From Hyphomicrobiales bacterium (GTDB taxonomy: Bacteria > Pseudomonadota > Alphaproteobacteria > Rhizobiales > Beijerinckiaceae): a stretch of DNA of 64,000 nucleotides. The position numbers and the translations under genes were made by a program. This document shows positions 1 to 64,000 of the stretch, piece after piece (the first letter of the stretch is position 1; the number at the start of each line of letters is the position of its first letter). The stretch is taken from contig JAGXAM010000008.1 of NCBI GenBank assembly GCA_019075905.1, positions 1-64,000 of the forward strand. The letters are read 5' to 3'. Under the pieces are notes generated by a model that worked only from the letters and a program-made list of their open reading frames with translations, did no database searches and was not told the DNA's origin.

Positions 1-2
1 TC

Positions 3-638
3 GCCGCCCAGGTGCGCGAATTCGAATCCTCCGCCGACGCCGCCCGCCGCGCCGCCTTCGACGCGGGCGCGCGCACGCGCGGCGCCGCCGACGCGCTGCT
101 CGACGCCGACGACATGGCGCGCTCGATGAACGAATCGGTGCAGGAGCTCGCCTCGATCATCGAGCAGGCGAGCATCCTGTCGCTCAACGCCACCATCGAG
201 GCTGCGCGCGCGGGCGAGGCCGGCCGCGGCTTCGCCGTCGTCGCCCAGGCGGTCAAGACGCTGGCGGGGCTGGCCGACAAGGCCAACGGCCGGGTCGCCG
301 GCCACGTCGGCAAGGTGTCGACCATGGCGGCGATCGCGCGCGAGCAGCTCGCCGAGGCGCGCCGCTCGTGGGAAGTGGCCGACGGCTTCGCCCGCGAGGT
401 CGACGTCGCTTCCAAGCGCCGGGCGGGCATCGCGCGCGACGCGGAAGCCCGCGCCAAGGCCGCCAGCGCGGAAACCGATCGCGCGCTCGACGCGCTGCGC
501 TCGACGCTGGCGGCGATCGACCTCGCCGGGCGCTCGACGCGCAAGGCGAAGGAGGCCTCGCGCGAAACCTCGCTGCGCGCCCGCCGGCTTGGCGAGCGGC
601 TCGATTCGTTCCGCGCCTCGCTCGAAGACGCGAGCTAG
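3..638 (+). CDS. Methyl-accepting chemotaxis protein, C-terminal fragment
   Basis: The reading frame is open from the left edge, so the N-terminus (any sensor, membrane or HAMP parts) lies outside the window. What is left is the cytoplasmic signalling domain of a chemoreceptor, which in this family relays signals to CheA/CheW. The conserved hairpin tip is visible around codons 58-82 ([20 protein letters not shown]). After it come about 100 residues of Ala/Arg/Glu-rich coiled coil ending at a TAG. No C-terminal CheR-tethering pentapeptide is seen. Codon use is extremely GC-ending (almost only GAC for Asp), unlike genes to the right of the tRNA. The family call is firm; the ligand is unknown. 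Confidence 0.85.
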
Positions 639-645
639 CGGGCCG

Positions 646-1245
646 TCACTTCGTCGCGTGGGCGTGCATCTCGGCGACCGCTTCCCAGTTCACGAGGTGG
701 TCGACGAAGGCCTTGAGGTAATCGGGCCGGCGGTTGCGGTAGTCGATGTAGTAGGAATGCTCCCACACGTCGCAGCCCAAAATCGGCTTGGCGCCGTGCA
801 CCAGCGGGCTCTCGCCGTTGGCGGTCTTCATGGCGACGACCTTGTGGTCCTTGACCGCCAACCAGCACCAGCCGGAGCCGAACTGCGTCACGCCCGCTTG
901 GACGAAGTCTTCCTTCATCTTGTCGACCGAGCCGAAGCCCTCGACGATCGCCTTCTCCAGCGCTCCGGGGATCTTGCCGCCGCCGGCGGGCTTCATCCAC
1001 TTCCAGAAATGCAGGTGGTTCCAGTGCTGGCCGGCGTTGTTGAACAGGCCGGCGTTCTTGCCGAACGAGCCCTTCACGACCTCTTCCAGCGACTTGCCCT
1101 CCCATTCCGTGCCCTTCAGCAGGTTGTTGCCGTTGTTCACGTAGGCGAGGTGGTGCTTGTCGTGATGGTATTCGAGCGTCTCGCGCGACATGTAGGGCCC
1201 GAGCGCGTCGTGGGAATAGGGCAGGTCGGGCAGGACGAAGGTCAT
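646..1245 (-). CDS. sodB: Iron superoxide dismutase
   Basis: Converts superoxide to O2 and H2O2 in the cytoplasm. The 199-residue protein is full length for the Fe/Mn family. The metal ligands are visible: His27 (in EYHHDKHH), His77 (in QHWNH), Asp159 and His163 (in DVWEHSYY). Gln73 in the NNAGQHWNH segment sits where iron-type enzymes carry the active-site Gln; manganese types have Gly there. This favours Fe, although cambialistic use cannot be excluded. It is a single gene, tail to tail with the chemoreceptor (7 bp gap) and downstream of tRNA-Pro on the same strand. Its codon use is almost wholly GC-ending, which could reflect high expression or different ancestry. Confidence 0.95.
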
Positions 1246-1366
1246 GGCGAGGCTCCGATGTCTTGGATTGGCGCCGGCTTGGCCGGCGAAGGGCGGACCT
1301 TAGTGCCGCCCGCCGGCGCGGACAATGGCGACGCCGCCGGCCGCGCGGGATCGATCCGGAAAATCA

Positions 1367-1443
1367 TGGTCGGAGTGAGAGGATTCGAACCTCCGACCCC
1401 CTCGTCCCGAACGAGGTGCGCTACCAGACTGCGCTACACTCCG
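1367..1443 (-). tRNA. tRNA-Pro (anticodon CGG)
   Basis: A complete 77-nt cloverleaf on the minus strand. The 7-bp acceptor stem is CGGAGTG/CACTCCG, the T-arm is GGAGGTTCGAATCCTC, and the anticodon stem CCTCG/CGAGG encloses the loop TTCGGGA, giving anticodon CGG, which reads CCG. The 3' CCA is encoded (TGG at 1367-1369 on the plus strand). It lies at the point where codon usage changes, which is why it deserves attention as a possible integration site. Confidence 0.97.
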
Positions 1444-1523
1444 ACATTGTGCTTGCGGCGCCGAGCTTTGTCGGTGCGCACCCGTCCCTTAGCGCGGCGG
1501 GCGCGGTCGCGCAAGCGCGGAAT

Positions 1524-2465
1524 TCACGCCGTGGGACTAAAGCCGCTATCATGGCCGGCCGGGCGGTCACGGTAATAGCTGGCGGTGGCATCAAACCAGA
1601 GATGCCGGGCGGCGAGATGCTCGCCGCTCTCCAGCCGGGTCGGCAGGCGCAACATCGCCAGCAATCCGGTCACTTCATCGCGCGCCGAGAGCTGCGAACT
1701 CGTCAGCGTATGCGACGCCGACTCCAGCGCATCGAGGGCGGTGAGGCCGAGCGGGAACAATTCACGGAAAATCACCCGGTCGTGCAGGCCCTCGGCAATG
1801 CGGCATTGCAATTCATCGGCGAGGCGGCCCAAAGCCAGCTGGATCTGCCTTGCATTGTTGGTTTGCAGCGAGGCCACGCGGTTGCGCACCAGCACCCAGT
1901 CGATTATGCCCTGATCGACCAGCCGGCGCTGCCGCCGCGCTTCCAGCACCAGCGCCCCGTAATGCGCAACGCCGCCGCGCTGGCGCCGGTCGGGATTGAC
2001 CCGGGCGAGCCCGTCCATGTCGATGAAACTGTCATTCATCGGCGTCACCAGCGTGTCGGCCAGCGAATGCGCCAGCCGCATCAGATGCGAATCGCTCGCC
2101 GGCGTGTCGATCACCACAAATTCATAATCATGCTCGACCGCACCAATGGCTTCTGCCATTTGCGCAAATTCAAGGGCATCATTGTCGCGCGCCGAGGCGG
2201 TCTCGCCGCGCTCGGGCGCGAAATGGCGCGGCATTTCCACGTCTGAAAGGGTGGAATGGGCGAAGGCGAGACGATTTTCAAAAAACCGCGTCAGCGTGCG
2301 CTGGCGGGTATCAAGATCAATGGTCGCGACGCGGAACCCGGCCTTGAGTAAGGCCACAGAAATGTGGATCGACAGGGTTGATTTGCCCGATCCGCCCTTT
2401 TCATTGGCAACGACGATGACATGCGCGGTGCGCAGATCTGGGGCGTCATGGTCTGCCGTATGCAT
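1524..2465 (-). CDS. mipZ: Division-plane positioning ATPase MipZ
   Basis: ParA/MinD-superfamily ATPase of alphaproteobacteria. In Caulobacter it binds ParB at the chromosome poles and inhibits FtsZ polymerisation, so the Z-ring forms at mid-cell. The deviant Walker A motif is at residues 20-30 (ANEKGGSGKST), followed by IDLDTRQRTLTRFFENR, a MipZ signature, then VIDTPASDS (Walker B region), TPMNDSFIDMD and DRVIFRELFPLGLT. At 313 residues it is slightly longer than Caulobacter MipZ, with an extra C-terminal tail after the ARDEVTGLLAMLRLP segment. The gene is monocistronic as far as can be seen; its 5' side faces the B12-regulated cluster. Codon use is the relaxed type of the rest of the window. 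Confidence 0.93.
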   Translation of the reverse strand: MHTADHDAPDLRTAHVIVVANEKGGSGKSTLSIHISVALLKAGFRVATIDLDTRQRTLTRFFENRLAFAHSTLSDVEMPRHFAPERGETASARDNDALEFAQMAEAIGAVEHDYEFVVIDTPASDSHLMRLAHSLADTLVTPMNDSFIDMDGLARVNPDRRQRGGVAHYGALVLEARRQRRLVDQGIIDWVLVRNRVASLQTNNARQIQLALGRLADELQCRIAEGLHDRVIFRELFPLGLTALDALESASHTLTSSQLSARDEVTGLLAMLRLPTRLESGEHLAARHLWFDATASYYRDRPAGHDSGFSPTA

Positions 2466-2580
2466 GGTCAGTTTGACTTTCGAATCACGGGCGTCAGTTT
2501 ACGTAGAATGACCATCAAGTTCAAGCACCCGGCCGATCAATTGACGCAGTTCGAACTTCGGTCTAGCACAGGGCGTGATG

Positions 2581-2764
2581 AAGGTTTTCCGTGTTGAGCG
2601 GAAATGAAAAGGGAATGCGGTGCGTGCCTGTCGCGGGCACAAGGCCGCAGCTGCCCCCGCAACTGTGAATGGGGAGCCGCGCTGCAAGACCCACTGGTGC
2701 CTGGCACCGGGAAGGAGCAGCAGGCCGGGATCCATGAGTCAGGAGACCTGCCCGCATCATCCAG
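2581..2764 (+). promoter_or_regulatory. Cobalamin (adenosylcobalamin) riboswitch
   Basis: The conserved landmarks occur in order: a GAAAAGGGAA segment near 2607, the B12-box core GCAGCTGCCCCCGCAACTGTGAA at about 2648-2670, the CCCACTG element near 2691, a CCGGGAAGG segment, and the ATGAGTCAGGAGACCTGCC terminus at about 2734-2752. It lies 130-310 bp upstream of the first cobalamin gene, so it should repress the cluster when B12 is plentiful. A GC-rich hairpin (2784-2824) follows and may be the expression platform. This element and the platform fill most of the 430-bp gap between mipZ and the DUF1636 gene. Confidence 0.93.
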
Positions 2765-2783
2765 CTGGCTTCGGGCGGGGTGC

Positions 2784-2827
2784 TCCGGGGTGGTTCGTGT
2801 GGCAGCCACGCTGGCTGCCCCGGATTT
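2784..2827 (+). terminator. Possible terminator/expression platform of the B12 riboswitch
   Basis: A hairpin directly after the riboswitch: the outer arms TCCGG (2784) and CCGGA (2820-2824) stack on an inner GGCAGC/GCTGCC stem, and TTT follows. The short T-run makes it a weak intrinsic terminator. It could act by termination, through Rho, or not at all. The position after the aptamer is the main reason for the call. Confidence 0.4.
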
Positions 2828-2896
2828 CCGGGCCTTCCGGAGAGCCATCGCACCCCTGCAAGGCGGTCATGGGCCGCAGGACAGCGTCGGGGTCTC

Positions 2897-3274
2897 GTGA
2901 GCACCACCACCATTCATGTATGCACCACCTGCCGTGCGCCCGGTGAAACGCTGGAGCCGCGCGAGGCGCGCGCTGGCTTCAGGCTCTGGCGCTCCCTGCA
3001 ACGCCACGCCGTGGCCGGCGAGGTCGTCATCAACCCGGTCGAGTGCCTCTCGGTCTGCAAGCGCCCCTGCACCGTGGCATTGAGCGCTCCGGGCAAATGG
3101 ACTTATGTCTATGGCGATCTGGTGGCCGAAACCGCAACGGCCATCATTCTGGCCGGGGCCGCGCTCTATGGCGCCGCGCCGGACGGTATTGTCGCCTGGC
3201 GCAGTCGCCCCGATGCCCTGAAACGGGGCGTTGTTGCCCGCCTGCCACCGCTGGAGCCGGAGCCTTCCGCATGA
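2897..3274 (+). CDS. DUF1636 family cysteine-rich metal-binding protein
   Basis: First gene after the B12 riboswitch: 125 residues from a GTG start at 2897, a start chosen because the cysteine motif follows at once; the ribosome-binding site is weak. It matches the DUF1636 family, commonly found beside cobW in alphaproteobacterial cobalamin operons. Cys9 and Cys12 (VCTTC) and Cys50, Cys54 and Cys58 (CLSVCKRPC) form a pattern like thioredoxin-fold 2Fe-2S ferredoxins. The stop overlaps the cobW start (ATGA), implying translational coupling. Its exact role is not known. A cobalt-handling or electron-transfer job next to CobW/CobN is an inference from position. Confidence 0.78.
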   Translation: MSTTTIHVCTTCRAPGETLEPREARAGFRLWRSLQRHAVAGEVVINPVECLSVCKRPCTVALSAPGKWTYVYGDLVAETATAIILAGAALYGAAPDGIVAWRSRPDALKRGVVARLPPLEPEPSA

Positions 3275-4302
3275 ATTCGCTGCCCCTGAACCCATCCGCC
3301 AAAATCCCGGTCACCATCATCACCGGCTTTCTCGGCGCCGGCAAAACCACGCTGATCCGGCATTTGCTGCTCAATGCAGCCGGGCGACGGCTGGCGCTGG
3401 TCATCAATGAATTCGGCGATGTCGGCGTCGATGGCGAGCTGCTGCGCCATTGCGGTGCCGCCACCTGCCCGGCCGACAACATCATCGAGCTGGCCAATGG
3501 CTGCATTTGCTGCACCGTCGCCGAGGATTTCATGCCGGCCATCGATGCCTTGCTGCAGCGCCAGCCGCAGCCCGAGCATGTTATCATCGAGACTTCCGGC
3601 CTCGCCTTGCCGAAGCCGCTGATCAAGGCCTTCGACTGGCCGCAAATCCGCGCCCGCCTGACGATTGACGGCGTCATTGCCGTGGTCGATGCCGAGGCTT
3701 TGGCCGCCGGACGCTTCGTTGAGCCCGAAACCATGCCGGGCGCGCCTGTCCATGAAAATCCGCTGGAAGAGGTCTACCACGACCAGTTGCTCTCGGCCGA
3801 TCTGGTCTTGCTCAATAAATGCGATCTGGTCAGCGAGGACCTTCAGGGGACGCTGAAAGCCGGCATTGCCGCGCTGGTGCCGCGCCCGCTCAAGGTGCTC
3901 GGCCTGCGCGATGGTGTGATCGCGCCCGAGATCCTGCTCGGCCTCATGGCCGGCGCCGAGGATGACCTTGCCGCGCGCCCCTCGCATCACGATGCCGAGG
4001 AGGGGCACGATCATGATGATTTCGACAGTTTTGTCGCCCCCATTGCCGCTGTACGCGACCGCGAGGCCTTCGTCGCGACTTTGGGCGAAATCGCCGCGCA
4101 TCATGATATTTTGCGTATGAAGGGTTTTGTCGAGGTTGAGGGCAAGCCGATGCGCTTGCTGGTGCAGGCGGTCGGCGGGCGCATCCAGCACCATTTCGAT
4201 CGCCCCTGGGGCGCTGAGGAAGCCCGCACATCGCGCCTCGTGGTAATTGGCCAGAAGGGCCTGTCGCAGGCAGCCATTCTCGCAGCGCTGGAGCGGCCCT
4301 GA
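3271..4302 (+). CDS. cobW: Cobalamin biosynthesis GTPase CobW
   Basis: G3E-family GTPase thought to act as a metallochaperone delivering Co(II) to the CobNST cobaltochelatase. The 343-residue protein carries the Walker A motif at residues 19-27 (GFLGAGKTT), the metal-binding CxCC motif at 78-81 (NGCICC), NKCD for guanine recognition, and a His/Asp-rich loop (HHDAEEGHDHDDFD) before the C-terminal domain that may hold additional metal. The start ATG at 3271 overlaps the previous stop and places the P-loop at the usual distance; longer upstream frames are not homologous. cobN follows after 1 nt. Confidence 0.94.
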   Translation: MNSLPLNPSAKIPVTIITGFLGAGKTTLIRHLLLNAAGRRLALVINEFGDVGVDGELLRHCGAATCPADNIIELANGCICCTVAEDFMPAIDALLQRQPQPEHVIIETSGLALPKPLIKAFDWPQIRARLTIDGVIAVVDAEALAAGRFVEPETMPGAPVHENPLEEVYHDQLLSADLVLLNKCDLVSEDLQGTLKAGIAALVPRPLKVLGLRDGVIAPEILLGLMAGAEDDLAARPSHHDAEEGHDHDDFDSFVAPIAAVRDREAFVATLGEIAAHHDILRMKGFVEVEGKPMRLLVQAVGGRIQHHFDRPWGAEEARTSRLVVIGQKGLSQAAILAALERP

Positions 4303-4303
4303 C

Positions 4304-7542
<3,239 letters not shown>

Positions 7543-7546
<4 letters not shown>

Positions 7547-8724
7547 TCCATGCCAGGAGACGCGGCTGGTGCCCCTCCGCCCTAAGGCCCATGGCGACCG
7601 GCGATGGCTTGCTCATGCGCCTGCGCCCGCCCTTGTCGCGCCTGAGCCTTGCCCAGGCGCAGGGCTTCGCCGAAGCCGTGCAGCGGCACGGCAATGGCAT
7701 GATTGATCTCACCAGCCGCGGCAACCTGCAGGTGCGCGGCCTGACGCCGATGACGCATCAGGCCATGCTGGAGGCCGCCACGGCGCTGGATCTGCTGGAT
7801 GTGCACAGCAAAAATGGCCTGCTGCCGGAATTGCCCTGCACATTGATCTCCAGCCCCTTTGCCGGGCCCTCGGCCATATTGTCGCTGCGCGCCGCGCTGG
7901 AGGCAGGATTGCGGGCCGAACCAAGGCTCGCCGGACTTCCAGCCAAATTCTCGATCGTGCTGGATGAACAGGCAGAACCGCTTTTTGACGACATTCCCGC
8001 GCATCTTCGTGCCTTGGTTCGCGCCGAGGGTGACGTGCTTCTGGTCGGCGGCGGGCAGCAAGAGGCGATCAGCCGCGCCGCTGCGCCGCAGGCTCTGGTG
8101 CAGCGGGCGCTGGCGGCAACGCGCGGCCCGAAATCATCGCGAGGGCAGGCGGCGCCGGGCTTGCGCGCCACTTTCGGCCCCGGCCCGGCGCAACGCCGGC
8201 AGATGATGCCGGGTGCGATCAGCCTTGGCAGCGCGCCGGCCTTTGCCTTTGGCCTTGGTTTCGGCTCGATGCAAGCTTCGGCCCTGCTGGCTTTGGTGGC
8301 CGAACTGCGCTACGCCGGTGCCACCGAACTGCGCCTGACGCCCTGGCATCTGCTGTTGGCCCTGCCGATGCGCGAGGGCGCCATGCCCGGCTTGATGGCC
8401 ACCGCGCAGGTCAGCGGATTTATCGTGACGGCCGATGATCCGCGCCGCGCCCTCAGCGCCTGTCCCGGGCAGCCCTTCTGTCTGCAGGCGCATTTGCCGG
8501 TGCGAGACGATGCGCAGCGTCTCGCCGCCGGGATCGGCGCCAGCCTGCTGCACAGAAACTTGCATGTGCATTTAAGTGGATGCGACAAATTCTGCGCCTG
8601 CCCGCCGCAGGCAGATTTCATTCTGGAGGCAAAGGCCGATGGCTATCACGTTTCAGGCCGGGCCTGGACTAACCCCGGGGCGACGCGCCTCACGCTGGCC
8701 GAAGCTGCTTTGGGGCTGGCCTGA
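7543..8724 (+). CDS. cobG: Precorrin-3B synthase CobG
   Basis: Oxygen-dependent ring-contraction enzyme converting precorrin-3A to precorrin-3B. It marks the aerobic route. The 393-residue protein belongs to the nitrite/sulfite reductase-like family. The 4Fe-4S/sirohaem-type cysteines are CPGQPFC and, near the C-terminus, GCDKFCACP. TSRGNLQVRGL near residue 55 is the N-terminal half-domain signature. ATG 7543 overlaps the cobN stop (ATGA) and has GGAG 8 nt upstream, so it is preferred over the in-frame GTG at 7537. cobH follows 3 nt after the stop. Confidence 0.92.
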
Positions 8725-8727
8725 ACC

Positions 8728-9360
8728 ATGACGAAATCCCACGATTATATCCGCGATGGCGCGTCGATCTACGCGCGCTCTTTTGCGATCATTCGCGCCG
8801 AGGCGGCCTTGCAGGGCTTTTCGCCCGAGGAGGAGCGCGTTGCTGTGCGGATCATCCACGCCTGCGGCATGGTTGATATTGTTGAAGATATCCGCTTTTC
8901 AGCTGGGGCCGCCGCATCCGGCATCAGGGCCCTGCAGGCGGGCGCGGCCATTTTATGCGATGCGCAGATGGTGGCCCATGGCATCACCCGCGCTCGCCTG
9001 CCGGCACATAATCCGGTGATTTGCAGCCTGTCCGACCCCCGTGTCGCGGCCATGGCCGCCAGCCAGTCCACCACCCGCAGCGCCGCCGCGCTCGAACTTT
9101 GGCGCGACCAGCTTGACGGCGCCATCGTGGTGATCGGCAATGCGCCGACCGCCTTGTTCAAGCTTCTGGAAATGCTCGATGAAACGGCGGCGCGCCCGGC
9201 GCTGGTGATCGGCATGCCTGTCGGCTTTGTCGGAGCTGCCGAATCGAAAGCGGCACTGCTGGCCGGTGGCCGGGTGCCCTGCATCATCGTGCAAGGCCGG
9301 CGCGGCGGCAGCGCCATGGCGGCGGCCGCTGTCAATGCCCTGGCGAGTGCACAAGAATGA
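8728..9360 (+). CDS. cobH: Precorrin-8X methylmutase CobH
   Basis: Moves the methyl group from C-11 to C-12, converting precorrin-8X to hydrogenobyrinic acid. The 210-residue protein matches CobH/CbiC length. His44 in RIIHACGMVDIVEDI is the catalytic His of the family. The C-terminal GMPVGFVGAAESK and PCIIVQGRRGGSAMAAA segments are also typical. The start has cobG 3 nt upstream and the stop overlaps the cobI start (ATGA). Confidence 0.95.
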   Translation: MTKSHDYIRDGASIYARSFAIIRAEAALQGFSPEEERVAVRIIHACGMVDIVEDIRFSAGAAASGIRALQAGAAILCDAQMVAHGITRARLPAHNPVICSLSDPRVAAMAASQSTTRSAAALELWRDQLDGAIVVIGNAPTALFKLLEMLDETAARPALVIGMPVGFVGAAESKAALLAGGRVPCIIVQGRRGGSAMAAAAVNALASAQE

Positions 9361-10097
9361 GCGAAACGGCGCACTACGGGCGGTTGTTGGGCCTTGGTCT
9401 GGGGCCGGGCGACCCGGAACTGATCACGTTGAAGGCGCTGCGTCTGCTCAAGGCAACGCGGCATGTCGCCACTTTTGCCAAGGCCGGCCGTCAGGGCCAT
9501 GCCGAACGCATCATCACCCCGCATCTCGAAGCCTCCCACAACATCGTCCGGCTTGAATATCCGGTGACCACCGAAATTGATGTCAATGCAAAAGCATATA
9601 AAATTGCACTGCGAGATTTCTATGAGCAAAGCTGCGCACAGCTAGCGGCGCTGATGCGTGCCGGGCAGGATGTCGCGCTGGTCTGCGAGGGCGATCCGCT
9701 GTTCTATGGCTCGTTTATGCATCTTTTCACGCGGTTGCGAGCTGAATTTGTCTGCGAGATCGTGCCGGGCATCGCCGGCATGTCGGGGGCGTGGAGCGCC
9801 GCGCAAATGCCCATGACCTGGGGCGATGACATTATGACCATCATTCCCGGCACATTGAATGCAGATGCAATTGTAGCGCGCCTGCAACAAGCCGATGCGG
9901 CGGTGCTCATGAAGATCGGGCGTAATTTTGCCAAGGTGCGCCAGGCGATCATCGATGCCGGCAGGTTCGACGATGCCATTTATGTCGAGCGCGGCACCAT
10001 GGCCGGCGAGATCATCCAGCCCCTGGCGCAATATAGCGGCGAGACCCCGCCCTATTTCTCGCTGATCCTCATCCCCGGCAACGGACGACGGCCATGA
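9357..10097 (+). CDS. cobI: Precorrin-2 C20-methyltransferase CobI
   Basis: SAM-dependent enzyme making precorrin-3A from precorrin-2. The 246-residue protein has the tetrapyrrole methylase fold: N-terminal GLGLGPGDPELITLKALRLL, central VALVCEGDPLFYGSFMHLF (product-binding GDP segment) and VPGIAGMSGAWSAA. It overlaps cobH and cobJ by 4 nt at each end, indicating tight translational coupling. Confidence 0.95.
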   Translation: MSETAHYGRLLGLGLGPGDPELITLKALRLLKATRHVATFAKAGRQGHAERIITPHLEASHNIVRLEYPVTTEIDVNAKAYKIALRDFYEQSCAQLAALMRAGQDVALVCEGDPLFYGSFMHLFTRLRAEFVCEIVPGIAGMSGAWSAAQMPMTWGDDIMTIIPGTLNADAIVARLQQADAAVLMKIGRNFAKVRQAIIDAGRFDDAIYVERGTMAGEIIQPLAQYSGETPPYFSLILIPGNGRRP

Positions 10098-10855
10098 GCG
10101 GGCGCCTGCGCATCATCGGCCTGGGCCCCGGCCCGGCCAGCTGGCTCACCCCCGAGGCTGGAGAAGCCTTGGCCGAAGCCAGCGATATCCTTGGCTATGC
10201 GCCCTATGTCGCCCGGCATAAAGCCTCGTCCCATCAAAGGCTTCACCCGAGCGACAACCGCGTCGAGGCGGAACGCGCCGCCCATGCCCTGCAACTCGCC
10301 GCCAGCGGCCATGATGTCGCGCTGGTGTCTGGCGGCGATCCGGGGGTCTTTGCCATGGCGGCTGCGCTGGTCGAGGCGCTGGAAGCGCTTCCCCTTGAGG
10401 CGCGCGATATCGACATCAGTATCCTGCCCGGCGTGACGGCGGTGCTCGCTGCCGCCGCAAGGCTGGGCGCGCCGCTCGGCGGCGATTTTTGCGTCATGTC
10501 GCTGTCCGACAATCTGAAGCCGTGGAAAGTCATCAAGAACCGGCTAGACGCCGCCAATGCCGGTGATTTTGTCCTCGCTTTGTATAATCCGGCGTCGAAA
10601 GCCCGCCCGCGCCAGATATTTGAGGCCTTCGACATATTGCGCGCCGGCCGCGCTCCCGCGACGCCGGTGGCCTTTGCGAGGGCTATCGGCCGCGACGACG
10701 AGCGGATTTTGCGCTGCTCGCTCGCCGATGCCGATCCGGCTGAGGCCGATATGAGCACGCTGGTGTTGATTGGCGCCAGCCACAGCCGCTGGGTGGCGCG
10801 CCCGCATGGCGAGCCCTTTTTATTGACACCGCGCGCCGTTCAGGTGCGGCCATGA
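10094..10855 (+). CDS. cobJ: Precorrin-3B C17-methyltransferase CobJ
   Basis: SAM-dependent enzyme that methylates C-17 with ring contraction to give precorrin-4. The 253-residue protein starts with IIGLGPGPASWLTPEA and has GYAPYVAR, VALVSGGDPGVFAMAAALVE, LPGVTAVLAAAARLGAPLG and DNLKPWKVIKNRL, all characteristic of CobJ/CbiH. The last 16 bp overlap the oppositely oriented cobK, so forward transcription must run antisense through cobK to reach cobL. Confidence 0.95.
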   Translation: MSGRLRIIGLGPGPASWLTPEAGEALAEASDILGYAPYVARHKASSHQRLHPSDNRVEAERAAHALQLAASGHDVALVSGGDPGVFAMAAALVEALEALPLEARDIDISILPGVTAVLAAAARLGAPLGGDFCVMSLSDNLKPWKVIKNRLDAANAGDFVLALYNPASKARPRQIFEAFDILRAGRAPATPVAFARAIGRDDERILRCSLADADPAEADMSTLVLIGASHSRWVARPHGEPFLLTPRAVQVRP

Positions 10856-11583
10856 GCCAGAATCCACGCCGCCATGGCATCGAGCGCAGCAAAGCTGCGC
10901 GCGGCAACCTTGACCGGGCGCGCCAGCAGCAGCACCTCGATCCCCAACTGGCGAGCCGCCTCGATCTTGGCCATAGTCGCGGCACCGCCGGAGTTCTTGC
11001 TGACGAGCGTGTCGATCCGCTCCTCGCGCATCAGGGCGATTTCGTCTGCGAGATCAAAGGGCCCGCGCGCCAGAACCAGCCGCGCTTGCTCCAGCTTGTC
11101 GATATCGGGCGGCACCTCAATGCTGCGCACCAGATAATAATGTTGCGGGTGGCGCGCGAACAGCGCCATGCCCTCACGGCCATGGCTGAGGAAAATGCGG
11201 CGCGGCGGGCCGGCGAGCGCGGCTGCCAGCGCCTCGATACTGGCGAAATTGCGCCACTTGTCGCCCGCGGCGCTGGCAAATTCCGGCCGCTCGAACCGCA
11301 CCAGGTCGATACGCGCCCTGGCGCAGGCTTCGGCCGCATGGCCGGACATGATCGCGGCAAAGGGATGCGTAACATCGGCCACCAGATCAATGTTATTGCA
11401 TTGAATATAGCTGGTCAGTCCATCGACGCCGCCAAATCCGCCGATGCGGTGCGGCACCTGGGGCAGGCGCGGCTGGCTGGTGCGCCCGGCCAGCGACAGG
11501 ATCACCTCGCAGGCGCGCTCTTGCGCCAGCATCGCGACCAGCTGGTTGGCGTCGCCGGTGCCGCCCAAAACCAAAACCCGCAT
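10840..11583 (-). CDS. cobK: Precorrin-6A reductase CobK
   Basis: NADPH-dependent reductase giving precorrin-6B. The 247-residue protein from ATG 11583 begins with the nucleotide-binding MRVLVLGGTGDANQLVAML and contains DVTHPFAAIMSGHAAEAC and LVSKNSGGAATMAKIEAAR, both CobK/CbiJ signatures. An upstream in-frame start (11637) would add 18 residues not seen in the family. It is encoded against the cluster, overlapping the cobJ end by 16 bp and diverging from cobL with 68 bp between starts. It therefore needs its own promoter in that 68-bp gap or inside cobL. Confidence 0.93.
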   Translation of the reverse strand: MRVLVLGGTGDANQLVAMLAQERACEVILSLAGRTSQPRLPQVPHRIGGFGGVDGLTSYIQCNNIDLVADVTHPFAAIMSGHAAEACARARIDLVRFERPEFASAAGDKWRNFASIEALAAALAGPPRRIFLSHGREGMALFARHPQHYYLVRSIEVPPDIDKLEQARLVLARGPFDLADEIALMREERIDTLVSKNSGGAATMAKIEAARQLGIEVLLLARPVKVAARSFAALDAMAAWILAHGRT

Positions 11584-11651
11584 GCCTGCCTCACCCGCCC
11601 GCGCGACAATCGTTCGCCGCGCCCAAGGGTCTATCACGCGGGGGCGGCGCG

Positions 11652-12869
11652 ATGAAGCCCTGGCTCAACGTCGTTGGCATCGGCGAGGACGGGCTTGCTG
11701 GCCTCACACCGGCAGCCCGGCAGGCGCTGGATCGCGCCGAACTGGTCGCCGGTGGCACGAGACACCTTGATCTTGCAGAGGTTGCGCTCTCCCGGCGCCT
11801 CGCCTGGCCGCGGCCGCTGGAGGCGGCATTTCCCGAAATTCTCGCGCGTCGCGGCTCCGGGGTCTGCGTGCTGGCCAGCGGTGATCCGCTGTATTTTGGC
11901 GTTGGCTCGACCCTGCTCAAGGCCTTCGCGGGCGCGGAAATCCTGTTCTTCCCGGGCCTTTCGTCCTTCAGCCTCGCCGCTGCCAGGCTCGGCTGGGCCT
12001 TGCAGGACAGCACCTGCCTGTCGCTGCATGGCCGCACGCTGGAGCGGCTGATCCCGCAGCTGCAACCCGGGGCGCGAATTCTGGCGCTGTCATGGGACCA
12101 GACCACGCCCGCTGCCGTTGCCGCATTGTTGAATTCACGCGGGTTCGGCGACACCATCATGACTATATGCGCATGCATGAATGGGCCGCGCGAAGACCTG
12201 CGCAGCACCCGCGCCATCGACTTTTCTCTCACCGGCATCGACCCGCTCAACCTCATCGCTCTCGAAATTCCCGCCGACACGCGCGGCCGGGCCCTGCCGC
12301 TCGCAAGCGGGCTGCAGGACGACTGGTTCGAGCACGACGGCCAGCTGACGCGCAGCGACATGCGCGCCATCACGCTGGCGGCACTGCGCCCGCACCCGGG
12401 CGAATTGCTGTGGGATATCGGCGCCGGTTCGGGCGCCATCGGCATTGAATGGATGTTGCGCGGGCCGTCCCTGCGGGCGCTGGCGCTTGAACCACGGCCG
12501 GATCGCGCCGCGCGCATCCGCCGTAACGCGCTGAATCTCGGCGTTCCCGACCTGCAGATCATTGAAGTCGCCGCCCCGCAGGGCCTTGCCGCCCTGCCAC
12601 AGCCCGATGCCATCTTTATCGGCGGCGGCGCCGGTGCGCCGGGTGTCATTGAGCTGGCCTGGCAGCGCCTGAAGCCGGACGGGCGGCTGGTGATCAATGC
12701 CGTGACACTGCAGACGCAGACCTTGCTGCAGCAACACCATAGTGCCCTTGGGGGCGAAATGGTCCAGATCAGCCTTGCCCATGCCGAACCGCTCGGCCGC
12801 TTCCATGGCTGGCGCCCGGCCATGCCGATCGTGCAATGGCGCATCACCAAGGCAAGGGGCGAGCCATGA
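11652..12869 (+). CDS. cobL: Precorrin-6Y C5,15-methyltransferase (decarboxylating) CobL
   Basis: Bifunctional enzyme methylating C-5 and C-15 and removing the ring-C acetate CO2, giving precorrin-8X. The 405-residue protein has an N-terminal CbiE-like methylase ([33 protein letters not shown]) to about residue 200 and a C-terminal CbiT-like Rossmann methyltransferase with SAM motif [15 protein letters not shown] near residues 253-266. GGGGCGGCGCG precedes the start. The stop overlaps the cobE start (ATGA). It resumes the forward gene order after the reversed cobK. Confidence 0.95.
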
Positions 12870-13285
12870 ACATGCAAACGCATTCAGCATGGGCGCTCGG
12901 CTTCGGCTGCCAGAGCCATGCCAGCGCCGAGGCGATTGTCGCCGCTGCCACAGCGACGCTTGCGCGCGCCAGAGCGGGCTCTGCAACGCTGCCTGTCTGG
13001 CAGCTTTTCACGATTGCCAGCAAGGCGGAGCACGCTGCCTTGCATGCCGCAGCGGCCGGGCTTGGCGTCGCCATCGGCTTTTTTACATCCGACGAATTGC
13101 AGCACTTCATGGCTGGCACCACAAGGCGCTCTGCCCTTGTCGAAAGGCTGGTCGGGGTGGGGTCGGTGGCGGAAGCCGCAGCTTTGGCCGGTGCCGGGCC
13201 GGGATCGCGATTGCTGGTGGCGCGCACGCTGCATGGCGGCGTCACCACGGCACTGGCCGAGGCTGCAGAAGGAACGGCATCATGA
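12866..13285 (+). CDS. cobE: Cobalamin biosynthesis protein CobE (CbiG C-terminal-like)
   Basis: A 139-residue protein matching the CobE/CbiG C-terminal domain. It has an N-terminal [16 protein letters not shown] (family consensus resembles GIGCRRGAS), an [20 protein letters not shown] block and FFTSDEL. CobE is needed for aerobic B12 synthesis but its biochemical step is poorly defined. In the anaerobic route CbiG opens the precorrin lactone before CbiD acts. CobE here lies near cbiD, which may be meaningful. The ATG at 12866 overlaps the cobL stop, and the stop overlaps the cobM start. Confidence 0.85.
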
Positions 13286-14052
13286 CGGTGCATTTTATTG
13301 GCGCCGGGCCGGGCGCTGCCGATTTGATAACCGTGCGCGGCCAGCAATTGCTTCAATCATGCCCGGTTTGTCTTTATGCCGGCTCGCTGGTGTCTGAGGA
13401 GGTGCTGCGCCATTGCCCGCCCGGCGCGCGCCTCATCGACACGGCACCTTTGGCGCTCGACGCCATCATCGATCATTGCATCGCCGCCACCCGGCGCGGC
13501 GAGGATGTGGCGCGGTTGCATTCCGGCGATCTCACTGTCTGGAGCGCCATGGGCGAGCAGATCGCCCGGCTAGGGCAAGCGGGCATCAGTTTCACGGTCA
13601 CGCCGGGCGTGCCGGCTTTCGCCGCCGCCGCCGCCGCCCTGGGGCGCGAACTGACCGTGCCGGGCCTGGCGCAATCGCTGGTGCTGACGCGCACGCAAGG
13701 CCGCGCCACACCTTTGCCCCCGGGCGAATCGCTCGAAGCCTTTGCCGCCACCGGTGCCACCCTGGCCTTGCATCTCTCGATTCATGCGATCGCAAGTATC
13801 TGTAAGAAGCTGCAGGCCTTTTACGCGGACGACACCCCCGTCATCGTCGTCGCCCGCGCCAGCTGGCCGGATGAGACGATCCTTCGCGGTTCCCTTACCG
13901 ACATTGCCGGGAAGGTCGAGGCCGCGGGCATCACCCGGCAGGCGCTCATCTTTGTCGGCACCAGCCTTGGCGAGGGCCTTACCGCCGAAAGCGCGCTATA
14001 CAGCGTCGATTACCAGCGCCGCTTCCGCAGTGATCCGGAGGCGGGGGCATGA
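13282..14052 (+). CDS. cobM: Precorrin-4 C11-methyltransferase CobM
   Basis: SAM-dependent methylase producing precorrin-5. The 256-residue protein starts [19 protein letters not shown] and has [31 protein letters not shown] (GDL/GDP segment), [16 protein letters not shown] and [15 protein letters not shown], all diagnostic of CobM/CbiF. ATG 13282 overlaps the cobE stop. The gene ends 14 bp before the convergent cbiD, with no obvious terminator between. Confidence 0.95.
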
Positions 14053-14066
14053 ACTTGCAGCTGCCT

Positions 14067-15155
14067 TCATCGCAATGGTTTCAGGCCGGTTGTCGCCAGA
14101 AGCGTACCGGCGCGGTCGAAAATGGCGATTTCAAGCTCGCAGGGGGTTGCCCCGAGCAGGTCCGCCGCCGTGTGCCAGGCGCGTTCGGCGACAACGGCGC
14201 TGAGCCTGCCGCTGTCATCGAGCGCCCGGGCATGCAGGGCGCTGTTGGCGGTCTTGATCGCCGCGACGGCGCCAGCGCTGGCGCCAGCTTCGGCCGCACG
14301 CGCGCTCAGCCACAGCGGGTCAACCTCGCCGCGCCGCGAGTGCAGGTCGAGCAGGCCCTGGCCAAGCTTGGTCATTTTGCCAAAACCCCCGGCAATGCTC
14401 AGGCGGGGCAGGGGGTGGCGGCGCAGGTATTTCAGCATGCCGCCGACAAAATCGCCCATTTCGATCAAGGCCGCGTCCGGCAGGCCATGCAGTTGCATGA
14501 TGGCAGCTTCCGAGGTCGAGCCGGTGGCACCGGCGACATGTGTCAGGCCGCTGGCGCGCGCCACATCAATGCCGCGATGGATACTGTCGATCCATGCGGC
14601 GCAGGAATAGGGCACGACAATGCCGGTGGTGCCGAGCACCGACAGCCCGCCGATGATTCCGAGCCGCGGGTTGAGGGTGCGCAGCGCCAGCGCCTCGCCG
14701 CCCGGAATGGCAATCTCGACATGGATATCGACAGCCTTGCCGGCAATATCGGCGATGGCCTTGCTGATCATGGCGCGCGGCACCGGATTGATCGCCGGTT
14801 CGCCCGGCGCCAGCGGCAGGCCGGGGCGCGTCACCGTGCCCACCCCCGGCCCGGCATGAAACACAATGCCTTCTCCCGGCAGGGCACGCCAGACCCGGGC
14901 GATCACCAGCACGCCATGGGTGACATCCGGATCGTCGCCGGCATCCTTGATAATGCCGGCGCGGGCGAAATCCGGGCCGCGCTCCTGCATGGCCAGCGCA
15001 AAGGCCGGGGTCTGCCCCTGCGGCAGGGTGATGGTCACCGGGTCAGGAAAAGCCTCGCCGACGAGGGCGCTGGCGGCGGCCTTGGCGGCTGCGGCTGCGC
15101 AGGCGCCGGTGGTCCAGCCGCGTCGCAGCGTAGGGGAGAGGGGTTCGGCCTGCAT
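14067..15155 (-). CDS. cbiD: CbiD-type cobalt-precorrin-5B C1-methyltransferase
   Basis: 362 residues from ATG 15155, which has AAGGG 6 nt upstream; the in-frame 15191 start is less likely. Family blocks: RRGWTTGACAAAAAKAA, DDPDVTHG, NPRLGIIGGLSVLGTTGIV, GATGSTSEAAIMQLHGL, GGFGKMTKLGQGLLDLHS. CbiD belongs to the anaerobic pathway (C-1 methylation), yet every other ring-modifying gene here is of the aerobic type. No CobF, the usual aerobic C-1 methylase/deacylase, is present. The gene is reversed relative to the cluster, convergent with cobM and divergent from cobB (50 bp between starts). Confidence 0.93.
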   Translation of the reverse strand: MQAEPLSPTLRRGWTTGACAAAAAKAAASALVGEAFPDPVTITLPQGQTPAFALAMQERGPDFARAGIIKDAGDDPDVTHGVLVIARVWRALPGEGIVFHAGPGVGTVTRPGLPLAPGEPAINPVPRAMISKAIADIAGKAVDIHVEIAIPGGEALALRTLNPRLGIIGGLSVLGTTGIVVPYSCAAWIDSIHRGIDVARASGLTHVAGATGSTSEAAIMQLHGLPDAALIEMGDFVGGMLKYLRRHPLPRLSIAGGFGKMTKLGQGLLDLHSRRGEVDPLWLSARAAEAGASAGAVAAIKTANSALHARALDDSGRLSAVVAERAWHTAADLLGATPCELEIAIFDRAGTLLATTGLKPLR

Positions 15156-15205
15156 CGCCGCCCTTGGTATAGCGCCTGTGCGCCGCTGCATAGGGGGGCG
15201 ACGCC

Positions 15206-16531
15206 ATGAGCCAGCAAGATCGCGCGCCCCGGGGCCTGATGATCAGCGCGCCGCGCTCGGGCTCCGGCAAGACCCTGCTGACGCTTGGCCTGATGCGCGC
15301 CCTGACGCGGCGCGGCCATCGCGTGGCCGGCCTGAAAAATGGGCCCGATTATATCGATCCGGCCTTCCATGAAGCCGCATGCGGCCATGCCAGCTACAAT
15401 CTCGATAGCTGGGCGATGCACGAGGCGCAGATCGGCGCCGTGCTGCGCGCCTTGCCGGCCCCGGCACCGCTGCTGGTGGCCGAAGGCTCGATGGGCCTGT
15501 TTGATGGCGTGCCCGGCGCGCCCGGCGCCACCGGGTCCTCCAGCGACCTTGCCGCCATGCTGGCCCTGCCGGTGGTGCTGATTGTCGATGTCAGCGGCCA
15601 GAGCCAGTCTGTGGCCGCCGTGGTGCGCGGATTTGCCAGCCATCGCGCCGATGTGCGCATCGCCGGGCTGGTGCTGAACAAGCTCGCCAGCCCGCGCCAC
15701 GAGCGCCTGACGCGTGAAGCCGTGGCAGAGCTCGGCCTGCCGGTGCTGGGTGCCCTGCCGCGCCAGAACGCGCTGGCGCTGCCCGAGCGCCATCTCGGCC
15801 TGGTGCAGGCGGTTGAAACCAATGATCTTGCAGCAAAAATCGACACAATGGCCGATTTCATCGAGGCCCATGCCGATGTTGCCGCGCTCGCCGCACTTGC
15901 GGCGCCCCTGCGCCTGCCACCAGCCGGACGCACGCTTCTGCGCCCGCCGGGACAGCGCATAGCTTTGGCGCGCGATGCCGCCTTTTCCTTCATTTATCCG
16001 CATCTTTTGGCAGGCTGGCGCGCGGCCGGCGCGGAAATCTTCCCGTTTTCGCCGCTGGCCGATGCCGCGCCCGATCCTGCCTGCGATATTTGCTGGCTGC
16101 CGGGCGGCTACCCCGAATTGCATGCCGGGCCGCTGGCAGCAGCATCGCGCTTTGCCGCCGGCCTTCGCTATTTTGCCCGGCACAAGCCTGTGCATGGCGA
16201 GTGCGGCGGCTATATGGTGCTGGGCGAGGGCCTCGTTGATGCCGGGGGCCTGCGCCATGCCATGCCCGGCCTCTTGGCCATCGAAACCGATTTCTCCCGC
16301 CGGAAGATGACGCTTGGCTATCGCACCGCCACCCTGCGGGCCGATGGCCCGCTCGGCCCCGCCGGCACAAGGTTGCGCGGCCACGAGTTTCACTATGCCG
16401 CGCTGACCCGCAACGATGAAGCAGCCTTGGCCGACGGTCAGGATGCCTATGGCAGCCCGGTCACGCCGATGGGCAGCCGTCGCGGCCAGGTTACGGGCAG
16501 CTTTTTTCACGTCATTGCGGAGGCTCCATGA
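15206..16531 (+). CDS. cobB: Hydrogenobyrinic acid a,c-diamide synthase CobB
   Basis: ATP- and glutamine-dependent amidation of the a and c side chains, just before cobalt insertion. The 441-residue protein has an N-terminal ATP-binding domain with P-loop-like APRSGSGKTLLTLGLMRAL, then KNGPDYIDPAFHEAACGHAS. The C-terminal class I glutaminase domain has its nucleophile at about Cys333 (HGECGGYMVLGEG) and the partner His in RGHEFHYAAL. A GGGGGGCG stretch precedes the start. A promoter in the 50-bp gap to cbiD, or read-through from cobM, must drive it. The stop overlaps bluB (ATGA). Confidence 0.95.
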   Translation: MSQQDRAPRGLMISAPRSGSGKTLLTLGLMRALTRRGHRVAGLKNGPDYIDPAFHEAACGHASYNLDSWAMHEAQIGAVLRALPAPAPLLVAEGSMGLFDGVPGAPGATGSSSDLAAMLALPVVLIVDVSGQSQSVAAVVRGFASHRADVRIAGLVLNKLASPRHERLTREAVAELGLPVLGALPRQNALALPERHLGLVQAVETNDLAAKIDTMADFIEAHADVAALAALAAPLRLPPAGRTLLRPPGQRIALARDAAFSFIYPHLLAGWRAAGAEIFPFSPLADAAPDPACDICWLPGGYPELHAGPLAAASRFAAGLRYFARHKPVHGECGGYMVLGEGLVDAGGLRHAMPGLLAIETDFSRRKMTLGYRTATLRADGPLGPAGTRLRGHEFHYAALTRNDEAALADGQDAYGSPVTPMGSRRGQVTGSFFHVIAEAP

Positions 16532-17178
16532 CGACACGCGCCGACCCACCGATGTTTGATGCCGCCTTTCAGGCCAAACTGGCCCTGTTGATCGCCTGGC
16601 GGCGTGATGTCCGGCGGTTTCGTGACGAGGCTGTGCCGCAGGCCATGCTCGATCACCTGCTGGATCTGGTGCAGCTCTCGCCCTCGGTCGGCAACAGCCA
16701 GCCCTGGCGCATCGTCTCGGTCACGCAAAAGGCGCGCCGCGCTGCCATTCGCGCCAATTTTGAGCAAGCCAATGCCGCAGCCTTGCAATCCTACCAGGGC
16801 GAGCGTGCGGCGCTCTATGCACGCCTGAAGCTTTCCGGCCTCGACATCGCCCCGGTGCACTGGGCGATATTTTGCGATCATGCGACGCGGCAGGGCCAGG
16901 GCCTTGGCACCGCCACCATGCCGGAAATGCTCGATGCCTCGGTCAGCGGCATGATCGCCACCCTGTGGCTCGCGGCGCGGGCGCAGGGGCTCGGGCTGGG
17001 CTGGGTGTCAATCCTCGATCCGCGCGCGGCCACAGCCACGCTCGATGTGCCGTCCGACTGGAAGCTCATCGCCTATCTTTGTATAGGCTGGCCGCAGGAA
17101 GAACACGCCGATCCGGAACTGGTGCGCTTTCGCTGGCAGAACCGCACCCTTGCCGGCCGCCAGGTGCTGGAGCGCTAG
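16528..17178 (+). CDS. bluB: 5,6-dimethylbenzimidazole synthase BluB
   Basis: Oxygen-dependent flavin destructase that cannibalises FMNH2 to form DMB, the lower ligand of cobalamin. The 216-residue nitroreductase-fold protein has WRRDVRRF (Asp27 matches the conserved catalytic Asp of BluB), SVGNSQPWRIV for flavin phosphate binding, and LGLGWVSILDP. It is translationally coupled to cobB. Together with cobG it shows the organism makes true cobalamin and needs O2 to do so. It ends tail to tail with the extensin-like gene, 13 bp away. Confidence 0.94.
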   Translation: MTTRADPPMFDAAFQAKLALLIAWRRDVRRFRDEAVPQAMLDHLLDLVQLSPSVGNSQPWRIVSVTQKARRAAIRANFEQANAAALQSYQGERAALYARLKLSGLDIAPVHWAIFCDHATRQGQGLGTATMPEMLDASVSGMIATLWLAARAQGLGLGWVSILDPRAATATLDVPSDWKLIAYLCIGWPQEEHADPELVRFRWQNRTLAGRQVLER

Positions 17179-17191
17179 CGGCGTCTTGCGC

Positions 17192-18196
17192 TTACTTGCG
17201 CAGCGATGATGTCGAATTCCAGTCGACCAGACTGCCGTCACCATAAAGCGGATCGGGGCGCTTGCGTGCTGGCGGCGGCGGCGGTGCTGCCAGCGGCGCG
17301 CTGAAGCCGACCGTCGGCTGCTCCACTGGATAACCGCGCACCGGGAACGTATGCACCGCGACCACCTGTGGCGGCAGGTCAAGGCTCGGGCCACGCCCGC
17401 GCGGCAGGGCCTGCTGCACGATCATCGGCGCGGTCCGGCGGCTGGCAACGTCGAGCGGCTCATGCACATGCGGCGGATCGGGCAGATTGTCGATGCGCGG
17501 CGATTCCATCGGGTGTTGTGGACGCGGGCGGCAATAGCGACGCGGCCCATGCGAGGTATTGCCATGGAAAGCGAGGTCGAGGTGGAAATGGTTGAAGTGG
17601 AAGCGGTCGGCACCCGGCCCCAGCACTGTGGTGAAATCCTCGCAGGCCCCGCCCTCGACATCACGCAGGAACGCCTGGGCGCGCGGGCCACCGCGAGTCC
17701 AGTCATGCACAACCGAGATCATGCGGCCATCGGCGAGACGAAACCCGCCCACATCAATGGCATTGCCGAACGAATGCTCTGACAATCTTGCCCCGGGACG
17801 GTGATCAATGGTGCGGCAGGCATAAGTGCCCATGGAACTGAGCTCGACCACCCTTTCACCGAACCTCGCCTGCGCGGCGGGCTGAACCACACCCTCAAGC
17901 CAGCGGTTCATGGCCTCGATCATCGGGCAGGCCAGAATGAAATGCGCATTCAGGGCAACGGTGCCATTCGCCAGCGCATACATGCGAAATGGCCGCTGCA
18001 TGCCGCAAATGCCCGGGCCGTTGATGGGATTTTCCGGCCGCAGCCATTGCGAGGCCAGATGCGGGTGCTCTGCAAGACAGGCATCTTCTGCCGCATTGCG
18101 CCAAGCAGGACGCCGGGGGGCAGGCTCCATATAGGAGCAGCCGCTGATCAACCAGCAGAGGGCGAGAGCGACATATGGCGATACGCGACGAGCCAT
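17192..18196 (-). CDS. Extensin-family lipoprotein (peptidase M15-like fold)
   Basis: 334 residues with a lipoprotein signal: a hydrophobic core then LISGC (Cys20). The central part matches the bacterial extensin-like C-terminal domain: CGMQRPFRM, TYACRTIDHRPG, SEHSFGNAIDVGGF and HFNHFHLDLAF. The SxHxxGxAxD and HxxHxH patterns resemble zinc DD-/LD-carboxypeptidases of the M15/VanY fold, so a cell-wall role at the outer or inner membrane is plausible but unproven. The C-terminal 100 residues are rich in Pro, with a run of prolines near the end. No partner gene is evident; it diverges from the creatininase-like gene. Confidence 0.82.
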   Translation of the reverse strand: MARRVSPYVALALCWLISGCSYMEPAPRRPAWRNAAEDACLAEHPHLASQWLRPENPINGPGICGMQRPFRMYALANGTVALNAHFILACPMIEAMNRWLEGVVQPAAQARFGERVVELSSMGTYACRTIDHRPGARLSEHSFGNAIDVGGFRLADGRMISVVHDWTRGGPRAQAFLRDVEGGACEDFTTVLGPGADRFHFNHFHLDLAFHGNTSHGPRRYCRPRPQHPMESPRIDNLPDPPHVHEPLDVASRRTAPMIVQQALPRGRGPSLDLPPQVVAVHTFPVRGYPVEQPTVGFSAPLAAPPPPPARKRPDPLYGDGSLVDWNSTSSLRK

Positions 18197-18285
18197 TCAT
18201 CGAAAATGGCGACAATTTTTTAAGATCGCGTTAAGAGAGCCTGTGGCCTCGTGCTGCATCCCTTTTGGCCCTTCGAGATGACAAG

Positions 18286-19104
18286 ATGCCCGCATTTTCG
18301 CACCATCAATGGGCGTCGCTGACCACGGCGCAGATCGAGCACATCGACATGGGCGAGGCGATCTGTGTGCTGCCGGTGGCCGCCGTCGAGCAGCACGGCC
18401 CGCACCTGCCGCTCGGCACCGATACCATGATCATGGAGGGCTATCTGGCGCGCCTGCTGCCACGCCTTCCCGCTGGGGAGCCGGTGCTGTTTCTGCCGGT
18501 GCAAAGCGTCGGGGCCTCGCGCGAGCATGAGAATTTTCCCGGCACACTGTCGCTCGCCCCGGATGTGGCGATGCGCATATGGGGCGATATGCTGGCGCAG
18601 GTGGCCGCGACCGGCTGCCGCAAGCTGCTGCTGCTCAATTCCCATGGCGGCAATGTCCCGGTGCTTGATCTTGTCGCGCGCGAAGCCCGCGCCGCGCATG
18701 ACGTGCTGGCGGTGACGGCGTCGTGGCATCGATTCGGCTATCCCGAAGGCCTGTTCAGCGATGCCGAGCGCCTGCATGGCATCCATGGCGGCGATATCGA
18801 AACCTCGCTGATGCTGGCCTTCCGGCCCGAGCTGGTGAACATGGCGCTGGCGGATGATTTTGTGCCAGCCAGCGTCGACATGGCGGCGAGCTTCACCTGG
18901 CTCAGGGCCAATCATCCCGTCGGTTTTGGCTGGATGGCAGAAGACCTCTCTGCCCGGGGTGCCATGGGCAATGCCGCCTTGGCGACTCGCGCCAAGGGCG
19001 AACTGGCTGCCGAACATGCCGTCAAGGCCTGTCTTGACCTGTTGCAGGATATCAAGAAATTCGATCTTGCGCGGTTGCGCGCCGGGCCGTTCACGTTCGC
19101 GTGA
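18286..19104 (+). CDS. Creatininase-family amidohydrolase
   Basis: A 272-residue cytoplasmic metal-dependent amidohydrolase. Family ligands are present: Glu/His/Asp in VEQHGPHLPLGTD, His in NSHGGN, and Glu in HGGDIETS. The family includes creatininase, FAPy deformylase and the mycofactocin factor MftE, so the substrate cannot be named from sequence. No creatine, mycofactocin or pyrimidine genes are near. ATG 18286 is chosen because homology begins there; an upstream TTG (18265) is possible. A 94-bp spacer with a direct/inverted repeat separates it from the cupredoxin gene on the same strand. Confidence 0.85.
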   Translation: MPAFSHHQWASLTTAQIEHIDMGEAICVLPVAAVEQHGPHLPLGTDTMIMEGYLARLLPRLPAGEPVLFLPVQSVGASREHENFPGTLSLAPDVAMRIWGDMLAQVAATGCRKLLLLNSHGGNVPVLDLVAREARAAHDVLAVTASWHRFGYPEGLFSDAERLHGIHGGDIETSLMLAFRPELVNMALADDFVPASVDMAASFTWLRANHPVGFGWMAEDLSARGAMGNAALATRAKGELAAEHAVKACLDLLQDIKKFDLARLRAGPFTFA

Positions 19105-19183
19105 ATTGCAACTGCTTGGAGTTGATGTCAGCTTGCGTTCATGCCCAGCGTGGCACATCTCGCGTGCTGACTTGAATTGCAAC
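19102..19183 (+). repeat. Direct 11-bp repeat flanking an imperfect stem-loop
   Basis: TGAATTGCAAC occurs at 19102-19112, overlapping the creatininase stop codon, and again at 19173-19183, 71 bp apart start to start. Between them GTCAGC..GCG pairs with CGC..GCTGAC (about 19127-19170). The second copy ends 15 bp before the cupredoxin start. It may be an operator, a processing site, or chance. Confidence 0.4.
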
Positions 19184-19198
19184 CTTTGGGAAATCGCC

Positions 19199-19642
19199 AT
19201 GAGCAAGATTTTTAATGCCGTCATTACCGCCGTTGCCCTGGTTTCTGCGCCGCTGGCGGCCCATGCCACAGCAACGATCGTCCACGTCAAACTTGAGGAC
19301 AAGACCACTGGTCCGAAAATCAAGGGCATGGTGATGGACGCCGACAAGACCAGCGTCCCGGCCGGCAAGGTCACTTTCATGGTGACGAATGAATCGAAGG
19401 CGCTGGTGCATGAAATGATTGTCATGCACGCCGCGCTGCCGGTCACCAAGTTCCCCTATAACAAGGCGACACAGCGCGCGATCGAAAGCAAGATGCATTC
19501 GATGGGCGAGGTCTCGGAAACCAGGCCTGGCAAGTCTGGCACGCTGACCGTCAATCTCAAGCCCGGCAATTATGTGCTGATGTGCAACCAGCCCGGCCAT
19601 CTGATGAGTGGCATGTATGAGAAGTTCGTTGTAACAAAATGA
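19199..19642 (+). CDS. Periplasmic cupredoxin (blue copper protein)
   Basis: 147 residues with an N-terminal Sec signal peptide (cleavage likely after AHA, residue 23) and a single cupredoxin domain. The type 1 copper ligands are visible: His71 (VHEM), Cys129, His134 and Met139 in CNQPGHLMSGM, spacing CX4HX4M. It should carry electrons, or bind copper, in the periplasm. It sits between a creatininase-family gene and coxG. No oxidase or dehydrogenase partner is adjacent, so the redox partner is unknown. The start at 19199 gives a proper signal peptide; a long upstream in-frame extension overlaps the previous gene and is not real. Confidence 0.9.
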   Translation: MSKIFNAVITAVALVSAPLAAHATATIVHVKLEDKTTGPKIKGMVMDADKTSVPAGKVTFMVTNESKALVHEMIVMHAALPVTKFPYNKATQRAIESKMHSMGEVSETRPGKSGTLTVNLKPGNYVLMCNQPGHLMSGMYEKFVVTK

Positions 19643-19747
19643 TGTCTACGCCCTAATGTGCGCTTGACGTTCGCATGTTGAACAGAAACAGTGCGCCTCG
19701 AGAAAGGCGCGCTGGTTCTGGCGCGCAATGATGGGAGGCCCGATATC

Positions 19748-20266
19748 ATGGACATGAATGGTTCAATGCGGATCGAGGCGCCGCGCGAAAAGGTCTATGC
19801 AGCGCTGAACGATCCGGAAGTTCTCAAGCAATGCGTGCCCGGTTGCGAGAGTATCGAGAAGCAGTCCGATACCGACATGACCGCGAAGGTGACGATCAAG
19901 ATCGGCCCGGTCAAGGCGTCTTTTGCCGGCAAGATCACCCTGTCTGACCTTGATCCGCCCAATGGCTATACCATCAATGGCGAGGGCACCGGCGGTGTCG
20001 CAGGCTATGCCAAGGGCGGTGCCAAGGTGACGCTGGTTGCCGATGGCGATGCGACCATTCTCAATTATGTCGTTGATGCGCAGATTGGCGGCAAGCTGGC
20101 GCAGCTTGGCTCGCGCCTGATCGACTCGACCGCCAAGAAACTCGCGGGCGAGTTTTTCGAGTCCTTCAGCGCCGTCGTCGCTCCGGCCGCGCCGAAGGAA
20201 GAGGCCGCCAGTGACGAAGCCGCGGCCGCGCCCAAAAAGGGCTGGCTCGGCAAGATCATGGGATAG
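19748..20266 (+). CDS. CoxG family (SRPBCC fold) protein
   Basis: 172 residues. The first ~145 match CO dehydrogenase subunit G (CoxG): [44 protein letters not shown] and [13 protein letters not shown] short Ala/Glu/Lys linker and a Trp-Leu-Gly-Lys tail ([10 protein letters not shown]) follow, which in some CoxG proteins helps attach to the membrane. Family members recruit molybdenum hydroxylases to the membrane, but no coxMSL genes are in the window, so this is an orphan whose partner is elsewhere or not a CO dehydrogenase. GGGAGG lies 10 nt before ATG 19748. proA starts 7 nt downstream. Confidence 0.87.
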
Positions 20267-20273
20267 CCCGGAA

Positions 20274-21563
20274 ATGACGACCAGAACCGCCCGGGTTGAG
20301 GCTGAAGCGGCGGTGGCGACGCTCATGCGCGCGATGGGCGTCAAGGCGCGCCGCGCGGCACGAACACTTGCCATGGCACCCGACGCCCAAAAAGCAGCCG
20401 CGCTGCGGGCAGCAGCGGCGGGCCTGCGGGCGCGCGTCGCTGATATTCTGACTGCCAATGCCGGGGATGTCGCCGCCGCGAGGGCGCGTGGCACCTCGGG
20501 CTCGTTTCTCGACCGGCTGATGCTCAATGAGGCCCGTATCGAGGCCATGGCCGCAGGGCTTGAGGATATCGCCGCCCTTGCAGATCCTGTCGGCCGGGTT
20601 CTGGCGCGGTTCCAGCGCCCCAATGGCCTGTCAATCGAACGGGTCGCCACCCCGCTTGGCGTTATCGGCGTCATTTTCGAGAGCCGCCCCAATGTCACCG
20701 CTGATGCCGGCGCGCTCTGCCTCAAGGCCGGCAATGCCGCGATTTTGCGCGGCGGCTCGGAAAGCGCCCAGTCTTCGCGGCTGATCCATGCTTGTCTGGT
20801 GGCGGGCCTGAAACAAGCCGGCCTGCCTGAAGATGCCATCCAGCTGGTGCCGACCCAGGACCGCGCCGCCGTGGGCGAAATTCTGCAGGGCCTGAACGGC
20901 AATATCGATGTCGTCGTGCCGCGTGGCGGCAAGAGCCTGGTGGCGCGCGTGCAAAATGAGGCGCGCGTGCCGGTGTTCGCGCATCTTGAAGGCATCGTTC
21001 ACATGTATGTTGACCGCGCCGCCGATCCGGCCATGGCGCTTGATCTCATCATCAACGGCAAATTGCGCCGAACCGGCGTTTGCGGTGCCACCGAGACATT
21101 GCTGGTTGATGCCCGTGCCCCGCAGCTGCTCGCACCGCTGGTGAAGGGCCTGCTCGACAAGGGCTGTGCCGTGCGCGGCGATAGTGCGACGCAAAAGGTC
21201 GATGCCCGCGTCACCCCCGCCACCGAAGCCGATTGGTCGACCGAATATCTCGATGCGGTCATTTCGGTGAAACTGGTCGACGGCCTCGATGCGGCGCTGG
21301 CGCATATCGACCATTACGGATCCCACCATACCGATGCCATCGTCACCGGCGATCAGGCTGCGGCCGCGCGCTTTCTCGCCGAAGTGGATTCGGCCATCGT
21401 GCTGCATAATGCCTCGACACAATTTGCCGATGGCGGCGAATTTGGTTTTGGTGCCGAAATCGGCATTGCCACCGGCCGCATGCATGCGCGCGGCCCGGTC
21501 GGAGTCGAGCAATTGACCTCGTTCAATTATCGTGTTCATGGCGACGGCCAGACGCGCCCCTGA
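20274..21563 (+). CDS. proA: Glutamate-5-semialdehyde dehydrogenase (gamma-glutamyl phosphate reductase)
   Basis: Second step of proline synthesis: NADPH reduction of gamma-glutamyl phosphate. The 429-residue protein carries [28 protein letters not shown]-type sequence, [19 protein letters not shown], the catalytic Cys in [16 protein letters not shown], and [20 protein letters not shown]. proB is not adjacent, although obg-proB-proA is the common order; proC is at 33.1 kb. The 3' end overlaps nadD. The start ATG 20274 lies 7 nt after coxG. Confidence 0.96.
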
Positions 21564-22188
21564 GCCTCTGCTGCCAGCATTGCACGTGCCGCCCATGGCG
21601 CGGGGCATGCGCATTGGCTTGCTTGGCGGCTCGTTCAACCCGGCCCATCAGGCCCATGTGATGATCAGCGAGACGGCCTTGCGCCGCCTCGGGCTTGATG
21701 CTGTCTGGTGGCTGGTCTCGCCCGGCAATCCTTTGAAGGACAATCACCACCTGCCACCCTGGCAGGCGCGGCTGGCGCTGGCGCGCGCGCTGGTCAAGCA
21801 CCCGCGCATAAAAATCACCGCCCTTGAGGTGCGCATCGGCACGCCTTTCACTTACGCGACCTTGACCTGGCTGGTGCGCCGCGCCGCAGGCGTGCATTTC
21901 GTCTGGCTGATGGGTGGCGACAATCTGGTGACCTTTCACAAATGGCAACGCTGGCGCGATATTGCCCGGCTCATGCCGATTGCCGTGATCGACCGCCCGG
22001 GTGCCACGCTGCGCTCCGCCCAGACCCGGGCCGGGCAGGCGATGGCGCGCCATCAGCTCGATGAAACTGACGCCGCGCTGCTGGCTTTGGCCAGGGCACC
22101 GGCTTTCGTTTATCTGCACGGGCGCCGCTCGACCTTGTCCTCAACTCAATTGCGGCAAGCGGCCGCAAGTGCATTGAAATTGACATGA
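21538..22188 (+). CDS. nadD: Nicotinate-nucleotide adenylyltransferase
   Basis: Forms deamido-NAD from nicotinate mononucleotide and ATP. The nucleotidyltransferase signature [14 protein letters not shown] and the C-terminal SSTQLR (ISSTxIR-type) are clear, with [14 protein letters not shown] in between. The start is uncertain: ATG 21538 (216 aa) overlaps proA by 26 bp, while ATG 21595 (197 aa) lies closer to the conserved core. Gene order proA-nadD-rsfS-rlmH is conserved in Hyphomicrobiales. Confidence 0.93.
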
Positions 22189-22253
22189 TTCGCCTGCATG
22201 TTCATGCGTGAGGCGCACATACTGGGCCTCATTGCTCCTGGAGGATTAAACCG

Positions 22254-22664
22254 CTGAACATTCCCCTCGCCAGCGAAGCTGCCGTGAGCCCGCTTCGCAA
22301 GCCGCGCCGGCCCAAAAGCCAGGCCGCCCGCTCCCTCGCCAGCCTGATAGCTGCGGCGCTCGACGATGCCAAAGCTGAAGACGTCGTTTCGCTCGATCTG
22401 AGCGGCAAATCCACACTCGCTGACAGTATGATCGTCGCCACCGGGCGCTCGAATGTGCATGTCGGTGCCATTGCCGAGCGCGTGCTTGAGGCCTGCAAGG
22501 GCGCCACCGCGACGCTGCGCTGTGAGGGCATGCCGCATAATGACTGGGTGCTGATCGACGCCGGCGATGTCATCGTCCATATATTCCGCCCCGAAGTCCG
22601 CCTGTTTTACAATCTTGAGAAGATCTGGGGCGGCAGTCGTCCGGCAGAAGAGCAGGCTGACTGA
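22254..22664 (+). CDS. rsfS: Ribosomal silencing factor RsfS, possible CTG start
   Basis: A 126-136-residue RsfS/Iojap protein that binds L14 (uL14) and blocks subunit joining when nutrients are short. Key blocks: DVVSLDLSGKSTLADSMIVATG, HVGAIAERV, EGMPHNDWVLIDAGDVIVHIF and RLFYNLEKIWG. The first standard start is GTG 22284 (126 aa), but it has no Shine-Dalgarno close by. A perfect GGAGG at 22240-22244 lies 9 nt before an in-frame CTG at 22254, the start used here (136 aa). The extra residues are low in conservation, so the start is open. rlmH begins 3 nt after the stop. Confidence 0.88.
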   Translation: MNIPLASEAAVSPLRKPRRPKSQAARSLASLIAAALDDAKAEDVVSLDLSGKSTLADSMIVATGRSNVHVGAIAERVLEACKGATATLRCEGMPHNDWVLIDAGDVIVHIFRPEVRLFYNLEKIWGGSRPAEEQAD

Positions 22665-22667
22665 TCC

Positions 22668-23150
22668 ATGCGCCTGACGGTGGCGGCGGTGGGCAAGCTC
22701 AAGGCTGGCCCCGAGCGCGCCTTGGTGGAGCGTTACCAGACGCGCGCCACACAATTGGCCCCGGGCCTCGGCTTTTCCGGGCCGGATCTTCGCGAATGCG
22801 CCGAGGGGCGCGAGCGCACTGTGGCTGTCCGCAAGACCGGCGAAGCCCAGAGCCTGGCGCGGCTGGTGCCCGACCGCGCCCTGGTTGTTTGCCTCGATGA
22901 GCGCGGCGAAAGTCAGAACAGCGCCGATTTCGCGCGCAAGCTGGCGCAATGGCGCGATGCCGGTAATGTCGGTGTCGCCTTTGTCATCGGCGGTGCAGAC
23001 GGGCTTGATCCTGCTTTTCTGGCGCGCGCCAGCCTGCGCCTCGGTTTTGGCGCCATGACATTGCCGCATCAACTGGTGCGCGTGCTGGTGCTGGAGCAAA
23101 TCTACCGCGCCATGACCCACCTTGCCGGCCATCCCTACCACCGGGCGTGA
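22668..23150 (+). CDS. rlmH: 23S rRNA (pseudouridine1915-N3)-methyltransferase RlmH
   Basis: SPOUT methyltransferase acting on Psi1915 of helix 69 in assembled 70S ribosomes. The 160-residue protein has VCLDERGESQNSADFA, FVIGGADGLDP (knot/SAM loop), LGFGAMTLPHQLVRVLVLEQ and the terminal HLAGHPYHRA, a very strong family signature. It forms an operon with rsfS. The envC/ctpA genes that often follow are missing; an 800-bp non-coding stretch and ornithine decarboxylase follow instead. Confidence 0.96.
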   Translation: MRLTVAAVGKLKAGPERALVERYQTRATQLAPGLGFSGPDLRECAEGRERTVAVRKTGEAQSLARLVPDRALVVCLDERGESQNSADFARKLAQWRDAGNVGVAFVIGGADGLDPAFLARASLRLGFGAMTLPHQLVRVLVLEQIYRAMTHLAGHPYHRA

Positions 23151-23480
23151 AGGGACGCGCGCGCACTGGGCGGGAGCGGGATTTTTCATGAGCGTCGATG
23201 TCGCAGCCGTGGCAAAATTTTACGCTGCAAGGGCGCTGAAATTTCCGAGCCGGAACCGGGCCGGATTGGCAGCGGCAATCCCGATGCCGTTTCATCGCCA
23301 ACCAGCCGCGGCCAGGGTCATTTCGCGGCGTGAAAAAGCGTAGCAATTACATATGGTTATTGTGAAATATATTGCGCCGCTGCAAACCGCCGGCAGCGCC
23401 GCGCCGGGCCATGATCACCACGCAAAATCACCCCCTCGAAAGCGTAACGATCCGGTCACCAAATTTTAACAAAAAAACAC
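23151..23480. other. Non-coding stretch before the ornithine decarboxylase promoter
   Basis: 330 bp between rlmH and the promoter of the decarboxylase leader. It is relatively AT-rich at its right end (runs of T and A at 23455-23480). A possible 51-codon frame (23188-23343) has no family match I recognise and only a poorly spaced GGAG, so it is not called as a gene. No tRNA and no strong terminator hairpin were recognised after rlmH. Confidence 0.5.
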
Positions 23481-23508
23481 TTGCATCGCGGCGCAAAAGG
23501 CGTATCTC
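23481..23508 (+). promoter_or_regulatory. Putative sigma-70 promoter for the odc leader
   Basis: TTGCAT (23481-23486), a 16-bp spacer and TATCTC (23503-23508), preceded by an A/T-rich tract that could act as an UP-like element. Transcription from here would give a leader of about 430 nt before the decarboxylase start. The call rests on sequence likeness only. Confidence 0.4.
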
Positions 23509-23514
23509 TCGCCT

Positions 23515-23953
23515 TGCCCAATTTCGCACGTGCCTGTGGTCGTGTGTCGGTTGGCGCTTTTCCGGACAAGAGGCCGGATGTGCGTCAGGTAAAACCGGCA
23601 GCCGGAGGCTAACCGGCGAACCCCTCCCAAGGGGGATCGCGACTTGAAGCAACGACGGACCGGGCTTTTTCGTCTCTGTTGACCCTCCAAAGGTCAGCGT
23701 CATGAAGAGGCTTGTCTTTCTTGCCGGGCGTGCGGTCGGGACCCAATCCCTACCAAACGATGGCTGATCCTCTCTGGCACGGATTCCGTGACTGGGATGC
23801 TCACCACGGCGCAGCACCGGACTGGTTCAGCGACCAGTCTTTGTGGCGGCTCATAAGAGCGCGTGTGGCGTCTCCACAACGCCATCGACGCTTGTCGCCA
23901 TCACGTCTTTGGTTCGCGCGTCATATTTGACGGCGCGCGAGGAGGGTACTGTT
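23515..23953 (+). ncRNA. Structured 5' leader of ornithine decarboxylase (speF-type motif)
   Basis: About 440 nt of non-coding, hairpin-rich sequence directly upstream of an alphaproteobacterial ornithine decarboxylase gene, the setting of the known speF RNA motif. Visible helices: CCGG..CCGG near 23562-23577, CCCCT/AGGGG near 23622-23636, TGACC/GGTCA near 23682-23698, a perfect GACTGGT/ACCAGTC hairpin near 23818-23837, TGGCGT/ACGCCA near 23868-23886, and a GCGCGTCA/TGACGGCGCGC hairpin that abuts the GGAGGG Shine-Dalgarno at 23941-23946. Short ORFs (23702-23767 and 23760-23930) lie inside. Assignment to the speF motif is by position, size and structure; I cannot align it here. Confidence 0.7.
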
Positions 23954-25084
23954 ATGACTGATCGCATTCTGGATTTCCTGCGTCACCGACGCGATGAAGG
24001 CCCCTGCATGGTGCTCGACCTCGATGTCGTGCGCGAGAATTATGCGCGCTTTGCCCAGGCGCTGCCCGACACCCGCGTCTATTACGCCGTGAAGGCGAAC
24101 CCCGATGCGCGCGTGCTCGACCTGCTGGCGAGGCTCGGCTCAAGCTTTGATACGGCCTCTGTGGTGGAAATCGAGCAGGTTCTGGCGGTAGGCGTTGGCG
24201 CTGATCGCATCTCCTATGGCAACACCATCAAGAAGGAGCGTGATATTGCCCGCGCCTTCGCGCTGGGAGTGCGCCTGTTTGCGGTTGACAGCGAGGCCGA
24301 GGTCGAAAAAATCGCCCGCGCTGCCCCTGGCTCCAGGGTTTTCTGCCGCATCCTGTCGGATGGCTCGGGGGCCGAATGGCCGCTGTCGCGCAAATTCGGC
24401 TGCGCGCCGGCCATGGCCGCGGGCATCCTCGAACTTGCGCACCGGCTGGGGCTGGTTGCCCATGGCCTGTCGTTCCACGTCGGCTCGCAGCAACGCAACC
24501 CGCGCATGTGGGATGGCGCTCTGAAGGATTGCGGCGCCATTTTCCGCGATCTCGCCGAGCGCGGCATCACGCTCAACATGGTCAACCTCGGCGGTGGCTT
24601 TCCGACCCGCTATCTGAAAGATGTGCCGGCGGTGAAGGCCTATGGCCAGGCGATTTTCCGGGCCCTGCGGCGCCATTTCGGCAACCGCATTCCCGAGACG
24701 ATCATCGAGCCCGGCCGCGGCATGGTTGGCAATGCCGGCATGATCGAGGCCGAAGTGGTGCTAATTTCCAGGAAATCGGCCGAAGACAAGGTCAAGTGGG
24801 TCTATCTCGACATCGGCAAGTTCAATGGCCTCGCCGAGACCATGGACGAGATGATTCGCTATCCGATCCGCACCGCCTTTGATGACGATGCGCTGGAGCC
24901 TTGCGTGCTGGCCGGGCCCTCGTGCGATTCGGTCGATGTGCTTTATGAAAAAGACCCCTACATGCTGCCGGTCAGTCTGGAGATCGGCGCCAAGGTGCTG
25001 ATCGAGGGTTGTGGTGCCTATACGACGACCTATTCGACCGTCGGCTTCAACGGCTTCCCGCCGCTGAAATCCTATGTGATCTGA
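23954..25084 (+). CDS. Ornithine decarboxylase (group IV, PLP-dependent)
   Basis: Decarboxylates ornithine (possibly lysine too) to putrescine (cadaverine), the first step of polyamine synthesis. The 376-residue alanine-racemase-fold protein has the PLP lysine at Lys47 (YYAVKANPD), HVGSQQRNPRMW, NLGGGFPTRY, IEPGRGMVGNAG and the active-site Cys in GPSCDSVDVL. ATG 23954 follows GGAGGG by 7 nt. A longer in-frame opening into the leader is not homologous. The gene is monocistronic, ending at a strong intrinsic terminator, and is probably controlled through its leader RNA. Substrate choice between ornithine and lysine is not certain from sequence. Confidence 0.92.
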   Translation: MTDRILDFLRHRRDEGPCMVLDLDVVRENYARFAQALPDTRVYYAVKANPDARVLDLLARLGSSFDTASVVEIEQVLAVGVGADRISYGNTIKKERDIARAFALGVRLFAVDSEAEVEKIARAAPGSRVFCRILSDGSGAEWPLSRKFGCAPAMAAGILELAHRLGLVAHGLSFHVGSQQRNPRMWDGALKDCGAIFRDLAERGITLNMVNLGGGFPTRYLKDVPAVKAYGQAIFRALRRHFGNRIPETIIEPGRGMVGNAGMIEAEVVLISRKSAEDKVKWVYLDIGKFNGLAETMDEMIRYPIRTAFDDDALEPCVLAGPSCDSVDVLYEKDPYMLPVSLEIGAKVLIEGCGAYTTTYSTVGFNGFPPLKSYVI

Positions 25085-25113
25085 CACAGCATTGTGAGCT
25101 GACACAATAAAAA

Positions 25114-25150
25114 GACCCGGAGGCAGGAAGCTGCGTCCGGGTCGCTTTTT
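25114..25150 (+). terminator. Intrinsic terminator of ornithine decarboxylase gene
   Basis: The GACCCGGA / TCCGGGTC stem (25114 onward) with a 12-nt loop is followed by GCTTTTT at 25144-25150, 30 bp after the stop codon. An A-run just upstream may let it work in the opposite direction too, for the convergent dehydrogenase gene. Confidence 0.85.
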
Positions 25151-25201
25151 AACTGCCAGCACGCAAGCTGTCACAACGCGCAATGTGCCCCGCCCGCAAC
25201 C

Positions 25202-26197
25202 TCACAACATGCTGGGCAGCACCCGGTCCGGCGGGCGGTGGCCGTCCATGAAGGTCTTGATGTTGATAATGACCTTCTCCCCCATATCGAAGCGGCCCTC
25301 ATGCGTGGCCGATCCCAGATGCGGCAGCAGCGTGACCTTGCCCTGACGCGCCATGTCCAGCAATTGCGGTGCGACCGCCGGCTCCTGCTCGAACACGTCG
25401 AGCCCGGCACCCGCCAGCTTGCCGGCTTCCAGCAAGCGGATCAGCGCTGCCTCATCAATGACTTCGCCGCGCGCCGTGTTGATCAGGATCGCTTCCGGCC
25501 GCAGATAGGTCAGGCGCCGGGCCGAGAGCAGGTGATAGGTCGCCGGCGTATGCGGGCAGTTCACCGACACAATGTCCATGCGCGCCAGCATCTGGTCGAG
25601 AGAATCCCAGTAGGTTGCCTCAAGCGCAGCTTCGAGCGCCGGGGCGACCCGGCGGCGATTGTGGTAATGGATCGACAATCCGAAAGCCCGCGCCCGCCGC
25701 GCCAGCGCCTGGCCGATGCGGCCCATGCCGATGATGCCAAGCCGTTTTCCGGTAATCCGGCGCCCAAGCATCCAAGTCGGCGACCAGCCAGCCCAATGGC
25801 CGTTCGGCAGCACCTGCGCGCCTTCGGCAATGCGCCGCGCCACTGACAGGATCAGCCCCATCGTCATGTCGGCGGTGTCGTCGGTCAGCACACCCGGCGT
25901 ATTGGTGACGATAATGCCGCGCCGCGACGCCGAGACAACATCGATGTTGTCGACGCCATTGCCGAAATTGGCGATCAGCTTCAGCCCCTCGCCTGCCTGC
26001 GCGATCAGGCCCGAATCGATCCGGTCGGTGACGGTCGGCACCAGCACATCGGCTTCGCGCAGGGCTTGCGCCAGCGCCGCAGGTGCCATGGGCGTATCGT
26101 CGGGGTTGAGGCGGGTTTCAAACAATTCGCACATGCGCGTCTCCACCTCGGCAGGCAGGCGGCGTGTAACCACAACCAGAGGCTTTTTGCGCAGCAT
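25202..26197 (-). CDS. D-2-hydroxyacid dehydrogenase (glyoxylate reductase-like)
   Basis: 331-residue NAD(P)H-dependent dehydrogenase. The Rossmann motif GIIGMGRIGQALARRARAFG is clear. Catalytic residues: Arg in INTARGEV, Glu in FEQEP and His in LPHLGSATHEGR. The NFGNGVDNIDV and NTPGVLTDDTADMTMGL blocks fit the glyoxylate/hydroxypyruvate reductase branch rather than phosphoglycerate dehydrogenase, and no ACT domain is present. Exact substrate is uncertain. It converges on the decarboxylase terminator and diverges from the SH3-domain gene, sharing a ~175-bp promoter region. Confidence 0.88.
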   Translation of the reverse strand: MLRKKPLVVVTRRLPAEVETRMCELFETRLNPDDTPMAPAALAQALREADVLVPTVTDRIDSGLIAQAGEGLKLIANFGNGVDNIDVVSASRRGIIVTNTPGVLTDDTADMTMGLILSVARRIAEGAQVLPNGHWAGWSPTWMLGRRITGKRLGIIGMGRIGQALARRARAFGLSIHYHNRRRVAPALEAALEATYWDSLDQMLARMDIVSVNCPHTPATYHLLSARRLTYLRPEAILINTARGEVIDEAALIRLLEAGKLAGAGLDVFEQEPAVAPQLLDMARQGKVTLLPHLGSATHEGRFDMGEKVIINIKTFMDGHRPPDRVLPSML

Positions 26198-26373
26198 AGT
26201 GAGGCATTCTCCTCGAGCGGGTCCCGCGACCCGGCTTCATGAATTGTTAACGCAGAAACGGCACCACGAGCACAAGTGGTGCGCCCAGGTTTGTCCTTCT
26301 GTCTAGCAGAGGTTCAGGCAAAGACAAATGGCTGTGCGACCTTGTGATGAACCTCGGTTTCGGGAGTGCGCAA

Positions 26374-26910
26374 ATGTCGAATCATGCCAGGCTGGCGAAC
26401 ATCGGGCGCCACCTTCTCGTGGTGGCGGGTCTTGCTGTTACGGGCATTGCCCACGCCGATTCGCAGCCCACCATCGGCTCCGCCTCCGGCCTGCCGCTGC
26501 CGCGCTATGTCACCCTTAAGTCCGACAAGGTCAACCTGCGGCAGGGCCCCTCCCGTAATCATCAGATATTGTTTGTGTATCAGCGCCGCGGCCTGCCAGT
26601 TGAAATCACCGCTGAAGACGAGATCTGGTATCGCATCCGCGATTCCTCTGGCACCGAGGGTTGGGTGCTGCATTCCCTGCTGTCAGGCGATCGCGGCGTG
26701 CTGGTGGCGCCGGACGACAAGGGCGGCGTCTTCAATCTGCACAGCGAGGCCAGCGCGCACTCGACATTGGTCGCGCGTTTGCAGAGCGACGTGATCGCCA
26801 GGGTCAAGAGCTGCGATGGCACCTGGTGCCACATCATGGGCACCGGCTACAGCGGCTATATGCGCGAAACCCGGCTTTGGGGCGTCTTTCCCAAAGAGAA
26901 ATTTCCCTGA
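26374..26910 (+). CDS. Secreted protein with two bacterial SH3 domains
   Basis: 178 residues. The start ATG 26374 has GGGAG 7 nt upstream and gives a signal peptide (LLVVAGLAVTGIAHA). Then come two SH3b-like repeats: the first around YVTLKSDKVNLRQGPSRNHQ..WYRIRDSSGTEGWV, the second around GGVFNLHSEASAHSTLVARL..WCHIMGTGYSGYM. Such domains bind cell-wall peptides or stabilise periplasmic assemblies. No catalytic domain is attached, so it may be an adaptor. This type of small SH3 protein beside a D-2-hydroxyacid dehydrogenase is seen in other alphaproteobacteria, from memory. It is convergent with the GntR regulator gene. Confidence 0.82.
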   Translation: MSNHARLANIGRHLLVVAGLAVTGIAHADSQPTIGSASGLPLPRYVTLKSDKVNLRQGPSRNHQILFVYQRRGLPVEITAEDEIWYRIRDSSGTEGWVLHSLLSGDRGVLVAPDDKGGVFNLHSEASAHSTLVARLQSDVIARVKSCDGTWCHIMGTGYSGYMRETRLWGVFPKEKFP

Positions 26911-26928
26911 TCCCGAAGGTTCGCCCGC

Positions 26929-27648
26929 TCAGGGCTGCACGATGTGAATGGCGTTGAGCGCGTCTTCCAGTGAGCGCGACAGCAGCGCCTGCATGGCCGC
27001 CTCGGCTGCTTCCGCCTTGGAATCGGCAATGGCGCGGGCAATCGCCATATGCATCGGCACCAGATGCTCCTGTGGCAGAACGTCAGCGCGCGAGACCTGA
27101 AAACTGGCGGCAAGGCACGCCTCGATCACCGGGAACATGGCCGCCAGAAACTGGTTGCCAGTCGCCTCCAGCATGGTGCGGTGAAAGCGGATGTCGGCGG
27201 CGATGGATTGCGCCTTGTCGGCACTGCCGAGCAGGATCACATCCTCCAGCATCGTCCGGCGCGCCTCGGGCGTGGCCTTGAGTGCCGCCAGCGCCGCAGC
27301 GGGCGGCTCGAATATGCCGCGCAGTTCAAAAAGATCAAGCACCATGCGCTCGTTGAGCCCGCCTTGCGCCTGCCAGGCCAGCACATCGGGATCAAGCCGG
27401 TTCCAGTCCTGCTTCGGGCGCACGATGGTGCCGACGCGCGGCACCGCGGTCAGCAGGCCCTTGCCGCACAGCACCTTGATGGCCTCGCGCAGGGAAGGCC
27501 GCGACAGGCCGAACTCCCGCGACAATTCCACTTCGGTGGGGATGGTGCTGCCCACCGCCCATTCGCCGGCAACGATGCGGCGGCCGAGATTGATCGCAGC
27601 CAGTGAATGAGGCTTGGCCGAGCTGTTACGCGGCATGCGAGGGGCCAT
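26929..27648 (-). CDS. GntR family (FadR-type, FCD domain) transcriptional regulator
   Basis: 239 residues. The N-terminal winged HTH runs from about residue 18 to 80 (TIPTEVELSREFGLSRPSLREAIKVL, then GLLTAVPRVGTIV). The C-terminal all-helical FCD ligand domain has metal-type residues in DLFELRGIFEPPAAALAA, IRFHRTMLEATGN and EHLVPMHMAIA. FadR-type regulators sense organic acids or sugars. The start ATG 27648 lies 7 nt after the SulP stop, so the two genes form one operon and the regulator probably controls the transporter; the ligand is unknown. Confidence 0.9.
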   Translation of the reverse strand: MAPRMPRNSSAKPHSLAAINLGRRIVAGEWAVGSTIPTEVELSREFGLSRPSLREAIKVLCGKGLLTAVPRVGTIVRPKQDWNRLDPDVLAWQAQGGLNERMVLDLFELRGIFEPPAAALAALKATPEARRTMLEDVILLGSADKAQSIAADIRFHRTMLEATGNQFLAAMFPVIEACLAASFQVSRADVLPQEHLVPMHMAIARAIADSKAEAAEAAMQALLSRSLEDALNAIHIVQP

Positions 27649-27655
27649 GATGTGC

Positions 27656-29317
27656 CTATCCGTTGGTTTTGCAAGCCTTGATCGCCTCATCGACTGAATG
27701 AAACAGGCGATCCGGGCCAAGCAGGTCAGTGATATGGTAGCGCTGCAACGCAGCCTGGGCGCGCAGGGATTCCATCCGCGCCACGGCAAAGGTAATGCCC
27801 CGCGCCTGACAATCGCGAATCAGCGCCGCGAAAATCTGCGCAGCGGTAAAATCAATGTCGAGCATCGCCCCCGCCTCCAGCACCAGCAATTTGGCGGGCG
27901 GCTGCTGGGTGGCAACAAGCTGCAGGATGTCGCGCCGGAAACTGTAGGCATTGAGAAAGGTCAGGGGTGCCTGGAAACCCGCCACCAGGATGCCGGGCAG
28001 GCTTTCCTCGTTCGTGCCGCGCTGTTGCGGCCACCAGATGGTCGTTCCCGGCACATGCAGATAGGCGAGCGCCCGTGCCTGCGTCGCGTTCCAGAGCCCA
28101 TTGAGCAGTGACAGGCCGATACCTACGCCGACGCCGCGCTCGATCGGCAGCACGATGATGGCGGCAAAGGTCGCCAGCATCAGTAGGAATTCCACCCTGG
28201 TGTGCTGAAAAATATCGGCCATGACCCTGGTGCGCAAAATGCGCAGGGCCACGAAAATCAGGATGCCGGCAAGCGCTGCTCGCGGGATATGCGCAAGCAG
28301 GCTGGCCCCGAACAGCATCACCACCAGCACGATCAGCGCGGCAAACAGGCTGGCAACCTGTGAGCGCCCGCCGGTCTCCGCCACAATCGCCGTGCGCGGC
28401 GGGCTGGCATCGATCGCAAACGAGCCGAGCAGGCCCGACAGGATATTGCCGGCACCGACGCCGATGAAGTCCTGGTTGACATCGGGCGGCACGCCGGGCG
28501 CCGGGGGAAACGAGCGCGTCGTTGCCGCCGTCTGCACCATCACCACCATGGCGATAATCACGCTCAGCGGCACCAGCGCGACAAATTTTGGCGCGGCAGC
28601 CAGCGGCAGGCTCAGCTGCGGCAGCTTGCCGGAAAACAGGCCGAGCAGGGTCACGCCATGGCTCTGCGCGCCGGACAGCAGCACCACCAGCGTCGCGCCG
28701 ACCAGCGCCAGCAAGGCCCCGGGAATACGCGGGCTGATCCGCTCGCAGATGAAAATGGTCGCCAGCACGCCGAAAGCCAGCGCCAGCGGCCACGGGTTGA
28801 TGTGCGGCACGTCACGCGCCAGCGCCAGCAACTTTTGCGGCATGGTGCCGGTGGGCTCGGCCGCGCCAAATGCGGTGGGCAGTTGCGATACCAGAATATG
28901 CAGCGACACCCCGGCCAGAAATCCGGTCGTTACCGGCACTGACAGCAGATCGGCAATAAACCCCATCTCGAACAGGCCGGCGGCCAGCAGCCACAGCCCG
29001 ACCATCAGGGCGAGGGCGGCAGCGGCGACCGGCATGGCCGCTGGATGGGCCGCTACGATCAGCGCCAGCGCTCCGGCAAAAATCGGCGCGATGGTTGAAT
29101 CCGCCCCAACCGACATGAAGCGGCTGGCCCCGAAGAGTGCAAATCCGACTGCCCCGGCCAGAAATGCATAAAAGCCGAATTGCGGAGGGAATTGCGCCAA
29201 TCGCGCCGTCGCCATCTGCTCGGGCACAGCAATGGCCGCCAGGGTCAGGCCCGCGATCAGGTCGGGCGCGATGAATCCGGCCCCATAGCCCTGCAGCGAT
29301 TTGAAAATGACAGCCAT
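27656..29317 (-). CDS. SulP family anion transporter with STAS domain
   Basis: 553-residue inner-membrane protein. The N-terminal ~420 residues hold the multi-span SLC26/SulP transport core, starting with IAPDLIAGLTLAAIAVPEQM and including VTTGFLAGVSLHI and NILSGLLGSFAIDASPPRTA. The C-terminal ~120 residues are a STAS domain (IDFTAAQIFAALIRDCQARG). Substrates in the family include sulfate, bicarbonate and dicarboxylates; none can be chosen from sequence. It heads an operon with the GntR regulator, which hints at an organic-acid substrate. The gene diverges from ftsK across 180 bp. Confidence 0.9.
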   Translation of the reverse strand: MAVIFKSLQGYGAGFIAPDLIAGLTLAAIAVPEQMATARLAQFPPQFGFYAFLAGAVGFALFGASRFMSVGADSTIAPIFAGALALIVAAHPAAMPVAAAALALMVGLWLLAAGLFEMGFIADLLSVPVTTGFLAGVSLHILVSQLPTAFGAAEPTGTMPQKLLALARDVPHINPWPLALAFGVLATIFICERISPRIPGALLALVGATLVVLLSGAQSHGVTLLGLFSGKLPQLSLPLAAAPKFVALVPLSVIIAMVVMVQTAATTRSFPPAPGVPPDVNQDFIGVGAGNILSGLLGSFAIDASPPRTAIVAETGGRSQVASLFAALIVLVVMLFGASLLAHIPRAALAGILIFVALRILRTRVMADIFQHTRVEFLLMLATFAAIIVLPIERGVGVGIGLSLLNGLWNATQARALAYLHVPGTTIWWPQQRGTNEESLPGILVAGFQAPLTFLNAYSFRRDILQLVATQQPPAKLLVLEAGAMLDIDFTAAQIFAALIRDCQARGITFAVARMESLRAQAALQRYHITDLLGPDRLFHSVDEAIKACKTNG

Positions 29318-29496
29318 GAGCCCACCCCGGCTTCATCTTGAAAGATGCAGGCTAGCTGCAGGATGAAGTCAAGTCAAAATGTCTGACTTTTCGTGAGGCT
29401 TGTCTACATGTGCTTAAGGTTAAGCGCCTCTTAACCCGCGCTCGCTAGGCTGTGACTTTAAGGCCATATGGCCATTACGGATTGTGCAGCGCGCCC

Positions 29497-32112
29497 ATGC
29501 GAACCACCAGCTTCTCGACCCCGGATTATATTCCTGACCCCGTGCGGAATTTCGCAGCGCGGCGCGGCGCCGAAGCGCTGGGGTTGCTGCTGATGATCGG
29601 CACGCTGGCGCTGGGCGTGGCGTTGATGTCGTGGTCGGCCGCCGACCCCAGCCTTGACCACGCCACCATTGGCCCGGTCCATAATGCCCTTGGCGGCAAT
29701 GGCGCGATCTTTGCCGATGTCTTGATGCAGCTGTTCGGGCTGGCCAATATCGCGCTGATGCTGCCGCCGCTGGTCTGGGGCTGGCACCTGTTGCGCGAGC
29801 GCCGTTTGCCGCGCCTGCGCGTGCGCCTTGCCTTTTGGCTGGCCGGCATGCTGGGAAGCCTGCTGGTAGCGGCCGCCCTTCCGGCCTCGGGACATTGGCC
29901 GCTGCCGACCGGGCTCGGCGGCGTTGCCGGTGATGCCCTGATCCACCTGCCGCAGCATATTATCGGCACCTCGATCATTGCCCGCATCGTGCTGATACTC
30001 GTCGCCGCGGCCATGGCGGTTGTTTGCCTGAATGCGGCCTGCGAGGCCCCGGTCAGCGAGCGTGCCGCGCCCATCAGAGCCGTGCAGGCACCGCGTCCCG
30101 CGCGCCCGGGCGTCACCAGCGAGGCCGCTGTAACGCGCGATGACGATGATGAGCCCGGCCTTGCCCTCGTGGCGCTGGGTGCCTTGGTCCATGCCGGCCT
30201 TGCGCTCAAATCCGCCATGGTGCGCCGCCTGCGCCCGCAACCGGCTCCGCTTGCCGCACCGGCGCGCGCACCCTGGTTGTCGACCCCGGGGCTAGATGCC
30301 GATGCCCCCATGGATCATGACCGAGATCTCACGGTTTCCTCGCCGGTTCGCTCCCCCCATGCCGACGGCCCGCCCTTCGATGTAGCGCCGCGCCCGCCGG
30401 CCGCGCCGGTTCGTGCCCCGGCTCCACGCGCACCGGCACCAACCCCGGCCGCGGTTGAGGTCGATCGCTCGGGCTCGTTGCGCGTGACGCCGGCAGTGAC
30501 CAGCCTGCGACCTGCCAGCCGGAATGAGCGAGACAATCATGCCCAAGGCTTCGCCCAGGCGGTTTATGAAATGCCGCCGCTATTCCTGATGGCGGACGTC
30601 AAGAAAAATCCCGCCAACCTCATCAGCGAGGATGCGCTGGAGCAAAATGCCCGCCTGCTCGAAGGCGTGCTGGATGATTTCGGTGTCAGGGGCGAGATCA
30701 TCAATGTGCGGCCCGGCCCGGTGGTGACGCTCTACGAGCTGGAGCCTGCACCCGGCATCAAATCCTCGCGGGTCATTGGCCTTGCCGATGATATTGCCCG
30801 CTCGATGTCGGCGCTCTCGGCCCGCGTCGCCGTGGTGCAGGGGCGCAATGCCATCGGTATTGAATTGCCCAACCAGCGGCGTGAAACCGTCTGGCTGCGC
30901 GAACTCATCGGCTCGCAGGATTTCGAGGCCTCCAAACACAAGCTCGCCATTGCCCTTGGCAAAACCATCGGCGGCGAGCCGGTGATCGTCGATCTCGCCC
31001 GCATGCCGCATTTGCTGGTGGCGGGCACCACCGGCTCGGGCAAGTCGGTCGCCATCAACACCATGATCCTGTCGCTGCTCTACCGCCTCAAGCCGGAAGA
31101 ATGCCGCCTGATCATGGTCGATCCGAAAATGCTGGAACTGTCGGTCTATGACGGCATTCCGCACCTGCTCACCCCCGTCGTTACCGACCCCAAAAAGGCC
31201 GTCGTCGCGCTGAAATGGGCCGTGCGCGAGATGGAGGACCGCTATAAGAAAATGTCCAAGGTCGGCGTGCGCAACATTGATGGCTTCAATGCCCGCGTCG
31301 TCGAGGCCCGTGCCAGGGGCGAGATCATCACCCGCACGGTGCAGACAGGCTATGACAAGCAGACCGGCGAAGCGGTTTACGAGCAAGAGCAGATGGACCT
31401 TGCCGTGCTGCCCTATATTGTGGTGATCGTTGATGAAATGGCCGATCTGATGATGGTCGCCGGCAAGGATATCGAAGGCGCGATCCAGCGTCTGGCGCAA
31501 ATGGCGCGCGCTGCCGGCATTCATCTGATCATGGCAACCCAGCGTCCTTCGGTCGATGTCATCACCGGCACCATCAAGGCCAATTTCCCGACCCGCATTT
31601 CCTTCCAGGTCACTAGCAAGATCGACAGCCGCACCATTCTGGGCGAGCAGGGCGCCGAACAATTGCTCGGCCAGGGCGACATGCTTTACATGGCCGGTGG
31701 CGGGCGGATTTCACGCGTGCACGGCCCGTTCGTCAGCGACAGCGAGGTCGAAAAAATCGTTGCCCACCTCAAGACGCAGGGCCAGCCCGAATATCTTGAC
31801 GCGATCACCAGCGATGAGGAGGACGATGACGGCCCGGCTGACACCGGCCCCGCCACCATGTCCCCCGGCAGCATGGATGATGATGAATCCGGCGATTATT
31901 ACGACCGCGCCGTCAAAGTCGTACTGCGTGACCGCAAATGCTCGACCAGCTACATCCAGCGGCGGCTCTCGGTCGGCTACAACAAGGCTGCCTCACTGGT
32001 GGAGCGCATGGAAAAAGAAGGCATCGTCAGTGCCCCCAGCCATTCCGGCAAACGCGAAGTCTTGCTGGGCGAACCGCACGACAGCCGCCTTGCCGATGTT
32101 GACGATGACTGA
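29497..32112 (+). CDS. ftsK: DNA translocase FtsK
   Basis: Septal DNA pump that clears the chromosome dimer region and aids XerCD recombination. The 871-residue protein has four predicted N-terminal membrane spans (residues ~20-185), a Pro/Ala-rich linker (~190-340), the motor domain with Walker [13 protein letters not shown] near 509-520 and [16 protein letters not shown], and the C-terminal winged-helix gamma domain ([21 protein letters not shown]) that reads KOPS sites. ATG 29497 is chosen because homology starts there; GTG 29452 is upstream in frame. lolA follows 83 bp later, a conserved alphaproteobacterial order. Confidence 0.96.
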
Positions 32113-32195
32113 GCCTGCCCACGGCAGGCTTGCCCCAGAATTGCCGCTTGCGCGTGGCACTGCATAAATTCATCATGAGCGGAGCAAAGACAGGC

Positions 32196-32891
32196 ATGAC
32201 CGAAACGGCTTGCATTCATCGCGCGGCACTTGGCTTCATGTTTGGCGCAGCCTTTTGCGTGGGCACACTGGCAGCGCAGGCCGCCAACGGGCCCCTGCAA
32301 CTGGTTCCCCCGGGCCAGAACAATGCGGCACCCGCCGCCGTGGCCACGCCGGCCACCATCGACAAGGCCGCGGCTGTGCGCCAGGCCGATGCCTGGCTCA
32401 ACAGGATGCGGGCGTTTTCGGCGGACTTCGTCCAGACCGCAGCCAATGGCTACAAGACCCATGGCGTGCTCTATGTCGAGCGCCCGGGCAAAATGCACTT
32501 TGAATATGCCCCACCGGCACAAATCGAGGTTCTGGCCGACGGCACCTCTGTCGCGGTGCGCAACAAGAAACTCGACACCCAGGACATGTATTATATTGCC
32601 CAGACCCCGTTGAAGTTCTTGCTGAAAAATCACATCGAGCTGGCCCGCGACACGCATGTCGTGAATGTGCGGGCCGATGGCGCCGACACCGTGATCTATA
32701 TCATTGACAAGGCAACATTTGGCGGCACGTCGCGCCTGCAGCTGGTGTTCGATACGGAGACTTTCGCGCTGCGGCAATGGCGGATTGTCGACCCGCAGGG
32801 CTATGTCACCACCGTGGCCTTATCCAATATCGACGAGCATCCCAAGCTGAATCCGGCGTTGTTCGTGATCCCTACGCCGGTGCGAAACTAG
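32196..32891 (+). CDS. lolA: Outer-membrane lipoprotein carrier protein LolA
   Basis: Periplasmic chaperone that moves lipoproteins from LolCDE to the outer membrane. The 231-residue protein has a signal peptide ending near AAQAAN, a short Pro/Ala-rich spacer, then the LolA fold: WLNRMRAFSADFVQ, GVLYVERPGKMHFEYAPP, KLDTQDMYYIAQTPLKFLL and LRQWRIVDPQG. ATG 32196 gives the best signal peptide; ATG 32175 is an alternative. It sits directly downstream of ftsK. A GC-rich hairpin at 33067-33097 may end the transcript. Confidence 0.93.
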   Translation: MTETACIHRAALGFMFGAAFCVGTLAAQAANGPLQLVPPGQNNAAPAAVATPATIDKAAAVRQADAWLNRMRAFSADFVQTAANGYKTHGVLYVERPGKMHFEYAPPAQIEVLADGTSVAVRNKKLDTQDMYYIAQTPLKFLLKNHIELARDTHVVNVRADGADTVIYIIDKATFGGTSRLQLVFDTETFALRQWRIVDPQGYVTTVALSNIDEHPKLNPALFVIPTPVRN

Positions 32892-33066
32892 CGGGAAATG
32901 CCCTGTTTATAATTTCTTCATCACATTGGCGTGAGCCACTTGATGTCGACCTCATATGAGACCATTTGTTGATATACAAGCGTAGTCGGGTAGGTGCCTT
33001 CGGGCGGCCTGGCCACTTGCCTGCCGTTTACCCCTCACGGCAGTGCGCCACATTTTTGGCGCGCGG

Positions 33067-33097
33067 CGCCCGGTCTCATTCCCCCCGAGGCCGGGCG
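33067..33097. terminator. Possible bidirectional terminator between lolA and proC
   Basis: An 11-bp stem with one G-T wobble, CGCCCGGTCTC (33067-33077) and GAGGCCGGGCG (33087-33097), with loop ATTCCCCCC. It lies between two convergent genes. No proper T-run follows on either strand, so Rho-independent function is doubtful. Confidence 0.4.
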
Positions 33098-33131
33098 TCT
33101 GCTTATAAGAAATCTGATAAAAATCAGCAGT

Positions 33132-33962
33132 TTAGCCAGATAGTGCGCGGGCCCGCCGGTGCGCGGCCCGGACAGCTGCGGTAAGAAGGTCCTGCAAGCC
33201 CTCGCGGCCCATCAGCACGTCCAGCGCTGCCGCCGTGGTGCCACCCGGCGAGGTCACATTGATGCGCAGCTGCGCCGGGCTGGTCGCCGGATTTTGATAC
33301 ATGAGTTCGCCAGCGCCTTGCACCGTGGCGCGGGCCAGTTGTTCGGCGACATCGCGCTCCAGCCCCAGGGCCACCCCGGCCCCGGCAAGACATTCGGCCA
33401 GCAGGAACACATAGGCCGGGCCGGAACCCGAGACCGCCGTGACCGCATCGACATCGTTTTCCTGCGCCAGCGCCACCACGCTGCCTGTGGCAGCAAGCAG
33501 GGCCTCGGCCAGTGCCTTTTGCGCCGGCGTGACCGCATCATTGGCATAAAACCCGGTAATGCCGCGCCCGACCGCGGCCGGCGTATTGGGCATGGCGCGC
33601 ACCAGGGCGCGAGCCTGCGGGAACCGCGCCGCCACATCGGCCATGGTCTTGCCGGCAAGAATGGAGATGACCAGCGTATCGGGTCCGGTTCGCGCCGCTA
33701 CTTCCGCGACATGATCCAGCATCTGCGGCTTGATCGCCAGAACCAGCACATCGGCGGCTACACCCTTGGCCACGGGCGGATTGAGGCTGATGCCGCGGTC
33801 AGCGCACAGCGCCCGCACGGCATCGGCGGGATAGGGGTCGATCAGCGTGGTGGCGGAAGGCGAGAGCCCGGCCTTGAGCCAGCCTTCCAGCAAGGCAAAG
33901 CCCATTTTGCCGACGCCCGCCAGCGTGAGACTGATGCCTTGCAGCGGGCCGTCGTTGCTCAT
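33132..33962 (-). CDS. proC: Pyrroline-5-carboxylate reductase
   Basis: Last step of proline synthesis. The 276-residue protein has an N-terminal Rossmann segment (LTLAGVGKMGFALLEGWL), VLAIKPQML, RAMPNTPAAVGRGITG, and the signature VSGSGPAYVFLLAECL followed by NVTSPGGTTAAAL. The first glycine motif reads AGVGKMG rather than the more usual GxGNMG, a mild variation. ATG 33962 overlaps the ybjN stop (ATGA), so the two are translationally coupled, a pairing typical of Hyphomicrobiales. Confidence 0.95.
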   Translation of the reverse strand: MSNDGPLQGISLTLAGVGKMGFALLEGWLKAGLSPSATTLIDPYPADAVRALCADRGISLNPPVAKGVAADVLVLAIKPQMLDHVAEVAARTGPDTLVISILAGKTMADVAARFPQARALVRAMPNTPAAVGRGITGFYANDAVTPAQKALAEALLAATGSVVALAQENDVDAVTAVSGSGPAYVFLLAECLAGAGVALGLERDVAEQLARATVQGAGELMYQNPATSPAQLRINVTSPGGTTAAALDVLMGREGLQDLLTAAVRAAHRRARALSG

Positions 33963-34459
33963 GCGTGGCCTTCGGTCTCGAACATGGCGCCATCGAGCGC
34001 CTCGCGGGCGTTCTTTCCCGCCCAGACGACGAATTGAAACGCTTGATAATAGCGCTCGCAAGCCGTCACCGCATGCGTCACCGCCGCCTCGCACTGATGC
34101 GCATTCGGGCTGATCCCGCCCGTCAGCATCAGCGCCTGGCGAAACATGATGACCTTGTCTTTCGTCCAGACATCGAAATGGCCCAGCCACAGCTGTTCAT
34201 TGATGAGGGCCAGCAGCGCCAGCACCTCGCCCTGCCGGTCTTTGGGAACCTTGAGATCGAAAGCGCAGGCCATATGCAGCGCCTCGAGATCAGGAAGCCA
34301 GGTAAAGGCCAGATGATAGGAGGTCCAGCCGCCATCAACGGAAAATGATAATTCGTCCTCGTCGTCCCGCTCGAAGCGCCATTCAAGACTATGTGCCAAC
34401 CTTTCCACGACATCAACCGGGTGCTCACTCCGGCGCGCGGGTTCCAATGCAAGCGTCAT
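33959..34459 (-). CDS. YbjN domain-containing protein
   Basis: 166-residue YbjN-family protein, a fold related to type III secretion chaperones. It shows DVVERLAHSLEWRFERDDEDELSFSV, WLPDLEALHMACAFDLKVPK, LALINEQLWLGHFDVWTKDK and RQALMLTGG. AGGAG lies about 9 nt upstream of ATG 34459. The biochemical role is unknown; the family has been linked to stress and motility regulation in enterobacteria. Here it is always expected to be made with ProC because the genes overlap by 4 nt. Confidence 0.85.
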   Translation of the reverse strand: MTLALEPARRSEHPVDVVERLAHSLEWRFERDDEDELSFSVDGGWTSYHLAFTWLPDLEALHMACAFDLKVPKDRQGEVLALLALINEQLWLGHFDVWTKDKVIMFRQALMLTGGISPNAHQCEAAVTHAVTACERYYQAFQFVVWAGKNAREALDGAMFETEGHA

Positions 34460-34692
34460 ACTGACAGGCTCCTGTCGAAAACCTCTACCAAAATCATGCT
34501 TGTTTACGACGCAATCTTACAAGGGGCCGATTCATTCTGGTTCTTGCCAGCATAAACGAGCGGTTCGCGAATCATCTTCACAATCATAGAGATATGCGGC
34601 CGGAATCGGACTGTCCAATAGCTTTTTGCCCCGTGAATCAAAAAAATGTGGGAAAGCACCGCTCCGCAAATTTGCGAGCCTGGCCAAGACCT

Positions 34693-35061
34693 TCACGGCC
34701 CGAGCGGCTCGATGTCGGCAATATGCTGTGGCCAGCGGCGCGGCATCACCAGAATGGCGTCGCAGCGCAGCACGCCGGCCAGTGCCCAGTCCTTGCCGAT
34801 CAGCCAGCGCCGTGCCGCCAGTCGCAGCCGGCGGCGCTTGACGCCATCAATCGCCGCCAGCGCCGCCTCGGGGGTGGCGCGGGCCTTGACCTCGACAAAA
34901 ATGACGATGCTGCCGCGCCGGGCAATGATATCGACCTCGCCGCCGGGCACATTGAAGCGCCGCGCCAGAATTTGCCAGCCTTTCAGGCGCAGCAGCAGCA
35001 CCGCCAGGCTCTCGGCCTGCCATCCCAGCCGCAGGGCACGGCGCCGTGCCATCAGGCTCAT
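34693..35061 (-). CDS. YraN family (UPF0102) nuclease-fold protein
   Basis: 122 residues with the UPF0102 pattern: LGWQAESLAVLLLRLKGWQILARRF, then GGEVDIIARRGSIVIFVEVKAR, which carries the D..ExK core of PD-(D/E)XK nucleases. Function is not established; an endonuclease-like role in DNA uptake or repair has been suggested for the family. ATG 35061 overlaps the rsmI stop (ATGA). The rsmI-yraN pairing is widely conserved. The 233 bp downstream hold a CGCAAATTTGCG palindrome (34664-34675) and T/A tracts but no gene. Confidence 0.9.
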   Translation of the reverse strand: MSLMARRRALRLGWQAESLAVLLLRLKGWQILARRFNVPGGEVDIIARRGSIVIFVEVKARATPEAALAAIDGVKRRRLRLAARRWLIGKDWALAGVLRCDAILVMPRRWPQHIADIEPLGP

Positions 35062-35981
35062 GGCGTATCGCGGCCAAGTTCCAGGGCGCGGGCATAGATC
35101 TGGCGGCGCGGCAGGCCCGTGGCGGCGCTGACGATCTCGGCGGCGTCTTTCATGGAATGCGCTGTCATGGCGGCCTTGATCGCCTCGTCCAGTTTCGAGG
35201 CATCAAGCGCTGTCGCCTCGGCGCCCGGCGGGCCGACGACAATGACGATCTCGCCCCTGGGGGCCTCTTCCTCACCAAATTGCGCGGCAAGTTCGGCCAG
35301 GGTGCCGGCACGCACGGTCTCATAATGCTTGGTCAGTTCGCGGGCGACGCTGGCAGGGCGCGGGCCAAAAATCGCCAGCATGTCCGCCAGCGCCTCGGCG
35401 ACACGGCGCGGCGATTCATAAAATACCAATGTCGCCGGCACCTTGGCCACAGTGGCAAGCTCCGCCCGGCGCGGGCCCGGCTTGTTCGGCAAAAAGCCGC
35501 AAAAGCAGAAGCGATCGGTCGGCAGCCCGGCCACGGCCAGCGCCGCCAGCACCGCCGAGGCCCCCGGCACGGCCACGACATTGATGCCGGCTGCGCGGGC
35601 CTCTGACACCAGCTTGTAGCCCGGATCGGAAATCAGCGGCGTGCCAGCATCCGACACCAGTGCCAGCTTCGCCCCGGCCTGCAGGCGCGCCAGCAGGTTG
35701 GGACGCAATCTCGCGCCATTATGGTCATGATAGGCTACCAGCGGCGTGCGAATGCCGAAGTGCCGCAGCAGCACCGAGGTGACCCGCGTATCTTCGGCGA
35801 GAATGCCATCGACGCCCTGCAAGGTGTCGATCGCCCGCAGGGACATGTCGCGCAAATTGCCGATCGGCGTCGAGACTATGTAAAGTCCGGCGGCCGGCAC
35901 GGGCTGGCGCTCGACCCCGGCTGAAACTTTGTCGATAGCCCGCAGCCTGTCGGCGGGGAGGGTGGCAAAGTCTGTTGGCAC
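35058..35981 (-). CDS. rsmI: 16S rRNA (cytidine1402-2'-O)-methyltransferase RsmI
   Basis: SAM-dependent methylase for the P-site nucleotide C1402 of 16S rRNA. The 307-residue protein has LYIVSTPIGNLRDMSLRAI, LAEDTRVTSVLLRHF, LVSDAGTPLISDPGYKLV, VPGASAVLAALAVAGLP and FYESPRRV, all diagnostic. The start is GTG 35981 with AGGAG 5 nt upstream; a second possible ATG nearby is out of frame. It diverges from the LpoA-like lipoprotein gene, the same arrangement as yraL/yraM in E. coli. Confidence 0.95.
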   Translation of the reverse strand: MPTDFATLPADRLRAIDKVSAGVERQPVPAAGLYIVSTPIGNLRDMSLRAIDTLQGVDGILAEDTRVTSVLLRHFGIRTPLVAYHDHNGARLRPNLLARLQAGAKLALVSDAGTPLISDPGYKLVSEARAAGINVVAVPGASAVLAALAVAGLPTDRFCFCGFLPNKPGPRRAELATVAKVPATLVFYESPRRVAEALADMLAIFGPRPASVARELTKHYETVRAGTLAELAAQFGEEEAPRGEIVIVVGPPGAEATALDASKLDEAIKAAMTAHSMKDAAEIVSAATGLPRRQIYARALELGRDTP

Positions 35982-36164
35982 CGCATCTCCTCAGGTTTGC
36001 CTGCGCCTTGCGCCGCCGCGCAGCCGTGCACGCCGGACACCAGACGATTTTGACATTAGCAAGATTTTCGCCCAAAAATCCCCCCTTCATCAGCATCCAG
36101 TCTTTTTGGGGACAATGTTTGTTGATAACACCCGGTGCGGCCACGTTTTGCCAGGAGACGCGCT

Positions 36165-37403
36165 TTGCGTAGAATTTGCAAAAGTCCTCAATTTTTCAAA
36201 GCGTTGGCCTTAAGCTCGGGCCTGCTGGCAAGCCTGGCGCTCGGCGGCTGCAATTCGATGATGCCGTTCTCGACTCCGGCGCCGCAGCTGCCCAAGGCAG
36301 CACCCGCCACCCCCATTACCTCGCAGCCGCTGGCTGCAAATGCCCAGGCAGCGACGCAATTTGGCAACGGCCCTGTGCATATCGCCTTGATCCTGCCGCT
36401 GACCCAGAACGGCCAGCCCGATGCGGTTGGCATCTCGTTGCGCAACGCGGCGCAACTGGCGATCGAGCAGAGCTATGCCAATGTCATCACCGTTGATGTG
36501 ATGGATAACCAGGCAACACCGGCCGGAGCCCGCGCGGCAGCGCAGACGGCGCTCAACAATGGCGATGACATGATCATCGGCCCGCTGATTTCGGCGAATG
36601 TCCGCGCCGTTGCACAATTGGCACGCGCCGCGGGCAAACCGGAAATCGCGTTTTCAACAGATTCCAGCGTTGCCGCCCCCGGCGTCTATCTTCTGTCATT
36701 CCTCGTCGAGGATGATGTTGATCGCATCGTCGATTATGCGGCCGCGCGCGGCAAGCGCAGTTTGGCAGCGCTGGTTCCCGACAACCAATATGGCACGGTC
36801 GCGGCAGCCGCCTTCCAGCAACGCGCTGCGTTGCGCGGCATCAGGGTGCAGGCACTGGTGCGCTACAATTCCGCGACCCTGGCTGCGGCGGTGCAAAAGA
36901 TTGCCGCAGTGAAATCGCAGATCAACGGCCTGTTCATTCCCGAGCAGGCTGCCGGCCTCACGGCGGTGGCCCAGCAGCTCGCAGCCGCCGGATTGACCGG
37001 TCCTAAAGTGCAATTGCTCGGCACCGGCGTCTGGAATGATTCGCGGGTGATGTCGCTGCCGGCGCTTCAGGGCGCATGGTATGCTGCGCCCGACAATGCC
37101 GGATTCAACAGCTTCGCGCATAATTACCGCGCCAAATTCGGTACCGATCCGGTGCGTCTGGCAACATTGTCCTATGATGCGGTGACGCTGGCCGGTGCCC
37201 TGGCGCGTACCCAGGGCAGCCAGCGCTATGCGGCCTCGATCCTCACCAATCCCTCGGGCTTCAATGGCTCGGACGGCTTGTTCCGGTTCCGCCGCAATGG
37301 CTTGTGCGAGCGTGGACTGGCGGTCGAGCAGATCGCTGGCGGTTCGGCCCGCACCATCAGTCCGGCGCCGCAGAGCTTCCCGGCGACCACCGCCGCACGC
37401 TGA
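36165..37403 (+). CDS. LpoA-like penicillin-binding-protein activator lipoprotein (TTG start)
   Basis: A 412-residue lipoprotein with a periplasmic type 1 binding-protein fold: signal LLASLALGGC (lipobox Cys), then VHIALILPLTQNGQPDAVGISLRNAA and ISANVRAVAQLARAAGKPEIAFS. It corresponds to the C-terminal domain of LpoA; the N-terminal TPR half found in E. coli LpoA is absent, as is usual in alphaproteobacteria. In enterobacteria LpoA activates PBP1A, and a PBP1A gene is at 58 kb here. TTG 36165 is preferred because AGGAGA sits 6 nt upstream and the signal peptide begins there; GTG 36135 is an in-frame alternative. Confidence 0.85.
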   Translation: MRRICKSPQFFKALALSSGLLASLALGGCNSMMPFSTPAPQLPKAAPATPITSQPLAANAQAATQFGNGPVHIALILPLTQNGQPDAVGISLRNAAQLAIEQSYANVITVDVMDNQATPAGARAAAQTALNNGDDMIIGPLISANVRAVAQLARAAGKPEIAFSTDSSVAAPGVYLLSFLVEDDVDRIVDYAAARGKRSLAALVPDNQYGTVAAAAFQQRAALRGIRVQALVRYNSATLAAAVQKIAAVKSQINGLFIPEQAAGLTAVAQQLAAAGLTGPKVQLLGTGVWNDSRVMSLPALQGAWYAAPDNAGFNSFAHNYRAKFGTDPVRLATLSYDAVTLAGALARTQGSQRYAASILTNPSGFNGSDGLFRFRRNGLCERGLAVEQIAGGSARTISPAPQSFPATTAAR

Positions 37404-37412
37404 ATACAGCAA

Positions 37413-37439
37413 CGCCCGCCGTTCCATGAACGGCGGGCG
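37413..37439. terminator. Bidirectional terminator-like hairpin between the LpoA-like gene and hsp20
   Basis: A perfect 11-bp stem, CGCCCGCCGTT (37413-37423) and AACGGCGGGCG (37429-37439), with a CCATG loop, placed between two convergent genes. Plus-strand continuation is CTTCATAA, without a strong T-run. Confidence 0.55.
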
Positions 37440-37462
37440 CTTCATAATGCCGGCGGGTGTGC

Positions 37463-37930
37463 TTACGCGGCTTGCTTGACCGCAACCGGTTCCGCGACAT
37501 GGCCAATGGCGATGCGGCGCGGCTTGGCAGCCTCCGGCACCTCGCGGATGAGGTCAATGTTCAAAAGCCCGTTTTCGAGGCTGGCACCGCTGACGCGCAC
37601 ATGATCGGCGAGTTCAAAGCGTCGCTCGAAAGAGCGCGCGGCAATGCCTTGGTGCAGAACCTGCACCGCCTTGCCATCATTGCCCACCTTCGCCTGTTTA
37701 GCGCCAGACACTGTCAACGTGTTCTCGCGGGTCTCGATCGTCAGATCGGCTTCGCTAAATCCTGCGACGGCGAGGGAAATGCGATAGGCATTTTCATCGG
37801 TGCGCTCGATGTTATAGGGCGGGTAACCCGGCAGACCGCCTTCTACGCCTTCCGACTGGTCGAGCAGCGTGAACAGCCGGTCAAAACCGATGGTCGAGCG
37901 ATAGAGGGGGGACAAATCAAAGTGACGCAT
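37463..37930 (-). CDS. Small heat-shock protein, Hsp20/IbpA family
   Basis: 155-residue ATP-independent chaperone that holds unfolding proteins. The alpha-crystallin domain spans about residues 35-130: YNIERTDENAYRISLAVAGFSEADL, TIETRENTLTVSGAK, and LENGLLNIDLIREVPE followed by an Ala-Lys-Pro-Arg-Arg-Ile tail (IxI-type anchoring segment RRIAI). ATG 37930 is preferred over an ATG 24 nt upstream, because the GGAGG lies just before it inside the ROSE hairpin. The N-terminal MRHFDLSPLYRSTIGFDRLF is typical of alphaproteobacterial class A Hsp20. Likely controlled post-transcriptionally by temperature. Confidence 0.94.
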   Translation of the reverse strand: MRHFDLSPLYRSTIGFDRLFTLLDQSEGVEGGLPGYPPYNIERTDENAYRISLAVAGFSEADLTIETRENTLTVSGAKQAKVGNDGKAVQVLHQGIAARSFERRFELADHVRVSGASLENGLLNIDLIREVPEAAKPRRIAIGHVAEPVAVKQAA

Positions 37931-38030
37931 AGCATATCCTCCAAGAAGCGACATGAAACGCCCCGGACCATCCGGGCGCGCTAACCTGCACGTCCATAAG
38001 CGGCCCGTGCGCCACAAGAACTGGTGGTGG
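37931..38030 (-). promoter_or_regulatory. ROSE-type RNA thermometer upstream of hsp20
   Basis: The 5' UTR of the Hsp20 gene folds into a series of hairpins. The last one (37933-37955) masks the Shine-Dalgarno: 5' CAUGUCGCUU, loop CUUG, 3' GAGGAUAUG. It gives nine pairs with a single bulged G in the UCGCU anti-SD strand, matching the conserved U(U/C)GCU of ROSE elements, where the bulged G is needed for heat sensing. Upstream hairpins are GCGCCCGGA/TCCGGGGCG (about 37960-37978), GCACG/CGTGC (37988-38010) and CCAC/GTGG (38012-38027). Melting would expose GGAGG on heat shock. Confidence 0.85.
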
Positions 38031-38125
38031 CCTATAGCTTTTACAAGGGGGCGGGGCGCGACAAAATGCTTGCCAGATTTCGCCTGCACATGTGAGTTAG
38101 AGCCATCAGGGGAATCGTTTCGCTC

Positions 38126-41100
38126 ATGTCCGCTCCGCGCGTTTTCACGATTCCCCCCGGGGTGCCCTTCCTGCCGGCCTTTGCCGCCGCCCTGCGTGCG
38201 GGCACCATCGTGCCCGAACTGGTCGATCCGCTGGCGCTGGCGGCGACGACCATCTACGTGCCGACCCAGCGCGCCGGCCGGGCCTTGCTGCGCCACTTGC
38301 TGGATGCCTATGGCGGCGAAGCCATGCTGCTGCCGCAGATCAGGCCGCTCGGTGTCGTGGAGGAAAGCGACGGCGCGTTCCAGCCCGATGACGCGAGCCC
38401 GCTTGTCGCCATGGCGCCGCTGACCCGGCGGATGTTGCTGGCGCAGCTGATCGCCGCGTGGAGCCACAATCTCGCCCATGCCATTGTCGTCAGGGACGAT
38501 CCTGAAGCCGAGGCCGAAGCCGGCGAGGAACCGCCGCTTTTCGCCAGTTCCTTCGGCGCGACCTGGAAACTCGCCGGCATGCTGGCGCAACTCATCGATG
38601 AAATGATCGTCGAGGGCGTCGACTGGCGCAAGCTCGATGTGCTCGGCGGTGGCTTTGACCGCTATTGGCAGATCACGCTGGATTTTCTGGATATTGCCAT
38701 GGCGCAATGGCCGGCCTTGCTGGCAGCCTCGAACATGGCCGATGGCGCGCGTGTGCAGGCGGATGCAATCGGGCGTCAGGCGCGGCGGCTGCGCGAGGGG
38801 CGCGCTCCGGGGCCGATGATCGTGCTTGGCTCGACCGGTACCAACCGCGCGGTCGCCGGGCTGATGGCGGCGATTGCCGCCAGCACGCAAGGTGCCGTGA
38901 TTCTGCCCGGGCTCGATCTTGATGCCAGCGATGCCGATTTCGACAGTCTCGGCGCGCTGGACGACGATCACAATGTCACCGGCGCCACCCATCCGCAGGC
39001 TGCGCTGGCTCGCCTGCTGCCAGTGCTGCAGGTCACGCGCCGTGATGTGCGCACCTTGAGCGCACCCGAACCGGCGCTTGCCGCGCGCCTGCGCTTTGTC
39101 AGCGAGGCGTTGCGCCCGGTTGATGCCACTGCCGACTGGCGCAACTGGCGACGCGCTGCCGGTGATGCCGGAGCGGCCATGGCACTCGCCGATATTGCCG
39201 CCATCGAAGCTGCCGATGAGCGCGAGGAGGCGCTCGCCCTGGCCCTGGCCTTGCGCCACGCGCTCGAAGATGCGGACACCACCGCGGCGCTGGTAACGCC
39301 GGATCGCGGTCTCGCCGCAAGGGTCAAGGCCGAATTGCGGCGCTGGGACATTGATATCGACGATTCCGGCGGCGAACCGCTGGCGGGCACACCCGCAGGA
39401 TCGCTGGCGCTGCTGGCGCTTCAGGCCCATGTCGAAGGCCAGACAGCACGTCCGATGCTGGCGCTGCTGCAACATCGGCTCGTGACCTTCGATTGTGAAC
39501 CCGCGACGCTTGCCGCCGCCGCCAGCGCGCTGGAGATCGGCGTCTATCGGGCGGTTCTCCCCGATATGGACGCCGGCCATGCCGAGGCGCTGATCGGCGC
39601 CGCGAAACTGGCCGCCAAGGCCCGCCACGCCCATCCTGCGGCGGCGGCGCTCACCGATGAGGACTGGAGTTGCGCCGAAGCCGTGCTGGCCCGCCTGCAG
39701 GGCGCCCTGGCGGAATTTGCCGCGCCCGCGCCCGCAAGCCCGCTCGGCGACTGGGTAGCGCGCCATATGGCGGTGCTGGCCCGGTTGGCACCGCAACGCG
39801 CGGCGGCCGATGGCGCTGTCTGGGCAGAGCTCGACAGCTTGTTCGGCGAGCTTGGTGCCGCGTCGCTCGACACGCAAAGGCTCGATGCCACGGATTATTT
39901 CAGCCTGCTCGCCAGCCAGATGCGCGAGAGCGTGGTGCGTGTCGCCCGCCCCGGCCATCCGCGCCTGAAAATTCTCGGCCTGCTGGAGGCGCGCCTGCTG
40001 CACGCTGATCTGGTGCTGCTCGGGGGCCTCGATGAAACCGTCTGGCCGCCGGCCGCTGCGGCCGATGCCTTCCTCAACCGGCCGATGCGCGCGCAACTCG
40101 GCCTGTCGACGCCCGAGCGCCGCATCGGCCAGACAGCGCATGATTTTGTCAGCGCCATGGGCAACCGTCGCGTCATTCTCAGCCATGCGCAAAAGCGCGA
40201 TGGCAAGCCGACGACGCCCTCGCGGTTCTTGCTGCGGCTGCAGGCGCTGGCCGGTGCGCCCTGGCAAGACTGCGTGCAGCGCGGCGACGCCTGGCTGGAA
40301 TGGGCCCGTGCCGCCGATAGCGTCGCCGCGGTCGTGCCCATGCCGCCGCCACAACCTTGCCCGCCGCTGGAACTGCGTCCGACACGGCTCGCCGTGACCG
40401 GCATCGAGACCCTGCGGCACGATCCCTATGCGCTTTATGCCGACAAAATCCTGAAATTGAAGCCGCTCGATGCGCTCGATCTCGAAGCCGGGGTGCGCGA
40501 GCGCGGTATCATCCTGCATGAGATTTTCGCGGCCTTTGCACAAGCGCATCCACGCGGCCCGCTGCCCAGCAATGCCGCTGCGAAACTGGAAGCCCTGGCG
40601 CAGCAGGCCTTTGCCAGCTTGCTGCAAAACGATGCCTTCAGAACCTTCCAGGGACCGGTGATCGCCGCCGCCAGGGAGCAGTTTCTGGAATTTGAGGCCG
40701 AAGCGCGCAAAGCGTCCGTGACGATCCATGCCGAAATTGATGGCAAGCTCGACTTTGCCCTCGCCGATGGCTCAACCTTCACCCTGACCGCCCGCGCCGA
40801 TCGCATCAGCGTCGATGAAAACGATAAATGCACGCTCACCGATTACAAGACCGGCAGCGTGCCAAAAAATAAGCAGATTCTGGCAGGCTATTCGCCGCAA
40901 TTGACGCTCGAAGCCCTGATTTTGCGCGAAGGCGGCTTTGCTCCGGCGAGAAACGCGGCGGAGATTGCCGCCTTGCAGCATCTCAAGCTTGGTTCAGGGG
41001 GCTCCGGCGACCCGGTTGTCGTCATGCCGAAAGACCAGACCCTGATCGAACTGATCGAACGTCACCATGAGCAATTGATCGCCCTGCTGAACCAGTTCCG

Positions 41101-41224
41101 GCTGCCGGCAACGACCTATCCAAGCATGCCACGGCCGGGCATCAGGCTGCGCTACAACCCCTATGACCATCTTGCACGCATTGACGAGGGCGCGGCTGAC
41201 GATGAGGGGGGCGGCCATGAGTGA
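38126..41224 (+). CDS. addB: Double-strand break repair protein AddB
   Basis: Subunit of the AddAB helicase-nuclease, the alphaproteobacterial counterpart of RecBCD. The 1032-residue protein has an inactivated UvrD-like N-terminal half (TTIYVPTQRAGRALLRHLLDA; MIVLGSTGTNRAV), LLGGLDETVWPP in the middle, and a C-terminal RecB-type nuclease near residues 890-930 (CTLTDYKTGSVPKNKQ..YSPQLTLEALIL) carrying the D..DYKTG core. No Fe-S cysteine quartet was checked for in full. It overlaps addA by 8 nt. The 3' end of hsp20's control region lies ~100 bp upstream on the other strand. Confidence 0.93.
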   Translation: MSAPRVFTIPPGVPFLPAFAAALRAGTIVPELVDPLALAATTIYVPTQRAGRALLRHLLDAYGGEAMLLPQIRPLGVVEESDGAFQPDDASPLVAMAPLTRRMLLAQLIAAWSHNLAHAIVVRDDPEAEAEAGEEPPLFASSFGATWKLAGMLAQLIDEMIVEGVDWRKLDVLGGGFDRYWQITLDFLDIAMAQWPALLAASNMADGARVQADAIGRQARRLREGRAPGPMIVLGSTGTNRAVAGLMAAIAASTQGAVILPGLDLDASDADFDSLGALDDDHNVTGATHPQAALARLLPVLQVTRRDVRTLSAPEPALAARLRFVSEALRPVDATADWRNWRRAAGDAGAAMALADIAAIEAADEREEALALALALRHALEDADTTAALVTPDRGLAARVKAELRRWDIDIDDSGGEPLAGTPAGSLALLALQAHVEGQTARPMLALLQHRLVTFDCEPATLAAAASALEIGVYRAVLPDMDAGHAEALIGAAKLAAKARHAHPAAAALTDEDWSCAEAVLARLQGALAEFAAPAPASPLGDWVARHMAVLARLAPQRAAADGAVWAELDSLFGELGAASLDTQRLDATDYFSLLASQMRESVVRVARPGHPRLKILGLLEARLLHADLVLLGGLDETVWPPAAAADAFLNRPMRAQLGLSTPERRIGQTAHDFVSAMGNRRVILSHAQKRDGKPTTPSRFLLRLQALAGAPWQDCVQRGDAWLEWARAADSVAAVVPMPPPQPCPPLELRPTRLAVTGIETLRHDPYALYADKILKLKPLDALDLEAGVRERGIILHEIFAAFAQAHPRGPLPSNAAAKLEALAQQAFASLLQNDAFRTFQGPVIAAAREQFLEFEAEARKASVTIHAEIDGKLDFALADGSTFTLTARADRISVDENDKCTLTDYKTGSVPKNKQILAGYSPQLTLEALILREGGFAPARNAAEIAALQHLKLGSGGSGDPVVVMPKDQTLIELIERHHEQLIALLNQFRLPATTYPSMPRPGIRLRYNPYDHLARIDEGAADDEGGGHE

Positions 41225-44200
41225 AGCTTCACACAGCCGCCGCACCATCGATGAGAACACAAGGGCGCGCCAGTTGCAGGCGTCTGACCCGGGCATCAAT
41301 GTGTTTGTGTCCGCCAGTGCCGGCTCGGGCAAGACCTATGTGCTGGTGCAGCGCGTCATTCGCATTCTCCTGCAAGGCACCGCGCCGGGCCGGATCCTGT
41401 GCCTCACCTATACCAAGGCGGCGGCGGCCAATATGGCCGAGCGCGTGCATGCGATGCTGGCGAAATGGACATTGCTCGACGATGCGGCGCTGATCGGTGA
41501 ACTGCGCAACATGGCCGTCGATGCCCCGGCCCAGTCGCTGGTGCAGGCGCGGCGCTTGTTCGCCCGGGCCATCGAAACACCGGGCGGGCTGAAACTGCAG
41601 ACAATTCACGCCTTCTGCGAGCGCATCCTGCATCTTTTCCCCTTTGAGTCGAACACGCCGGCCGGTTTCCGGGTGATGGATGACAATGAAAGCGCGGTGC
41701 TGATGGGCGCGGCGCGATCAGAGGTGCTGACGGCCTCGTTTCACGATAACGAACGTCTGGGCAAGGCCGTCCGCGTCCTCGCCGAAGCCGGCGACAGCGA
41801 GACTTTTGACAATTGGCTGCGCGCTGCCCAGAAATACCGCGGCGCCATGGCTGCGCAGGCACTCGATGCCGAGGGCACCGCCCTGCGCCGGGCGCTCGGT
41901 CTTGGCCCCCACGACACGATAGAGGCCGTTCAGGACGAAATTCTGGCGGGCCCGCTGGGCCCCGCGACATGGCTGGGCCTCGCCGGCCTGCTGGAGCAAG
42001 GCCGCCAAACCGATGTCGGCAGGGCCGGGCACATCCGCGACGCCCTCCGTTATTTTGAGGAAAAGCGGAAGCCGCAAGCCATAAACGCCTGGCTCAGGGT
42101 GTTTTTCACCGATAAGGGCGAGGGCACGCCGCAAAAGTTGCTGCTTACCAAGGACCTTGACAGGGCTCATCCCGACCTGCGGCGCAAATTTGAAGGTGAG
42201 CAGGAGCGGCTGCGAGACCTGCGTGAACGGCTGCGCGGGCTTCGCCATGTGCAACTGGCCGAAGCTCTCGCCATCGTCGCAGAAAATATGTTCGCGCGTT
42301 ATGAGGCGCGCAAGCGTGCGCAGGGCCTGCTGGATTTCGCCGATCTGATCGCCCGTGTGCGGGCGCTGCTGCAACGCGCCGATGCTGCCTGGGTGCTCTA
42401 CAAGCTCGATGCCGGCATTGATCATATTCTCATCGACGAGGCGCAGGACACCGCGCCCGAGCAATGGGACATCCTGTGCCAGCTGGCAGAGGACCTCACC
42501 ACTGGCGCGAGTGCCAACACCCGCGCCCGCAGCCTCTTTGCCGTGGCCGACCCCAAACAGTCGATCTATTCGTTCCAGGGCGCCGCCCCGCGGCGCTTTG
42601 GCCAGATGGCAGGGCATTTTGCCCGCGAATTTGCCAATTCTGGCAGGGCCTTTGAAAATATCGGCCTGCATCTGTCCATGCGGTCCTCTGGGCAGGTCCT
42701 GCAGGCAGTCGAGGCCGTGTTCAAATGCCATCCACGGGGCCTCGCCACCGAGCAGGAGCCGTTTCCGGCGCATGAACCTGCCAGACGCAGCCTGCCGGGC
42801 TATGTCGAAATCACCGAAAGCTTCCCGCATCTGCAGGACCAGACCGACGATGACTGGACCCTGCCCCAGGGCAAGGTGGAGCGCGCCGAACCGGTCGAGC
42901 GGCTGGCGCGGCACGTCGCTAGCACCATAGCTGCCCTGCTGGCACCCGATTCCCGCGATCAGGTTCACGACAGCCAAACCGGCGCGCCGCGCAAGGTGCG
43001 TGCGGATGATATTCTGGTGCTTGTGCGCCAGCGCAACAAGGTCTTCAGCGGCGTCATCACCGCCCTGAAGGAAGCGGGTGTGCCCGTGGCCGGCGCTGAC
43101 CGGCTGCGCCTGAACAACCAGATTGCCGTGCGCGATCTCATGGCGCTGGGCCGGGTGCTGTTGCTCGGCGAGGATGATTTGTCGCTTGCCGCCGTCATGA
43201 AATCGCCCTTGCTCGGCCTTGATGACAATGATCTCATCGCCCTGGCTCCGGCCCGCAAGTCCAGCCTGTGGGCGGCGCTGGCAGCCAGCGAAGCGCCGGA
43301 CCATCAGCGTGCCGCAACGCAGCTGGCGCGCTGGCGCGCCAAGGCGCGGGCGCTGACGCCGTTCCAGTTTTATGGCGATGTCTTGATGGCCGACGGCGCA
43401 AGACGGGCGTTCAATCGCCGGCTGGGCGCAGAATCGCTCGATGCCATCGACGAATTCCTGCGCCTTGCGCTGGAACACGAAACCCGCAGCGCCCCGTCCT
43501 TGAGCGCGTTCCTCACCGAGATCGAGGCGGCCGATATCGAAATCAAGCGCGATATGGAAGCCACGGGCGCCATGGTGCGGGTGATGACCGTGCATGGCGC
43601 CAAGGGGCTGGAAGCCAAGATCGTGTTCCTGCCCGACACCTGCGGCCGACTGCGCAATGGCAAGCCCGAGCCGCTGGTCGACCTGGCGCAAGGCGACGAC
43701 GCCGAACCCGGGGCCCGGCCGCCGCCAGCCATACTGGCCATTAACAAGGGCTGGAAACACAGCCTCGCCCAGGATGCCGAAAACCGGCAAAATGACAGCG
43801 CCACGCAGGAACATGCCCGCTTGCTCTATGTGGCCATGACGCGGGCCGAAGAGCGGCTCTATATTAGCGGGCACGATCCAAAGGGCAGGAGCCGCCCTGC
43901 CGGGTGCTGGTATAATATGCTCTTGTCCAGCCTTGAGAAGGATGCCGCAGTCGAAATGCCCGATCAGGCGAGCGCTCAACAGGGCCACAAAATCTGGCGC
44001 CTCGGCAAGCCCTTGCAGGCGCCCGTCGAGGGCGAGGCCACCAAGCCGTCCCCGCCCGCACCCGCACCCGGCTGGATGCATCGTCCCGCACCCGCAGAGG
44101 CGGCGCCCTTGCCGCCGATCAGCCCGTCGCAAACCCTGGCTGCCGCCGAACCGCTTGCGCCTGCCAGCGACGCCATGGCGATGCGGAGCCTGCTGGCGCT

Positions 44201-44708
44201 GGAACGGGGCCGGGCGCTGCACGTGCTGTTGCAGCATCTGCCTCTCGCCGCTGTGGCTGACCGTCCGGCCGTGGCGCAAAGGCTGCTGGCCTATGGCCGG
44301 CCGGAATGGCCGCGCGACCAATGGATCAGCGAGGCCGGGCGCGTGCTCGCCCTCGACGAGATGCAGGCCTTGTTCAGTGGCACCGCCCGCGCCGAGGTGG
44401 CGATAGCCGGGCGTCTCACCGACCGGCAGGGCCGCACACGTGACATCGTCGGCCAGATCGATCTGCTGGCCGTGACGGGTCAGGCGATTGATATAGCCGA
44501 TTACAAGACCGGCAAGGTGCCCGAACCGGCAGCCGTGCCCGCCGCCCATATGCGCCAGCTGGCGCTCTATTGTGCCGTCGTCGGCCGCATTTATCCTGGC
44601 AGGCAGGTGCGGGCGCATTTGATCTACACAGCCGGGCCAAGCTGCATCACATTGACGCCCCTTGAACTTGCGCAAGCCTTGTCTGAAGCGCTTGACGGAC
44701 CCGGGTAG
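41217..44708 (+). CDS. addA: Double-strand break repair helicase AddA
   Basis: Motor and nuclease subunit of AddAB. The 1163-residue UvrD-family (SF1A) protein has Walker A at about 32-40 (SASAGSGKT), LCLTYTKAAAANMAER, IDEAQDTAPEQWDIL (Walker B), VADPKQSIYSFQGAAP, VMTVHGAKGLEAKIVFLPDT and LYVAMTRAEERLYISG, and a C-terminal nuclease core DIADYKTGKVPEP near residue 1095. ATG 41217 has GAGGGGG upstream and overlaps the addB stop. trxA follows, as in other Hyphomicrobiales. Confidence 0.95.
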   Translation: MSEASHSRRTIDENTRARQLQASDPGINVFVSASAGSGKTYVLVQRVIRILLQGTAPGRILCLTYTKAAAANMAERVHAMLAKWTLLDDAALIGELRNMAVDAPAQSLVQARRLFARAIETPGGLKLQTIHAFCERILHLFPFESNTPAGFRVMDDNESAVLMGAARSEVLTASFHDNERLGKAVRVLAEAGDSETFDNWLRAAQKYRGAMAAQALDAEGTALRRALGLGPHDTIEAVQDEILAGPLGPATWLGLAGLLEQGRQTDVGRAGHIRDALRYFEEKRKPQAINAWLRVFFTDKGEGTPQKLLLTKDLDRAHPDLRRKFEGEQERLRDLRERLRGLRHVQLAEALAIVAENMFARYEARKRAQGLLDFADLIARVRALLQRADAAWVLYKLDAGIDHILIDEAQDTAPEQWDILCQLAEDLTTGASANTRARSLFAVADPKQSIYSFQGAAPRRFGQMAGHFAREFANSGRAFENIGLHLSMRSSGQVLQAVEAVFKCHPRGLATEQEPFPAHEPARRSLPGYVEITESFPHLQDQTDDDWTLPQGKVERAEPVERLARHVASTIAALLAPDSRDQVHDSQTGAPRKVRADDILVLVRQRNKVFSGVITALKEAGVPVAGADRLRLNNQIAVRDLMALGRVLLLGEDDLSLAAVMKSPLLGLDDNDLIALAPARKSSLWAALAASEAPDHQRAATQLARWRAKARALTPFQFYGDVLMADGARRAFNRRLGAESLDAIDEFLRLALEHETRSAPSLSAFLTEIEAADIEIKRDMEATGAMVRVMTVHGAKGLEAKIVFLPDTCGRLRNGKPEPLVDLAQGDDAEPGARPPPAILAINKGWKHSLAQDAENRQNDSATQEHARLLYVAMTRAEERLYISGHDPKGRSRPAGCWYNMLLSSLEKDAAVEMPDQASAQQGHKIWRLGKPLQAPVEGEATKPSPPAPAPGWMHRPAPAEAAPLPPISPSQTLAAAEPLAPASDAMAMRSLLALERGRALHVLLQHLPLAAVADRPAVAQRLLAYGRPEWPRDQWISEAGRVLALDEMQALFSGTARAEVAIAGRLTDRQGRTRDIVGQIDLLAVTGQAIDIADYKTGKVPEPAAVPAAHMRQLALYCAVVGRIYPGRQVRAHLIYTAGPSCITLTPLELAQALSEALDGPG

Positions 44709-44789
44709 CGTTCATACGTTAGGCAGGAAGTTGCGTGCAGATGTACTGTGCGCCGAATGTGTCCGCATGGGCGCAGGAAAGAGGTTGTC

Positions 44790-45110
44790 ATGTCAACTCA
44801 CAAAATTACCGACGCCAGTTTCGCCACCGAAGTTCTTCAGGCCAAAGAGCCGGTCGTGGTGGATTTTTGGGCAGAATGGTGCGGTCCCTGCAAGATGATC
44901 GGCCCCTCGCTCGAAGAAATCGCCAAGGAAATGGGCGGCAAGGTCAAGATCACCAAGTTGAATGTCGATGAAAACCCCGGCGTGTCCGGCAAGCTCGGCA
45001 TTCGCTCCATCCCGACGCTGATGCTGTTCAAGGACGGCAAGCTCGCCTCGCAGAAGGTCGGCGCCGCCCCCAAGAGCGAATTGCTGAAGTGGATCAACAG
45101 CGCGGTGTGA
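44790..45110 (+). CDS. trxA: Thioredoxin
   Basis: 106-residue cytosolic disulfide reductase. The redox motif is WCGPC at residues 30-34, with Asp25 and the cis-Pro in RSIPTLMLF. An AGGAAAGAGG ribosome-binding stretch precedes ATG 44790. It sits 81 bp after addA, probably with its own promoter, and is followed by a hairpin (45139-45167) that looks like its terminator. Confidence 0.97.
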
Positions 45111-45138
45111 CCGCGCGCTGAACCATTGGCAACGATTC

Positions 45139-45167
45139 GTCCGCAACACCGGCATGGCGTTGCGGAC
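45139..45167 (+). terminator. Likely terminator after trxA
   Basis: A perfect 9-bp stem, GTCCGCAAC (45139-45147) and GTTGCGGAC (45159-45167), with an 11-nt loop, 28 bp after the trxA stop. It is followed by GCCTTCTG, a short T-poor tail. Confidence 0.55.
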
Positions 45168-45196
45168 GCCTTCTGAATCAGGGGCAGGGGGAGCGC

Positions 45197-46624
45197 ATGG
45201 AGCTGGTGCAGAACTTCGGCGATTTCGACGCCCTCGGTCTTGCCGGGCTCGTGCGACGACGTGAGGTCTCTCCGTCCGAACTGCTCGCAACCGCCATCGC
45301 CCGGCTCGATGCTGTCGAGCCGCGCATCAATGCCATGGCGATGCGCCACGATGATCTTGCCCGCGGTGACATAGCCCGCGGCCTGCCCGACGGTCCCTTT
45401 GCCGGCGTGCCGTTCCTCCTCAAGGACATCACCATGCTGGCCGGCACCATGGTCACCTATGGTTCGCGCGCCTTCGCCGATAATGTCGCGGATCATTCCT
45501 CGACGCTGGTCGAGCGCTACAAGGCCGCCGGGCTGGTTATTTTCGGGAAAACCTCGACCCCCGAACTCGGCCTCAACATCACCACCGAACCGCGTTTCGG
45601 CGGCCCGGCATGCAACCCCTGGAACCTCGCTCATTCCACCGGCGGTTCATCGGGCGGCTCGGCTGCGGCGGTGGCGGCACGGGTGATCCCGCTGGCCCAT
45701 GCCACGGATGGTGGCGGCTCGATCCGCATTCCTGCCGCCTGTTGCGGGCTTTTTGGCATGAAGCCGACACGCGGGCGCATGCCCATGGGCCCGGGTGTGC
45801 TGGAAGGCTGGGCCGGTATGAGCACCGGCCATTGCCTGAGCCTGAGCGTGCGCGACAGCGCCGCCCTGCTCGACGCCACGCATGGCCCGGAACCGGGCAG
45901 TCCTGTGCGGATCGCGCCGCCGGAGCGCCCGTTCCTTGAGGAAGTCGGCCGCGATGTCGGGCGCCTGCGCATCGGCTTTTGCACCCGGCACCCGGCTGGC
46001 CTCGCGACCGATCCCGAAATCGTCAAGGCGGTCAGCGAGCTCGCCTTGTGGCTCGACCGTCAGGGCCATGAGGTCAGCGATGTCATGCCGGGTTTCGTCG
46101 GCAAGGCCGGCGACGCGCAGCTCAAGATCATCGCCGCCAATGTCGAGGTAGCCCTGCGCAGCCGCGAGGCCAGGCTCGGTCGCCCGCTCGGCCCCGATGA
46201 TCTCGAAATCGTCACCATGGCCATACGCGCCATGGCCGGACATGTGTCGGCATCCGATTACATCAATGCGGTCACAACCATGCACCTTTTCGGCCGCCAG
46301 GCCGAATTGTTCTTCGATGATTTCGATGTGCTGATGGTGCCGACACTCAGCCTGCCGCCGCTTGAGCGTGGCCGGCTCGACATGATGAGCAAGGATGTCT
46401 CCGCCTATATGAAACTGAGCGGGCACTACGCGCCGTGGACGGCGATGTTCAACATGAGCGGCCAGCCGGCCATGTCCATGCCGCTTGCCACGAGCAAGGC
46501 CGGATTGCCGCTGGGGGTGATGTTCGCGGCCAGGGCCGGTGCCGAGGGCACGCTTTATCGCCTCGCCGCCATGCTTGAGCGCGAAAAGCCCTGGATCGGC
46601 CGCAAACCACCGGTTTGTGCCTGA
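45197..46624 (+). CDS. Amidase signature family hydrolase
   Basis: 475-residue amidase. The Ser-cisSer-Lys triad is visible as Lys76 (FLLKDI), Ser151 (STGGSSGGSAAAV) and Ser175 (DGGGSIRIPA), with the exact 75- and 24-residue spacings of the family. Overall it resembles the 6-aminohexanoate-cyclic-dimer hydrolase/aryl-acylamidase-like branch rather than GatA, and no gatB/gatC is adjacent. The substrate cannot be named. GGGGCAGGGGGAG precedes ATG 45197. It is convergent with the giant helicase gene, 27 bp away. Confidence 0.9.
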   Translation: MELVQNFGDFDALGLAGLVRRREVSPSELLATAIARLDAVEPRINAMAMRHDDLARGDIARGLPDGPFAGVPFLLKDITMLAGTMVTYGSRAFADNVADHSSTLVERYKAAGLVIFGKTSTPELGLNITTEPRFGGPACNPWNLAHSTGGSSGGSAAAVAARVIPLAHATDGGGSIRIPAACCGLFGMKPTRGRMPMGPGVLEGWAGMSTGHCLSLSVRDSAALLDATHGPEPGSPVRIAPPERPFLEEVGRDVGRLRIGFCTRHPAGLATDPEIVKAVSELALWLDRQGHEVSDVMPGFVGKAGDAQLKIIAANVEVALRSREARLGRPLGPDDLEIVTMAIRAMAGHVSASDYINAVTTMHLFGRQAELFFDDFDVLMVPTLSLPPLERGRLDMMSKDVSAYMKLSGHYAPWTAMFNMSGQPAMSMPLATSKAGLPLGVMFAARAGAEGTLYRLAAMLEREKPWIGRKPPVCA

Positions 46625-46651
46625 GCGCGAAATCCCGCCGTCCGGGCTGGC

Positions 46652-49600
46652 CTAGGCTGCCCGGCTCGCCAGATCGACCGCCTGGCCTATGCGGGTCTCG
46701 TCGCGTTCTGACAGGCGCGAGGCTCCCGCCTCCTGCGCCATGCGCCGCAACAGGTCAGCCGGTCTTGTGCCGGCCTGCATGAGATTATAGGCGAGGCTGG
46801 CGAGTTCGATGATCGGAATATCGTCGAGTTCGCGCACCGTGGCGCCCGGCGCACGAAACTGCGGCATGATGCTGACATCGATGCCTTCTGGCCAGAAGAT
46901 CTTGCCATGCGGCTCCTCGGAGCGGCGCACATTCGGGCTGACCTGCGCCATAATCACCGCCGCCATGCGCTCGGTGACGCGGGCAAAGCCGTGCAGGGCA
47001 GCAATGCGCTGGCGCAGCAGCCGTTCCGACACCGGCCCCTCGGTATTGATCACCGCCTCGATCATGGCGCGCAAATGTGGCTGGTACTCCTCCTTGAAAA
47101 ACGCGACGCGGTCCGGCTTCATGTCCAGTCCGCTGCTGTCGAGTGCCTTGTAGGGAGCCCAGAAGGTCGGCACCGGTGCGCTGGCCTCTGGTTCTGCCGC
47201 CTGCGGCAGCGCCGCCGGCTGTTCGGCCTGCGCCATGGCGCCCGGCGGGGGTGCCGGCGGTGCCTCATCAGCCGAGGTAAAGACAATCTCGAACAACGGC
47301 GTCGATTCGGCCTGCAGCTTTTCGAGCGCTGCCCGCTCCGCCTTGGTCATGCGCGAGATTTTGAGGTCCTGTTCGAGCGCGCCCTGCAACCGCGCCAGCG
47401 CCCGGTCGCTGTCGAGCCACCATTCGAGCGACCAGGCATGATGCACCTGCCAGCCGAGTTCGCGCAGCCGTTGCGCCCGCAACCGGTCACGCTCGCGCGC
47501 CGTCGTCGTCTGCTCCATGGCGGCGCCATCACAGATGATCCCGGCAAGATAGAGCGATGGATCATCAGGATGGACGATGCCGAAATCGAGGCCCTGTCCG
47601 GTATGGCCGATCTTGGCCCGGACATTCCAGCCTGCGGCCCTGAGCTTCTCCAGCACGATGGTCTCGAAAGACGAGAGCAAGGCAGCGCTTTCGGGACGCT
47701 CGACCTGCGCGGTGGCGGCCTGGTCGGCGTGCAGCAAAAAGGCATGAAGATCATGCCAGCCGGCGCCACGCCCGGCTAGCGGCAACAGGTCGGCAGTCGC
47801 AAAGCTGGAAAATACCTTGAGCCCGGCCCGCGCCCTTGCAATGGCGACATTGAGCGCGCGTTGCCCGAGGGCCCCGTTGAAGATCACCGGCGCAAGCGCG
47901 CTGGCCTTGGCGTCAGCCCTGAAGCCCAGCGACAGCAGCACATGGTCGCGCTCATCGCTTTGGGCCTCGGCAATGGTCTTGACGAACAGCGGCTCGACCG
48001 GCCGCGTCGCATCGGCATAGGCCAGTTGCGGGTCATGCGCCCTGGCAGCCGCCAGCAAATCCTCGATCAGCGCCGCCTGCTGGCGGGTCGCGGCGACAAT
48101 GCCGAGCGATTGGCGCGTCGCCGTCATTTCCGGATCATTCAGATGGGCGATCGCCGCCGCAACCACGGCCTGCGCTTCAGCGAGACTGGCGAGAGCCTGC
48201 GGCTTGTCCTCGGCGGCGCGGGCAATGACGTGATGCTGCAGGCCGGTATCGGCTATGACCGGAGCCGGGAAGGTCATCAGACTGCCGCCATAATAGGCCT
48301 CGTGCGCAAAGGCGATCATGCTTTCGCGGCGGCTGCGGTAATGCCAGTTGAGTGCCTTTGACGGCATTTGCGCGCCAAGGCAGGCATCCAGCAGGCTTTC
48401 CGGCTGGGTCGCGCCTTCGGCACCGGGCGGCAATTCCTGCTGATCGCCGGCAACGATCACCTGCCTGGCCTGTGCCATCACAAACAAGGCATCGTCGGTC
48501 GCGAGTTGTGCCGCCTCGTCGATGATGAGCACATCGAAGGGCTTGTTGCCGGGGGCAAGGAATCGTGCCGCGGAGGCCGGGCTCATCATATGGCAGGGCA
48601 GCAGGCGGCGCAGCGCCGTGGCGGCTTCGGCCATCAGCACCGCTGGCCGGGGATGGGCCTCGGGATGTTCGATGGCGCGGGCGAGAAACGCCAGTTCCGG
48701 GTCCTTGATCGCCGATTTGCGCGGCGGAATGTTCATGGCGAGACGCCCGGCGACCACATGCTGCGCCAGCGTGGCCACGCGCTGGTCAAGCCTCACGAAG
48801 CGCTCGATCGCGTCTTCATGCTGCTCGGCCATGAATGTGCGCAGCACCGCTTCGGCATCGACCTCGGCCGCCAGCCAGCCGCGTGCATAAAACAATTCAA
48901 AAGCTGTTTCAGTGTCTTGCGCGCGCACGCGGCCCTGCGCTACGGCTTCAACCAGCGGCGCCAGACCCATTTCGGCGAGGGTCGCACACAGCGCCTGCCA
49001 TTGGCACCAGCGGTGCATCTGCGTCATCGCCCCGGACCATGATGCCACCATCGCGATCGAGGCTTCGAGCCAGGCCTCGTCCATCGGCAGGCCAAAACTG
49101 TCATCGACCATCATGGTATGGGCCGCCAGCTTTTTGCGGGCGATATCAAAGCTGCGGAAATCATGCACGAGACAGGCAATGGCGTGGCGTTTGCCGCCAT
49201 TTTCGCGCAATTCATCGCCAGAAACATTGAGCGTGCGTGTCAGCCGTTCCAGCCAGATCGCGGCGGAAGTTCCCGGATCGCTGATGGCCTCAGCCCGCGC
49301 CTTGGTCTGCTCGCACCAGGTCAGGCAGGCCTCAACCACGCCGTCGCTGGTCTCAAAGCCCTGCCAGACCGGGCCAAGACACACCAGATTGGCCTCGAAC
49401 GGCAAGGCGAAACGGCGCAATTCCTTGAGTTCCAGCAAGCGTGCCAGATCCGGTCCGAGATCAGCCGGCAACGGGCCTTCGGCAAAGGCGCCGAGACCCT
49501 CGATCACCTGGTTGCGGCGGCGCGACGGCAGGACGAGGCGCCGCCCCACCATGCGCCAATGCTCGGCATAAAGCGCCAGATCCAGCGCAAACACACCATC

Positions 49601-52459
49601 GCGATATTTTTGGGAAAGGCCTGAGGCCACAGTCAGATATTTGTCGCGGATAACCTTCCAGCTCGCAAAAGCCAGCCGTTGCGCGCCAATATCCTGGCTG
49701 AGCGCCACCAGCGCCAGCGGTGCCACCGGCATGATCGCCTGACCAATGAATGTCAGGATGCGCAGCAACCGCGTCGGGTCACCACATGCCGGCAGGTCGA
49801 AAACCGCCATGGCGGCCGCGCTGGTGCGCAACAGGCATTGCGCTGCCTCGGTGTAATTCTGCGCCAGTTCGCTCACTTGCTGCTGCCACAGCGGCGACCA
49901 TTGCGTCTGCCCGATCATCCGCAGCTTGTGTTGGGCCGGAACCCCCAGTCCGTCGACCGCCTGGGCAAGCTCGCGGCTGCGCCCGCGCAAACGCCGCATC
50001 CGCGCCTCATCATGGCTGGCCGCATCCTCGAAACGCAGGGCGATGCCGGGCGCAAACTCCTTGCCGCGAATGACCCGGCCCAGGGCCTCATCCACCGTCA
50101 GGCCATTGCCATGACGCCGGCTCAGGGCGCTCGACACATTGTTGAGGCGCTCCTTGAGCTTTTTCAGGTCGGCGGCCGCAACATACCAGTCGCGCGGGGT
50201 GCGTAGCGAGCGAGCGTCCCACGAGGCTTTCGCCTGCGCCAGCAAATCCTTGCCGGGCGTATCCTCGGCATGCAGCGCCAGGCAGAACGGCCCGAGCCCG
50301 ACCGCCCCCAGCCGCAAATGCAGATTGTGCAGCGCCGTCGCCTTGGGCGACACATAAAGCACGGTCTTGCCGTCGCCGAGCAATTGCACGATCATATTGG
50401 CGAGCGTCTGGCTCTTGCCGGTGCCGGGCGGCGTCGAGAGCACAAAATTCTGCCCATAGGTCGCAGCCAGAATGGCCGAGGATTGCGCGCCGTCCGCCGG
50501 CAGCGGCATGAACTGGTTGCAGGGCTCGATATCACGATCGAGCAGCCGCTCGTCCGGGAACCTTGCCGGATCGGTCATCCTCGTGCCGGCAATAAGATGC
50601 GCCAGCGGCGGGTTGGCATCAAACGTCAGGGTATCATCGCGCAGCCGCAGCCATATTTGATGCTGGTGCAAGGGCGCGGCCAGCAGGGTCACCTTGTCGG
50701 AAAGTTCGATGCCGGCAACATCGTGAACCATCGCCTCAAAGGCCGCCAGTGCCTTGGGCACGTCGGTAACTTCGCCCGATGGCTCGATGTCATTGCCTTC
50801 AAGGGCGAGGTTGAGGCCACGCTCCCGGCGCAGCTTTTCCAGCAGCCACGGGTTGAAGCACACTGCCATGGTCGCGGCGCGCATGGCCCAGCCCTTGGGC
50901 TCCACCACTTCCAGCAGATTGACCGGCGCCAGCAGAATGGGCGCGCTGAAGGCCGCGCTCTTGGTTTCGGGACCACAGTTCACCTGGCCCAGGGCCAGAT
51001 AAAGCCCGTGCGCGCCGGTGGATTCCACGAGATGCGCCTCGGCCCGTGCCAGCCTCGCGAGCTGCGCCTGCAGCTTGTCGATGGCAAGCCTGCTCTGCAC
51101 CACGGCCTTGGGGCGCGGGCGCCCGGCGGCGGTGCTGCTGCGCGGCAGAATGATGATCGGCTCACGCGTCGCCAGTTGCCCGGCCAGCGCGTCAATATCG
51201 ATCCCGGTGACATCGAGCGACGTCAGCGGATCGGCGGCGCTCAGCCAGGGCAGATTTTGCGCGGAATCGGCAAGATTACGCTTCGCGAGCTTAAGGCGTC
51301 CTGCCACCACTTTGGCCGCCGCCGGCTGCGGCGCTGCCACAGCCTGGGCCTGTGCGGCCTTGGCCTTGCCTAGTTTGCTCTTTTGTCCCGGCACCAAGGC
51401 TTCCGCAAATAGCGGCACAACCTGGCGACGGCGCGCCTCGGCAATATCGATCACAACGCCATAATTGGCTTCATTGGGCTCGGCCACGAGCCCGGTGGCT
51501 CTGGCGACAGCCGCACGGAAATGGCCGCGCGGACGCACCGCCACCATGGCCGGATCAAACAGCATCAGCTCGCGCTGGGCGAGCTTCTGGCGCAGCGCTA
51601 GCGGCCGCGGATAAGTGAGATCGCCCGGCTGGCTCGGTTCCATCCACACGCCCACCGCCAGCATGTCGCGGCCAAAGCCGATCAGCGTTTCAAGCCCGGC
51701 CTTTTCCAGCAGCGCTGCGAGCAAGGTCGCCAGCTCAAGCGCGGTTGCGCTCTTGCGCGCCATGATCTCGGCCGGCTGGCTGACCCGGCGCGGGCTGTCG
51801 TAATCCGGCAGTGCTGCCAGCATATAGGTGATGTCGGCATCGACGGCGGCGGCAAAAACCGCCTCCACCAGTTCCCAGACGCGGCTCTTGTTGCCGGTCT
51901 CGTAACCTGCCAGCGCCTGCTGGCGCCCGCTCTGTTCGAGCTTGGCCGCTGCCACGGTCAGGATCTGCGCCACCGCGGCATCATTCGGATTGACGAAGGT
52001 GGCGAGCGTTTCCGGCAGGGCCGCAAGGCCGGGCCAGTCGGTCGCGCTGGTGAGCTCGATCATCGGACTGGCGCCCACCAGCTCGGTTTCGCCCGAGCGC
52101 AGCGACATCGCCAGAGTGGCATTGACCGGTTCGGCAAGCCCGCGCAGGAAAGCCGGGTCGATATCGAAAGCCGCGCCATCGAGCTGCCACGAGGCGCCCG
52201 CCTTCAATTGTTCGATACGAAACAGCTTTTGCGGCAGGAAGGCGGGTTCGGCCGAAAGCGCCAGCGTCAGATGGCCAAGGTCATGTGCGCGGTGGTTTGT
52301 GATCTCGATGCGGGCGACGCTGGCATCGATGAACGGCAATGTGGCGATGCCCATCCGCGCGGGAAAGCCGAGTTTGAGGCTGACGCCGTTAACGCTGCTC
52401 TCGTGCAGGGGCACCCCATCCGCGTGAACGTCATAGGCATTTTGGTCTTCTGGCAGCAT
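46652..52459 (-). CDS. Giant SF1 helicase with DUF4011, nuclease-fold and DUF3320 domains
   Basis: 1935 residues. Order read from sequence: an Ig-like N-terminal region (ARIEITNHRAHDLGHLTLAL) and a transglutaminase-like segment to ~residue 300; a DUF4011-type block ~495-580 (LYLALGQVNCG, APILLAPVNLLEV); helicase Walker A STPPGTGKSQTLANM ~672-686; a long helical insert; Walker B IIDEAAQLATDDALF ~1310-1324, VIVAGDQQELPP, NWHYRSRRESMIAF and LNVAIARARAGLKVFSS; a PD-(D/E)XK/Vsr-like nuclease fold ~1597-1665; DUF3320-like C-terminus ~1785-1860. Expected residues of the transglutaminase-like and nuclease parts look replaced. Related helicase-nuclease proteins are suspected in phage defence; no restriction or toxin genes are adjacent. 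Confidence 0.85.
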   Translation of the reverse strand: MLPEDQNAYDVHADGVPLHESSVNGVSLKLGFPARMGIATLPFIDASVARIEITNHRAHDLGHLTLALSAEPAFLPQKLFRIEQLKAGASWQLDGAAFDIDPAFLRGLAEPVNATLAMSLRSGETELVGASPMIELTSATDWPGLAALPETLATFVNPNDAAVAQILTVAAAKLEQSGRQQALAGYETGNKSRVWELVEAVFAAAVDADITYMLAALPDYDSPRRVSQPAEIMARKSATALELATLLAALLEKAGLETLIGFGRDMLAVGVWMEPSQPGDLTYPRPLALRQKLAQRELMLFDPAMVAVRPRGHFRAAVARATGLVAEPNEANYGVVIDIAEARRRQVVPLFAEALVPGQKSKLGKAKAAQAQAVAAPQPAAAKVVAGRLKLAKRNLADSAQNLPWLSAADPLTSLDVTGIDIDALAGQLATREPIIILPRSSTAAGRPRPKAVVQSRLAIDKLQAQLARLARAEAHLVESTGAHGLYLALGQVNCGPETKSAAFSAPILLAPVNLLEVVEPKGWAMRAATMAVCFNPWLLEKLRRERGLNLALEGNDIEPSGEVTDVPKALAAFEAMVHDVAGIELSDKVTLLAAPLHQHQIWLRLRDDTLTFDANPPLAHLIAGTRMTDPARFPDERLLDRDIEPCNQFMPLPADGAQSSAILAATYGQNFVLSTPPGTGKSQTLANMIVQLLGDGKTVLYVSPKATALHNLHLRLGAVGLGPFCLALHAEDTPGKDLLAQAKASWDARSLRTPRDWYVAAADLKKLKERLNNVSSALSRRHGNGLTVDEALGRVIRGKEFAPGIALRFEDAASHDEARMRRLRGRSRELAQAVDGLGVPAQHKLRMIGQTQWSPLWQQQVSELAQNYTEAAQCLLRTSAAAMAVFDLPACGDPTRLLRILTFIGQAIMPVAPLALVALSQDIGAQRLAFASWKVIRDKYLTVASGLSQKYRDGVFALDLALYAEHWRMVGRRLVLPSRRRNQVIEGLGAFAEGPLPADLGPDLARLLELKELRRFALPFEANLVCLGPVWQGFETSDGVVEACLTWCEQTKARAEAISDPGTSAAIWLERLTRTLNVSGDELRENGGKRHAIACLVHDFRSFDIARKKLAAHTMMVDDSFGLPMDEAWLEASIAMVASWSGAMTQMHRWCQWQALCATLAEMGLAPLVEAVAQGRVRAQDTETAFELFYARGWLAAEVDAEAVLRTFMAEQHEDAIERFVRLDQRVATLAQHVVAGRLAMNIPPRKSAIKDPELAFLARAIEHPEAHPRPAVLMAEAATALRRLLPCHMMSPASAARFLAPGNKPFDVLIIDEAAQLATDDALFVMAQARQVIVAGDQQELPPGAEGATQPESLLDACLGAQMPSKALNWHYRSRRESMIAFAHEAYYGGSLMTFPAPVIADTGLQHHVIARAAEDKPQALASLAEAQAVVAAAIAHLNDPEMTATRQSLGIVAATRQQAALIEDLLAAARAHDPQLAYADATRPVEPLFVKTIAEAQSDERDHVLLSLGFRADAKASALAPVIFNGALGQRALNVAIARARAGLKVFSSFATADLLPLAGRGAGWHDLHAFLLHADQAATAQVERPESAALLSSFETIVLEKLRAAGWNVRAKIGHTGQGLDFGIVHPDDPSLYLAGIICDGAAMEQTTTARERDRLRAQRLRELGWQVHHAWSLEWWLDSDRALARLQGALEQDLKISRMTKAERAALEKLQAESTPLFEIVFTSADEAPPAPPPGAMAQAEQPAALPQAAEPEASAPVPTFWAPYKALDSSGLDMKPDRVAFFKEEYQPHLRAMIEAVINTEGPVSERLLRQRIAALHGFARVTERMAAVIMAQVSPNVRRSEEPHGKIFWPEGIDVSIMPQFRAPGATVRELDDIPIIELASLAYNLMQAGTRPADLLRRMAQEAGASRLSERDETRIGQAVDLASRAA

Positions 52460-52602
52460 GAATCATCACATCCGGACTTTGGCAAAACCCGCAAAAATTC
52501 GCCACGAGCTGCAATTTGCACGGCTTCAATTGAAACTTCGTGAATGCATGCCCGCCGGAAACGGCCAAATGCGCTTGATTTTAACGTGGTTAGCATCCCT
52601 TC

Positions 52603-52643
52603 AAACAAAACGGGCCCGCGCGTGATCTTCACGCGCGGGCCCG
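52603..52643 (-). terminator. Strong intrinsic terminator of acs
   Basis: A perfect 15-bp inverted repeat (52611-52625 with 52629-52643, CGGGCCCGCGCGTGA arm) lies 20 bp past the acs stop. On the minus strand TTTTGTTTGA follows at once. It separates acs from the helicase gene, whose start is about 145 bp further on. Confidence 0.9.
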
Positions 52644-52662
52644 CCTGAAGCGATGCCGGTGC

Positions 52663-54621
<1,959 letters not shown>

Positions 54622-54752
54622 GATGGCATACTCCCTGAAGGTTTCACTGGACTCCGCCGCGGTTCACCGCCGCCATCTGGAGCTCTAACGCGTCAGCCAA
54701 GGCATTCTAGGCAGTTTCGCCAGACCTTGACCAGCATATTGATCATGACTTT

Positions 54753-54795
54753 GAAAAAAGAAGCGGGGGCTCCCGCTATGCGCGCAGGCCCCCGC
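54753..54795 (-). terminator. Intrinsic terminator of the acetate transporter gene
   Basis: On the minus strand GCGGGGGC (54788-54795) pairs with GCCCCCGC (54763-54770), followed by TTCTTTTTTC (54753-54762). It lies 20 bp after the transporter stop and would limit read-through into acs. Confidence 0.85.
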
Positions 54796-54814
54796 TGTAT
54801 CGTCTGATCTCAAC

Positions 54815-55372
54815 TCAGGCCTTGGGTGCCGGTGCGCCGATCGGCAACACGGTGCGGCCATAGGCTTCGTTGATGACTTCGGCGCCGCCGAGATACATTG
54901 CCGCAATGGCGGTTGCGAGGCCGAAATAACCGCCGAGCGTGTGCAGCGAGGCCATGCCGAACTCACCAAAGCCCAGCAGCAGGAAGGTGATGAGCAGCAG
55001 GCCGAAAATGATCTGCAGCATCTTGTTCAGGGCGAAGGTGCCGACGAACATGAAGGCGGTGAACACGCCCCACAGCAGCAGCCATGTGCCAACAGCCGTG
55101 CCGGGCACGCCCTTGGCGAAGAATTCAACGAACAGGCCGAAGGTGATCCAGAACGCGCCGTAAGAGCAGAACGCGACGAAACCAAAGGTGTTGCCGCGCG
55201 GCGCTTCCATCAGGCCGGCAAGCAATTGGGCGGTGCCGCCGAATGCAAAGGCGCAGGCGAGCACCATCGGCACGGCTGAGCCCGGCATGATGCCGGCATT
55301 AATGGAGCTGAGCATCCAGGTTGTGACACCGAAGCCGAACAGGCCTACTGGTGCAGGATTTCCCATTTTCAT
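54815..55372 (-). CDS. Acetate uptake transporter, GPR1/FUN34/YaaH (SatP) family
   Basis: 185-residue inner-membrane protein with about six hydrophobic helices. The family signature NPAPVGLFGFG is at residues 4-14, and FCSYGAFWITFG and FGEFGMASLHTLGGYFGLATA are also typical. It imports acetate/succinate with protons. ATG 55372 has GGGGGAGA about 7 nt upstream; longer upstream frames lack homology. Next to acs it completes an acetate-uptake and activation module. Confidence 0.93.
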   Translation of the reverse strand: MKMGNPAPVGLFGFGVTTWMLSSINAGIMPGSAVPMVLACAFAFGGTAQLLAGLMEAPRGNTFGFVAFCSYGAFWITFGLFVEFFAKGVPGTAVGTWLLLWGVFTAFMFVGTFALNKMLQIIFGLLLITFLLLGFGEFGMASLHTLGGYFGLATAIAAMYLGGAEVINEAYGRTVLPIGAPAPKA

Positions 55373-55761
55373 GTTTACGTCTCCCCCATGAAGCCGTCGA
55401 TCAACCGCCGGCATTGGACTATGAACTTGGCCAAACTCCCGCCATGACGTGCAGGTAATCCAGTCGCTCCTTGTTTAGACGTTAACAGGTTGGTAAGAAA
55501 AGCCAGACTTTAGCCCAAATCTGCCTGTCAAAAAGGCGTAGTGGTGCGCATTTGGGCAAGCTGCCCTGCCAGAAGCACAGGTTGACTTCATACAACTGTC
55601 GCATTAGAAAGCAGCCATTCGAGGGCGGCTCATCGGGCCGCTTTTTGCTTTGGCCTTTCGGGGACAAGGTGAACTTCGGATAATCGTCGGTTAGTTTTGC
55701 CAAAAAGCCAGCCGCCTTGTCGTCGATGAGGCAGAGCCGGTATGAACACGAAGGAAAAACG
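55373..55761. other. Divergent control region between acetate transporter and rplU
   Basis: 389 bp without a protein gene. It must hold promoters for both directions. On the plus strand a short hairpin, GCGGC (55625-55629) and GCCGC (55637-55641), is followed by TTTTTG and resembles an attenuator about 115 nt before rplU. GAAGGAAAAAC just before 55762 contains the rplU ribosome-binding site. Confidence 0.5.
55624..55647 (+). terminator. Attenuator-like hairpin upstream of rplU
   Basis: GCGGC-TCATCGG-GCCGC followed by TTTTTG. The stem is short (5 bp plus possible extension), but the T-run follows directly. It could stop an upstream transcript or attenuate rplU; nothing in the sequence decides this. 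Confidence 0.35.
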
Positions 55762-56475
55762 ATGTTCGCAATTTTCAAAACCGGCGGCAAACAATATCGT
55801 GTTGCCGCCGAGGACAAGATCTCTGTCATGGCTCTGCCGGGTGCGCCGGGCGATGTCATCAGTTTCAATGAAGTGCTGGCACTGAGCGATGCCACGGGAA
55901 CCCATGTTGGTTCACCTCTGGTGGCAGGCGCGTCGGTCGCGGCCGAAATTCTCGGCCACAAGCGCTCGGCCAAGTCGATTGCTTTCAAGAAGCGTCGCCG
56001 GCAGAATTCCAAGCGCAAGCGCGGCCATCGTCAGGACATGACCCAGGTGCGGATCATGGAATTCCTCACGGGCGGTGCAAAGCCTGCGGCAAGGGCTGCG
56101 GCTCCCGTTGCGACCGATCATGACCATGCCGGCATCGCCGCCAACGCTGCGGCCGCAGTTGTTGCCGCCAAGGCCGCAGGCATCGACACCACGAAATTCC
56201 AGAAGCTCGACAAGGCCATTGGCGAAGCCGATGATCTTGAGCTCATCGGGGGCATCGGCCCGACCATCGCCAAGAAGCTTTATGCCCTTGGCATCCATCA
56301 CTTCTGGCAGGTGGTGGCGATGAATCAGGCGGATATCGACGGCATCGAGCACGAGGTTGGCTTCAAGGGCCGCGCCGAGCGCGATCACTGGCGCGAGCAG
56401 GCCGGCGAGTTGATGGCTGGCAAGGGCCCCCGTGCCAAGGTCGACCAGAAGCGCGCCGCAACCCTCGGCGAATGA
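55762..56475 (+). CDS. rplU: Ribosomal protein L21 (bL21) with C-terminal helix-hairpin-helix domain
   Basis: 237 residues, about twice the usual length. Residues 1-103 are standard L21: FAIFKTGGKQYRVAAEDKI, VLGHKRSAKSIAFKKRRRQNSK-like sequence (the RNA-binding basic segment) and KRKRGHRQDMTQVRI. An Ala-rich linker follows. Residues ~157-222 form a helix-hairpin-helix domain (DLELIGGIGPTIAKKLYALG; then WREQAGELMAG), of the kind found at the ends of other alphaproteobacterial proteins. It may add nucleic-acid contacts at the ribosome surface. ATG 55762 follows AAGGAAAAAC. rpmA is 60 bp downstream in the same operon. Confidence 0.94.
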   Translation: MFAIFKTGGKQYRVAAEDKISVMALPGAPGDVISFNEVLALSDATGTHVGSPLVAGASVAAEILGHKRSAKSIAFKKRRRQNSKRKRGHRQDMTQVRIMEFLTGGAKPAARAAAPVATDHDHAGIAANAAAAVVAAKAAGIDTTKFQKLDKAIGEADDLELIGGIGPTIAKKLYALGIHHFWQVVAMNQADIDGIEHEVGFKGRAERDHWREQAGELMAGKGPRAKVDQKRAATLGE

Positions 56476-56535
56476 CGCTGAACTTGAGAAGATGCAGCGC
56501 CTTTGGCGCAAGTAACGACATGAAGGAGCAGAACA

Positions 56536-56808
56536 ATGGCTCATAAAAAGGCAGGCGGTTCATCCCGCAACGGTCGCGATTCCGACGGTCGCCGGCTCGG
56601 CGTCAAGAAATTTGGCGGTGAGCACGTCATTGGCGGCAATATCATCATCCGCCAGCGCGGCACCAAATGGCACCCCGGCAGCAATGTCGGCATGGGTGTC
56701 GACCACACCCTGTTTGCCCTGACTGAAGGCACTGTGCGCTTCAAGCAGACCCAGGGCGGTCGCGCCTTTGTCTCGGTGGTTCCGGCTATTGCCAAGGCGG
56801 CTGAATAA
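56536..56808 (+). CDS. rpmA: Ribosomal protein L27 (bL27)
   Basis: 90-residue large-subunit protein whose N-terminal tail reaches the peptidyl-transferase centre. It starts [20 protein letters not shown] and has [25 protein letters not shown] lies 9 nt upstream of ATG 56536. It forms an operon with rplU; an aldolase gene follows after 30 bp, in place of the usual obgE neighbourhood. Confidence 0.98.
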
Positions 56809-56838
56809 ACACGATAACAAGGCTTCAGGGAGGCTGAT

Positions 56839-57621
56839 ATGACAGTTGCTGCACCGCTAAGTCACCTGGGCGAGGCGCTGAAGAGCGGCAAGCCTGTCAT
56901 GTCAGCCTGGAGCAGTTTCGCCGAGCCGATGCTCGCCGAGACCATGGTGCGCGAAGGTTATGACACGGTCGTGCTCGACATGCAGCACGGCGCCCATGAC
57001 ATTGCCTCCGTCCAGCGGGGCATCACCCATGTGACGCTGGCCGGCAAGCCCTGCATTGTGCGCATTCCTGTCGGCGATTTCGCCACCGTGTCACGGCTCT
57101 ATGATTTCGGCGCCGCCGCCGTGATCGCGCCGATGATCAACAATCTTGCCGATGCCCGCGCTTTCGCGGCTTTCGCCAAATATCCGCCGCTGGGTGATCG
57201 CTCATGGGGGCCGGCGAGGGCCTTGACAATGACCGGCATGCCACAACCCGATTATCTCAAGACCGCCAACGGCCTGCAATTGGCGATCGCCATGATCGAG
57301 ACGCGCGAGGCGCTCGACGCCATCGACGATATTCTCGGCGTTGCCGGCATTGACGGCGTGTTCGTCGGCCCCTCCGATCTCTCCATCGCCCTGTCGAAAG
57401 GCGATCATGTCAGCCCCGACAGTCCGGTGCTGGATGAGGCGCTGCGCCACATTGTCGCCCGGGTGCGGGCCCACAACAAGACGGCGGGCATTTATACATT
57501 TTCCGGCGCCAAGGCCGCAGCCATGGTGAAGCAGGGCTTCAACTGGTGCACAGTGTGCAACGACAGCCTGCTGCTGCGCCTCGGCGCAAGGGCCGAATTA
57601 AAAGCCGCCCGCCAGAGCTGA
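56839..57621 (+). CDS. HpcH/HpaI family aldolase
   Basis: 260-residue class II pyruvate aldolase (2,4-dihydroxyhept-2-ene-1,7-dioate or 4-hydroxy-2-oxoacid type). Metal and substrate blocks: VVLDMQHGAHD, AAAVIAPMINNLADAR, MIETREALDAIDDIL (Glu ligand), and GVFVGPSDLSIALS (Asp ligand). It cleaves or forms C-C bonds to pyruvate; the aldehyde partner is unknown. AGGGAGGCTGAT precedes ATG 56839, only 30 bp after rpmA, so it may be cotranscribed with ribosomal protein genes. No aromatic-degradation genes are adjacent. Confidence 0.9.
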   Translation: MTVAAPLSHLGEALKSGKPVMSAWSSFAEPMLAETMVREGYDTVVLDMQHGAHDIASVQRGITHVTLAGKPCIVRIPVGDFATVSRLYDFGAAAVIAPMINNLADARAFAAFAKYPPLGDRSWGPARALTMTGMPQPDYLKTANGLQLAIAMIETREALDAIDDILGVAGIDGVFVGPSDLSIALSKGDHVSPDSPVLDEALRHIVARVRAHNKTAGIYTFSGAKAAAMVKQGFNWCTVCNDSLLLRLGARAELKAARQS

Positions 57622-57655
57622 ACCGGGAAATTAGGGGCGCACCACAAGGGCCCAC

Positions 57656-57768
57656 CCCCGTCATTGCGAGCCCTTCCGCCGTCATTGCGAGCGCAGCCAA
57701 GCAACCCAGGGGTTTGGCTCGATCTCCCCCACGGGTTGCTTCGTCGCGACGCGCCTAGCCATGACGGG
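57656..57768. repeat. Palindromic intergenic repeat (CGTCATTGCGAG type)
   Basis: CCGTCATTGCGAG occurs twice (57658-57670 and 57681-57693). The second copy continues into GCGCAGCCAAGCAACCC, which is mirrored by GGGTTGCTTCGTCGC (57734-57748) and closes with ATGACGGG (57761-57768), giving a long imperfect hairpin. This is the dispersed REP/RPE-like element common in Bradyrhizobium, Rhodopseudomonas and relatives. The rest of the 354-bp gap (57622-57975) probably holds the PBP1A promoter; I see no gene in it. Confidence 0.8.
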
Positions 57769-57975
57769 ATTTGTCTTTCCTCCCATCTTCGCGGGTGCGA
57801 CGGTATTGTTGCTTTGGTTGCAGCCTTGTGTTTGGCGCAGCGTTAACTTTGTGCTAATCGACGCTGGCGGCAGTGCTTCTTATGACCTTCCGGCGAGAAG
57901 CGGGTGCACGCAAACTGTTTGGTGCGGCTTGCCCGCCCGCTTTGTTCCGTTCTTTAGACTCCGGATTGCGCTTAG

Positions 57976-60390
57976 ATGTCAGGCATTGCCCGTATTTTCG
58001 GCTTTATTTTCGCGACCGCGGCGATACTGTTTGTGCTCGGCGCCTCCGCCGGCGCCTTGATCATATGGCGTTTCGAGCAGCATTTGCCCGATTACACCCA
58101 GTTGAAAAACTACGAGCCGCCGGTCATGTCGCGCATTTATGCGAGTGACGGCACGATTCTCGGCGAATATTCAAAGGAGCGGCGTATTTTTCTGCCCATT
58201 TCGGCGATCCCGCCGCTGGTGCGTGACGCCTTCATTTCCGCCGAGGACAAGCATTTTTACACCCATCACGGCATTGATCCCAAAGGCGTTTTGCGCGCCT
58301 TGATCGTGCTGGTCGAGGGCGGCCGCCACATTCAGGGTGCGTCGACCATCACCCAGCAGGTCGCCAAGAATTTTTTCCTCACCGATGCGGTCACCATCAC
58401 CCGCAAGATCAAGGAAGCGATTCTGGCGATCAGAATCGAGTCGACCTTTTCTAAGGACAAGATCCTCGAACTTTACCTCAACCAGATTTATCTCGGCCTG
58501 CATAATTATGGTATAGCCGCCGCGGCGCTGAATTATTACAACGAGAGCGTTGACCAGTTGACCATCGCGCAAATGGCCTATCTCGCCGGCCTGCCCAAGG
58601 GGCCCAACAATTACCAGCCGTTCCGCGACACGCAAAAAGCGATCGAGCGCCGCAATTATGTGATCGAGCGCATGGTCGCCAATGGCTACATCTCCAAGGC
58701 CGCCGGTGCCGCCGCCGAGAAGGAGCCTCTTGGCGTCGACCCGCGCGTGCTCAAACAGCGGGTGGTTGCCAGCGACTATTTTACCGAGGAAGTGCGCCGC
58801 GAGGTCGTCGCTCGCTTCGGCGAAAAAAAGCTTTATGAGGGCGGTCTGCAGATCCACACGACCTTTGATCCGAAAATGCAGGAAATGGCGCGCCAGGCTA
58901 TGGTGCGCGGACTGGTGCGTTTCGATGAAAGCCATGGCTGGCGCGGCCCGGTAACCTCCGTCAACATTTCCCCCGACTGGGGCGTGTCGCTCGCGGCCGT
59001 GCCGGCGCTTAATGACATTCAGCCCTGGCGGATGGCCGTGGTTCTGTCGACAACACCCACCAGCGCCAAAATTGGCCTGCGACCGTCCTTGCTGTCGTCC
59101 GGGCAATTGTCGCCGCGCCGCACGACCGGAACCATAACCCTTGCCGGCATGCGCTGGACCCGCAAGGGCAAGGTCAATGCGGCGCTGCACGCTGGCGATG
59201 TGGTCTATGTCGCCCCCGATACGCAGCAGCCCGGCACCTATGACTTGCGCCAGGTTCCGAAGATTGAAGGGGCGATGGTGGTGATGGACCCGCATACGGG
59301 GCGGGTTCTGGCCATGGTGGGCGGCTTTTCATTCGAAAAGTCCAGCTTCAACCGTGCCACCCAGGCCGAACGCCAGCCCGGTTCGACCTTCAAGCCCTTC
59401 ATCTATATTGCCGCGCTCGACAATGGCTATACGCCAAGCTCGATCATTCTCGATGAGCCGATTTCCATTCCGCTCGGCAATGGCAGGGGCTATTGGACGC
59501 CTCATAATTTCGAGAAAAAGTCACTGGGGCCGCGCACATTGCGCTTTGCCATCGAGCATTCGATCAACCAGATGACCGTGCGTCTGGCGCTCGACATCGG
59601 TATGCCGATGATTTCCGAATATGCCAAGCGTTTCGGCATTTATGACAGCCTCCCCAATGAATATGCCTTCGCCCTCGGGGCGGGCGACACGACCTTGCTG
59701 AAGCTGGTGACCGGTTATTCGATGATCGACAATGGCGGCATCAAGATCACGCCCACCCTGATCGATCGCATCCAGGACCGTTACGGCAACACGATTTACC
59801 GGCACGACAAGCGCGGCTGCGCCACCTGCAACGCGCCGACATGGCATAACCAGCCGGAACCCAAACTGGTCGACAACCGGCCACAGGTCGTCGATCCGAT
59901 GACGGCCTACCAGATGACCTCGATCCTTGAGGGCGTGGTGCAGCGCGGCACCGGCATCAAGATCAAGGCCGTGGGCAAGCATCTCGCCGGCAAGACCGGC
60001 ACAAGCAATGATGCCAAGGACTTGTGGTTCATCGGTTATTCGCCCGATCTCGCTGCCGGTGTCTTCATGGGCTATGACAAGCCGCAATCGATGGGCTCCA
60101 AAGCCCAGGCCGCCGATTTTACCGCGCCGGTCTTTCGTGACTTTATGGAAGCCGCGCTCAAGAACAAGCCGGACATTCCCTTCCGGCCGCCACCGGGCAT
60201 CAAGCTGATCAGCGTCAATCCGCACACCGGGCTGCGGGCCTCCGGGCCGGGCACGATTCTCGAAGCCTTCAAGCCGGGCACGGCGCCGCCCGACCATATG
60301 GTCGGCGCTGCTGCACCCCAGCCGGCCGCCAATGCGCCCAACCGCAGCACTGATCAGGCGGTGGGTTCAGGCACCGGCGGACTTTATTGA
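57976..60390 (+). CDS. mrcA: Penicillin-binding protein 1A
   Basis: 804-residue bifunctional peptidoglycan synthase anchored by one N-terminal helix (IFGFIFATAAILFVLGASAG). The GT51 glycosyltransferase domain has catalytic Glu90 (ISAEDKHFYTHHGID) and GASTITQQVAKNFFL. An OB-like insert follows. The transpeptidase domain has Ser470 in the STFK motif (RQPGSTFKPFIY), SIN (IEHSINQMTVRL) and Lys673 in KTGTSND. The Pro-rich C-terminus ends in GGLY. A LpoA-like activator is at 36 kb. It is cotranscribed with the downstream oxidoreductase (9-bp gap). Confidence 0.95.
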   Translation: MSGIARIFGFIFATAAILFVLGASAGALIIWRFEQHLPDYTQLKNYEPPVMSRIYASDGTILGEYSKERRIFLPISAIPPLVRDAFISAEDKHFYTHHGIDPKGVLRALIVLVEGGRHIQGASTITQQVAKNFFLTDAVTITRKIKEAILAIRIESTFSKDKILELYLNQIYLGLHNYGIAAAALNYYNESVDQLTIAQMAYLAGLPKGPNNYQPFRDTQKAIERRNYVIERMVANGYISKAAGAAAEKEPLGVDPRVLKQRVVASDYFTEEVRREVVARFGEKKLYEGGLQIHTTFDPKMQEMARQAMVRGLVRFDESHGWRGPVTSVNISPDWGVSLAAVPALNDIQPWRMAVVLSTTPTSAKIGLRPSLLSSGQLSPRRTTGTITLAGMRWTRKGKVNAALHAGDVVYVAPDTQQPGTYDLRQVPKIEGAMVVMDPHTGRVLAMVGGFSFEKSSFNRATQAERQPGSTFKPFIYIAALDNGYTPSSIILDEPISIPLGNGRGYWTPHNFEKKSLGPRTLRFAIEHSINQMTVRLALDIGMPMISEYAKRFGIYDSLPNEYAFALGAGDTTLLKLVTGYSMIDNGGIKITPTLIDRIQDRYGNTIYRHDKRGCATCNAPTWHNQPEPKLVDNRPQVVDPMTAYQMTSILEGVVQRGTGIKIKAVGKHLAGKTGTSNDAKDLWFIGYSPDLAAGVFMGYDKPQSMGSKAQAADFTAPVFRDFMEAALKNKPDIPFRPPPGIKLISVNPHTGLRASGPGTILEAFKPGTAPPDHMVGAAAPQPAANAPNRSTDQAVGSGTGGLY

Positions 60391-60399
60391 GAGCGCATC

Positions 60400-62565
60400 A
60401 TGGCAGGCGCGTCAGGATCACCGGGGCAGGCGCAGGCAGGCGCCGGGCTGGTCAGCACCACCTGCCCGCATGATTGCCCGTCGGTATGTGCGCTCGATCT
60501 GGAGCGGCGCAGCGACGGCAAAATCGGGCGTGTACATGGCAACCGCTCGCAGACCTATACCAATGGCGTCATCTGCGCCAAGGTCGCGCGCTATGGCGAG
60601 CGCGGCGATCATCCCGAGCGGCTACTGTACCCGCTGGTGCGCACCGGCGCCAAAGGCTCCGGGGCGTTTCAGCGCGTCAGCTGGGACGAGGCGCTGGATC
60701 TGGTCGCCAGCCGCTTTCTTGCCATCGAAGCTGCGCATGGCGCCGAAGCGATCTGGCCCTATTATTATGCCGGCACCATGGGCCGTGTCATGCGCGATGG
60801 CATCAATGCCCTCACCCATGTCAAGCGCTACAGCCGCTTTTATGAATCGATCTGCGTCAACATGGCCTGGGCCGGCTATCGCGCCGGGGCAGGGGCGATC
60901 AGGGGCGTTGATCCACGCGAAATGGCCGAGGCCGATTGCATCGTCTTCTGGGGCACCAATGCCGCCGCCACCCAGATCAACGCGCTGTCGCATGCGGTGC
61001 GGGCGCGCCGGACCCGCGGCACCAAAATCATTGCCATTGACGTCTACCAGACCGCGACCCTGCGCCAGGCCGATCTGGCACTCTGCCTGAAGCCCGGCAG
61101 CGACGGCGCGCTCGCCTGTGCCGTCATGCATGTGCTGTTTCGCGACCAGCTCGCCGACCGCGCCTATTTGGCGCGTTTTGCCGATGATCCGGCCGGGCTC
61201 GAAGCCCATCTGCAGAGCCGCACACCGGCATGGGCCGCTGCCATCACCGGGCTCGACATAACCGCGATCGAGGCCTTTGCCCGGCTGGTCGGCACAAACA
61301 AGAACAGCTTTTTCCGGCTGGGCTACGGCTTCACCCGGCAGCGCAACGGCGCGACCAACATGCACGCCGCCCTGTGCGTGCCCACGGTTACGGGCGCCTG
61401 GCAGCACCGTGGCGGCGGCGCTTTCCATTCCAATTCCGGGATTTTTCATCTCGACCAAAGCCTGCTCGAAGCCCATGACGCGCGCGACCTGAATGTGCGG
61501 GCGCTCGACCAGTCGCGCATCGGCGCGGTTCTCTGCCATGATCCCGAGGCCTTGAAAGGCAGGGGGCCGGTGCATGCGTTGCTGATCCAGAACACCAACC
61601 CCATGTCGGTGGCGCCCGACCAGACCCGGGTGCGGCAGGGCTTTGCCCGCGATGATCTCTTTACCGTCGTCCACGAGCAATTCATGACCGAGACCGCCGC
61701 CATGGCCGATGTCGTGTTGCCGGCCACCATGTTCACCGAGCATGACGACCTGTATTGTGGTGGCGGCCACCAGCATCTCGCGCTTGGGCCGAAACTTGTG
61801 GCCCCGCCCGGCGAGTGCCGCTCCAACCGCGATGTCATCGTCGCCCTGGCGGCAAGGCTCGGGGCAAGCCATCCCGCCTTCGCGCTCGACGCCGCAAACA
61901 TGGTCGATCAGGTGCTGGGCGCCTCCGGCTGGGGCGGCACGGCAGCTTTCGGTGACAGCACATTTCTTGATGTGCAGCCGGAATTTGCCGAAGCACATTT
62001 CGCCACCGGCTTCGCTTGGCCCGACGGCAAATTCCGGCTGAAGGCGGATTGGCAGGCCGCCGCCGCCCGGCCCGATGCCACGCCAACCGGGTTTTCAGCC
62101 ATGCCGGGCTTTCCTGACCATTGGCCGGTCAACGAACGCGACGATGCCGCCTATCCCTTCCAGCTCACCACCAGCCCGGCGCATAATTTCCTGAATTCAA
62201 GCTTCAACAAGACGCCGACCTCGCTCAAGGCCGAAGGCGAACCCACCGTGCTGGTGCACCCGCAGGATGCCGCGCGCCTGCATATCAATGATGCGATGAT
62301 GGTGCGCCTGCAGAGCCCGCGCGGTCAGGTGCGGCTGCGCGCCAAGGTCATTGACCGCGCCCAGCCCGGCGTGCTGGTTTCCGAAGGCATCTGGCCCAAC
62401 CATGCCTTTGTCGATGGCTGCGGCATCAATACTTTGACCAATGCCGAGCCTGTTGCCCCGCTCGGCGGCGCGGCCGTGCATGATTGCAAGGTGCAGCTTT
62501 ACCCCGACGCGGAGGGCGCGCCCGACGCCAGCGCCCGCACGGCTTTGGCCAGCGCCAGCGGGTAG
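60400..62565 (+). CDS. Molybdopterin-dependent oxidoreductase (DMSO reductase family)
   Basis: 721-residue molybdenum/tungsten bis-MGD enzyme. The N-terminal 4Fe-4S motif is Cys22, Cys26, Cys30 and Cys59 (CPHDCPSVC..GVICAK). Cofactor-binding blocks include CIVFWGTNAAATQ, LLIQNTNPMSVAPDQ, ETAAMADVVLPATMFTEHDD, and the C-terminal LTTSPAHNFLNSSFNK with ILVHPQDAARLHI-like sequence. No Tat signal is seen, so it is probably cytoplasmic, and no small or membrane subunit is adjacent. The substrate is unknown; it belongs with the widespread BisC/FdhF-like single-subunit enzymes. The last 67 bp overlap purN on the other strand. Confidence 0.88.
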   Translation: MAGASGSPGQAQAGAGLVSTTCPHDCPSVCALDLERRSDGKIGRVHGNRSQTYTNGVICAKVARYGERGDHPERLLYPLVRTGAKGSGAFQRVSWDEALDLVASRFLAIEAAHGAEAIWPYYYAGTMGRVMRDGINALTHVKRYSRFYESICVNMAWAGYRAGAGAIRGVDPREMAEADCIVFWGTNAAATQINALSHAVRARRTRGTKIIAIDVYQTATLRQADLALCLKPGSDGALACAVMHVLFRDQLADRAYLARFADDPAGLEAHLQSRTPAWAAAITGLDITAIEAFARLVGTNKNSFFRLGYGFTRQRNGATNMHAALCVPTVTGAWQHRGGGAFHSNSGIFHLDQSLLEAHDARDLNVRALDQSRIGAVLCHDPEALKGRGPVHALLIQNTNPMSVAPDQTRVRQGFARDDLFTVVHEQFMTETAAMADVVLPATMFTEHDDLYCGGGHQHLALGPKLVAPPGECRSNRDVIVALAARLGASHPAFALDAANMVDQVLGASGWGGTAAFGDSTFLDVQPEFAEAHFATGFAWPDGKFRLKADWQAAAARPDATPTGFSAMPGFPDHWPVNERDDAAYPFQLTTSPAHNFLNSSFNKTPTSLKAEGEPTVLVHPQDAARLHINDAMMVRLQSPRGQVRLRAKVIDRAQPGVLVSEGIWPNHAFVDGCGINTLTNAEPVAPLGGAAVHDCKVQLYPDAEGAPDASARTALASASG

Positions 62566-63107
62566 ATCCGGTGTTCCTCGCGCAACACCCGCGCTGCCAG
62601 CGTTGCAGGTGTATCGTCGGCAAGGACGGCCACCCGCGCCTGCATGATCACCTCGCCCTCATCGAGCCCGGCAGTGACGTGATGGACGCTGCAGCCATGT
62701 TCGCCGACCTTGGCCGCCAGCGCCCGGGCATGGGTATCAAGCCCCTTGAAGTCGGGCAGCAGCGAGGGGTGAATGTTGATGATCCGCCCCGCCCAGGCGG
62801 CCACAAAATCTGCCGTCAGCACCCGCATAAAGCCTGCAAGGCATATAAATTCAACATGATGGCTTGATAATTGCGCTTGCAGGGCCGCATCAAAAGCCTC
62901 GCGACTGGCAAAATTCCTGTGCTCGACCAGCGCGGTCCTGATGCCATGCGCCTGCGCGTAGGCCAGCCCCGCAGCATCGGGCCGATTGGCGATCACCAGA
63001 TCGATGCTGGCTGGAAAATGCGGATCAGCCGCGGCCTCGACCAGCGCCTGCATATTGGAGCCGCGCCCGGAAATGAGCACGGCCGTCGAAACACGTGCAG
63101 CGCTCAC
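62499..63107 (-). CDS. purN: Phosphoribosylglycinamide formyltransferase PurN
   Basis: 10-formyl-THF-dependent formylation of GAR in purine synthesis. The 202-residue protein has [16 protein letters not shown] (phosphate loop), [24 protein letters not shown] (catalytic His) and [15 protein letters not shown] (catalytic Asp). It uses a GTG start at 63107 that overlaps the purM stop (GTGA). Its 3' end runs 67 bp into the oxidoreductase gene on the opposite strand, where both proteins have unconserved Ala/Ser-rich tails. Confidence 0.96.
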
Positions 63108-64000
63108 GTCAGCGCCAGCTTGCCGTCATAGCGCACCGGCGCGCCTACGTCGCGCGGCTCCAGCACGCCAAGTTCAAAGGCGGTTTCGCCCTCGGCGCGC
63201 AGTTTGGCGATGACCTCGGCGGCATCGCCCGCCGCAACGATGACGATCATGCCAACGCCGCAATTGAAGGTGCGCAGCATTTCAGCCTCGCCGAGTGCGC
63301 CGACCCGCGCCAGCCAGCCGAACACCGCCGGCACGTCGATCGCCGCAAGATTGACCCGCGCCGCCAGGGCTTCGGGCAGGACGCGCGGGATATTATCGGG
63401 AAAGCCGCCACCGGTGATATGGGCGAGGCCCTTGATGGCTCCCGTGGCACGGATAGCCGCCAGCACCGCCCGCACATAGATGCGCGTGGGCGTCAGCAGT
63501 GCCGCGCCGAGCGAGCTTGCAGCCCCGTCCTTCGGCGCGAAGGGTGCAGGTTCTGCATAGGTGAGGCCGCTGCGCTCGACAATCTGGCGCACCAGCGAAT
63601 AGCCGTTGGAATGTACGCCCGACGAGGCGAGGCCGATGATCACATCTCCGGCAGCCATGTCGGGGCGCGGTAACAATTCGCCACGCTCGACCGCGCCGAC
63701 ACAAAAGCCGGCAAGGTCATAATCACCCTTGCGGTAAACGCTAGGCATTTCAGCGGTTTCGCCGCCGATGAGGGCGCAATGCGCCTGGCGGCAGCCTTCG
63801 GCAATACCGGCAACAATCGCCGCGCCCATGGCCGGCTGCAGCCCGGCAGTCGCAAAATAATCGAGGAAAAACAGCGGCTCGGCGCCTTGCACGATGATGT
63901 CATTGACGCACATCGCAACGAGATCAATGCCGATGGTCGCGTGCAGGCCGGTCGCGGCGGCGATTTTCACCTTGGTGCCAACCCCGTCATTGGCCGCCAC
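63104..64000 (-). CDS. purM: Phosphoribosylformylglycinamidine cyclo-ligase PurM, 5' end cut by window
   Basis: 298 residues of AIR synthetase up to its stop; the N-terminus lies beyond position 64000. Visible blocks: [93 protein letters not shown] and [11 protein letters not shown]. It belongs to the ATP-dependent PurM/PurL superfamily. It is transcribed before purN with translational coupling, the usual order. Confidence 0.97.

Follow-up and report, generated by a model that had tools for sequence, protein, structure and literature searches.

The ornithine decarboxylase (ODC) gene of the window, by which we mean the whole stretch of 64,000 nucleotides analyzed here (part of contig C29 of a 2.88-Mb genome), is preceded by a long leader. 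This leader is a regulatory RNA that has been described but not explained, rather than a hidden small gene. Two Rfam families, ar45 and speF, lie next to each other in this leader, and the core of the former is also found ahead of polyamine biosynthesis genes elsewhere in the alphaproteobacteria, suggesting that the pathway end product is what it senses. On balance, we favor reading the leader as a regulatory RNA that acts in cis on polyamine genes and whose core would sense this end product, probably as a metabolite sensor.

The leader extends for 438 nt (23516 to 23953, forward strand), from an inferred start at GCCC (23516) to the ATG of the ODC, so that the leader of about 430 nt reported in a preliminary description of this DNA is indeed present. 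Upstream of it, a promoter-like sequence (23481 to 23508, forward strand) could be read by eye, formed by TTGCAT (23481 to 23486) and TATCTC (23503 to 23508) with 16 nt in between; it is absent from the list produced by a consensus promoter scan of the window. The gene itself (23954 to 25084, forward strand) codes for a type III PLP decarboxylase, with the PF02784 (E value of 3.4e-55) and PF00278 domains found in such enzymes, and its best PDB matches are lysine/ornithine decarboxylases (E value of 4.4e-56). By the ODC, the closest named relatives are Hyphomicrobiales and Beijerinckiaceae-type records (97% for MAG LL6.bin45). The complete leader folds more strongly than 100 out of 100 dinucleotide shuffles (z of −3.55). 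Its last predicted hairpin (23913 to 23941) abuts the Shine-Dalgarno (SD) sequence AGGAGGG (23940 to 23946) with a two-base overlap, both together occupying 23913 to 23946 of the forward strand, as the preliminary description had proposed. Elsewhere in the window, Rfam identified a cobalamin riboswitch (2565 to 2769, forward strand, 120.7 bits) and a tRNA gene (1370 to 1443, reverse strand, 65.5 bits).

The two Rfam matches at gathering level together span positions 23516 to 23809 of the forward strand. The ar45 domain (RF02347, 23516 to 23669), with an aptamer-like 5' core and a long variable arm, scores 64.7 bits (gathering threshold of 40), and the speF domain (RF00518, 23677 to 23809) scores 39.9 bits, just above its cutoff of 37 bits. 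The identity of the region as a speF leader, suggested earlier along with an Rfam check, is therefore supported by a match above gathering, marginal as it is. Among 289 alphaproteobacterial genomes (E value of 0.001), speF was found in 12 and ar45 in 12, with both of them present in 11; the twelfth ar45 match (G260) is below the cutoff, at a locus without an ODC match. The distance between both domains is 7 to 9 nt in all 11 genomes that have the two, and because of this constancy we consider ar45 and speF to be a single leader. Named carriers of both are S. meliloti (odc2), Thalassospira marina, and Methylobacterium bullatum. Within the order, speF was detected in 205 of 397 genomes at an E value of 0.001 (173 pass the cutoff), and 133 of the 134 loci fetched via RNA matches, some of them from the same genome, have an ODC match, the exception being the G260 locus. 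The excerpts available of Corbino 2005 (PMC1273637) already describe ar45 and speF as one "extended speF element," in which a stem close to the transcription start carries a large insertion; we equate this stem with ar45. Similarly, smrC45 was equated with speF in the excerpted text of PMC2573895. The ar45/SmrC45 RNA is nevertheless filed as a separate small RNA (sRNA), whereas here we read it as the 5' domain of an ODC leader, and its core as a wider element.

At the transcript start, the ar45 domain forms a closed stem enclosing two strands that are nearly invariant (all of the following features are on the forward strand). The stem is closed by helix P1, in which GCCC (23516 to 23519) pairs with GGGC (23662 to 23665), and sequence and alignment place the invariant strands at 23525 to 23534 (CGCACGUGCC) and 23649 to 23657 (GCAACGACG). 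Directly after P1 there is a U tract (23666 to 23670), where a short ar45 RNA might end; the tract is T-rich in most aligned relatives and C-rich or absent in some. Next comes a predicted helix (23672 to 23711) between GUCUC (23672 to 23676) and GAGGC (23707 to 23711), over the SD-like sequence GAAGAGG. In its build, ar45 resembles a ligand-binding aptamer. The speF domain contains a hairpin with a UCCA loop (Pa, 23680 to 23696), and a third conserved hairpin (23867 to 23883), with UCUCCA in its loop, was identified past the Rfam speF boundary by folding and leader comparison. Hairpins with a YUCCA loop are present beyond this boundary in 145 of 185 leaders, compared to 13.4 expected from block shuffles.

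Support for these structures was obtained by counting, helix by helix in 183 aligned leaders, the branches with compensatory double changes and comparing them with slid partners. The ar45 helix P3 has such changes on 20 branches (0 to 1 for slid partners) and the speF hairpin Pa on 36 (0 to 4), so the covariation check called for in the preliminary description came out positive in two helices. P1 and the GUCUC/GAGGC helix are nearly invariant in the 183 leaders and give no covariation signal either way; the outer P1 pairs are unpaired in about 40 alignment rows, in which GCCC appears by eye to be shifted by one base. When folded singly, the ar45 and speF segments are weakly better than shuffles (z of −1.5 and −1.2), so the strong evidence for structure is comparative. 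When all column pairs were scanned for covariation against a tree-based null, no pair fell below 0.2 expected, the best one (in an ar45 helix) being at 0.23, and for this reason we relied on the helix-wise counts. Two other pairings are not claimed. The one between UCGCAC in ar45 and GUGCGG in speF is perfect in most of the 183 leaders and has no double changes, with uncompensated changes in L007, L011, L158, and L202, and in a possible switch of UUGCC between GAGGC and a later GGC, both partners are nearly invariant. The window thus shares with the published speF leader a score above gathering, the covarying hairpin, and its place before a COG0019-type ODC. The excerpted sections of PMC1273637 give neither a ligand nor a form outside the extended element, and they mention further conserved blocks without structure, one of which is probably the UCUCCA hairpin.

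The two overlapping small frames described previously within the leader are located exactly as reported, ORF A (21 codons plus stop, starting MKRLVFLAGRAV) at 23702 to 23767 and ORF B (56 codons plus stop) at 23760 to 23930, both on the forward strand, and we judged neither of them to be coding. In the 183 aligned leaders, the start position of ORF A is CTG in 89, CCG in 65, CTA in 18, and ATG in 3 (4 of 185 in an alternative count of leaders), and that of ORF B is ATG in 70 and AAG in 69. The spacing across ORF A differs from leader to leader in a way that does not preserve the frame. In a relative of the same genus (L008), a stop cuts ORF B to 5 codons, and the single change in ORF A is nonsynonymous. 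Changes inferred on a tree of 61 relatives at codon positions 1, 2, and 3 number 63/91/66 in ORF A and 772/703/786 in ORF B, without the excess at the third position that is clear in the first 300 nt of the ODC (352/240/1,339). A further frame, started by a conserved UUG (23721), has no codon signal in the window's leader type, and its median length in 170 leaders (37 codons) does not exceed that of the other two frames (48 and 43.5). The small ORFs are thus not selected as peptides, and coding in ORF A, ORF B, and the UUG frame is rejected for the window's leader. The preliminary description had considered the two ORFs as possible translated leader peptides, to be checked by codon-like substitution patterns, and on both counts the outcome is negative. 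It had also asked whether these leaders use a peptide or sense a ligand directly. The mechanism is indeed unsettled in the literature, as far as the excerpts of PMC1273637 go, and the peptide answer is negative for ORFs A and B, although orders outside Rhizobiales may have an upstream ORF (uORF).

The minimal core, composed of CGCACGUGCC and GCAACGACG plus a closing stem, also occurs in other Alphaproteobacteria, where the speF half is missing. A search for the exact pattern CGCACGTGCC-N5..35-GCAACGACG in 367 alphaproteobacterial genomes retrieved 46 places in 38 genomes (the reversed-pattern control retrieved one genome), and 43 of these places precede either ODC-type decarboxylases (39) or homospermidine synthase (HSS; 4, two of them with an ODC after the HSS). 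The decarboxylases are ODC orthologues (45 to 63% identity) at 30 places and an ODC-like protein (32 to 36% identity) at 9, that of L258 matching lysine/ornithine decarboxylases in PDB; of the remaining three places, two are cut by contig ends, and we take the other (L251) as a coincidence. A conserved core shared by multiple genes from a single pathway, here those for ODC, ODC-like decarboxylase, and HSS, is the arrangement looked for in a riboswitch, and a compact core in such a position is typical of metabolite sensors. Some genomes have three cores (G274 and G744) or two (G203, G087, and G043), located before different polyamine genes. P1 is replaced as a helix among cores (GCCC/GGGC, GACGC/GCGUC, and GACGU/ACGUC), with GACGC/GCGUC in the majority of 47 minimal cores. 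In a compact variant (6 loci, including Ruegeria and Tritonibacter), a U-to-C change in the core and an A-to-G change facing it occur together, perhaps as one event.

A covariance model built from 42 minimal cores was tried on 30 sources and matched 20 leaders outside the training set at an E value of 0.002 or lower; the window, L026, L050, L064, and L107, all with long arms, were not matched. The model detected the compact variant of Ruegeria sp. TM1040 and Tritonibacter mobilis (E value of 0.0001), for which Rfam reports nothing at gathering level. Among 289 Pseudomonadota genomes it matched nine, all of them Alphaproteobacteria, at 10 places, and the six new places all precede ODC-type decarboxylases. 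Rfam run at an E value of 1 on 20 loci (17 of them pattern matches) gave ar45 above the cutoff solely in L218, with matches below it in L219 (33 bits) and L252 (26.5 bits). A single minimal core folds no better than shuffles, and a plasmid search with one HSS-type leader gave no match. ODC was also present (E value of 1e-60) in 5 of 80 genomes of the order called leader-lacking: L218 and L219 have a leader that had been missed, L221 has the ar45 core alone, and in L220 and L222 no leader was seen by motif search or reading. The genome of L221 (G291) measures 1.4 Mb, and the core before its ODC has the P1 found in other orders (GACGC/GCGUC). As far as our literature search reached, the wider ar45 core is new. 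It goes uncalled by Rfam at the cutoff in the minimal loci scanned, and it may overlap the published odc1 motif.

The association with HSS provides a possible ligand. The genome under study has its own HSS (L215), which matches the homospermidine synthases in PDB. At an E value of 1e-60, HSS was found in 75 of 80 leader-bearing genomes of the order versus 10 of 80 leader-lacking ones (3 of these 10 at 32 to 36% identity), an association that largely tracks the presence of ODC, as only the five leader-lacking genomes mentioned above have one. The leader genomes with no HSS match among the 80 are G402, G449, G556, G641 (where the leader match is weak), and G658. At the level of the class (E value of 1e-40), HSS is present in 26 of 38 pattern-bearing genomes (two as fragments) and in 11 of 42 pattern-lacking ones (Fisher P value of 0.0003), a rough comparison set in which G043 (with HSS) and G154 (without it) were later found to have the core; the other 12 of the 38 gave no HSS match. 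In 47 of 80 named loci, the ODC is followed on the same strand by HSS, and of the 59 leader genomes tabulated, 32 have HSS no more than 8 kb away from the leader. For carboxyspermidine decarboxylase (NspC), the 38 pattern-bearing genomes gave 16 matches below the cutoff and none above it. Two genomes of 1.5 to 1.6 Mb that we read as Bartonella-like (L025 and L034, from G449 and G658) have a full leader and no HSS match.

According to the excerpted text of PMC13293326, most nitrogen-fixing rhizobia have putrescine and homospermidine as their sole soluble polyamines. In A. tumefaciens, binding to the leader was negative for six compounds of the pathway (PMC1273637), and homospermidine is not among the six in the list excerpted from that paper. 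For an OFF switch placed before both ODC and HSS, the end product would fit better than putrescine, and we propose homospermidine as the first ligand candidate. A strict homospermidine switch is disfavored by the 12 of 38 pattern-bearing and 5 of 80 leader genomes without an HSS match, and by the fact that HSS largely tracks ODC. In the mechanism we envisage, the end product, when abundant, would bind the core and hold P1; this product would be a triamine, for many of these species probably homospermidine. The transcript would then end after the U tract, yielding a separate ar45 RNA, or, alternatively, the start region would stay covered; by either route, less ODC would be made. The hairpin after the U tract could cover the SD-like purine stretch, and the speF domain and the UCUCCA hairpin may be later additions acting on translation. 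More tentatively, the ar45 core could be the aptamer of an undescribed alphaproteobacterial riboswitch class that senses homospermidine or triamines and controls ODC and HSS, with the ar45 plus speF leader of Rhizobiales as its most elaborate form.

A different type of control, which we regard as unlikely, would be by a leader peptide, the mode known from gammaproteobacterial speF, with ribosomes stalling on a short uORF when ornithine or a polyamine is sensed. What speaks for it comes from the minimal leaders, as 41 of 43 have their first AUG with an SD-like tetramer at 52 to 72 nt past the core (a count without shuffled control), and 16 of 31 short uORFs, several from close relatives, have Ser-Ser near the stop (L225 to L228, L234, L237, L241 to L244, L248, L249, and L267 to L270). 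The first of these serines uses all six codons and the second is always AGT, a pattern that may belong to a leader peptide or else to a motif of the RNA. However, in seven minimal leaders (L233, L235, L240, L253, L255, L265, and L266) this AUG is in frame with the ODC and gives it an N-terminal extension, and in the window neither ORF A and ORF B nor the UUG frame, which is not longer than the others, has a codon signal. The gammaproteobacterial speFL arrest peptide controls ornithine decarboxylase via a conserved leader peptide, whereas in the window's relatives ORF A and ORF B are not conserved and the UUG frame does not qualify as a conserved translated ORF. Moreover, gammaproteobacterial SpeF has a different fold from type III decarboxylases, so the comparison would not carry over directly. 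An anti-SD helix considered in 40 minimal leaders is complementary, but it was rejected, since swapping the partners gave better pairing than the native combination in 5,000 of 5,000 permutations.

We give somewhat less credit to the leader being the binding site of a protein regulator instead of that of a metabolite. A protein could equally well recognize the nearly invariant internal loops and the recurring UCCA loops, and coprecipitation of S. meliloti ar45 with Hfq is cited in the excerpted text of PMC7717549, but a compact core preceding several genes of one pathway argues for a metabolite. It seems very improbable that ar45 is an independent trans-acting sRNA gene located by chance upstream of a speF leader. 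Separate ar45 transcripts have been reported from S. meliloti and B. bacilliformis (excerpts of PMC2780559 and PMC7717549), in the latter expressed apart from the speF leader (PMC7717549). However, premature termination would also yield a separate short RNA, the distance to speF is held in every genome with both domains, and elsewhere the core alone precedes ODC or HSS.

The metabolite sensor that we favor can also be compared with two published leaders. The odc1 (uORF-25-1) motif, as described in the excerpts of PMC8632094, is likewise alphaproteobacterial and located before ODC, with a ribosome-binding site inside a stem and an upstream start codon. Its two UUG starts are separated by two nt, and its uORF, fixed at 11 residues, starts at position 75 of the tested RNA, whereas the UUGs of the window (23712 and 23721) are six nt apart, and in the minimal cores the AUG is farther away and the uORF varies in length; this description sets them apart from odc1, with overlap being possible. 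The spermidine riboswitch (PMC10853860, in excerpt) is also a polyamine-sensing leader, but it is a variant of the SAM-I aptamer, and Rfam gave no SAM-family match at gathering level in the window. Natural polyamine-sensing RNAs seem to be rare, with one convincing class found by our term search and the excerpts of PMC10853860. Going by PMC1273637, the speF leader has remained an orphan from 2005 onward. If its 5' half is a decorated form of the compact HSS-associated element, a minimal form of about 60 nt and homospermidine would be a short and cheap route to settle it.
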